From Candidatus Omnitrophota bacterium (GTDB lineage: Bacteria > Omnitrophota > Gorgyraeia > Aquiviventales > Aquiviventaceae): DNA of 32,023 nt. The stretch covers positions 1 through 32,023 of the forward strand of contig JAHFGV010000026.1 of the NCBI GenBank assembly GCA_023247255.1, written 5' to 3'. A program made the translations under genes and the position numbers. A model generated the notes under the pieces. That model had not been told where the DNA came from. It saw nothing but the letters and a program-made list of their open reading frames with translations, and searched no databases. Of this stretch, positions 1 to 32,023 are shown one piece after another; within the stretch, counting starts at the first letter, position 1, and every line of letters starts with the position of its first letter.

Positions 1-291
1 GTCAGGCGCGTAGACGAACATCGCTTTGAGATCCTCAATATGCGTGGCGATGCCGTTTGTCTCGTGTCCATCGGGCCAGGTCACCACGATGTCATCAGCG
101 TGGCTCTCATGCAATCGATCTCACGCCTGTCCGCTGAAGACCTCGAAGTCCAGCTCATCGAAGGTTTTCAAATGCTGGGTGACTGGGTCTGGCTGCTGTG
201 TATCCTCTGCCGCGCTCACACCACCCACGCCGATGAGCCACATGCCAAGTACCACCAGTAAACCGGACGGACTCATAGCGATCCTTCTCAT
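1..291 (-). pseudogene. SnoaL-like (ester cyclase type) secreted protein, broken by in-frame TGA, runs off left edge
   Basis: Not in the ORF track; I read it from the reverse strand. An ATG at 291 follows an AGGAGG box with 7-base spacing. The product opens with a signal peptide (MRRIAMSPSGLLVVLG, cleavage near VSAAED) and continues QHLKTFDELDFEVFSGQA. A TGA stop then falls at 121-123, after 56 codons. The same frame resumes at once with DRLHESHADDIVVTWPDG and stays open to the window edge. From memory of the SnoaL-like/ester-cyclase family, a Trp (W-D-R-L-H-E-S-H) sits where the TGA is, so one TGG-to-TGA change explains the break. The family has an NTF2-like fold; the substrate here is unknown. 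A sequencing error is possible. The 3' part lies outside the window. Confidence 0.75.
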
Positions 292-426
292 CGCTAATCC
301 TCCTGTTAGTTATGGCGGTTACGCCCCTGCCAGCACCAGCCGAAACTCCTCTGCCAGCGCTTCCAGCACCTGGTTGGCGTGCTCGGCTACCGCCGGCTGG
401 GGTGTTTCAGAAAGTCCGGGTAGTCT

Positions 427-510
427 ACTACTATGGTCATCCGTACGTAATAATCGCAAGACGCTTGTTCATCTCAAAAATGCCTGTCCCTCAGGTGCCT
501 GGCACTTCCT
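427..510 (-). repeat. Decayed 5' fragment of the GIY-YIG gene family
   Basis: Read on the minus strand, this segment carries the 5' leader seen before the GIY-YIG gene at 7312 (GAGGGACAGGC) followed by a degenerate start, MNKRLAIITYG, then a stop. It matches the beginning of the intact product (MRKCRASYYAYI) only loosely. It is one of four sites in the window sharing this leader plus start. Between 292 and 739 I see no intact gene, only this fragment and the palindromic repeat that follows. Confidence 0.5.
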
Positions 511-524
511 CAGTGCGATCGAGA

Positions 525-700
525 TTAGTGGCAGCGCTCACGTTTGTGTCATGAGTCATGTGTTATGTGTCATGAAAAAGCAGGAAATAAACAAGTATCT
601 CAAGCATGGCCAAAGGGCTCCTTTTGCTTTCCATGACTCATGACACATAACACATGAAACAGTCTCTCATGACACATGACTCATGAAACATGACACAATA
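525..700. repeat. Palindromic repeat family 1, copy 1
   Basis: Arms built from CATGAGTCATGTGTTATGTG and its reverse complement flank a unique core that includes AAATAAACAAGTATCTCAAG. Additional CATGACACATGACTCATGA motifs follow on the right. A second copy at 3321-3480 has the same core in the opposite orientation and shares the outer flank CTCACGT(T/C)TGT. The inverted arms suggest a MITE-like or REP-like element. No coding function is apparent; the plus-strand ORFs across it are chance. Confidence 0.75.
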
Positions 701-738
701 CTTAAGTCAACGCGTTGGCTATTTTTGCAAAAGCCCAG

Positions 739-1293
739 TTAGTAGGCCCGTTCTTCTCCTCGTTTTGACTCACGGCTCGTCGAGCTCAGAGGAATGCGGT
801 TGTCATGCTCGTCATAGGTGTAGCGCGCCTTGCCACCCACTTTGTGGATGCGTTGGTCGACGACCCTAAGCTTCTCGCCCGTCGCTTTAACATCGAAATC
901 GAGGTCTAACAGATCGCCTGTCTTCTTGTCACGCATATCGGTGCAGGAATAGTACAGCGAGCCCGTCTTGCCAACCCGATCGTGCACCTGCACGAATTCC
1001 AGATTGCGCGTAGTTCTCGTTGCTGGATCTTTGATTGGAAATGCACCTTTCTTCCGTACGGTCCCTTGAACATAACTCTGGATCGTCTGACGAATCTGTT
1101 CAGCTGAGGGTTCGGCTTTCACAACTTGACCGCCATGCTCCTGCGTCGTCCCTCCGTGTTCTTTGGCTGCTGTTGGTGCGGTCGCCGTCCCACCATGCTC
1201 CTGGCCTCCATGTTCCGCTGCGCCTATAGAGATGGCCATGCCCAACACACTCACTCCGACGATCACAAGCCCAGTTACCACTCGACGCGTCAT
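739..1293 (-). CDS. Secreted protein with EHGG repeats, function unknown
   Basis: The 184-residue product opens with a signal peptide (MTRRVVTGLVIVGVSVLG, cleavage near IGAAEHG). An N-terminal low-complexity stretch follows with EHGG repeated five times between about residues 27 and 55. The rest, about residues 60-170, is an ordinary soluble domain with a LYYSCTDMRDKKTG motif and a single Cys. I do not recognise a family. The His-Gly repeats could bind metal in the periplasm, but that is a guess. Its ATG overlaps the stop of the upstream transglutaminase-like gene by 4 bases (ATGA), so the two are translationally coupled and probably act in the same compartment. Confidence 0.75.
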   Translation of the reverse strand: MTRRVVTGLVIVGVSVLGMAISIGAAEHGGQEHGGTATAPTAAKEHGGTTQEHGGQVVKAEPSAEQIRQTIQSYVQGTVRKKGAFPIKDPATRTTRNLEFVQVHDRVGKTGSLYYSCTDMRDKKTGDLLDLDFDVKATGEKLRVVDQRIHKVGGKARYTYDEHDNRIPLSSTSRESKRGEERAY

Positions 1294-2312
1294 GTCGTCC
1301 TCCCCTGTTTAAGGTCCTTGAATTTGACCTCGACGCCCACATCCGAAAACACCCGTCCATCTACTTCAACGTACGGAGAGAAGAAAATGTTCACTGGCTC
1401 GCCCCTCTGTCTGGGCACAAGCCGAATATCCCGGCCTGTGCTGATGAGGAACCGGCTCGGATCACGCGCTCCGAAATAGTACTCAGCCAGCTTGGGATGC
1501 TTCCACGCCTCTGAGGCATCCACGGGCACCCATCCCTGAGCGTCCACATAGAACTCCGCCCAACAGTGATAGCCGGGGGTGACTCCTGACGGTTCCTGGG
1601 GGATCACGACGCCGATCTTGAACCGAGCCGGAATGCGCTCTGCCCGCGCCATCGAGATGAAGAGGGAATGGAAGTCGGTACAGTTGCCCTTGCCGAGCAG
1701 GCAGGCCCGGCGCGTATCGCCCCGACCCCAGCCGGGCACGGTCTTATCGTAGGCCATGGTGTGCCTGACGTAGTCGTAAATCCCCTTCGCCTGCGCAACC
1801 TTCGTCAACCGTCCAGCCGTCGCTTGCCTGGCTCTGGCGCGTACTTCCTCATCGATGATAACTAAGCCGCTGGGCTGAAGGGCCTGTTGGAATTCACGTG
1901 GGGTTGGCGGAGAATCGGCTTCAGCGGTTTCAGCACCGAAGAGTCTGGCGCGGTACTCGATCGCAATCTCCAGACGCCCAGGAATCGGAGGCGTCAGCAG
2001 CGCATGTAGGATGTCATTGTCGTAGTCAGGGTCTTGCGCAATGGTATAGGGAACCGGCACGCGCACGTCACGACGGATGATCTGTTGTTCCGGTCCTGTC
2101 TTCGCCAGCGGAATCCAGATGTGAACGACTTGGGCATCCTGTGGCAAATGATCAACCTCTGTTCGATACACGCACGTCACTTCACGTGCTGATCCAACCG
2201 CTCGTGATGCCGACGCGCTGCCGCGGCTTTCCAGTACAGCCAAGCCACCTCCCAACAATAACATCAGCACTATCCATCGAGAATGTTTGATGGCCACTGG
2301 TCCCACACGCAT
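1290..2312 (-). CDS. Transglutaminase-like cysteine peptidase-fold protein, exported
   Basis: The central-to-C-terminal part is a transglutaminase-like core. The nucleophile lies in GKGNCTDFHSLFISMARA, the His in PGYHCWAEFYVDAQGW and the Asp in VPVDASEAW, giving a complete Cys-His-Asp triad. The N terminus (KHSRWIVLMLLLGGGLAVL) is a signal peptide or membrane anchor, so it acts outside the cytoplasm. The ORF track starts at a TTG at 2330. I prefer the ATG at 2312 (MRVGPVAIKHS), which has GGAGG 5 bases upstream, giving 340 residues. Bacterial members of this family include peptidases and cross-linking enzymes; the substrate is unknown. It is coupled by a 4-base overlap to the EHGG protein downstream. 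Confidence 0.85.
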   Translation of the reverse strand: MRVGPVAIKHSRWIVLMLLLGGGLAVLESRGSASASRAVGSAREVTCVYRTEVDHLPQDAQVVHIWIPLAKTGPEQQIIRRDVRVPVPYTIAQDPDYDNDILHALLTPPIPGRLEIAIEYRARLFGAETAEADSPPTPREFQQALQPSGLVIIDEEVRARARQATAGRLTKVAQAKGIYDYVRHTMAYDKTVPGWGRGDTRRACLLGKGNCTDFHSLFISMARAERIPARFKIGVVIPQEPSGVTPGYHCWAEFYVDAQGWVPVDASEAWKHPKLAEYYFGARDPSRFLISTGRDIRLVPRQRGEPVNIFFSPYVEVDGRVFSDVGVEVKFKDLKQGRTT

Positions 2313-2663
2313 AAACACCTCCAGAAACAATGGGTCAGAAACGAGACTCGCGCTGGGGTCACTGATCCATCAGCGTCGTTGTCAGCCTGCAGCGGGATGG
2401 CAGCCAAGTTGTGCGTGGGCAATAGTAGTAGACCGTACAAAGGGGCGAGTTAATCCTCAGGGTGATTATGGTATGAGGAGTCCGCGAGCGCATGAGCAAA
2501 AGCGGTGTGGAAGCAATCGATCCTGAGATGTACAGAGGGCTAACCGCCAGCGGCGCGCTCTGGCGATGGAGCAAACGGAAGAACCAGGACACCAGATTGC
2601 AAAAACCGCATAGGCCCATCGTAGACTGCTCCTTCACGTTGGTCAATCTCACGACGTAGCAGG
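2313..2663. other. Intergenic region without a recognised gene
   Basis: About 350 bases lie between the methyltransferase stop and the transglutaminase-like gene. The ORF track offers a 102-residue minus-strand ORF here, but it has an odd composition, no clear ribosome binding site and no recognisable motif. The promoter of the 1290-2312 operon should lie here; I could not pick a convincing -35/-10 pair. Confidence 0.5.
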
Positions 2664-3275
2664 TCACACTCTCTGGAAACGGCAGTAGATGAACTGCTGC
2701 ACCGTGTGAAAGGGGGTGGGGTGTGCGTCCTGAAGCGCCTCAACCAACTTAAACTCCGGCAGTTCCCTCTGGAGAGTTTCAGGACTATATCGGACGACCT
2801 CCAACCCACTGCACCGCGGCGGTCCTTGTAGGCTGAACGTGGCTAAGATCACTTGACCCACCGGCGTCAGCGAGTCACACATGACCTTGAGGTAGCGGCG
2901 GCGCTGGTCGATGGAAGTCAGAAAATGAAAGAGCGCACGGTCATGCCACAGATCATAGCAATGGCTCGGCAGCGTCGCTTCGGTAATGTCCGCCTCGATC
3001 CAGTTGACCCTCCGGGCGCGCTCACCGAGTCTTGCCATCGACCCGGTCATGGCTCGCCCTGAGACGTCCAGCACCGTGAGGTGTTCGATCTGTCGATCGA
3101 GCAGATCGTCCACCAGCGTAGATGCTCCTCCCCCGACGTCAATCACCCGGCTGTTCCGAGAAAGACCCGCCCGTGCGAGCAGTTCTAATGAGACGTGCAG
3201 GTGAGGCGCATACCAACTTACGTCAGTCGGGCGCTTCTGCTGATAGATAGCTTCCCAATGACTCTTCGCTTCCAT
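2664..3275 (-). CDS. Class I SAM-dependent methyltransferase
   Basis: The 203-residue product has the Rossmann-fold SAM-binding motif I, SRVIDVGGGASTLVDDLL, around residues 40-57, an acidic motif II region (HLTVLDVSGRAM), a motif III-like WIEADITEA, and DLWHDRALFHFLTS as motif IV. Length and motif order fit small Methyltransf_11/12/25 proteins. The start EAKSHWEAIYQQKRPTDVSW is typical of a subgroup often annotated as tellurite-resistance-like or generic methyltransferases. The substrate cannot be told. The track's first codon is a TTG at 3281; the ATG at 3275 is preferred. It stands alone between repeat-bearing intergenic regions. Confidence 0.88.
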   Translation of the reverse strand: MEAKSHWEAIYQQKRPTDVSWYAPHLHVSLELLARAGLSRNSRVIDVGGGASTLVDDLLDRQIEHLTVLDVSGRAMTGSMARLGERARRVNWIEADITEATLPSHCYDLWHDRALFHFLTSIDQRRRYLKVMCDSLTPVGQVILATFSLQGPPRCSGLEVVRYSPETLQRELPEFKLVEALQDAHPTPFHTVQQFIYCRFQRV

Positions 3276-3320
3276 CGCCAATCTTTACTTAGAGTCTGAG
3301 GTTTTGCAAAATGCAGCGCG

Positions 3321-3480
3321 GTTAGTGGCAGTGCTCACGTCTGTTTCATGAGTCATGTGTTATGTATCATGAGTCATGGAAAGCAAAAGGCGTACTTTGG
3401 CCGTGCTTGAGATGCCTGTTTATTTTCTGCTTTTTTCATGACTCATGACACATAAAACATGACACAGACGTGAGTACTGG
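3321..3480. repeat. Palindromic repeat family 1, copy 2
   Basis: Same family as 525-700. The arms are CATGAGTCATGTGTTATG on the left and its near complement on the right, and the outer ends CTCACGTCTGT and ACAGACGTGAG are also inverted. The inner core (reverse complement of AAATAAACAGGCATCTCAAG) is inverted relative to copy 1. It fills most of the gap between the methyltransferase and the DoxX gene. Confidence 0.75.
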
Positions 3481-3521
3481 GTTTTAGGAACAGGACACAG
3501 CACGTGGGAAAATCTCTGGGG

Positions 3522-3908
3522 TTAGCCCTTTTTGTCCAGGCTCCATTTGACCCCGCCGCGACAGGCGATGAGGAGGAAAACAAAGCAGTAGAGAGCGGCC
3601 AACTCACCCTTATTGATCGATGGGAAGAATTGGGAGCCGAGCTGAAACTTCCAGTGGAATTGAAAATAGGCCACGGCCATTGTGCCGCTCGCCAGGAAAG
3701 CCGCCACGCGGGTTTGAAACCCCAGCATCACCGCGAGCCCTCCGATTAGCTCGATGATCCCGCCGAACCAGAGTTGGGACCCCATCGGTGGTTGGAACTC
3801 GGAAAGCACGCCCAGGATCTTCTGGACGCCGTGGAACGCGAACATGAATCCCGTCACGATGCGCATCAAGGCGTACGCGTGGTCCGCGTACTTTTCAAGC
3901 TGTTTCAT
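3522..3908 (-). CDS. DoxX family membrane protein
   Basis: The product is 128 residues with about four hydrophobic segments: residues 13-30 (LMRIVTGFMFAFHGVQKI), about 45-65 (LWFGGIIELIGGLAVMLGF), about 70-85, and about 100-118 (ALYCFVFLLIACRGG). The FHGVQKI and GG.IELIGG patterns are characteristic of DoxX/DoxD-like quinone-associated membrane proteins. The track extends to 3980, but the ATG at 3908 (MKQLEKYADHAY) has AAGGAG 7 bases upstream and gives the usual family length. The physiological role of stand-alone DoxX proteins is not firmly known. The gene appears monocistronic. Confidence 0.9.
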   Translation of the reverse strand: MKQLEKYADHAYALMRIVTGFMFAFHGVQKILGVLSEFQPPMGSQLWFGGIIELIGGLAVMLGFQTRVAAFLASGTMAVAYFQFHWKFQLGSQFFPSINKGELAALYCFVFLLIACRGGVKWSLDKKG

Positions 3909-3995
3909 GAGCGTACTCCTTAACCTTTCGGCTAACGTCAAAACGATAATGTAGGCGTTTGGCAATCGCGCAGGCATCATGCGCGAGGCGGCGAG

Positions 3996-4919
3996 CTACA
4001 GACAGTGATCGGGGAGGGAGAGCGGGTCGAGGACGCTGCAATCGTCGAGGATGTCGGTGGTTTCTTCTGACGTGGTCGCGTCGGGATCGATCTCGCTTCC
4101 TGTGCCAAGCAGCGCGTCGCCGAGGGTGTCGCTGCCTGCGCTGACATCCACCGTTAGATTGTCTTCGGTGGTTTCGGTACTGGCGTCGAGAGTGGTCGTA
4201 TCGGTGACGACACCGGCATCGAGCGTGGTGCCGGTATCCGCTGTCACCGTATCCGTTGTTCCGCTGAGATCGGCGCCGGTGCTGAGGTCCGCTTCGATCA
4301 GAGGCTCTCCACCAACACTCAGATCGGTGTTGACTTCACCGGTGCTTGTATTTGCATCCAGGTTTAGGTCAATAAGGCTGCCGGAAGTTCCGGTGCCGGT
4401 GCTTCCGGTTTCGGTTCCACCACCCGTTTCACCGCCGGTTCCGCCGCCAGGCTCCTGAACGCTGCCAGGACCTGTGTCGCCACCGCCCAGGGGTCCGCTG
4501 CCGGTGCCTGTTCCAGTGCTCGTGCCGCCACCAGTGATGCCTCCGCCCTGCTGCGCACCGCTGGTCTGCGTGCCTCCGCCAGCACTCGTGTTGAAGCCGG
4601 TTCCACCCTGCGAGCTAAAACCTCCAGTCGATCGTTGTCCGCCACCTGGCTTGGCGGCACCGGATCCAGGGGAGCCACTGGTCACAGCACCGGCGTCTCG
4701 AGGACTGAGGGTGCCGCCTGGCTTGATCGCCCCGGAGTGGGACTCGGAGGCACCTTGACCTTCTGGAGCGAGCATTCGGCTGCCTTCTTCCAAACCGCCA
4801 AGCGCTTGGTCAACGGCCAGGTCACGCTCATGTTGCGGCTCCGCCTTTGCCAGCGTGGTCTGCCCTGCTCCAACGATGGCAAGCTCAATCACGAGTAAGC
4901 AGACAAGTGATTTTTTCAT
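3996..4919 (-). CDS. Exported Gly/Ser/Thr/Asp-rich low-complexity protein
   Basis: The roughly 307-residue product starts with a signal peptide (MKKSLVCLLVIELAIVGAG, cleavage near TLAKAEP). Two low-complexity zones follow: residues about 65-175 are dominated by GGG/TGTG/SGG runs, and residues about 180-290 by Thr/Asp/Leu/Val (DTVTADTGTTLDAGVVTDTT). The tail, SVLDPLSLPDHCL, carries two Cys. There is no known domain. The composition suggests a surface or extracellular flexible protein. Its ATG shares one base with the upstream TGA (TGATG), so translation is coupled to the TPR/barrel protein, a plausible exporter or anchor partner. The repetitive DNA gives long spurious ORFs on the other strand. 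Confidence 0.75.
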   Translation of the reverse strand: MKKSLVCLLVIELAIVGAGQTTLAKAEPQHERDLAVDQALGGLEEGSRMLAPEGQGASESHSGAIKPGGTLSPRDAGAVTSGSPGSGAAKPGGGQRSTGGFSSQGGTGFNTSAGGGTQTSGAQQGGGITGGGTSTGTGTGSGPLGGGDTGPGSVQEPGGGTGGETGGGTETGSTGTGTSGSLIDLNLDANTSTGEVNTDLSVGGEPLIEADLSTGADLSGTTDTVTADTGTTLDAGVVTDTTTLDASTETTEDNLTVDVSAGSDTLGDALLGTGSEIDPDATTSEETTDILDDCSVLDPLSLPDHCL

Positions 4920-6289
4920 CAATAGGCAAAGACGACCTCGACCCCGGCGATATGCCGTGTGCGATCGAAGAAATCGTTGCGGTTGTCGTTGTTGATAAAC
5001 CGATACAAAGCCCGCGTGGCCAGGTGCTTATTCCAATGATAGGTCAGCGCGGTATAGACGTCAAACCGCTCGTCACGGCGACGCTGCGTGTCGAGCGAGG
5101 AGCGCGAGACAAACCGTGGATACTTGCCCCACTCCAAGCCAGTGGAGACGTCGAAATCGGTCTTCAACAGCCCCGGCATGGGCGTATGGATACCCACGCG
5201 ACTTGCCGTGCCCCGGCGCGTGAAGTCGGCTCCGCGCGTCTGATCCAGATTGATCTCTTGGCTGATAAAAATATACCGGTGGAAATCGGCGGTGTAGAAA
5301 TATTGCGCGAGACCAAGCCCGCCGCGAAATCCATCGCGCGAGGTCTGCGGCGGATTGGGACCGTCCGGGCCGAAATTGGCAAACGAGAATCGTTTGTACA
5401 GATGGGTTCGGGTATGCGGCGTGAAGGCCGTGTCGGTGCTGAAGAGAAAGCGGTTTATGACGGAGAAGAGCTCGCTACGAAGAAAATTGACGCGGGCTCC
5501 GTAGCGGCCGCCCAGGACGACGGCTTGGCGCCCGATCTCCACCCGCCGCTTGCCCACGATCGCCATGCCTTGCATGGTAGTCTCCACATCATCCGTTTCG
5601 CCATCGTGAAAGAGCTGCCGGCTCAGATACAACACATCCAGTCGGCTGTCCCGTTTCAGGACTAGCGGATAGCCCACGGTCAGATCCAGAGGAACTTTCC
5701 ACCCTTGCTTTTCATTGCCTTGGCCCGCAAGGGCTTTGTCGTTGGGCTTGAGTAACGGGTTGCTGTCATATTTCAGACCAGTGAGACCGACGAGATAGAG
5801 CCGTTTCTTCGGCGCCGCCACGCGCTTACCGGTCACGCGCAAGCGCTGAAGCTGAGCCTGCGCCCATTGACGGTAGGGTTTCGAGTTGCTGTGCCGTATG
5901 ACCCATCGCCATTGCTTGGCTGCCGCCTCTGCTTGCCCGTCTTGCAGATATGCCTGTCCGAGAAAGATGCGGGTTGGCGCATGGCGCGGATCCTTCGACA
6001 ACAGTCGTCGATAGAGGGCGATTGCTTCCTGGGTGCGACTAAGCCGAGTGAGCACGCGGGCTCGATAGCGGAGAATTAAAGGATCGTCGGGATAGGTCTT
6101 GAGGAGGGAGTCAAGAGAGTTGAGCGCGTTGGGGTAGTCCTGCGCCTGGAACGCTTTCGCAAACGGGCTGGCGAGGAACTCTTCCGTAGAAATGCGAGGG
6201 GTGCGTTCTGCAGTAGAGGAGGCCCTCGGCTCACGGGCTGCTTCAGCGAAGCAACCCACGTAGCAGACCATCAGCACGGTTCCGCTCAC
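4919..6289 (-). CDS. TPR-containing outer-membrane beta-barrel protein (SLAM/DUF560-like architecture)
   Basis: Residues about 35-150 contain tetratricopeptide-like helices (FQAQDYPNALNSLDSLLKTY; EAIALYRRLLSKDPRHAPTR). The remaining ~290 residues look like a beta-barrel: they begin LYLVGLTGLKYDSNP, alternate polar and hydrophobic residues, are rich in Tyr/Arg/Phe, and end in an aromatic C terminus (GVEVVFAY) as expected for BAM-inserted proteins. This resembles the surface-lipoprotein-assembly-modifier type architecture; the specific assignment is an inference. The track's start is a GTG at 6289 with no nearby Shine-Dalgarno. The frame is open further upstream and encodes a positively charged stretch (INTFRRFIVSG) that would improve the signal peptide, so the true start may be slightly upstream. 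It is coupled to the Gly-rich exported protein. Confidence 0.8.
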   Translation of the reverse strand: MSGTVLMVCYVGCFAEAAREPRASSTAERTPRISTEEFLASPFAKAFQAQDYPNALNSLDSLLKTYPDDPLILRYRARVLTRLSRTQEAIALYRRLLSKDPRHAPTRIFLGQAYLQDGQAEAAAKQWRWVIRHSNSKPYRQWAQAQLQRLRVTGKRVAAPKKRLYLVGLTGLKYDSNPLLKPNDKALAGQGNEKQGWKVPLDLTVGYPLVLKRDSRLDVLYLSRQLFHDGETDDVETTMQGMAIVGKRRVEIGRQAVVLGGRYGARVNFLRSELFSVINRFLFSTDTAFTPHTRTHLYKRFSFANFGPDGPNPPQTSRDGFRGGLGLAQYFYTADFHRYIFISQEINLDQTRGADFTRRGTASRVGIHTPMPGLLKTDFDVSTGLEWGKYPRFVSRSSLDTQRRRDERFDVYTALTYHWNKHLATRALYRFINNDNRNDFFDRTRHIAGVEVVFAY

Positions 6290-6386
6290 GATGAATCGTC
6301 TGAACGTATTGATCGAAGTCGGACCTCCGAGTAGACGGGCTCTGGTATCGAAATCGGCTCTACTCTAAGAGAAGTGACCCCCATTG

Positions 6387-6778
6387 TCAAACGCTTTCTG
6401 ATTTGACTGGAAGCTTCCGCAGCAAGGCGGCGAAGCTTGCCTGATCTAGTTTGCCAGAGGCTATGTTCAGCATCGCATCTTTGAGCACACCCTTCGGGTC
6501 AGGTCGTTCAACTCGAGGAACACCAGCGCACATGTTAGGCCAGTCCGCTTGTTGCCATCAATGAATGGGTAGCTTTGGCACAGATGATAAGCGTACGCAG
6601 CCGCCATCTCATGCAGATTCTTGTGGAGCCATTCACCGGCAAAGGACGCTTCAGGCCGAGCGAGTGCTGACTCCAAGAGCCCGAAGTCACGCACGCCTGC
6701 CTGCCCACCATAGCGTTTGAGCTGATCGCTGTGAATCTCAACGACTTCGGCAAGCGTCAAAAAGAGTGGATACTGCAC
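6387..6778 (-). pseudogene. doc: Doc/Fic-family toxin (death-on-curing), frameshifted
   Basis: The first ~92 residues are a clear Doc-like toxin (LTLAEVVEIHSDQLKRYGG; YPFIDGNKRTG). Two defects are visible. The Fic core HPFxDGNKR has Tyr instead of the catalytic His (SYPFIDGNKRT). After ELND the reading frame shifts: the track's ORF ends at 6467 with LTRRVCSKMRC, while the +1 frame continues with the typical C terminus, DPKGVLKDAMLNIASGKL, to a TGA at 6387. The total of 392 bases fits a 1-base deletion from a 130-residue gene. The GTG start at 6778 lies 6 bases after the antitoxin stop, the usual antitoxin-toxin order. Intact Doc toxins phosphorylate EF-Tu; this one should be inactive. Confidence 0.85.
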
Positions 6779-6784
6779 GGAACG

Positions 6785-7312
6785 TCACTGCGCTAGTGCG
6801 TTCAGCGTCTTGCCGTGCCGACGATTCACCCTCTCAAGCGCAGCATGAAATTTTGTGGAGCGCTTCTCATCCCGCACCGGCGAAATGATGAGATTACGAC
6901 CATCCGTGGCGAGTTCGAGTGGCGTCTTCATCGTGATATGTAGCAGCTCAAGCACTGGCTTGTCGATCACAAGGGCTGCGCTGTTACCATGTTGCGTGAG
7001 GTGTTTTACCATATTCCATCCTCCATGTGAGACGTTATCATATGGATGTCCCCCCAGCTTATTGATCAACTCTTCCTTCTGCTTTCTCGTTAGCTTCTTT
7101 AGCTCTCGCTCGGCCTCTAAAGCCCTTTTATAATTCTTGTACTCCCGCGCATACACTAGCTCCACCGGAGCCCGTCCTCTCAGATACTTTGCTCCATTGC
7201 CGGCGTTATGCGATTTGAGTCTCTTCTCAAGATTATTGGTCGCTCCGGCGTAGTACGTTCTATCCGTACCCTCAACGATATAAGCGTAATAGCTCGCACG
7301 GCACTTTCTCAT
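6785..7312 (-). CDS. Fusion ORF: N-terminal GIY-YIG nuclease domain plus C-terminal AbrB/MazE-type antitoxin
   Basis: Residues 1-88 form a GIY-YIG domain of the small stand-alone type: AYIVEGTDRTYYAGATNN, then LEKRLKSHNAG and RGRAPVELVYAREY. Residues 101-175 are a swapped-hairpin AbrB/SpoVT antitoxin (MVKHLTQHGNSAALVIDKPV, then NLIISPVRDEKRS). The joint (YDNVSHGGWN) encodes a strong internal GGAGGA box followed by the ATG of Met101. The antitoxin, 75 residues alone, therefore has its own start at 7012 and probably existed before the GIY-YIG ORF ran into it by losing its stop. The antitoxin sits directly upstream of the doc-like toxin. The fused protein, an internal-start antitoxin, or both may be made. 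The ORF start at 7312 has AGGA 5 bases upstream. Confidence 0.82.
   Translation of the reverse strand: MRKCRASYYAYIVEGTDRTYYAGATNNLEKRLKSHNAGNGAKYLRGRAPVELVYAREYKNYKRALEAERELKKLTRKQKEELINKLGGHPYDNVSHGGWNMVKHLTQHGNSAALVIDKPVLELLHITMKTPLELATDGRNLIISPVRDEKRSTKFHAALERVNRRHGKTLNALAQ
7019..7024 (-). promoter_or_regulatory. Internal Shine-Dalgarno for the antitoxin part
   Basis: GGAGGA on the minus strand lies 6 bases before the ATG at 7012. It is an ideal ribosome binding site in the middle of the GIY-YIG/antitoxin ORF and marks the ancestral antitoxin start. Confidence 0.7.
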
Positions 7313-7356
7313 CTCATCCTGCCTGTCCCTCAGGTACCGTCACCGTGGTATGAGAC
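7313..7356 (-). repeat. Conserved leader upstream of the GIY-YIG gene
   Basis: On the plus strand this reads CCTGTCCCTCAGGTACCGTC then ACCGTGGTA. The same leader (CCTGTCCCTC, then a G/T-rich CACCGCGGTA) recurs near 9380-9410 and 11510-11536, and more weakly near 483. The similarity stops after CGGTA in each case, which suggests the outer boundary of the mobile unit. It abuts the 3' end of recQ. Confidence 0.6.
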
Positions 7357-7358
7357 CG

Positions 7359-9308
7359 TCAGGGAACGGCTTGTTCGAGGTGCCGTTTGATCACCGAAAG
7401 AAACATTGGGCTGAACTCCCGGAGCTTCTTGTCCCCGACGCCGCTGATGAGTGAGAACGCCTTCTCATCGCGCGGCACATCCCTCGCCATTTGGCGCAGC
7501 GACACGTCGGAAAATATGATATAGGCGGGTACGTTACGCTCGTCGGCCAATTGTTTTCGAAGGCGTCTCAGCCGCTCGAACAGCGCCTCGTCGCAAAGAA
7601 TCTGTCCGTTGCGTCTTGTCTTGGCCGATGGCGAAACGGAGAATGCCCCCGCAGATTTCAACCCCTGCTGCACCCTTTCTTGCTTTCTTGCGAAAGCAAG
7701 AAAGCCTGGGGACGAAACCGCGGGGGGAAAAATCTGCGGGGGCGCGATTCGCTGACTCAACGTGACAGGCTTGCGCTCGTTCAAAACCGCACGGCCCTGC
7801 GCCGTCAGCTCCAAGATGCTGAATTTGTCCGCCGCCTGCTTCACCAATCCGAGCCTCAGGAGCTCTCGTCCAATCGCCGCCCACTCCTGCCGCGTATGCT
7901 CCTTTCCGATGCCATACGTCGACAGCCCTTCATGCCTCCAACGCCGGACCTTCTGCGTTTGCGCACCCGTCAAGACTTCCACCACGTGGTTCAGGCCGAC
8001 TCCGAAGCCGCTTTTCTCGCGGATCCGATAGATGCAGGAAAGAAACTTCTGCGCGGCAAGGGTGCCGTCGAAGGTCTGTCTCGGTGAAAGGCAATTGTCG
8101 CAGGCGGCGCAATTTTTCGTCAGGAACTCTTCACCGAAATAGCCCAGCAGCTCCACTCGTCGACATCGGGAGCTTTCGGCATACTGCACGACTTCTTGCA
8201 GCTGCCGGTGCGCAAGCTCTCGTTCTTTGGGGTCCGACTTCTCCTCGATGAACTGGACGTATTTGACCGTATCGCCCGCCCCGAACAGAAGCACGCACTC
8301 CGCTGGAAGCCCGTCGCGTCCCGCGCGGCCCGTTTCCTGGTAATAGCCTTCGATGTTCTTCGGCAGGTCATAATGGATGACGAACCGCACGTTGGGCTTG
8401 TTGATGCCCATGCCGAAGGCGATCGTCGCTGTGATCACACGGATCTCATCGCGCAAGAACAGCTCCTGATTTCGATTTCGCTCCTCTGCCCCGAGGCCCG
8501 CGTGATACGGCTTGCTGGGAATACCATCCGCGTTGAGCCGCTCGGCGAGGCGTTCCGCGGTCTTTCGGCTCTGGCAGTACACGATGCCGCTTTCGGCCTG
8601 ACGCGCGTTTGCGTAACTGCGCAGTTGCTCATACGCCTGATGCTTGGCCAACACGCGATACGTGAGATTCGGCCGGTTGAAGCCCGCGACATACACGCGC
8701 GGATTTTTCAAGCGAAGCTGGCGGAGAATGTCTTCCCGGACGCGCTCGGTCGCCGTAGCCGTGAGCGCCAAAATTGGCGTATCGGGAAGCACCTCTCGCA
8801 ATTCCGAAAGGCGTCGGTATTCCGGACGAAAGTCGTGTCCCCACTCGCTGATGCAGTGGGCCTCGTCCACGGCGATCAGCGACACGTTCCACCGCCGCAC
8901 ATCCCGCAGAAATCCGGGAAGCATGAGCCGCTCGGGCGCAGCATAGAGCAGGCGATAGTCACCCCTCTTGAGCCTTTCCCGACGTCTTTCGAATTCATCG
9001 GCATCTAGAGACGAATTCAAGAACGTCGCCGGAATTCCCATGACCTGCATGGCATCAACCTGGTCCTTCATCAGCGCGATAAGAGGCGACACAACGACAG
9101 TCAAACCCGCCCGGATAAGCGCGGGCAGTTGGTAACACAGAGATTTCCCCCCACCCGTCGGCAGCAGCGCGAAGACGTCCCGCCCCGCGAGCGAATCCTC
9201 CATGATTTCTCGCTGCAATGGCCGGAACGAGTCGAAGCCAAAGGATCGCTTGAGAAGATCCTCTAAATCGACGGTGTCCGTAGGCAACGCAACAACACGC
9301 TCAAGCAT
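7359..9308 (-). CDS. recQ: ATP-dependent DNA helicase RecQ
   Basis: The 649-residue product has all core helicase motifs: Walker A LLPTGGGKSLCYQLPAL near residue 50, DEAH in AVDEAHCISEWGHDFRPEY, motif III LALTATATERV, and motif VI YYQETGRAGRDGLP. The RQC zinc-binding region follows (CRRVELLGYFGE; NCAACDNC), then a winged helix and a C-terminal HRDC domain (ALFERLRRLRKQLADE to KRHLEQAVP). RecQ unwinds 3'-tailed DNA in recombination and fork repair. The RQC-HRDC linker carries about 33 extra residues (about 522-555, including SSPGFLAFARKQERVQQG) encoded by a 99-bp palindromic element. The gene should still be functional because the linker is tolerant. GIY-YIG family sequences lie on both sides of the gene. 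Confidence 0.97.
   Translation of the reverse strand: MLERVVALPTDTVDLEDLLKRSFGFDSFRPLQREIMEDSLAGRDVFALLPTGGGKSLCYQLPALIRAGLTVVVSPLIALMKDQVDAMQVMGIPATFLNSSLDADEFERRRERLKRGDYRLLYAAPERLMLPGFLRDVRRWNVSLIAVDEAHCISEWGHDFRPEYRRLSELREVLPDTPILALTATATERVREDILRQLRLKNPRVYVAGFNRPNLTYRVLAKHQAYEQLRSYANARQAESGIVYCQSRKTAERLAERLNADGIPSKPYHAGLGAEERNRNQELFLRDEIRVITATIAFGMGINKPNVRFVIHYDLPKNIEGYYQETGRAGRDGLPAECVLLFGAGDTVKYVQFIEEKSDPKERELAHRQLQEVVQYAESSRCRRVELLGYFGEEFLTKNCAACDNCLSPRQTFDGTLAAQKFLSCIYRIREKSGFGVGLNHVVEVLTGAQTQKVRRWRHEGLSTYGIGKEHTRQEWAAIGRELLRLGLVKQAADKFSILELTAQGRAVLNERKPVTLSQRIAPPQIFPPAVSSPGFLAFARKQERVQQGLKSAGAFSVSPSAKTRRNGQILCDEALFERLRRLRKQLADERNVPAYIIFSDVSLRQMARDVPRDEKAFSLISGVGDKKLREFSPMFLSVIKRHLEQAVP
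7645..7743. repeat. Palindromic element inserted in frame inside recQ
   Basis: The ends are perfect 14-bp inverted repeats (GCCCCCGCAGATTT at 7645-7658; AAATCTGCGGGGGC at 7730-7743). In the centre is a perfect 10-bp stem (GCTTTCTTGC / GCAAGAAAGC, 7682-7705) with a GAAA loop. Its length is 99 bp, a multiple of three, and the recQ frame passes through without a stop. It falls in the linker between RQC and HRDC. Confidence 0.85.
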
Positions 9309-9310
9309 GT

Positions 9311-9410
9311 TCTACCTTAGTACGTTCTATCCCTAACGTATAAACGCAATAGCTCCTAGGCGCTTCCTCATCTCACCCATGCCTGTCCCTCAGTGCCCAT
9401 CACCGCGGTA
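9311..9410 (-). repeat. Decayed 5' fragment of the GIY-YIG gene family upstream of recQ
   Basis: On the minus strand, the leader GAGGGACAGGCATGGGTGAG is followed by a degenerate start MRKRLGAIAFIR and then stops; downstream DNA still matches the intact gene (GATAGAACGTACTA). Compare MRKCRASYYAYI at 7312. The rest of the gap to 9457 shows no gene. Confidence 0.7.
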
Positions 9411-9457
9411 CAAGAGTCACGAGAGCGTCGGGTATCTGCTTGTGCCGACTTATGCGC

Positions 9458-10270
9458 TTAGACTGGCGAGGCAATTTGAATATCAGCTGGGAAGTCCAGT
9501 TCCTTGCTTCGTTGATTGTGATAATTAAGCCACCAGCGATATTTTGGACACATCTTTTGTTCGAATTCAACAGGATGTTTTTGCCTATAGTATCTAGCCA
9601 CCTTTGGTATTCCGTCTTTGATCTCTGAAAGAACACGGCGTGCTCGAGGAAAGTCCAACCTGCCGTAGAGATCTAGATAAAGATGTTTATCCTCTGAGTC
9701 GGAAAGTATGTATCTGTTATCTATTAGTGTTTGCGTGAGACCCTTGCCTATATTACTTCCATCCAACAGAATGCGTGGGTGTCCCGGCTTGACGCGTTCA
9801 AGATTATAAGCCTCCACGAGAGCTTTGCTGAACATAAACTGATAGTTGGGATTGTCATTAAGATCACTTTCATGGTGCTGGCCAATCCAAATTCCACCGC
9901 GATACAAGTGACCGAGTTTACCCATCACGAATAAACAGAACATCGACACCCAGTCGAGAAAACCGAGAACACACGCGATAACATTGTCGTCTTGGCTAAC
10001 GCCCTCTCCCAGTTGGGGAAGATTAAACAGCGGCATGGCGAATAGAGTGGCGTCAGAGAACATGTGCAACTTCAAGTGATGTGCCAGCTTTTTATTTGCT
10101 TCGGCATAAAGGGAGTTGATAGGTCTTGTTTTAAACCCTTCCATTATCTTCACCGCTCCTTCAAATACTCCGTGAATTCCTTTCAGCTTCATGGGATCAT
10201 CCGCATGATCGTTCACGAGATGCGTATAACCTAACAGATCCAGGTAGCAAACAATATGGTTAGAACTCAT
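9458..10270 (-). CDS. Conserved hypothetical protein with a class III nucleotide-cyclase-like pattern
   Basis: The 270-residue product shows the order of elements seen in class III cyclase-like folds: a first strand with an acidic residue (IVCYLDLLGYTHLV, about residue 10), a hairpin with a second Asp (LKLHMFSDATLFAMP, about residue 85), and a GIWIGQHHE strand followed by MFSKALVEAYNLE, which resembles the G-xG...A-x-RL segment of cyclases. I do not recognise a named family, and catalysis is unproven. The track starts at a TTG at 10315; I prefer the ATG at 10270 (MSSNHIVCYL). AT-richer codon use than its neighbours and its place among toxin-antitoxin genes and relics suggest acquisition. A role in nucleotide-signalling defence is possible but unsupported by an adjacent effector. 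Confidence 0.65.
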   Translation of the reverse strand: MSSNHIVCYLDLLGYTHLVNDHADDPMKLKGIHGVFEGAVKIMEGFKTRPINSLYAEANKKLAHHLKLHMFSDATLFAMPLFNLPQLGEGVSQDDNVIACVLGFLDWVSMFCLFVMGKLGHLYRGGIWIGQHHESDLNDNPNYQFMFSKALVEAYNLERVKPGHPRILLDGSNIGKGLTQTLIDNRYILSDSEDKHLYLDLYGRLDFPRARRVLSEIKDGIPKVARYYRQKHPVEFEQKMCPKYRWWLNYHNQRSKELDFPADIQIASPV

Positions 10271-10305
10271 CCCAAAACCCGTTTCAAGGTAACGAGAATG
10301 AAAAT

Positions 10306-10425
10306 AAGGGGTCAACTCTTGACATTTGACACGTTATGCTCCAAACGTAACAATTTTTCCCTAAGCAGCTCGTCGGTGGCTGCCCTGCGCTCCAAACGCT
10401 TAATTGCTTCTACGATTTTATCTGT
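10306..10425 (-). repeat. Direct repeat family 4, copy 1 (relic of a short conserved ORF)
   Basis: About 118 bases match 12436-12554, for example CCCTAAGCAGCTCGTCGGTG versus CCTAAGCAGCTCATCGGTGG. On the minus strand both read as the C-terminal part of the same peptide, VEAIKRLERRAATDELL here and TQAIKRLERRSATDELL there, ending shortly after NVK. The peptide looks like the tail of a small DNA-binding or antitoxin-like protein, but I cannot name it. Confidence 0.65.
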
Positions 10426-10496
10426 TTGTCCGACTTCTGCTCGCCAAGATAACGGGGAGTTCCGGGGACGTCTATGCATTTTTCCGAGGCGTCCTC

Positions 10497-10543
10497 AATG
10501 TGCCAGCCCGGATCAGCCAGGCGGCACCATTCGGGACGCTCCG
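10497..10543. repeat. Short repeat shared with 11404-11450
   Basis: GTGCCAGCCCGGATCAGCCA followed by GGCG and, after a variable gap, GGGACGC recurs at 11410 as GTGCCAGCCCGTATCAGCTA. The function is unknown; it is probably a fragment of a decayed gene or element. Confidence 0.5.
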
Positions 10544-10568
10544 ATTTTTTCTTTTTTCACTTCTTAGG

Positions 10569-10665
10569 CTAGTGCTTCGACTCGATTGAAATGAGGGATT
10601 CCTCATTTCAATCTTGCTCAGTCCTTCGACTCGGCCTGCGGCCTCGCTCAGGACTGAAGCACTAG
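10569..10665. repeat. Compound palindromic repeat
   Basis: Terminal 10-bp inverted repeats (CTAGTGCTTC / GAAGCACTAG) enclose two hairpins. The first is a perfect 13-bp stem, GATTGAAATGAGG / CCTCATTTCAATC, with loop GATT. The second is CAGTCCT...AGGACTG with an inner GGCC-TGC-GGCC. No coding capacity is apparent. It lies just downstream of brnA and may serve as a transcription barrier. With the neighbouring relics it accounts for the 10316-10727 gap. Confidence 0.85.
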
Positions 10666-10727
10666 TGGTGAGCAACCCATCATAACAAAGGGGTCGAGTC
10701 ACTAGGTATGTGCTCAGGCATATCCTG

Positions 10728-10946
10728 CTATGAATGCGCCACCCACTGGATGTGTCGATGCGACTGAACACAGTCCCTCAGGTAAAGATTAATCAGATTC
10801 TGATACGGCACTTCCATTTGATTTGCCATTGTCTTGAAATACTCCACGACATCCGCTCCCAACCGAATAGTCACTGGCTTCTTGAGAAGCCTAGCATAGG
10901 GATTGCGGCGGCCTTTCATCTTGGAAAACTCGTATTCTTTTCTCAT
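10728..10946 (-). CDS. brnA: BrnA-family antitoxin
   Basis: The 72-residue product has a basic N terminus (MRKEYEFSKMKGRRNPYARL) and a ribbon-helix-helix-like core, KKPVTIRLGADVVEYFKTMA then VPYQNLINLYLRDC, as in BrnA antitoxins that neutralise BrnT and repress their own operon. The track extends to 11042, but the ATG at 10946 has GGAGGG 8 bases upstream and overlaps the end of brnT by 4 bases. The toxin-first order is usual for brnTA. Confidence 0.9.
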   Translation of the reverse strand: MRKEYEFSKMKGRRNPYARLLKKPVTIRLGADVVEYFKTMANQMEVPYQNLINLYLRDCVQSHRHIQWVAHS

Positions 10947-11236
10947 GTGTTTTCCCTCCGATAATGTTTCGCTTCGTGGCGTGTGGCCCTTCTCGCCGAA
11001 ATAATCCTGATCACCGACTGCGCCTCTCTGACGCAATGGCACACCACCAAGAGACGCAACGTGAAACTCAATCCTAACATGATAAAACGGTCTTCCCTCT
11101 CCGAGTGGTCGGGATCGAAGAACTCGATGGCATTCTCATCGTAAAACACCGTCTGCGCCTCTTCGAAAGAGACGCCATGCTTCCTTCTATTCAGTGCGGC
11201 CTTTGTTCTGTCCCAATCGAAGCGGATGTCGTTCAT
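10943..11236 (-). CDS. brnT: BrnT-family ribonuclease toxin
   Basis: The 97-residue product has the BrnT signatures IRFDWDRTKAALNRRKHGVS, FEEAQTVFYD, and the C-terminal IRIISARRATRHEAKHYRR. The length equals that of family members, and no defect is visible. BrnT is a RelE-fold endoribonuclease that blocks translation. The start ATG at 11236 has only a weak Shine-Dalgarno and lies close behind an AT-rich region with an inverted repeat, a likely site for BrnTA autorepression. Confidence 0.93.
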   Translation of the reverse strand: MNDIRFDWDRTKAALNRRKHGVSFEEAQTVFYDENAIEFFDPDHSEREDRFIMLGLSFTLRLLVVCHCVREAQSVIRIISARRATRHEAKHYRRENT

Positions 11237-11238
11237 AT

Positions 11239-11255
11239 GTATAATGTAAATATAC
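11239..11255. promoter_or_regulatory. Candidate brnTA operator/-10 region
   Basis: GTATA and TATAC form a 5-bp inverted repeat separated by 7 bases (GTATAATGTAAATATAC). It starts 3 bases upstream of the brnT start codon within an AT-rich stretch that also offers -10-like hexamers. This position is expected for binding of a dimeric ribbon-helix-helix repressor. Confidence 0.4.
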
Positions 11256-11403
11256 TATTCCTGCGGGATATTTTCAAGACTTTCTAGAGGGAATGGGATG
11301 GGTTACCCGCTTAGGCATCTAACAAGGCACACTGGTCTGAAAAGCGGGAAGCATTCCAATGCGATAACCCCCGCGGTTTTGATTGGGACCAACAGGCCAA
11401 ATC

Positions 11404-11450
11404 AGCGGAGGTGCCAGCCCGTATCAGCTAGGCGTATTTGGGACGCCACC
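11404..11450. repeat. Short repeat shared with 10497-10543
   Basis: GTGCCAGCCCGTATCAGCTA, GGCG, then GGGACGC; it differs from the other copy by a few substitutions and a small gap. Just to the left, one plus-strand frame reads GFDWDQQAK, reminiscent of the BrnT start FDWDxxKA, but too short to claim. I see no gene in 11237-11403. Confidence 0.45.
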
Positions 11451-11454
11451 GGTT

Positions 11455-11539
11455 GTCCTCAACGATATAAACGTAATAACCCGCATGGCGCTTCCTCATC
11501 TCACCCATCCCTGTCCCTCGGTGCCCGGCATCGCGGTAG
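11455..11539 (-). repeat. Decayed 5' fragment of the GIY-YIG gene family
   Basis: The minus strand carries the leader (CGAGGGACAGGGATGGGTGA) and the start MRKRHAGYYVYIVED, clearly the same as the intact MRKCRASYYAYIVEG at 7312, but the frame then diverges into unrelated sequence. It is the best preserved of the three fragments. It joins directly onto a truncated hsdR start. Confidence 0.75.
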
Positions 11540-11605
11540 CTGGTACCTTTCATTCAGCCACTGGAGCGTCGCTTCTTCAACGGTGGACTCGGTCACAGCT
11601 TTCAT
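11534..11605 (-). pseudogene. hsdR: Relic of type I restriction enzyme subunit R (N-terminal fragment)
   Basis: On the minus strand an ATG at 11605 opens MKAVTESTVEEATLQWLNER, which matches the very characteristic HsdR N terminus (TESxVEEAxLxWL). After about 23 residues the similarity ends where the GIY-YIG leader repeat begins. No other hsd gene is in the window. Confidence 0.6.
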
Positions 11606-11669
11606 CTTGAATCAGACATCCCATGTTTGCAGAAAAATAAATCACTTAGGATCAGTGGCCATGGTAAGC

Positions 11670-12341
11670 CTAGAATGCAGTTCGATATCTCATATAAACT
11701 GAGGAATTGCGAAGTTTTCGAATAAACCGAAAGCCTTTGAGTATTCCCAACACCTTTTGACGGTCTTGCTCCCTAAGGCGACTCCCCCGAGTTAGATCTT
11801 GAAAATTTTCAGGCGTCAATTTCTGGTTGTCTCTTAAGTGAGCAATAATCTTAAGGCAAAGTTCGAGCTTTTTGTCCGTTTTCCCCGTTCCAGAAATTTC
11901 CTTGTAGATCTTTCTAACCCAATATTCCTTGCGCAATATGTATTCAATCAATTGACTGCCCAAACCAACCTGCGGTTTATAGTCGTATCGGGTGTATTCT
12001 AAACGTTGTATTCCTCGAACATCAGCCGGAACCTCCCGCGATCGACGTGTGTTGAGCAAGATGTAATATGGTTTTCCGGCTTTCTCCTTTAACCCTTCTG
12101 CTAAGCCAAGCTCCATAGAAACATTCGGATTCCAACCGGACAAATCAAAGATTGCAAAATCCGATTTCTGTATATCCCTCTTCATAATATTCAGAAGGTG
12201 TTCGGTCCGAACATCGGTGTTTCCGTAAATGACCTTAAAGGGCAACTCTTGGAAAAGCTTTCTGAATTTCTTGGTTGCGAAGCGATTGCCAAACGGATGC
12301 CCTACAAAAACCTTTGGAAATCTAGTCCTGACTCGCGCCAT
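11670..12341 (-). CDS. TIR/nucleoside 2-deoxyribosyltransferase-like protein with C-terminal helical domain
   Basis: In the 223-residue product the N-terminal ~115 residues read KVFVGHPFGNRFATKKF, then DIQKSDFAIFDLSGWNPNVS followed by MELGLAEGL and KPYYILLN. The D-S-G-x-N-P-N-V-x-x-E-L-G-L-A core is the hallmark of the nucleoside-deoxyribosyltransferase-like/TIR-like superfamily, where the Glu is catalytic. Residues about 150-223 are charged and probably helical (KKLELCLKIIAHLRDNQKLT), perhaps a winged-helix sensor. Related proteins often occur in antiphage islands as nucleotide- or NAD-degrading effectors; that role is an inference. The ATG at 12341 has GGAGGA 9 bases upstream. It is lower in GC than neighbouring core genes and sits among relics, suggesting transfer. 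Confidence 0.75.
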   Translation of the reverse strand: MARVRTRFPKVFVGHPFGNRFATKKFRKLFQELPFKVIYGNTDVRTEHLLNIMKRDIQKSDFAIFDLSGWNPNVSMELGLAEGLKEKAGKPYYILLNTRRSREVPADVRGIQRLEYTRYDYKPQVGLGSQLIEYILRKEYWVRKIYKEISGTGKTDKKLELCLKIIAHLRDNQKLTPENFQDLTRGSRLREQDRQKVLGILKGFRFIRKLRNSSVYMRYRTAF

Positions 12342-12435
12342 TCAAGCTTTCCTCCGTTTTGGTCCTAGTCTGCCTTGGATATTGTTCGCCCCAAGGTCTC
12401 CCGCTCGGGGATTTGTTGGAGGGGTCTAAAGAAAC

Positions 12436-12554
12436 AGGGGGTTAACCTTGACAATGGATACGTCACGCTCCAAACGGAACGATTTTTTCCTAAGCAGCTC
12501 ATCGGTGGCCGATCTGCGCTCCAAACGCTTGATCGCTTGCGTCACACGATCACT
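12436..12554 (-). repeat. Direct repeat family 4, copy 2
   Basis: Matches 10306-10425 (see there), including the translated peptide AIKRLERRSATDELLRK. It overlaps the last codon of the pirin gene, so the insertion or decay point lies at the pirin 3' end. The two copies bracket the brnTA/hsdR relic/TIR-like region as direct repeats about 2.1 kb apart. Confidence 0.65.
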
Positions 12555-13488
12555 TCTGGCGCAACGACGCACCTTGTTTGATGAACGTCCCGGCCTGAAA
12601 CTCCGCAAAGGCGGTCTTGAGTTCCTCCTGGGTGTTCATGACAATCGGGCCGTACCAGGCAACCGGTTCCTTGAGCGGCTTGCCGCAGATCAGCAGAAAG
12701 TGAACGGGCTGCTTCTCGGTCGTCACGAGCACGGTATCCCCGGCGGGCTCGTAGAGCGCGATGGTGCCTTCTTGGCACACACACGCCGGCGTCATGTCGA
12801 AATAGTTCTCGCCGATCGCCTCGCGGCCGAAGGGGTTGCGCCCGGGATCGAAGTGTGCCTCGCCTTCAACCACGTAGGCGAACACGGTGTACCCGGGCTT
12901 GACCGGATGCGTGAACGTCTTGCCTGCCGGCAGCGACACATCTAGGTATTCCGGATCCGTCACGATCTCCCGGACCGGCCCTTGCACATCACCCATCGTC
13001 CCGCAGATGATCCGCACCGTCGCTCCCTCGACGGTCTTCACCGCGGGGATCTGTCGTGCGGTCACTTCCCGGTAGTGCGGGTCCATCATCTTCTGACGTC
13101 TGGGCAGGTTCGCCCAGAGCTGAAAACCCCACATCCGACCCTTCGCGTCGCCCTGGGGCATTTCTTGGTGGATGATGCCGCTGCCCGCCGTCATCCACTG
13201 TACGTCTCCTGAGCGGATCACACCGCTGTTGCCCAGGCTGTCTTTGTGCTCCACGTCTCCATCCAGCACGTAGGTGATCGTCTCGATCCCGCGATGCGGA
13301 TGCCAGGGAAAGCCGCGGACATAGTCGTCGCGCTCGTCGGAGTGGAAGCAGTCGAGCAGGAGAAACGGGTCTAACTGCGGCACCTCATGGAAGCCGAAGA
13401 CGCGCTTGAGGCGCACCCCGGCCCCCTCGATCGTCGGAATGCTCTTCCACACTTTCTTGATTTGTCTGACGGGTGTGCGTGCGTCCAT
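12550..13488 (-). CDS. Pirin family protein
   Basis: The 312-residue bicupin product has the metal-binding cluster in the N-terminal cupin: WHPHRGIETITYVLDGDVEH and, later, GSGIIHQEMP. These supply the His-His-His-Glu iron ligands of pirins. A C-terminal pirin domain follows (GYTVFAYVVEGEAHF). Pirins are cytoplasmic iron proteins; some are quercetinases or redox sensors, and the role here is open. The last ~8 residues (KQGASLRQK) fall beside repeat family 4 and may not be ancestral. The ATG at 13488 has a modest GGGAA upstream. Confidence 0.93.
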   Translation of the reverse strand: MDARTPVRQIKKVWKSIPTIEGAGVRLKRVFGFHEVPQLDPFLLLDCFHSDERDDYVRGFPWHPHRGIETITYVLDGDVEHKDSLGNSGVIRSGDVQWMTAGSGIIHQEMPQGDAKGRMWGFQLWANLPRRQKMMDPHYREVTARQIPAVKTVEGATVRIICGTMGDVQGPVREIVTDPEYLDVSLPAGKTFTHPVKPGYTVFAYVVEGEAHFDPGRNPFGREAIGENYFDMTPACVCQEGTIALYEPAGDTVLVTTEKQPVHFLLICGKPLKEPVAWYGPIVMNTQEELKTAFAEFQAGTFIKQGASLRQK

Positions 13489-13506
13489 ATAATTCCCAAA
13501 ACAGGA

Positions 13507-14127
13507 TTACTCTGCCCGACTGTAGTAGATCTCCATGGCCTTGAACTCTCGACCCTCGGGGGTGCGCATATAGCTTTCATACGTGTTGTGGGTCGGGTCG
13601 ACTACCGTCCACGCCGAGCGGAATTGCCGGTGTGTTTCCATGGTGAGCGGGCAGCTGAACTTACCCGCATCGGTCAGCGTTTGGGTCGCCGCGTCGAATC
13701 GTCCGGTTCCCATCATCATGCCTGTCGCCATGTTGTCGAACCACACCGATTGGTACTCCTTGCGGAGGTTATCGTAGCCTATGAAACCGATGCCCTCGAA
13801 GGACGGCTGGCCCTCTGCTTCGCCACGAATCTCTTGCTTCAGGAATCGACCGCCGAAGATCAAGGTGTTGGTGGCACTACCCGTCATCGCTTCAGGCGGA
13901 GCATCCGGAGACATCCACCACTGCGCCGTGTAGGTCCAGGAGCCGACGAACGGCTCAAGCGCTTTGTGCTCTTCGCTGGGGCTTCCGAGTCGTTGCATGG
14001 CCTCCATCGCTGCCTGTTTCGCCGGATCCATCGCCGGATGGGACATCTTTTCCTGTTGCGCCTGTACTAACCCTCCGCTCAGTGCGAACATCCCCACCGC
14101 AATCATCAATCGAATCGTCGTACGCAT
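13507..14127 (-). CDS. Exported DUF1579 domain protein
   Basis: The 206-residue product has a signal peptide (RTTIRLMIAVGMFALSGG, cleavage near VQAQQ) and a DUF1579 domain: LEPFVGSWTYTAQWWMSPD, FGGRFLKQEIRG, FEGIGFIGYDNLRKEYQSVW, and a C-terminal YSRAE. The family has a predicted lipocalin-like beta structure with unknown ligand. The track's MEEK start is replaced by the ATG at 14127, which has GGAGG 5-6 bases upstream. It lies 18 bases upstream of the pirin start, so the two may be cotranscribed. Confidence 0.88.
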   Translation of the reverse strand: MRTTIRLMIAVGMFALSGGLVQAQQEKMSHPAMDPAKQAAMEAMQRLGSPSEEHKALEPFVGSWTYTAQWWMSPDAPPEAMTGSATNTLIFGGRFLKQEIRGEAEGQPSFEGIGFIGYDNLRKEYQSVWFDNMATGMMMGTGRFDAATQTLTDAGKFSCPLTMETHRQFRSAWTVVDPTHNTYESYMRTPEGREFKAMEIYYSRAE

Positions 14128-14209
14128 TTTTTCCTCCATTTGGAATTCTAACCCATGATCATTTTCTGCTTTGGCAGGCTAAAGCAGTCATTCTCACTCG
14201 TTTGCTTCT

Positions 14210-14487
14210 TCAGGCTTTCCTCATAGTGCCTCCTCGTCTCATCCGCGCCCATCCCTCACGCTCACGTGCCAGAGATCCCTTCGCCTGTTGGGCGAATGCC
14301 TTCTGAGCGCGCTCGGCAATTTGTTCCGGGCTCAGATCTCTTTATGCGTTGCGATCGACCAACGGTGGCCGAATGGATCGAGGAGTTGTCCCTGTCGATC
14401 TCCCCAGAACATATCGGTCACCGGCATCAAGACGGTTGCGCCGGCTTTGACCGCCTGGTTAAAGGTCGCGTCCACATCTTCCATTTT
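14210..14487 (-). pseudogene. Relic of a VOC-family (glyoxalase/PhnB-like) protein
   Basis: Only the 3' half remains. The minus strand reads MEDVDATFNQAVKAGATVLM, then FWGDRQGQLLDPFGHRW and SIATHKE, typical of PhnB/glyoxalase-like VOC proteins. A frameshift follows: the original frame meets TGA at 14332-14334, while the next frame continues LSPEQIAERAQKAFAQQAKG, consistent with loss of one base. The 5' half is missing, and the fragment begins immediately after the batE stop codon. Confidence 0.75.
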
Positions 14488-15396
14488 TCACAAGGCGTTC
14501 AGCGTATCTTCAGGTACCCAACCAGAGAGGCCGTCGGCGCGCTTGAGCTGGACCCAACCGAATTCATGCCCGAGGACCTGGACGATCGTACCTTCGGGCA
14601 GTTCGAAGTGGGTAGTGCCCGTTGTCTGCGGAGAGAACTTTACATCGATCTGCTCACGCACGACGACTGCCTTTGGCACGCCATCTAGCACTAGCGTTTT
14701 CACGACCAACGCGGTGAAGAAAACAAGAGCAGTGGTCCCTGAGAGCCATACGACAGGCTGCGCAACGCGCCGAGTCTGCGGCTTCCAGGTAGCCAGGCTC
14801 CACATGAGCACCAGCAGCCACCCCGACAGGCCAGACCATCCGGCAAGCTCGGACGTTGCGAATCGTTGCTGGAGCGTCAGCCATCGAATCAGACGAGAGG
14901 GTATCACCGAAGCATTGACCCCGGCTTGTAAGAGCGCCTGGACGTATTCCAAATTTGCCTGGACGTCGGCGTCACGGGGTAGAAATGCTTTTGCCTTCAG
15001 ATAGGCCCAGAGGGCTTCACTTTTTTTCCCGCTTTTCAAGAGCGCGTTGCCGAGGTTGTAGTAGAGTACGCCGTTCTGCCACCCCGCTGCCAGGAGATCT
15101 CGGTAGCCTGACGCAGCCTCAGAGAACTTGCCGTTTCGGTAGTGCTCATTGGCCTGTTGGAAAGTTGACGTTGCACTCACCGAAGCGTTGACGCGAGCCA
15201 CACCGCCACCCCACAGGGTCATGCTGGCGACGATGCCAACGGTTAAGCGGATGGTGTAAAGCCGTACGGGATGAGCCTGTGGCACCGATAAGGCTGCCCC
15301 GATGGGACCGACATCCCGCCCACCCATACGGCTGCTAACTGCCGTGTCGCCCAAAATCCTCGGCCGTGGCGCAATGGCGGGGTTGGATCGTCTCAT
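14488..15396 (-). CDS. batE: BatE-like TPR/SH3 membrane protein
   Basis: The 302-residue product contains TPR repeats (ANEHYRNGKFSEAASGYRDL; LYYNLGNALLKSGKKSEALW), a two-segment membrane region (LAGWSGLSGWLLVLMWSLA; TTALVFFTALVVKTLVL), and a C-terminal bacterial SH3 domain ending GWVQLKRADGLSGWVPEDTL. This is the BatE layout. The ATG at 15396 overlaps the batD stop by 4 bases, so I prefer it to the track start at 15504. Residues about 5-47 are encoded by a 130-bp interspersed repeat inserted in frame ahead of the signal peptide (VRLYTIRLTVGIVASMTLWG). This gives an unusually long, Pro/Arg-rich leader that may impair export unless an internal start is used. Confidence 0.88.
   Translation of the reverse strand: MRRSNPAIAPRPRILGDTAVSSRMGGRDVGPIGAALSVPQAHPVRLYTIRLTVGIVASMTLWGGGVARVNASVSATSTFQQANEHYRNGKFSEAASGYRDLLAAGWQNGVLYYNLGNALLKSGKKSEALWAYLKAKAFLPRDADVQANLEYVQALLQAGVNASVIPSRLIRWLTLQQRFATSELAGWSGLSGWLLVLMWSLATWKPQTRRVAQPVVWLSGTTALVFFTALVVKTLVLDGVPKAVVVREQIDVKFSPQTTGTTHFELPEGTIVQVLGHEFGWVQLKRADGLSGWVPEDTLNAL
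15256..15385. repeat. 130-bp interspersed element, copy C (inside batE)
   Basis: The plus strand starts GTAAAGCCGTACGGG and ends GGCGGGGTTG, aligning end to end with 24421-24550 and 25411-25540 at the same length. Shared blocks include CATCCCGCCCACCC and CGGCCGTGGC. I count roughly 60% identity to copy A, highest at the ends. The batE frame crosses it without a stop. Confidence 0.8.
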
Positions 15397-17261
15397 TTTG
15401 TCTTCCACCGTTCGAGCCGTTTCAGTACCGACTCGGCGCTGTTGAGCGTCGTACTCATCTGGCTGGACGCGACAGAAGTCGGCGCAAACCGCGCCGCGTC
15501 GCACTGGTCAAATAGCGATGCAAGCTCACCCAAGAGTTCTTCCGGAATCTCTCGTGGCTTGAGATGTCGCTCCAGTTCCACTTTTGTGAGGCCTTCGGAG
15601 GCAAGGTTGAATCGGTCACCGATGTACCGCTGCAATGCTCGGAAGACCTCGTCATAACATTCCACGACCTTGCCTGCTTGTTGGAGCTGCTTCGCACGTT
15701 GGCACTGGGTGATTGCACGCTTGAAGGCCCCGCTTGAGCGCGCCAGACCCGGGTCGGCCATCAGCCGCTCGTAATAGCGGTGCAGGATCTCGCTGACACC
15801 TAAAAGGACAAGTGGCAGGATTAACAGAAGCCACGACCATAAAGACCGATACCATGCCCATCCAAGGGGCTGCAACATTCCCAGATCCTCTTTGATGTAG
15901 ATGATGTCGCGGCCTAGAGCCTCTGGTCGTTCCGGACCCACAGGCCCTTGAGGCGCCAAGATAAGGGTGGGGCGTTCCTGCACGGGTGCTGGCTTCACCT
16001 GAATGGGAATGGGTTCCTTGGTCAGCGTGCGGTATTGCCCGATCTCTGGGTCAAAGAAGGAAAATCGAACAGCGGGAATCTGCGTCACCGAGGGGTCGGT
16101 GGGAATCAATACTTGCTCGAAAATCTTCTGCTGGTTTTGACTGTCTCGATTTTGCTGTGGCTTCGGCTCGTAGATTCTAAAATGGATCGGGTCCCCAATG
16201 ATCGCTGGCGGCGCAATCGCGTCAAGATTTCCATTACCCCGCACCGTCATCGTCAGTGTGATCGGCTCACCAGCGGTCGCCTCGACAGGAACTGCGCTCA
16301 CGTCAAGACTGAAGCGTCCGATCGCACCTGCAAAATCCTCAGGTCTATCCTCCGCTGGCAATGGGAGGACTTCGATCGTCACTGGATCGGCCCTCACACT
16401 GACAGGGACCAACTGGGACGATCCGAAGAAATCTTCCAGCAATGAATCGCTGCCGAAGAAACCTTCGAATGGATCGTCTCCGAACGGCGATGCCGAGCGA
16501 CGATGCGACCGATTCCGCTGGACGATCTGGCAGTTGATCGACGCTGGCCCCAGCGACAGAAGTCCTGTTCTGAGCGGGACCACTTCCGTGTTGAACTCCA
16601 GCAGCGTGTACGACTCTGCGCCGATAACGACGTCCGATTGCTTCGGTTGTTGGAGCCCTTTGACTAGGAAGCCATCGGCCTGTAGGGTGGGCATCTCGAT
16701 TCCGCGGACCGCAACTTGGCCAACCAAAAGCTGCAACTTCATGGGAATCGCTTGGTTGAGGTACGCCTTCGTCTTATCGACGCCCAGCTGCAGCTGAAGG
16801 TGATCGCCAAGCTGCGGTGCGCCCCCCGTTTCTTCGGCAGGCTCCGCACCCTGTGTCACGATGGAGGCAGACGGCAGGACTTGGACATCGATCGGCTGCG
16901 TCTGGTAGGTCTTCCCATCCACATTCACAGCAATCGGGCCAATCGTGAAGGTCCCCTCTTTTTTCGGCGTAAGGACATAAGTATGGGAGACCGACGAAGA
17001 CATCTGGCCGTTGATGATCGAAATCTGCGTTGAGGGGCCAAGGTACTGCGCGTCGAATCCGTCAAGCGTAAGATCCGGCGGCCGGGCATTCTGTGTCCCG
17101 TTCACATCGAGGCTCAACTGCATCCGGCCGTTGAGCGGTACGTGGTTCCGGTCGACTCGTGCCTGGACGCTGATCCCCTCGGCAAATGCCAACGAACTCA
17201 CGGCGACTACGGTAAGAAATACACCCACCCTCTGGCACGTCGTCAGCGTAGAGCGAATCAT
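15393..17261 (-). CDS. batD: BatD (Bacteroides aerotolerance-like) membrane protein
   Basis: The 622-residue product opens with a signal peptide (TTCQRVGVFLTVVAVSSLAF, cleavage after FAEG). It has repeated Ig-like beta domains (VQARVDRNHVPLNGRMQLSL; HTYVLTPKKEGTFTIGPIAV; AVPVEATAGEPITLTMTVRG), the classic BatD layout. One transmembrane helix lies near residue 475 (WLLLILPLVLLGVSEIL), followed by a cytoplasmic helical tail. BatD proteins are thought to work with BatA/B and MoxR in envelope stress or aerotolerance. It begins 9 bases after the batC stop, with no strong Shine-Dalgarno, and overlaps batE by 4 bases, so it is coupled on both sides. Confidence 0.93.
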   Translation of the reverse strand: MIRSTLTTCQRVGVFLTVVAVSSLAFAEGISVQARVDRNHVPLNGRMQLSLDVNGTQNARPPDLTLDGFDAQYLGPSTQISIINGQMSSSVSHTYVLTPKKEGTFTIGPIAVNVDGKTYQTQPIDVQVLPSASIVTQGAEPAEETGGAPQLGDHLQLQLGVDKTKAYLNQAIPMKLQLLVGQVAVRGIEMPTLQADGFLVKGLQQPKQSDVVIGAESYTLLEFNTEVVPLRTGLLSLGPASINCQIVQRNRSHRRSASPFGDDPFEGFFGSDSLLEDFFGSSQLVPVSVRADPVTIEVLPLPAEDRPEDFAGAIGRFSLDVSAVPVEATAGEPITLTMTVRGNGNLDAIAPPAIIGDPIHFRIYEPKPQQNRDSQNQQKIFEQVLIPTDPSVTQIPAVRFSFFDPEIGQYRTLTKEPIPIQVKPAPVQERPTLILAPQGPVGPERPEALGRDIIYIKEDLGMLQPLGWAWYRSLWSWLLLILPLVLLGVSEILHRYYERLMADPGLARSSGAFKRAITQCQRAKQLQQAGKVVECYDEVFRALQRYIGDRFNLASEGLTKVELERHLKPREIPEELLGELASLFDQCDAARFAPTSVASSQMSTTLNSAESVLKRLERWKTK

Positions 17262-17270
17262 CGTTGAGGT

Positions 17271-18149
17271 TCACCAATCCTGGTCCACATCGGGCTCTCG
17301 CGCTGGACCTTGATGCTCCTTCACCAGCGCTCCACGCTCTTCATTCTTGAGCGTATCGAGAATCCAAAGCGCTTGCTGTTGAGACATGTTCTGCGACTCT
17401 GCAACCGCCTGTGCACTTTGCTCAGATCCCTGCTGGGCTGGTTGTTGCCGTGCGGCTTGAGCCGGCTGTCCCTGTTGCTGTGGATCGGTCCCTTGCGCAG
17501 CTTCCATCGATGATTGAGACTCCGGCTCGGATTTCGATTCGGCAGAGGCGGCTTGTTGCTGTTGTTGCTGCGATTCGCCGGCTTGCTCGGTTTGCTGCTG
17601 AGATTGCGCCTGTTGGGTGGTTTCTGTCTGCGCTTGAGCGGATTGCTGATTCGCCTTCTGCTGCTGGACCTTCGCCGACTGCTGCTCCTGCTGCGTCTTC
17701 AATGCTTTCAGACGCTGTTCAACTAATTCGTAATTATACTTCGCATCCACATCCTTCGGTTCCTGCCGAATCGCGAACCGATAGTCTTCCAGCGCTTTTT
17801 GGTAGAAATCGACCGCTTGGTTGGGCGTAGCCTGTTCTGCGGCACGTCCCAGCCGGGAGTGTGCATTCCCCAGGTTGTAGGAGGCTCGGCCTTGGAGCGA
17901 TGAACCGGATGAGGCGACGGCGCTGCTCAGAGACTCCGCGGCTTTGTCGTAGTGACCCTGCTGATATCGCACCGTCCCAAGGTTGTAGTGCAGCGTTGGA
18001 TCGGTCGGTCGCTGTTTCAGCAAGCGCTCGAAGCGCTCAGCCTGAAAGTCTTGGGAAGCCTTGCGCTCATCGGCGTCGCTCGAAAGCGCTCCTCCAATCA
18101 TCAGCAGAGCGATAAGTATCCACCGCGTTAGTCTCAACCTACCACCCAT
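17271..18149 (-). CDS. batC: BatC-like TPR protein with Gln-rich tail
   Basis: The roughly 292-residue product starts with a signal peptide or anchor (RLTRWILIALLMIGGALSS). TPR units follow (LHYNLGTVRYQQGHYDKAAE; ASYNLGNAHSRLGRAAEQA; DAKYNYELVEQRLKAL). Residues about 175-265 are strongly Gln/Ala-rich (QQQKANQQSAQAQTETTQQ), with a final globular piece (QALWILDTLKNEERG). This is the BatC pattern. The track extends to 18212 through a palindromic repeat from a TTG; I use the ATG at 18149 just after the repeat, although it lacks a clear ribosome binding site. The repeat separates it from batB. Confidence 0.87.
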   Translation of the reverse strand: MGGRLRLTRWILIALLMIGGALSSDADERKASQDFQAERFERLLKQRPTDPTLHYNLGTVRYQQGHYDKAAESLSSAVASSGSSLQGRASYNLGNAHSRLGRAAEQATPNQAVDFYQKALEDYRFAIRQEPKDVDAKYNYELVEQRLKALKTQQEQQSAKVQQQKANQQSAQAQTETTQQAQSQQQTEQAGESQQQQQQAASAESKSEPESQSSMEAAQGTDPQQQGQPAQAARQQPAQQGSEQSAQAVAESQNMSQQQALWILDTLKNEERGALVKEHQGPAREPDVDQDW

Positions 18150-18150
18150 T

Positions 18151-18229
18151 GGAATTGTGGATTGTGGATTGTGGAATGCGGATTGAAAGATCGGATAATC
18201 CGCAATCGACAATCCACAATCGAAAATTC
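18151..18229. repeat. Palindromic repeat family 8, copy 1 (batB-batC gap)
   Basis: Tandem ATTGTGGATTGTGGATTGTG on the left pairs with CAATCGACAATCCACAATCG on the right, with a second inner pair (GCGGATT / AATCCGC). It is related in motif and layout to 28324-28386. It fills the 90-base gap between batB and batC and could form a long hairpin in the transcript. Confidence 0.8.
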
Positions 18230-18239
18230 GAAAGTGGGA

Positions 18240-19250
18240 TCATCGGTCTACCATGCGGCGACGATCGCTGATGAGTGGTTCGCACGTCAAGAGGAACAAC
18301 GCCACGGCCAATGCCCACTGAAATCGCAGCTCGTACTGCTTCTTCATCGTGCTCTCGAATTCCTGTTGATGCAGCGCGGCGATCCGGTCGCGATAGAGCA
18401 GATCGAGCCCGAACGCGGTTGGGGTAGCCCGGATGTAGCTGCCGCCGATCTCCAGCGCTATCTGTTGCAGGAGCCCTTCCGCAAGATGAGACTTCACGGT
18501 CCGTCCCTCGCGATCCTTCAAGAACGTCTGGTTGCCCTGCGCATCGGTGATCGGAACAAGCTCCCCTTCGGGTGTGCCGACCCCCACGGTAAAAATCTTC
18601 ACTCCTTGCTTGGCCGCCTCTTTGGCCGCTGACAGCGGATCTCCCTCGTGGCTCTCCCCATCGGTGATGATGATCAAGGCTCGGGAGTCCGGCGCTGACG
18701 ACGCGAAGACCTTGAGGCTGTCACGGATCGCGTTCGCAATCGCCGTGCCGCCACGTGGGATGGAATGGGTGTCGAGTTCATCGAGGGTGAGCGAAAACGC
18801 GCCATAGTCGACGGTCAGCGGACACTGCACGAAGCTCGTTCCGGCGAAAGCCACAAGACCGATCCGGTCGCCTTTCAACATCGGCACCAATTCTTGGATC
18901 GCAAGCTTTGCCCGCTCAAGCCGGCTGGGTTTGACGTCTTGGGCCAGCATGCTCTTTGAGACATCGAGCGCGATGACGAGATCGACTCCGCGTCGCTTGA
19001 TCTCCTGCCAGCGAAACCCCCACTGCGGGCCGATTAGCGCGATAACAAGGAAAAGAACCCCGATCATCACGATCGCCGCTTTGAGCGCTCGGGATCTATA
19101 GTCGACTTGCTCTGCCAACTGCGGCAGTAATCCAGCGTCCACGAGGTGGCTGAGCGCCTGCTTCCGATCGCGCAAGGCCCACACCCACAAACCCAGCAAC
19201 GCAACGATCACCCACCCCCATACCCACCTCTCAGGACAGGCCCAGCGCAT
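18240..19250 (-). CDS. batB: BatB-like VWA-domain membrane protein
   Basis: The 336-residue product has an N-terminal helix (WVWGWVIVALLGLWVW), a second at about residues 57-75 (AAIVMIGVLFLVIALIG), and a von Willebrand A domain from about residue 88. The MIDAS motif is complete: DVSKSM (DxSxS), the Thr in GGTAIANAI, and ITDGESHEGD. A C-terminal helix follows (FQWALAVALFLLTC). It is paralogous to BatA upstream. The start ATG at 19250 lies 4 bases after GGTGGTGG contributed by the end of a MITE-like element, which probably serves as the ribosome binding site. Confidence 0.93.
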   Translation of the reverse strand: MRWACPERWVWGWVIVALLGLWVWALRDRKQALSHLVDAGLLPQLAEQVDYRSRALKAAIVMIGVLFLVIALIGPQWGFRWQEIKRRGVDLVIALDVSKSMLAQDVKPSRLERAKLAIQELVPMLKGDRIGLVAFAGTSFVQCPLTVDYGAFSLTLDELDTHSIPRGGTAIANAIRDSLKVFASSAPDSRALIIITDGESHEGDPLSAAKEAAKQGVKIFTVGVGTPEGELVPITDAQGNQTFLKDREGRTVKSHLAEGLLQQIALEIGGSYIRATPTAFGLDLLYRDRIAALHQQEFESTMKKQYELRFQWALAVALFLLTCEPLISDRRRMVDR

Positions 19251-19254
19251 CAGT

Positions 19255-19388
19255 CCACCACCCGATGCTGTCCCGTTTTTCGATGGGACACTGCAACACC
19301 ATTTTCATAGCTGGCTGTCATGAGGACTCTTCACCCATCAAGCGCTTCATCGAATTGCAGGGGCCGACGGCAGCCCGCAGCAAGTGGT
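19255..19388. repeat. MITE-like element family 7, copy 1 (batA-batB gap)
   Basis: Homologous to 21336-21476. The ends are CCACCACCCGATGCTG and CGCAGCAAGTGGTG, a slightly decayed form of the 13-bp inverted repeat CCACCACCTGCTG. Shared interior blocks are GCAACACCATT, CACTCTT-like CCTCTTCACCCA, and CGAATTGCAGGG / CGAGTCGCAGGG. It occupies almost exactly the batA-batB gap. Confidence 0.85.
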
Positions 19389-19392
19389 GAAG

Positions 19393-20385
19393 TCAGGGCA
19401 GCACCCGAAGCCAGGTTTCACTCACCACGGCTTCACCCAACAACAGCAATATGGCTGGGATGACGAACCAAGGATACCACTCTTTATACGACAAGTAGCG
19501 CGGCTGTTCAATCGTGGTCTTTTCCATCCGATCGATCTCGTGGTAGATCGTCCGCAACGATTCGGTGTCGGTCGCACGGAAGTACTGGCCACCGCTCAGG
19601 CGCGCGATTTTCGTCAAGCCCGCATCGTCCACTTCGATTTTCACCTGCTGGTAGACTCTTCGTCCAAAGAGATCGGTGGCCGGATACGGGGCCAAGCCCT
19701 TCGTCCCGGCCCCGATCGTGTAGATGCGCACCCCCAACGTCTTGGCCAGCTGGGCCGCCGCCTCCGGAGTTACCGTCCCGGCGTTGTTCACCCCATCCGT
19801 CAACAACACGACGATGCGGCTTTTCGTCTTTGGATGGCGCAGTCGGTTCAGCGCCGTCGCGATTCCGGAGCCGATGGCCGTTCCATCTTCCACCATGCCG
19901 ATCTCCACTCGGTCGAGCTGGCTCAAGAGCCAGCCGTGGTCCATGGTCAGTGGGCACTGCGTATATGGCCGGCCAGCGAAGATGACGAGTCCGATGCGGT
20001 CGTTCGGACGGTGCTCGACGAACTCTTTCACGACGTCCTTCACGACGTCAAGTCGGTTGTGCCGAACGCCATGGAGGGTGAAATCCTCAGCCAGCATGCT
20101 CCCGGAGATATCGACAGCGAGCACGATGTCGATGCCTTCCGTCTGGAGCCGGCTCGCCTCAAGTCCTTGTTGTGGCCGTGCCAAGGCGACGACGACCCAG
20201 GCGATGGCGATGGCGCGAAGGAGTGTTGGCAGGCGCAGCCAACTGGGATGGCTCTGATGCGTTGCTGACTCAAGCCCTGCGGCGCTTGGAAAGCGCATCC
20301 GAGCCCGGGCAATCCATCGCGCTCCCCACAGCATCAACGCCGGCAGCAGGAGGGCTGCGAACCACAGCGGATCGCGAAAGCTCAT
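19393..20385 (-). CDS. batA: BatA-like VWA-domain membrane protein
   Basis: The 330-residue product has an N-terminal helix (LWFAALLLPALMLWGARW), a second helix (LLRAIAIAWVVVALARP), and a VWA domain with an intact MIDAS: DISGSMLAEDF, GTAIGSGIATALN and LLTDGVNNAG. A C-terminal helix follows (WFVIPAILLLLGEAVV). It is typical BatA. The start ATG overlaps the preceding stop by 4 bases (ATGA), so it is translated from the same message. BatA and BatB probably form a membrane complex regulated by the MoxR ATPase. Confidence 0.94.
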   Translation of the reverse strand: MSFRDPLWFAALLLPALMLWGARWIARARMRFPSAAGLESATHQSHPSWLRLPTLLRAIAIAWVVVALARPQQGLEASRLQTEGIDIVLAVDISGSMLAEDFTLHGVRHNRLDVVKDVVKEFVEHRPNDRIGLVIFAGRPYTQCPLTMDHGWLLSQLDRVEIGMVEDGTAIGSGIATALNRLRHPKTKSRIVVLLTDGVNNAGTVTPEAAAQLAKTLGVRIYTIGAGTKGLAPYPATDLFGRRVYQQVKIEVDDAGLTKIARLSGGQYFRATDTESLRTIYHEIDRMEKTTIEQPRYLSYKEWYPWFVIPAILLLLGEAVVSETWLRVLP

Positions 20386-21326
20386 GCGATCTTCCCGGTG
20401 CTTACCACCGCAGACTCCAGCGATGGCGCGGTGTCCTGAACAAACCGACGCGCTGCTTCAAACGCCTCATCCGCTTCGTGCCCAGACGGCTCGTAGCGCG
20501 CGAACTTCACCAGGTCGCAGCGCTCCAAGAAATCCTGCAGCAGCCGACGGTGATTCAGGGAGAGGACTGCTGCGTTCGAGGCGACCTGAAGGAACTCTTC
20601 GGTCGTCATCTCTGGAGCCTTCAGCCCGAATCGGGCCTCAACGTAAGCCCGCACAATGCTAGAAATCCTGACGTAGTACTCCTCATAGCGATTGTGCGAT
20701 GGCAAATCCTCTTGGTGCAGCTTTGATAAGGCATCAAACGCGATCGCGTGCGGTGGCTGGGGCGGGGCTGACGACGTCTTTGCCTGTTTGCGTTGCCATC
20801 TCCACCACCAGACTCCAGTCACCATCCCCATCACCGCCAAGGCTCCGAGGAACAACCCCCACGCTGAGCGCATGGGAATCAGCGGCTTGACGTCTCGGAT
20901 GTCCTGACGTTTCCAATCGACCGGCAACAGGCTTTTGACCGTAATCGGCAAGGCCTGAGTGCGCGCCTCATGGGTCGCGCCATCGCTGGCCTGATACGTC
21001 ACCACGGTCTCAGGGATGGTGTGATGCCCCGTCGAGTAGCTGTACAACCGATACCAGCGTTCTTCAGTCACGATTCCATTATCGGTACGTGGCGCCTCCC
21101 CACCGGATGCCTCCACAACGAAATCACCGAGCGTCCCACCGACCGATGGCCACTCGACTCTCACACCCGATGGGTATTTGAGGCTGACGAAGTACTGGAT
21201 GAAATCGCCCACGAGGACTTCGGATCGGTCGGCCGACGCTTCGGCACTCGGGCGCGATTCACCGGCATAGGCAACCGAGATGCCCAGCAGCAACGTCACA
21301 AAGAATACAAGGACAGATCGTCTCAT
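20382..21326 (-). CDS. Bat-operon membrane protein (BatD/DUF4381-like)
   Basis: The product is about 314 residues. A signal peptide (RRSVLVFFVTLLLGISVAYA, then GES) precedes one Ig-like domain (ADRSEVLVGDFIQYFVSLKY; TGHHTIPETVVTYQASDG). A transmembrane helix follows near residue 155 (SAWGLFLGALAVMGMVTGVW), then a cytoplasmic helical domain (YEEYYVRISSIVRAYVEARF; MTTEEFLQ; FLERCDLVKFARYEPS) that matches the C-terminal domain of DUF4381/BatD proteins. The track's 19 extra residues (WDELM upstream) come from the adjacent MITE, so the ATG at 21326 is chosen. GGTGG from the MITE end lies nearby. It probably acts as a scaffold with BatA/B and MoxR. Confidence 0.85.
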   Translation of the reverse strand: MRRSVLVFFVTLLLGISVAYAGESRPSAEASADRSEVLVGDFIQYFVSLKYPSGVRVEWPSVGGTLGDFVVEASGGEAPRTDNGIVTEERWYRLYSYSTGHHTIPETVVTYQASDGATHEARTQALPITVKSLLPVDWKRQDIRDVKPLIPMRSAWGLFLGALAVMGMVTGVWWWRWQRKQAKTSSAPPQPPHAIAFDALSKLHQEDLPSHNRYEEYYVRISSIVRAYVEARFGLKAPEMTTEEFLQVASNAAVLSLNHRRLLQDFLERCDLVKFARYEPSGHEADEAFEAARRFVQDTAPSLESAVVSTGKIA

Positions 21327-21335
21327 CAGCTCATC

Positions 21336-21476
21336 CCACCACCTGCTGTTGTCCGGCCTTTCGCTGGGGCACGGCAACACCATTGTCAGAGCCGCCAGTC
21401 ATCAGCACTCTTGCCCACTCTCACTCGCTCCGTCGAGTCGCAGGGTTTGCCACAGGCAACACGCAGCAGGTGGTGG
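21336..21476. repeat. MITE-like element family 7, copy 2
   Basis: A perfect 13-bp terminal inverted repeat, CCACCACCTGCTG (21336-21348) and CAGCAGGTGGTGG (21464-21476), encloses about 115 bases without coding capacity. It sits between the DUF58 gene and its downstream partner and ends 9 bases before the partner's start codon. Confidence 0.9.
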
Positions 21477-21478
21477 CG

Positions 21479-22354
21479 TCATCGCCGCATCGATCGCATC
21501 CGGAAGAATCGCAGCAGAGGATCGATATACGGCTGGTCCGTGCGAACCTCCACCAGATCAACGCCGGCCGCGCGGGTTATTTCCTTGACTCGTTGCCGAT
21601 GCACCTGGGCCCATTGCTGGTAGCTCTTACGGACATGCTCATTGGAACTATTGAGAACGATCTCGCGCTCCTGCTCGAGATCTTCCCAACGAATCCATCC
21701 AACCGGCGGCAGAATCTCCTGCCTGGGATCCACCAAGTGCACCGCAATGACATCGTGACGTCTGTTAGCGATTGCAAGTGTGGTCCCGATATCCTCGCAG
21801 AAGAAATCTGAAATAAGAAAGATGACGGCCTTGCGATGCAAGACGCTCGCCAGATAGTCGAAAGCCGTTGTCAAGCGGGTTCCATGGCCGGTAGGCTCGA
21901 AGGAGAGCACGTCGCGGACCACTCGCAGGACATGCTTAGAGCCTTTCTTGGGCGGGATGAAACGTTCGACTCGGTCGGTGAAAAGCAGCAGGCCGACTTT
22001 ATCGTGGTTTTTGATGGCAGAGAATGCAACGACGGCGCAGAGCTCCGTCGCGATGCGGTTCTTTAGCTGGGAACCTGAGCCAAACGCCATCGAACGGCTT
22101 AGGTCGACCAGAAAAATTACAGTCAGCTCCCGTTCCTCGACGAACCGCTTGATGTAGACTCGGCCGGTTCGGGCGGTGACGTTCCAGTCGATGGAGCGGA
22201 TCTCGTCACCCGGCTGGTACTCACGGACCTCTTCGAATTCGACGCCGCGGCCCTTGAAGACGCTCTCGTAGCGACCGGACATCGTCTCGTTGACAACACG
22301 CTTTGTGATTATCTCAATCCGACGAACTTGTCGGAGAATTTCGGGAGGAATCAT
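21479..22354 (-). CDS. DUF58 domain protein (VWA-like)
   Basis: The 291-residue product has the DUF58 signature GRGVEFEEVREYQPGDEIRS followed by IDWNVTARTGRVYIKRF, and then a VWA-like fold with a DxSxS motif (FLVDLSRSMAFGSG) and HDVIAVHLVDPRQ. DUF58 proteins are encoded beside MoxR ATPases and Bat genes and probably act as cytoplasmic adaptors. The ATG at 22354 has only TAGG just upstream. It is separated from moxR by 154 bases that include a short tandem repeat. Confidence 0.93.
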   Translation of the reverse strand: MIPPEILRQVRRIEIITKRVVNETMSGRYESVFKGRGVEFEEVREYQPGDEIRSIDWNVTARTGRVYIKRFVEERELTVIFLVDLSRSMAFGSGSQLKNRIATELCAVVAFSAIKNHDKVGLLLFTDRVERFIPPKKGSKHVLRVVRDVLSFEPTGHGTRLTTAFDYLASVLHRKAVIFLISDFFCEDIGTTLAIANRRHDVIAVHLVDPRQEILPPVGWIRWEDLEQEREIVLNSSNEHVRKSYQQWAQVHRQRVKEITRAAGVDLVEVRTDQPYIDPLLRFFRMRSMRR

Positions 22355-22364
22355 CCTAGCTAAA

Positions 22365-22414
22365 AACAGTGACTAAATCAGTGGCCAGTGATCAGTGACT
22401 AGTAACCAGTGGAA
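22365..22414. repeat. CAGTGA-type short repeat (moxR-DUF58 gap)
   Basis: ACAGTGACTAAATCAGTGGC and CAGTGATCAGTGACTAGTAA then CCAGTGG repeat the unit CAGTGA/CAGTGG several times in both orientations. The rest of the gap to 22508 shows no gene. Confidence 0.65.
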
Positions 22415-22508
22415 CGTTCGACGAGAAACACGAAGAAATATATCAAGATATTTTTGTCCACCTACTTAGACCCATCCGCGCAAGCCTAGCCTCATCTACC
22501 GTGGAAGA

Positions 22509-23501
22509 CTACGGAACAGGCACGTGCTCAAAGATCCGTTTGAGAAGGTCCTCGGAGGTCAAACCTTCCGCCTCGGCTTCATAGGTCGGTATGATCCGGT
22601 GGCGAAGCACGTCGAGGCCAATCGTCTTCACGTCCTGCGGGACGACGTAGCCTCGTCCCTGCATGAACGCATACGCTTTGGCGGCGAGAGCCAGGTAGAT
22701 CGAACCGCGCGGCGAGGCTCCGTATTGAATCATCGGGCCGAGATCGAGTTTATAGCCTTTCGGATCCCGGCTTGCGAAGACAAGATCCAGAATGTAGTCT
22801 TTGATTTTCTCATCCAGGTAAACATCGCTGACGGTCTGGCGGACCTCCAGTAACTGCTGGGGACTGATGATGGACTGAACCGATGCCTCAGGATTGGTGA
22901 TTGCCATTCGCTCCATGATCTGGCGCTCTTGTGTTTTTTCGGGATAACTGATGAGGACTTTCAGCATGAAGCGGTCGACCTGCGCCTCAGGCAATGGATA
23001 CGTTCCCTCCTGCTCAATGGGGTTCTGCGTTGCCAGCACGAGGAAGGGATCTTCCAACTGAAACGTCTCTTCCCCAATCGTCACCTGATGCTCCTGCATC
23101 GCTTCGAGTAAGGCGCTTTGCACTTTAGCCGGCGCACGGTTGATCTCATCGGCGAGGATAATGTTGGCAAAGATCGGACCCTTCTTGACAGAAAAGCACC
23201 CGTCGCGTGGGTTGAAGATCAACGTGCCGATGAGGTCTGATGGAAGAAGATCCGGGGTAAATTGAATCCGCTGAAACTTCGTTGAGATCGTGCGGGCAAG
23301 TGTCTTGACACAGAGGGTTTTCGCAAGGCCCGGAACGCCTTCTAGCAGGACATGCCCATTGGCGAGGAGCCCAATCAGCAGTCGTTCAACTAGGGCTCGC
23401 TGTCCTATGACGACCTTGCCCAGTTCCTGCAGCAACTGCTGGACGAACGTGCTCGATTCCTTGACCCGCTCGTTGATAGACGCCATGCCAGCTTGTACCA
23501 T
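22509..23501 (-). CDS. moxR: MoxR family AAA+ ATPase
   Basis: The 330-residue product has the MoxR Walker A variant LLEGVPGLAKTLCVKTLA near residue 55, Walker B NIILADEINRAPAKVQSALL, sensor 1 FLVLATQNPIEQEGTYPLPE, and an arginine-finger/sensor 2 region with YGASPRGSIYLALAAKAYAF. Length and motifs are standard. MoxR ATPases act as chaperone-like motors with VWA proteins; here the partners are the DUF58 and Bat proteins downstream. The start ATG at 23501 follows AGGAGGTG at ideal spacing, so this is the operon's first strong ribosome binding site, and the operon promoter probably lies upstream. Confidence 0.96.
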   Translation of the reverse strand: MVQAGMASINERVKESSTFVQQLLQELGKVVIGQRALVERLLIGLLANGHVLLEGVPGLAKTLCVKTLARTISTKFQRIQFTPDLLPSDLIGTLIFNPRDGCFSVKKGPIFANIILADEINRAPAKVQSALLEAMQEHQVTIGEETFQLEDPFLVLATQNPIEQEGTYPLPEAQVDRFMLKVLISYPEKTQERQIMERMAITNPEASVQSIISPQQLLEVRQTVSDVYLDEKIKDYILDLVFASRDPKGYKLDLGPMIQYGASPRGSIYLALAAKAYAFMQGRGYVVPQDVKTIGLDVLRHRIIPTYEAEAEGLTSEDLLKRIFEHVPVP

Positions 23502-23572
23502 GGGGCACCTCCTGAGAAAATACGTACCGGTTCTCTTTTAACAGACTGAAACAGTGCGCAGAGACCGCTTGG

Positions 23573-23809
23573 CTATCCGAGTGACAGGCGATGAAGCCAC
23601 AAGAACAAAAACGCAAGAGCACCCAAAGAAATGAGATTAACGATAATCACCCATAGCCAGAACAACCGACGCGAACGTAACCGTCGCCACAGGTACACTA
23701 AACCGGTCCACGTCGCAAGGCGGTTGGCCAGCCATAAAGATAGCTTTAAACGTGTGCCTATCCACAACCATGAAGGCCAAACCATTGTGCCAATCCGCCG
23801 ATCTCCCAA
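23573..23809 (-). CDS. Possible small membrane protein
   Basis: The ORF of up to 78 residues carries a hydrophobic C-terminal half (RRLFWLWVIIVNLISLGALA, then FLFLWLHRLS) preceded by basic residues, like a single-pass inner-membrane protein. The start is uncertain: the track uses a TTG at 23809, and internal ATG/TTG codons exist, none with a good ribosome binding site. It lies 71 bases upstream of moxR. I do not recognise a family. The remaining bases to 23911 show nothing else. Confidence 0.4.
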   Translation of the reverse strand: MGDRRIGTMVWPSWLWIGTRLKLSLWLANRLATWTGLVYLWRRLRSRRLFWLWVIIVNLISLGALAFLFLWLHRLSLG

Positions 23810-23911
23810 AATCCGCAGGAGCCAGAGTGATATACAAACTGCTGATTCGCGTGATCCACAATGTTCTGGCTTCCCCGCATGATCGATGACCGAATCTTTT
23901 CCGCAGTCTGC

Positions 23912-25291
23912 TCAGAATTCAATACGCACCAGAACTCCGACTCCGGTTTCTCCACGATCCGCTCGAACATAGGGACTCAAGGTCCACGCATGGACCGCTT
24001 CTGGAGGCTCAAAGGCAGCAGCAGGAACTGTCGCCTGCGAGATGAGCGAACGCACCGCCAGGCCAATCAGCGCGGTGCTGGCAAGCATCGGGAGATGGTC
24101 GTGAAACTCACTGCCACTGGCCTCCTCAAAATTGGAAGTTAGGTAAATCCCCGCAAATACCAGTGCCCCTATAAGCGTTCCTGGAAACTCTCGTCTCACC
24201 AAAAGGTCCATCCGTGCGAGCATCCCAGGCTTGTATTTGCCAGTTTGATTTGCCTCCACCCGGTTCAGCCCGGCAGGGGGCAACGTGAGTTCATACAGGG
24301 ACGCAGGTGGGACACCCGAGCGTTGAAGAGCTTGTTCCAAGGTTATGGTAATCACGGGAGCCGACGGTGAAATTGACGACGCAATCTGAGGAACGGTTTC
24401 CTCCGTTAAAAAGCGACCCTGTGGAGCCCCACGGGACAAACCCATGGCACCGGTAAGTCCGCCGCGATGGGGGCGATATCCCACCCACCCGCTCGCTGAA
24501 GCAAACCATCTAGGCCCACGGTCAGGGGCCGTGGCCCGATGGCGGGGTCGCGAATCAATCCACCCCCGCCATGGCTCAAGGACGATGACGTGGAGTAAAA
24601 GCGCAGCAGAAACAATGCCAGCAATCGTTTGATATTCTTTGCGCAACTCATGAGTAGAAAAAGAAGCACGCAGACCGACTGAGGGCCACCTCAGCCGCGG
24701 CACCAGCCGAGGGACCTGGCGGCAAAATTCCTCATAGCCGGCACCAAACCGCTCTGTCAGAAAACGCTCTTCGGCCCGGATGATGCGGCTGTAGACAATG
24801 ACGAAATAGAGCGTGCAGGCGACTACGACCACCCAGGAATCTGTGAAACAGGCCAGGCCGAGGCAGAGCAGAAAGTTGCCTGCGTAAATGGGATTGCGAA
24901 TCATTGCGTAGGGCCCTTCTTGGACGAGTCGCTTGGCATTGGTAGAGGCTGATCGGGTTGCCGCCCCAACAATTCCTACGGCCCAAATACGCAGGGACTC
25001 ACCCAGCAGGATAAGCAACACCCCCGCTACCTCAGATACACCTCGCCATTGCGTCCATGAAGATGACTCGTTTGAAAGCAACCGGGTTGCAATTCCGATG
25101 AGTAAAAACGGAATGGGCAGATGATCGCGATGCCCAAACACCCAGGAATTCACACGGCCAGCACCCAGGCGGCGGCTTGTCATATACAAGCCGATTGCGA
25201 ATACGGCAAGTGCGGCAAAAAGAATCCATGGCCACGGCTGCATCATAATGGCGATATTATATCGCACCTCTGATCTCATCGCATCGTTCAT
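23912..25291 (-). CDS. Isoprenylcysteine-methyltransferase-like membrane protein with extended C terminus
   Basis: Residues about 1-215 form a multi-pass membrane methyltransferase of the ICMT/NnrU/PEMT type, with the signature LVQEGPYAMIRNPIYAGNFL, then a long helix and RAEERFLTERFGAGYEEFCR. The segment to about residue 247 ends with VLEPWRGWID. Residues about 247-290 (RGPRWFASASGWVGYRPHRG) come from the 130-bp repeat. The last ~170 residues contain a membrane pair (EFPGTLIGALVFAGIYLTS; MLASTALIGLAVRSLI) of unknown family. The repeat may have fused the methyltransferase to this tail. I choose the ATG at 25291 (MNDAMRSEVRYN) with GAGGT upstream; the track's extra N terminus lies over the divergent gene. 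Confidence 0.8.
   Translation of the reverse strand: MNDAMRSEVRYNIAIMMQPWPWILFAALAVFAIGLYMTSRRLGAGRVNSWVFGHRDHLPIPFLLIGIATRLLSNESSSWTQWRGVSEVAGVLLILLGESLRIWAVGIVGAATRSASTNAKRLVQEGPYAMIRNPIYAGNFLLCLGLACFTDSWVVVVACTLYFVIVYSRIIRAEERFLTERFGAGYEEFCRQVPRLVPRLRWPSVGLRASFSTHELRKEYQTIAGIVSAALLLHVIVLEPWRGWIDSRPRHRATAPDRGPRWFASASGWVGYRPHRGGLTGAMGLSRGAPQGRFLTEETVPQIASSISPSAPVITITLEQALQRSGVPPASLYELTLPPAGLNRVEANQTGKYKPGMLARMDLLVRREFPGTLIGALVFAGIYLTSNFEEASGSEFHDHLPMLASTALIGLAVRSLISQATVPAAAFEPPEAVHAWTLSPYVRADRGETGVGVLVRIEF
24421..24550. repeat. 130-bp interspersed element, copy A
   Basis: Plus strand GTGGAGCCCCACGGG ... GGCGGGGTCG. An ungapped end-to-end alignment with copy B (25411-25540) gives 99 of 130 identical positions by my count. 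It contains a CCACGG/CCGTGG hairpin near the right end. It lies inside the methyltransferase-like gene and is read on the minus strand in a different frame from copy C. Confidence 0.88.
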
Positions 25292-25330
25292 CTTAGATAC
25301 CTCACATAATGGGCACATGCCTGAACAATG

Positions 25331-25339
25331 TGTTACAAT
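25331..25339 (+). promoter_or_regulatory. Possible extended -10 for the GH94-like gene
   Basis: TGTTACAAT matches an extended -10 (TGnTAnAAT) 24 bases upstream of the ATG at 25363. No good -35 is visible, as allowed for extended -10 promoters. The 71-base gap must serve both divergent genes. Confidence 0.35.
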
Positions 25340-25362
25340 TTCAATTCTGAGGGTAGCTACGC

Positions 25363-28257
25363 ATGAAGGAACACATCCACCGCGCAAGACAAAATGAGTG
25401 GTGGGAATTTGTGGAGCCCCACAAGATAAGCCAGTGGCATCGGCAACTCCGCCCCGCGTGGGGCGACATCCCGCCCACCCAATCATTGAAGCAAACCAAC
25501 TGGGCCCTATGCCTTCGGCCGAGGCCCGATGGCTGGGTTGAAACAAATCCTGATGGGCCGGCTTCAGGAACGTTCCGCGCCTGCCAAAGGAATCTTGGCC
25601 GGCTCTACTTTCCCATCGCCAATGAAGCCGGAATGCTTTCATGGACTTCGCCACAGCTCCATGGCTCTGCGGCCATCAGCCACCATGAACACCTTTCAGT
25701 GCCATTAACTGCTGAGGATCTGCCACACACCCTGGTCCATCGCGATTTCTGGATCGTGGAAGAATCTCATCGGCCCTTTTCCGTGGCCGGCCTTTCACCC
25801 GAAGAACTCAGCCCGCGTCATCATCCATCCTCAGAAACAGGCATTGAAGCAGGCATCGGATGGTTTACCCTGAACCGACGCGGACCGAACCGCCGATTTC
25901 TAGCCACAGCCACCCTCTGGTGTCCTGCCGATTTCCATGAACCCGTGGAAATCCTGCGGGTGGTCGTAACCAACACATCTTCGCATCCAATTCGATTCAT
26001 TCCCTACGCCGCCATCCCCTTGTTTTGCCGCTCAGCGGACAACGTACGCGATCATCGACACGTAACCGCGCTGTTGCACCGGGTCGAACTTTTGAAATAC
26101 GGACTCCACATCCAACCCGCCATGTCCTTTGACGAACGCGGACACAAACCCAACACTACCCAGTACACCATCCTTGCACTTGGCCCCCAAGCAACTCCCC
26201 CAACGGATATCTGGGCGCTGGAGGAGGATTTTCTGGGCGACAGCGGCACGTTCGCTGCACCCAAAGCAGTTTGGAATCGACAACGTGCTGCGATTTACTC
26301 CTCGGAAAAACTCTCCGGCCGAGAAGCCATCGGGGGATTTCGTTTTGCTCCGCGCACGTTGGCTCCTAAAGATCAGGCCACCTACTGCCTGATCTCTGGA
26401 ATTTCTCACGATCCCCAACGCCACCGTCACTGGCTGCGATGGGCACGTCAGCTTCATACTATCCATCGGTCGCTTGAGAAGACGAAAAGTCATTGGCTCA
26501 ACCACACGCGACGCATCACGTTCTTTACATCGGACCGACCGCTCGATCACTGGCTGGCTTGGGTAAATGCCCAACCTATTTTCCGTCGGCTGTACGGCAA
26601 TTCTTACCTTCCCCAGTTCGACTATGGACGCGGCGGACGGGGCTGGCGCGACCTCTGGCAGGATTGCTTGGCCCTGTTACTGTCCGACCCTAAAGAGGCG
26701 CGGCCTCTGCTTCTGTATAACACAGCAGGGATCCGGATCGATGGCTCAAACGCAACCATCATTGAACGGGATGGCACTTTCAGTGCTGATCGCAATAACA
26801 TCCCCCGGACATGGATGGACCACGGCATCTGGCCGGTGCATACAATCTTGCTCTATCTGGACCAGACCGTCGACGTTGAGCTCCTTCTGGAAAATCAGAC
26901 TTATTTCCGCGATCCTCAAATCTTGCGTTGTCGTCAACTCGATCCTCGCTGGAGCCCAGCCTACGGACTTAGGCTTCGCACCCGTCGGGGTCGCATCTAT
27001 CAGGGCTCGGTCCTTGAACATCTGCTCGTTCAGACACTGACGGCTTTCTTCAACGTTGGCGAGCATAACGTTTGTCGTCTGGAAGGCGCGGATTGGAACG
27101 ATGGACTGGACATGGCCTCTCACCGAGGAGAGTCGGTAGCCTTCAGCGCCTTTTACGCATGGAACCTGAAACGGCTGGCAGAGTTAATGTCATGGCTCTC
27201 CACACGTGGGATAAAGACGATCGAAGTCTTTGAGGAACTCATCCTTTTGTTGGATCGACTCCCCGCTCAAGAGCCCATTCATTATCGAAGCGCGCAAGCC
27301 AAGCGTAAGCGTTTAAACCAATATCTGGATAGAGTCTCGCACGACATTTCAGGTGAGCGCACCCACGTTCGGCTGCAAGTGCTTGCGGCTGATCTGATGC
27401 AAAAATGCGAAGATTTATCCGAACGCATCCGGAAACAAGAATGGGTGAGAGCTCAGGGAGAGCAATTTTTCAACGGCTACTACGATGATCGAGGCCGACG
27501 TGTGGAAGGCAATCATTCGAAAGGAATCCGCCTGACTCTGACCGGACAAGTCTTTCCGGTCATGACGGGAATGGCTACTGATGTCCAACTCAAGCGTGTC
27601 GTTCGCGCAGTCAATAGATGGCTGCGCGATCCTAAGACCGGTGGAATTCGCCTCAATACGGACTTCAAGGAACCGCAACCGCACTTAGGACGGGCGTTCT
27701 GTTTTGCCTACGGCGACAAAGAAAACGGGGCCGTCTTCTCGCACATGGCCGTCATGTACGCCTATGCCCTCTACGTACGACGACAAGCCCACGAAGGCCG
27801 AAAGGTCTGGAGTAACCTCTATCGAATGGCAACGAATCAGGCAATAGCCAAGATCTTCCCTTGCCTGCCTGAGTATTTCAATCGCAACGGCCGGGGAATG
27901 TACTGTTACCTAACCGGATCGGCTTCATGGCTGGTGTATCTGCTGTTGACTCAAGTCTATGGAATCCGCGGGGAGCGTGGGGATTTGGTCATCGATCCGC
28001 AGTTGACTCGGGAGGACTTTGGAGATCATCACGCTATCGCCGTCGAAACTTCATTCGCCGAACGCCGCCTGCGGATTCATATCGCAAACCCCAAACGTCT
28101 TCGGCCGGGCGAATACGCAGTCCTCGACGTGCGCACCGGAGACAGGTCAGTTCCCTTCACGACACGCTCAGAAGGTGGAGTACGAATCGTGCGTCGAGTC
28201 CTTGAACAACTTCCCGCCACCCATTGCCACCTCCTGTCCATCAGCCTCGGACGATAG
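25363..28257 (+). CDS. GH94-like glycoside phosphorylase/hydrolase (cellobiose-phosphorylase-like)
   Basis: In the 964-residue product residues about 65-350 form the N-terminal beta-sandwich (GRLYFPIANEAGMLSWTSPQ), then a linker and an (alpha/alpha)6 catalytic domain: GRGWRDLWQDCLALLLSDP, IPRTWMDHGIWPVHT, and EGADWNDGLDMASHRGES, whose Asp near residue 580 matches the GH94 general acid. NGRGMYCYLTGSASWLVYLL closes the active site. GH94 enzymes phosphorolyse beta-glucosides such as cellobiose, chitobiose or cyclic glucans; the specificity here is not readable. The ATG has GAGGG upstream. Residues about 17-60 (ISQWHRQLRPAWGDIPPTQS) are encoded by the 130-bp element, inserted between NEWWEFV and the family's usual GTFR start. 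It is divergent from the methyltransferase-like gene. Confidence 0.88.
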   Translation: MKEHIHRARQNEWWEFVEPHKISQWHRQLRPAWGDIPPTQSLKQTNWALCLRPRPDGWVETNPDGPASGTFRACQRNLGRLYFPIANEAGMLSWTSPQLHGSAAISHHEHLSVPLTAEDLPHTLVHRDFWIVEESHRPFSVAGLSPEELSPRHHPSSETGIEAGIGWFTLNRRGPNRRFLATATLWCPADFHEPVEILRVVVTNTSSHPIRFIPYAAIPLFCRSADNVRDHRHVTALLHRVELLKYGLHIQPAMSFDERGHKPNTTQYTILALGPQATPPTDIWALEEDFLGDSGTFAAPKAVWNRQRAAIYSSEKLSGREAIGGFRFAPRTLAPKDQATYCLISGISHDPQRHRHWLRWARQLHTIHRSLEKTKSHWLNHTRRITFFTSDRPLDHWLAWVNAQPIFRRLYGNSYLPQFDYGRGGRGWRDLWQDCLALLLSDPKEARPLLLYNTAGIRIDGSNATIIERDGTFSADRNNIPRTWMDHGIWPVHTILLYLDQTVDVELLLENQTYFRDPQILRCRQLDPRWSPAYGLRLRTRRGRIYQGSVLEHLLVQTLTAFFNVGEHNVCRLEGADWNDGLDMASHRGESVAFSAFYAWNLKRLAELMSWLSTRGIKTIEVFEELILLLDRLPAQEPIHYRSAQAKRKRLNQYLDRVSHDISGERTHVRLQVLAADLMQKCEDLSERIRKQEWVRAQGEQFFNGYYDDRGRRVEGNHSKGIRLTLTGQVFPVMTGMATDVQLKRVVRAVNRWLRDPKTGGIRLNTDFKEPQPHLGRAFCFAYGDKENGAVFSHMAVMYAYALYVRRQAHEGRKVWSNLYRMATNQAIAKIFPCLPEYFNRNGRGMYCYLTGSASWLVYLLLTQVYGIRGERGDLVIDPQLTREDFGDHHAIAVETSFAERRLRIHIANPKRLRPGEYAVLDVRTGDRSVPFTTRSEGGVRIVRRVLEQLPATHCHLLSISLGR
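25411..25540. repeat. 130-bp interspersed element, copy B (inside the GH94-like gene)
   Basis: Plus strand GTGGAGCCCCACAAG ... GGCTGGGTTG, exactly 130 bases like the other two copies. Here the plus strand is the coding strand, opposite to copies A and C, and the frame is open. Confidence 0.88.
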
Positions 28258-28265
28258 CTACCCAC

Positions 28266-28303
28266 GTGGAGCCCCGCCATCGGGCCATGGCCGAAGGCAT
28301 CGG
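28266..28303. repeat. Truncated, rearranged fragment of the 130-bp element
   Basis: It begins with the element's exact left terminus GTGGAGCCCC and continues directly into the inverted right terminus (GCCATCGGGCCATGGCCGAA). It lies 8 bases after the GH94-like stop codon. Confidence 0.6.
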
Positions 28304-28323
28304 CAGAGACGAGGAAATTGTCG

Positions 28324-28386
28324 ATTGTCGATTTTGGATTTTCGATTGAACGGCCGTCTTCCAATCGAAAATCCAAAATCGACAAT
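28324..28386. repeat. Palindromic repeat family 8, copy 2
   Basis: A perfect 25-bp inverted repeat (ATTGTCGATTTTGGATTTTC ... and its complement, 28362-28386) with a 13-base loop. Flanks continue the same ATTGTCG/CGACAAT motifs. It may act as a bidirectional terminator between the convergent GH94-like and HEPN genes. Confidence 0.9.
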
Positions 28387-28411
28387 CGAAAATTCCCAGG
28401 CGGTTTCATGA

Positions 28412-28497
28412 TTCCTGAGTTCAAGTTTCTAGCGCAACACCTGTATCCTGGTCTGACCCAGGAGAAAGGAGTTGCGCTAGAAACTTGAACTCAGGAA
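28412..28497. repeat. 86-bp perfect-armed palindrome inserted in the HEPN gene 3' end
   Basis: 27-bp perfect inverted arms (TTCCTGAGTTCAAGTTTCTA, then GCGCAAC) at 28412-28438 and 28471-28497, with a 32-base centre that itself pairs (TCCTGG/CCAGGA). The HEPN frame enters the right arm and stops in the left arm at 28421. Confidence 0.92.
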
Positions 28498-28777
28498 AGT
28501 AAAAAGCCGATGCCTCTTGACACAATGCGCGATATTGTTCGAGAGACGGTATCCAGGTGACGACTTCATCAAGCAAGAAACTTAGATTATGGCTTCGCTG
28601 TAATATCCAGCCTCGCGCGATGAGGAACCCTTTCAGGGCTTTCTCAATGGCCTGCTGCAAGTGAAAGGCAGCATCATCGGTATCCCCATATTCAAGGAAA
28701 CGAGGCACTCGCTGCAAGCCCTGTTGAGCTTTACGGAACCACTCGGAAGGATCGCGTGAGTCTCGTTCAGGCGGCAT
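28421..28777 (-). pseudogene. HEPN-domain protein, C terminus replaced by a palindrome
   Basis: The N-terminal ~90 residues are a HEPN domain of the HEPN/MNT toxin-antitoxin type: PPERDSRDPSEWFRKAQQGL, HLQQAIEKALKGFLIARGW, and RSHNLSFLLDEVV, which gives an R-x-x-x-x-x-x-H motif (RGWILQRSH). From EASAFYF onward the sequence (PEFKFLAQLLSPGSDQDTG) is encoded by the inserted palindrome, so the natural C-terminal helix is lost. The ATG at 28777 is preferred to the track start at 28789; it overlaps the ancestral MNT stop. With its partner also broken, the module is probably dead, though the truncated protein may still be made. Confidence 0.8.
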
Positions 28778-29100
28778 AAAGAATCTCACCGCGGTTAAAA
28801 ACTTCCTCTAAGAAAGGATCGCGCGCACGCTGCTTGCGGGTGATTTCTCCAGGGGTCATCACTATGGGGGAGAAATCAATACCCTTCACAACAAGGCTGC
28901 ACCAGTTGAGAAACCTCCGCCCATCGCCGATGAAACGGCTGATCCGTATCCTTAACGATCAGCAGATCCACATCGTTCTCCTTTGTTGGCTCTCCATAGG
29001 CCAAAGAGCCAAACAAAATGGTTCGCTCAGGGTGGTAGTTTTTCTTGAGCAACGCGACCACTTGATCAATGGCGGTTTGTAGTCGATAAGGCCTTTGCAT
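28767..29100 (-). pseudogene. MNT-type nucleotidyltransferase, frameshifted
   Basis: An ATG at 29100 opens MQRPYRLQTAIDQVVALLKK, then LFGSLAYGEPTKENDVDLLI, the GSxxxG...DxD nucleotidyltransferase motif of MNT proteins that pair with HEPN. The track's frame ends prematurely at 28876 (QLVQPCCEGY). The next frame carries the expected C terminus, LVVKGIDFSPIVMTPGEITR through EEVFNRGEILYAA, to a TGA at 28767 that overlaps the HEPN start. The total of 334 bases is 3n+1, so one base was gained or two were lost. Confidence 0.82.
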
Positions 29101-29196
29101 GGGAAACCTTTGCGCCCTTATACCATGTCGACTGCCCCGGTGTTCTGTCGCGGGCTTGGCCGGAGCTACACCCTCAGCGTTCCAAGCCACTGGATC

Positions 29197-29302
29197 CGGA
29201 TTCTATCTGCTGATCCAACTCCTTGGGCAGAGACGACAGGCTCCGATGGCCGTCAGCGAGATCCATTATTTAGGGGAGCCTTCTTCTTCACGAACTCCAC
29301 TC
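29197..29302. repeat. Direct repeat flanking VapBC, left copy
   Basis: Nearly identical to 30005-30110 (shared GGCTCCGATGGCCGTCAGCG and AGATCCAT-ATTTAGGGGA). On the minus strand it still encodes a copy of the 3' end of the zinc-peptidase gene, RVEFVKKKAPLNNGSR plus stop. No gene lies between 29101 and 29386. Confidence 0.85.
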
Positions 29303-29353
29303 GGGCAATGAGACGGATTCTCTTGACTAGAGCATACTTCTATGGCAAAATTT

Positions 29354-29368
29354 GCATAATGGATATGC
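29354..29368. promoter_or_regulatory. Candidate vapBC operator
   Basis: GCATA-ATGGA-TATGC is a 5-bp inverted repeat 18 bases upstream of the vapB start and overlaps a CATAAT -10-like hexamer. A TTGACT (29323-29328) lies upstream, though its spacing to CATAAT is too long; CAAAAT at 29346 fits 17 bases. Autorepression by VapBC at such a site is typical. Confidence 0.4.
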
Positions 29369-29386
29369 TAGAAAAAGGAGGAAAAG

Positions 29387-29587
29387 ATGCGCACAACGTT
29401 GGATATCCCTGACCAACTTATGGCAGAGGCCCTTCGGGCGACACAGGCGAAGACGAAAACCACAGTGATTATCTTAGGATTACAGGAACTCATCAACCGA
29501 CATCGCCTGAATCAACTCCGAACCCTGCGAGGCAACCTACCCCTCACTACTCATGTCAGCAAAGCTCGAAAGCGAACCTCCGCTTGA
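29387..29587 (+). CDS. vapB: VapB-type antitoxin (ribbon-helix-helix)
   Basis: The 66-residue product starts MRTTLDIPDQLMAEALRATQ and continues KTKTTVIILGLQELINRHRL, the usual N-terminal ribbon-helix-helix of VapB/DUF2191 antitoxins, with a C-terminal basic tail that should wrap the toxin. The ATG follows AAGGAGG at good spacing. It overlaps vapC by 35 bases. No defects are visible. Confidence 0.9.
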   Translation: MRTTLDIPDQLMAEALRATQAKTKTTVIILGLQELINRHRLNQLRTLRGNLPLTTHVSKARKRTSA

Positions 29588-29987
29588 GGCCGGTTTAGTC
29601 CTGGTAGATACCTCGGTGTGGATCACTTTTTTTCGCAGTGCCGAGTCTTCTACCACCCGTCTTCTTGACCAGTTGCTCGCTATCGGACCTGTTGCGATTT
29701 GTGCGCCCATTCGCGCCGAGGTCATCTCCGGAGCGCCAACCCGGAGCGATTTTCAGCGACTGCGAACATTCTTTAGCAGCTTGACAGACCTGCCGCTGCC
29801 TCCGAATCTTTGGAACGACCTTGAGGAATCTCGCTTTGCCTTAGCCCGAGAAGGTTATCAAGCATCGCTTATTGACTTGATGATCGCCCATACTGCCCAA
29901 TGGCATCAAGTACCCCTCTGGAGTCTTGACCAGGATTTCCACCGCATCGCTGCAGTCGTTCCCCTACGCTGGTATCCTCCACGATAA
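29553..29987 (+). CDS. vapC: VapC-type PIN-domain ribonuclease toxin
   Basis: The 144-residue product has all four PIN acidic residues: LVLVDTSVWITFF, AEVISGAP, YQASLIDLMIAHTAQW and WSLDQDFHRIA. VapC toxins cleave tRNA or rRNA; the target here is unknown. The ORF overlaps vapB, and an internal start closer to GLVLVDTS is possible. This is the only fully intact module in the right-hand part, and near-identical direct repeats bracket it. Confidence 0.93.
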   Translation: MSAKLESEPPLEAGLVLVDTSVWITFFRSAESSTTRLLDQLLAIGPVAICAPIRAEVISGAPTRSDFQRLRTFFSSLTDLPLPPNLWNDLEESRFALAREGYQASLIDLMIAHTAQWHQVPLWSLDQDFHRIAAVVPLRWYPPR

Positions 29988-30004
29988 AAAAAGCTGGTGC
30001 TTAA

Positions 30005-30110
30005 CCAGACTCCGTCGGCTGATCCGACTCCTTGGGCAGAGGCGGCAGGCTCCGATGGCCGTCAGCGAGATCCATCATTTAGGGGAACCCTCTTCTTCAC
30101 GAACTCAACC
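30005..30110. repeat. Direct repeat flanking VapBC, right copy (3' end of the peptidase gene)
   Basis: Covers the last ~16 codons of the zinc-peptidase gene and about 55 bases beyond. It matches 29197-29302 at close to 90% by eye. Confidence 0.85.
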
Positions 30111-32023
30111 TGCTTGATGGCAAAGGGGATGCCGTACTCCTTCTCACCGGAATAACACCTCACAATAAACCCTTTGAGCCCTCCCTCCCGCTCAGCATAG
30201 CGCTTCAAATCTCCGGATGAAATATGGATTTCAGAACTTCCTGCAGGGAGTAGCTCTATTCTCCAAAGTCTGCCTGTAGATTCCAAATTTTCGATGTTAT
30301 TACCGTGTACCGACATCACCGAAGGACTAGTTATCGCCGTGACTATACCAACAGCAGCCTCGCGTGTTTCAAGATGAATGATGATTTCCTCAAATGGGCT
30401 TAGATCAACGAGCTCGTCGAACAAAAGCTCGGCCAATCCTCCTGGCTGTAAGGTCTCCTTAAAGAATTTCTCTGGTTCGGAAAATGGGTCAATCGAGCCG
30501 TCTTCAGAAATCCCCCCTGTGTGAATTCCTAGCAGAGTAAGACGATAGCGGTAATAATAAAGACTGTTGAATACCCGTGGGAGATCGGGAAATTGTCTCC
30601 TGGTATTGCCAAGCCAGGGGATCACAATAGATTCTCGATCCGGCTTGACTGTTTGTGGCGGCTGTGGCACAGCCCTCGATGGCTGAAGCTGCTCTGGAGG
30701 AATGATCTCAATGCTGATCGGTGGAGGCTCTTCTTTCTCAGGGAGAGAGATCCTTTTTGTCACTTCCTGTTGAAGCCTCGCTCGCATGGCTTCTTCAATG
30801 GGAATTGGGCTAGGTCGAAAAAGCAAGAGGGCAACTGCAACGACAGTAGCCGGCAGAGCCAATTTAATCGTTTCCTGAGTGACCGTAAGCCAGCTTGCTC
30901 GAATCTGTCTCACTCCCTGCTTTATCCTACCCAGCCAGCCTGTCTGGCGCTTCAATATGCTTGGGCTGTGCACACGAAGAGCAACTAGAGGACGCATGAT
31001 GAATAGGGCACTCGTTGTCAGAAGGGTTACTAGAGCAAGGAGTCGAGGAGGCCACCAGACAAGAGGCGCTTCAATAAACTCAAGATAGGCCAGCAGCCAT
31101 CCAGAGACAGCAGCGATCACAAAGGCAATGCCCATCCCAGAGAACTTCCGCATCTCGGATCGGATCTGCTCGCGCAGCGGTCGACTCACAAATTCCCGTC
31201 CCTGGAATACAAAATCACGCAGAACCTCGTATTTCCTGAGCAGTCCTCCTCCCACCCGTTCGACTTTGCGCTTGAACGCCTCTGGAAAAACCATGTAGGT
31301 GGCAAAGAGATCCGCGGCCTCTTCATCTCGACTGACGAAGGAATACCCAGTCAAAATGGACCAGGGCTTCGTGGAATCGAAGACCTCTATCTCATCCGTC
31401 AGGAAATCCCCGAAGAGCCAGATGATCATGCGGTTGACAAGGCCTCCTGTTATGAACGAAACAAGACCTCCGATGAGCAAAGTGCAGACTAAACCCAGAA
31501 TGAAGAGGGGACCACCGATTGGTAAAAATACGCTAAGAAACGCTGCGGTGAGCGGCACTGCAAACAGCGTGGAGAGGGCAAGCTCCAGAGCCAGGACAAA
31601 CAGTGCTCCCCACACCCGTTCCCGTGGATTGATGGAACGCCAGGACTCACGTGAAATGGCACTCATGGCATCCGGGTGATGTTCCATCACCACATGGCCG
31701 AGCTCATGCGCAAAGACCCATTGAAACGCGGCGCGATGGGGCATCAGCACGGCATTGAGGTGAGAGCCGCCGCTCACATGCCCCCCGACGCCAGCCAACA
31801 AAAATCCAAGGCTTCTATACCAAGGAACCAATCGAATTCGCGAAAGGCCGCTGCGGTCATCATCGGAAAGGCGCCTGAGCATGATCAGTATGTCTTCGAG
31901 ATATTCGACCGATGCCCATTGCCAGCCGATAAACTTTTTATCCTCCATCCGCCACCCCAGTAATTCATTAATCGTTTGTGCAAGCCGTCGTTTCTCTGCG
32001 AGCCGTGGGATGAGCCACCCCGG
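30062..32023 (-). CDS. Membrane zinc peptidase-like protein, 5' end outside the window
   Basis: The frame is open from the right edge: 25 codons precede the track's Met (PGWLIPRLAEKRRLAQTINE), so the gene begins outside the window. A gluzincin motif FAHELGHVVMEHHP lies about 80 residues after that Met, and a possible third ligand is in SRDEEAADLFATYMVFP. Two hydrophobic segments (ALFVLALELALSTLFAVPLT; FILGLVCTLLIGGLVSFITG) separate them, as in M48-like peptidases. Further helices follow (FVIAAVSGWLLAYLEFI; LLALVTLLTTSALFIMRPLV; LALPATVVAVALLLF). The last ~230 residues (from PIPIEEAMRARLQQEV) are a soluble domain I do not recognise. The extreme 3' end is duplicated on the far side of vapBC. 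Confidence 0.75.
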   Translation of the reverse strand, partial: PGWLIPRLAEKRRLAQTINELLGWRMEDKKFIGWQWASVEYLEDILIMLRRLSDDDRSGLSRIRLVPWYRSLGFLLAGVGGHVSGGSHLNAVLMPHRAAFQWVFAHELGHVVMEHHPDAMSAISRESWRSINPRERVWGALFVLALELALSTLFAVPLTAAFLSVFLPIGGPLFILGLVCTLLIGGLVSFITGGLVNRMIIWLFGDFLTDEIEVFDSTKPWSILTGYSFVSRDEEAADLFATYMVFPEAFKRKVERVGGGLLRKYEVLRDFVFQGREFVSRPLREQIRSEMRKFSGMGIAFVIAAVSGWLLAYLEFIEAPLVWWPPRLLALVTLLTTSALFIMRPLVALRVHSPSILKRQTGWLGRIKQGVRQIRASWLTVTQETIKLALPATVVAVALLLFRPSPIPIEEAMRARLQQEVTKRISLPEKEEPPPISIEIIPPEQLQPSRAVPQPPQTVKPDRESIVIPWLGNTRRQFPDLPRVFNSLYYYRYRLTLLGIHTGGISEDGSIDPFSEPEKFFKETLQPGGLAELLFDELVDLSPFEEIIIHLETREAAVGIVTAITSPSVMSVHGNNIENLESTGRLWRIELLPAGSSEIHISSGDLKRYAEREGGLKGFIVRCYSGEKEYGIPFAIKQVEFVKKRVPLNDGSR

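Follow-up and report, generated by a model that had tools for sequence, protein, structure and literature searches.

Small palindromes in coding sequences have been known since 2000 and, to our knowledge, there is no accepted account of how they move. Hairpins of the REP type are moved by Y1 enzymes. The Rickettsia palindromic elements (RPE), of 105–146 bp, lie in frame in conserved protein genes, where they are translated and tolerated, and are also described from tmRNA and RNase P RNA (PMC2229807). A palindrome in recQ of a Candidatus Omnitrophota bacterium, found in the 32,023 nucleotide stretch of contig JAHFGV010000026.1 that was analysed here (the window), resembles RPE in that it occupies a conserved protein gene in frame and is missing from relatives. 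It differs from RPE, as these are described, in having a tip module of 34–46 nt, placed at hairpin tips within unrelated palindromes, in another phylum, with two covarying pairing registers and no preferred reading frame. Unlike RPE, the 99 bp unit is not dispersed whole in its host genome, where it has one copy and the core alone recurs.

The GC clusters of yeast mitochondria, such as GC42, and the fungal double-hairpin elements are described as tiny mobile palindromes that merge and shuffle modules and have no known enzyme (PMC4478555), and the repetitive hairpin-forming elements of sponges occur in rRNA genes (PMC2800124). The Omnitrophota module is like these in its small palindromic form, the merging and shuffling of modules, the sites in rRNA genes and the lack of a known enzyme. 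Those elements are, however, organellar, and GC clusters have putative target-site duplications, whereas none is clear for the Omnitrophota module. No account of tip replacement in another palindrome was found in the portions of the GC cluster and sponge literature covered. REP palindromes serve as insertion sites for some insertion sequences (PMC1525189; REP and BIME are also described in PMC2817692). The module shares bulged palindromic units, occurrence in intergenic repeats and insertion into palindromes with REP and BIME, yet it has at most nine exact or near-exact copies per genome against more than 100 for REP/RAYT, no GTAG-type tag beside the listed copies, locations inside rRNA, introns and genes, and no tie to Y1 genes. 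Template switching at hairpins, or quasipalindrome correction, makes and perfects hairpins through compensatory multi-base changes (PMC8794818), but the known cases copy local sequence and here one sequence recurs across genera. A conserved hairpin tip replacing the tips of unrelated hairpins was not found described in the literature covered, coverage of which is incomplete, and its novelty is unproven.

An in-frame insertion in recQ

The 99 bp palindrome is a genuine in-frame insertion in recQ (Table 1). It encodes residues 522–555 of a 649 residue protein and, by Pfam boundaries, lies between the RQC (409–522) and HRDC (573–640) domains. The first-pass annotation had described perfect 14 bp inverted ends enclosing a perfect 10 bp hairpin, 33 codons in this linker, and a peptide added without breaking the gene. 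Each of these points holds, and the inner hairpin is better than was claimed, with a 13 bp perfect stem overlapping that of 10 bp. Folded as single-stranded DNA, positions 7635–7753 are 6.2 s.d. below dinucleotide shuffles, with none of 200 shuffles as low.

The four closest RecQ proteins, three of them encoded in genomes of the same family and the fourth in a member of the same class, are 73–82% alike over the aligned part and do not have the 33 residues. These residues are likewise missing from RecQ of more distant, named-genome relatives, and in both sets the linker is shorter. The same linker residues encoded by non-palindromic DNA, which would have spoken against an insertion, were not seen, as the relatives lack them altogether. 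Removal of the 33 residues would leave a linker that falls short of those in the closest relatives by approximately 5–8 residues, and the exact boundaries of the insert are therefore uncertain. This linker is highly variable among relatives, and the genome is the sole member of its genus. The flanks of the insert contain no clear repeat, so that the search for target duplications that had been suggested gave no clear example; replacement of a tip would leave none. Close RecQ homologues are patchy in the family: 3 of the 26 other genomes have one, and any helicases in the rest are distant. Among named relatives of this RecQ the best are from Verrucomicrobia, which hints at horizontal transfer.

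Table 1. Features of the recQ locus, in window coordinates.
Feature	Position	Strand	Remarks
recQ host gene, intact	7359–9308	-	Domains DEAD, Helicase_C, Zn-binding, RQC, HRDC
Complete in-frame insert, 99 bp (33 codons)	7645–7743	-	No counterpart in RecQ of L006–L009 and named relatives; fold z = -6.2
Outer arm GCCCCCGCAGATTT	7645–7658		Perfect inverted repeat with 7730–7743
Left intermediate segment, C-rich stem (CCCC)	7659–7674		Sequence and fold
Expanded hairpin tip, 13 bp perfect stem	7675–7704	-	7675–7687 pairs with 7692–7704; loop TTGC on the plus strand, GCAA on the recQ strand
Alternative register of expanded tip, 10 bp perfect stem	7682–7705		Inverted-repeat pair, 7682–7691 with 7696–7705; loop GAAA
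Conserved core TTTCTTGCGAAAGCAAGAAA, containing the class-wide 18-mer TTCTTGCGAAAGCAAGAA	7684–7703		Covariance model R1 match at 7679–7704, 36.8 bits
Right intermediate segment, G-rich stem (GGGG)	7705–7729		Sequence and fold
Outer arm AAATCTGCGGGGGC	7730–7743		Perfect inverted repeat with 7645–7658

Several other repeats are present in the window. Three copies, 66–77% alike, of another palindromic family run in frame through predicted genes (15255–15383, 24420–24548 and 25410–25538), with GWAGCRPTRGGV as an example of the encoded peptides. The first of the two families named in the first-pass annotation is probably this one. A 40 bp near-perfect inverted repeat, TTCCTGAGTTCAAGTTTCTAGCGCAACACC..., is found on two contigs of the genome (28412–28497, and 2848–2925 of L002) and is probably another mobile palindrome. 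Clusters of inverted and direct repeats of the ATGACTCATGACACAT type flank four genes (546–698 and 3317–3480), and dispersed repeats (CCTCAACGATATAAGCGTAATA..., TGCCTGTCCCTCAGG...) are located near GIY-YIG-like and other small genes (7270–7355, 9359–9415 and 11457–11543). A 105 bp direct repeat, 89% identical, flanks the region of a toxin-like PIN gene (29196–29300 and 30005–30109).

A nested palindrome and its hairpin tip

The recQ insert is a nested composite of an outer palindrome and a separate hairpin tip. The outer arms belong to a palindrome, GCCCCCGC...GCGGGGGC (f1), that has other interiors in related genomes; the arm GCCCCCGC-AGATTTG is also present in G019 (C31) and G021 (C128) around different interiors, for example GCCCCCGCAGATTTGGTGCCAAAGGCACCAAATCTAGCCGCGGGGGC in G019. 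The core tip in turn is found in other outer palindromes. The kind of module shuffling known from GC clusters and double-hairpin elements, one tip in different outer palindromes and one outer palindrome with different interiors, is thus also seen here. Treatment of the palindrome as a single element is not supported, since its two parts each occur separately elsewhere. When the genome is searched with the 99 bp, as had been proposed, the whole unit is found once; the core has one further copy, inside a pseudopilin-type gene (C64:24803–24847), and elsewhere the full-length query matches the core only. Nor are the two palindrome families of the window independent and unrelated as first described, since L002, L183 and L184 each have the core within or next to a copy of the first family. 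In the latter two, both in G021, the module sits at the CCA/TGG tip of the copy.

The inner part of the insert is an expanded copy of TGCT-TTCTTGC-GAAA-GCAAGAA, which with its arms reads CCCC-TGCT-TTCTTGC-GAAA-GCAAGAA-GGGG. Nearly all copies have a C-run before the core, a G-run after it and the 4 nt TGCT bulge on one side. The paired runs covary, with 97 cells altered on both sides against 47.7 expected. The expanded form, longer by 8 nt, is common to the window, the 23S rRNA of G200 (L115) and G021 (L116), and is what slippage by one repeat would give. Across the class, 27 genomes together have 50 separate copies of the exact 18-mer TTCTTGCGAAAGCAAGAA. Allowing one mismatch, the 20-mer core was found in 27 of 384 genomes, with none for a reversed-pattern control, and a covariance model, the E-values of which are rough, matches the module in 49 of the 384 genomes of the phylum. 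The exact core was absent from all 50 genomes of other groups, these having been reached through RecQ relatives. A search of the module at Rfam gathering scores returned matches to host RNAs, and none to the module itself. Four viral contigs carry the core, one of them within a terminator-like hairpin, in its loop. On the viral contig of L244 (6507–6528) the module caps a terminator hairpin, GGCCCCG...CGGGGCCTTTTTC.

The copies cap other, site-specific palindromes in 16S and 23S rRNA, group I introns, a cobalamin riboswitch, a phage terminator and intergenic repeats. In Rfam alignments copies fall exactly on the tip of SSU helix 6 (L128), and likewise on those of two LSU hairpins (L115 and L120), group I intron hairpins (L125, L143 and L155) and a cobalamin riboswitch hairpin (L178). 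Pairing between the flanks outside the module scores 3.58, whereas mixed left and right flanks give 0.96 ± 0.20 (0 of 200 as high), and the flanks differ at each site. Selection alone could retain only those insertions into RNA genes that are at tips, which would weaken a reading of the module as specific to hairpin tips. However, 16 intergenic copies outside RNA genes and coding sequences, one per outer family, keep this pairing (3.69 against 0.85 ± 0.33, 0 of 500), so that the location at tips is not wholly explained by survival in RNA genes. Outer pairing is weak in roughly half the intergenic copies.

At every site compared the old tip has been replaced. Helix 6 of 16S rRNA is ATCCC-GCAA-GGGAT in relatives and ACCCCCCC-TGCTTTCTTGCGAAAGCAAGAA-GGGGGGGT in G234, and at LSU hairpin 45 the copy in G019 takes the place of a native stem that is kept by relatives including the window's own genome. 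Near tRNA genes, the palindrome CCATGTACC...GGTACATGG (CCATGTACCCGA...GAGTGGTACATGG) has a 24 nt interior in G300 and the 36 nt module in G291 between identical arms, while the corresponding place in G227 has no palindrome whatever. The position of this second palindrome layer is precisely the CCA end of tRNA genes (G291:C38, L172; G300:C217, L395). As replacement is seen between genera or species rather than strains, insertion followed by trimming is a possible alternative to replacement in one step.

Pairing registers and reading frames

Two pairings are open to the core TGCTTTCTTGCGAAAGCAAGAA, TGCTTTC/GAAAGCA and TTCTTGC/GCAAGAA, and derived subfamilies maintain both registers through compensatory changes, some of them three-way. 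Base 5 changes together with bases 14 and 22 in TGCTGTCTTGCGACAGCAAGAC, as does base 3 with bases 11 and 16 in TGTTTTCTTGTGAAAACAAGAA, and in each form both registers are kept. Further derived forms that preserve both are TGCATTC..GAATGCA and TTCATGC..GCATGAA. In the covariation model, which leaves out L151 and degenerate single copies, counts are above those of shuffles for both registers. Since the search model encoded only one register, the second is an independent test. The pairs are broken in single degenerate copies.

Most copies of the core are intergenic or lie in RNA genes. None of its six frames contains a stop codon, and each is used in some open reading frame. The core is read as LAFAR in recQ and a TolC-like gene (L183), LAKAR in the pseudopilin, FLRKQE in an M20 peptidase (L181) and at the C-terminus of cytidylate kinase (L119), SCESK in a radical SAM gene (L182), FLLSQE in dnaX (L121) and SCFRK in an open frame without a recognised domain (L180). 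The insert in L181 breaks into the peptidase domain near the metal-binding HMDVVPV and GRGALDMK motifs. As all six frames occur and no peptide is conserved, the peptide is incidental, and tolerance rather than protein function explains the frames; the recQ peptide presumably has no selected function. Five of the six frames of the 99 bp insert are open, against a mean of 1.9 in letter shuffles, although the two strands of a palindrome are not independent. For the cap, 10% of composition shuffles are open in all six frames. Given this figure and the dependence between strands, ordinary purifying selection on where copies survive suffices. The selection or mechanism favouring open insertions that was first suggested is not needed.

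Proposed movement of the module

The recQ insert is probably a composite, non-autonomous palindromic mobile element, the tip of which is a hairpin module that moves from tip to tip by replacement. The outer arms are those of a palindrome of this bacterial family and the tip is an expanded copy of a phylum-wide module. The composite would have landed in the flexible RQC-HRDC linker, and would be tolerated for its length of 99 bp, its open recQ frame and its position between domains. The module may go from the tip of one hairpin to that of another and displace the old tip. Such movement would most likely act on extruded hairpins, in DNA that is single-stranded or forms a cruciform, through copying or strand transfer. 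The C-run and G-run arms may act as a microhomology guide. The slippable core may aid strand exchange or may result from hairpin-templated correction (PMC8794818). Both registers would be needed for spread. Y1 transposase was considered as the mover and is not supported, its genes being present in 20 of 27 genomes with the core and in 22 of 27 without it in matched genome sets.

The same replacement of tips could come about without a dedicated enzyme, if a stalled polymerase switched template and copied a distant hairpin tip through the C-run and G-run microhomology, with hairpin-templated correction keeping the registers identical. The lack of a clear target duplication, the C:G arms at almost all sites, the 8 nt expansion and the absence of Y1 enrichment all agree with template switching, which is a documented creator and perfecter of hairpins (PMC8794818). 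It is normally local, however, and to place one exact 18-mer in dozens of genera it would have to act over long range and choose the same donor repeatedly, while the derived multi-copy subfamilies suggest a favoured unit. This explanation is rather unlikely. It is improbable that the module is a MITE of the conventional sort or a REP-type element that depends on a trans-acting transposase targeting palindrome loops (Y1/REP-associated, IS110 or IS3 type), with the original tip lost later. The bulged stem is like that of REP hairpins, and IS1397, ISKpn1 and IS621 are described as inserting specifically into REP palindromes (PMC1525189). Against this, Y1, the only transposase family compared, is not enriched, there is neither a clear target duplication nor a conserved terminus past the C:G arms, and the old tip is gone at every compared site.

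A coding palindrome of the Rickettsia type, selfish or even selected, with a peptide that matters to RecQ or to proteins generally, would fit the in-frame position of the insert in a conserved gene, which RPE share (PMC2229807). The use of all six frames, the absence of a conserved peptide and the predominance of copies outside protein genes make it very improbable. Every source is a draft or metagenome assembly, and a hairpin chimaera from library preparation or assembly has to be considered; copies lie mid-contig and in frame in intact genes, the covarying arms differ at each site and the subfamilies match between genomes, so that an artefact is scarcely credible. The best reading is a selfish hairpin module that spreads by hairpin-directed copying, with a putative mechanism and enzyme. 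More tentatively, it may represent a phylum-wide class of mobile DNA with a bistable hairpin tip as its unit, moving only from tip to tip by replacement and requiring both registers, that would thus colonise rRNA, riboswitches, introns and terminators, and protein genes by way of composite palindromes.

One conserved core can be traced through dozens of genera, with sites for comparison and a clear rule of location at the tip of another hairpin, and hairpin-directed spread is thereby made testable. The two covarying registers are a structural clue to the mechanism. The hairpins of rRNA, riboswitches and introns, and the linkers of proteins, can change by the swapping of a module.
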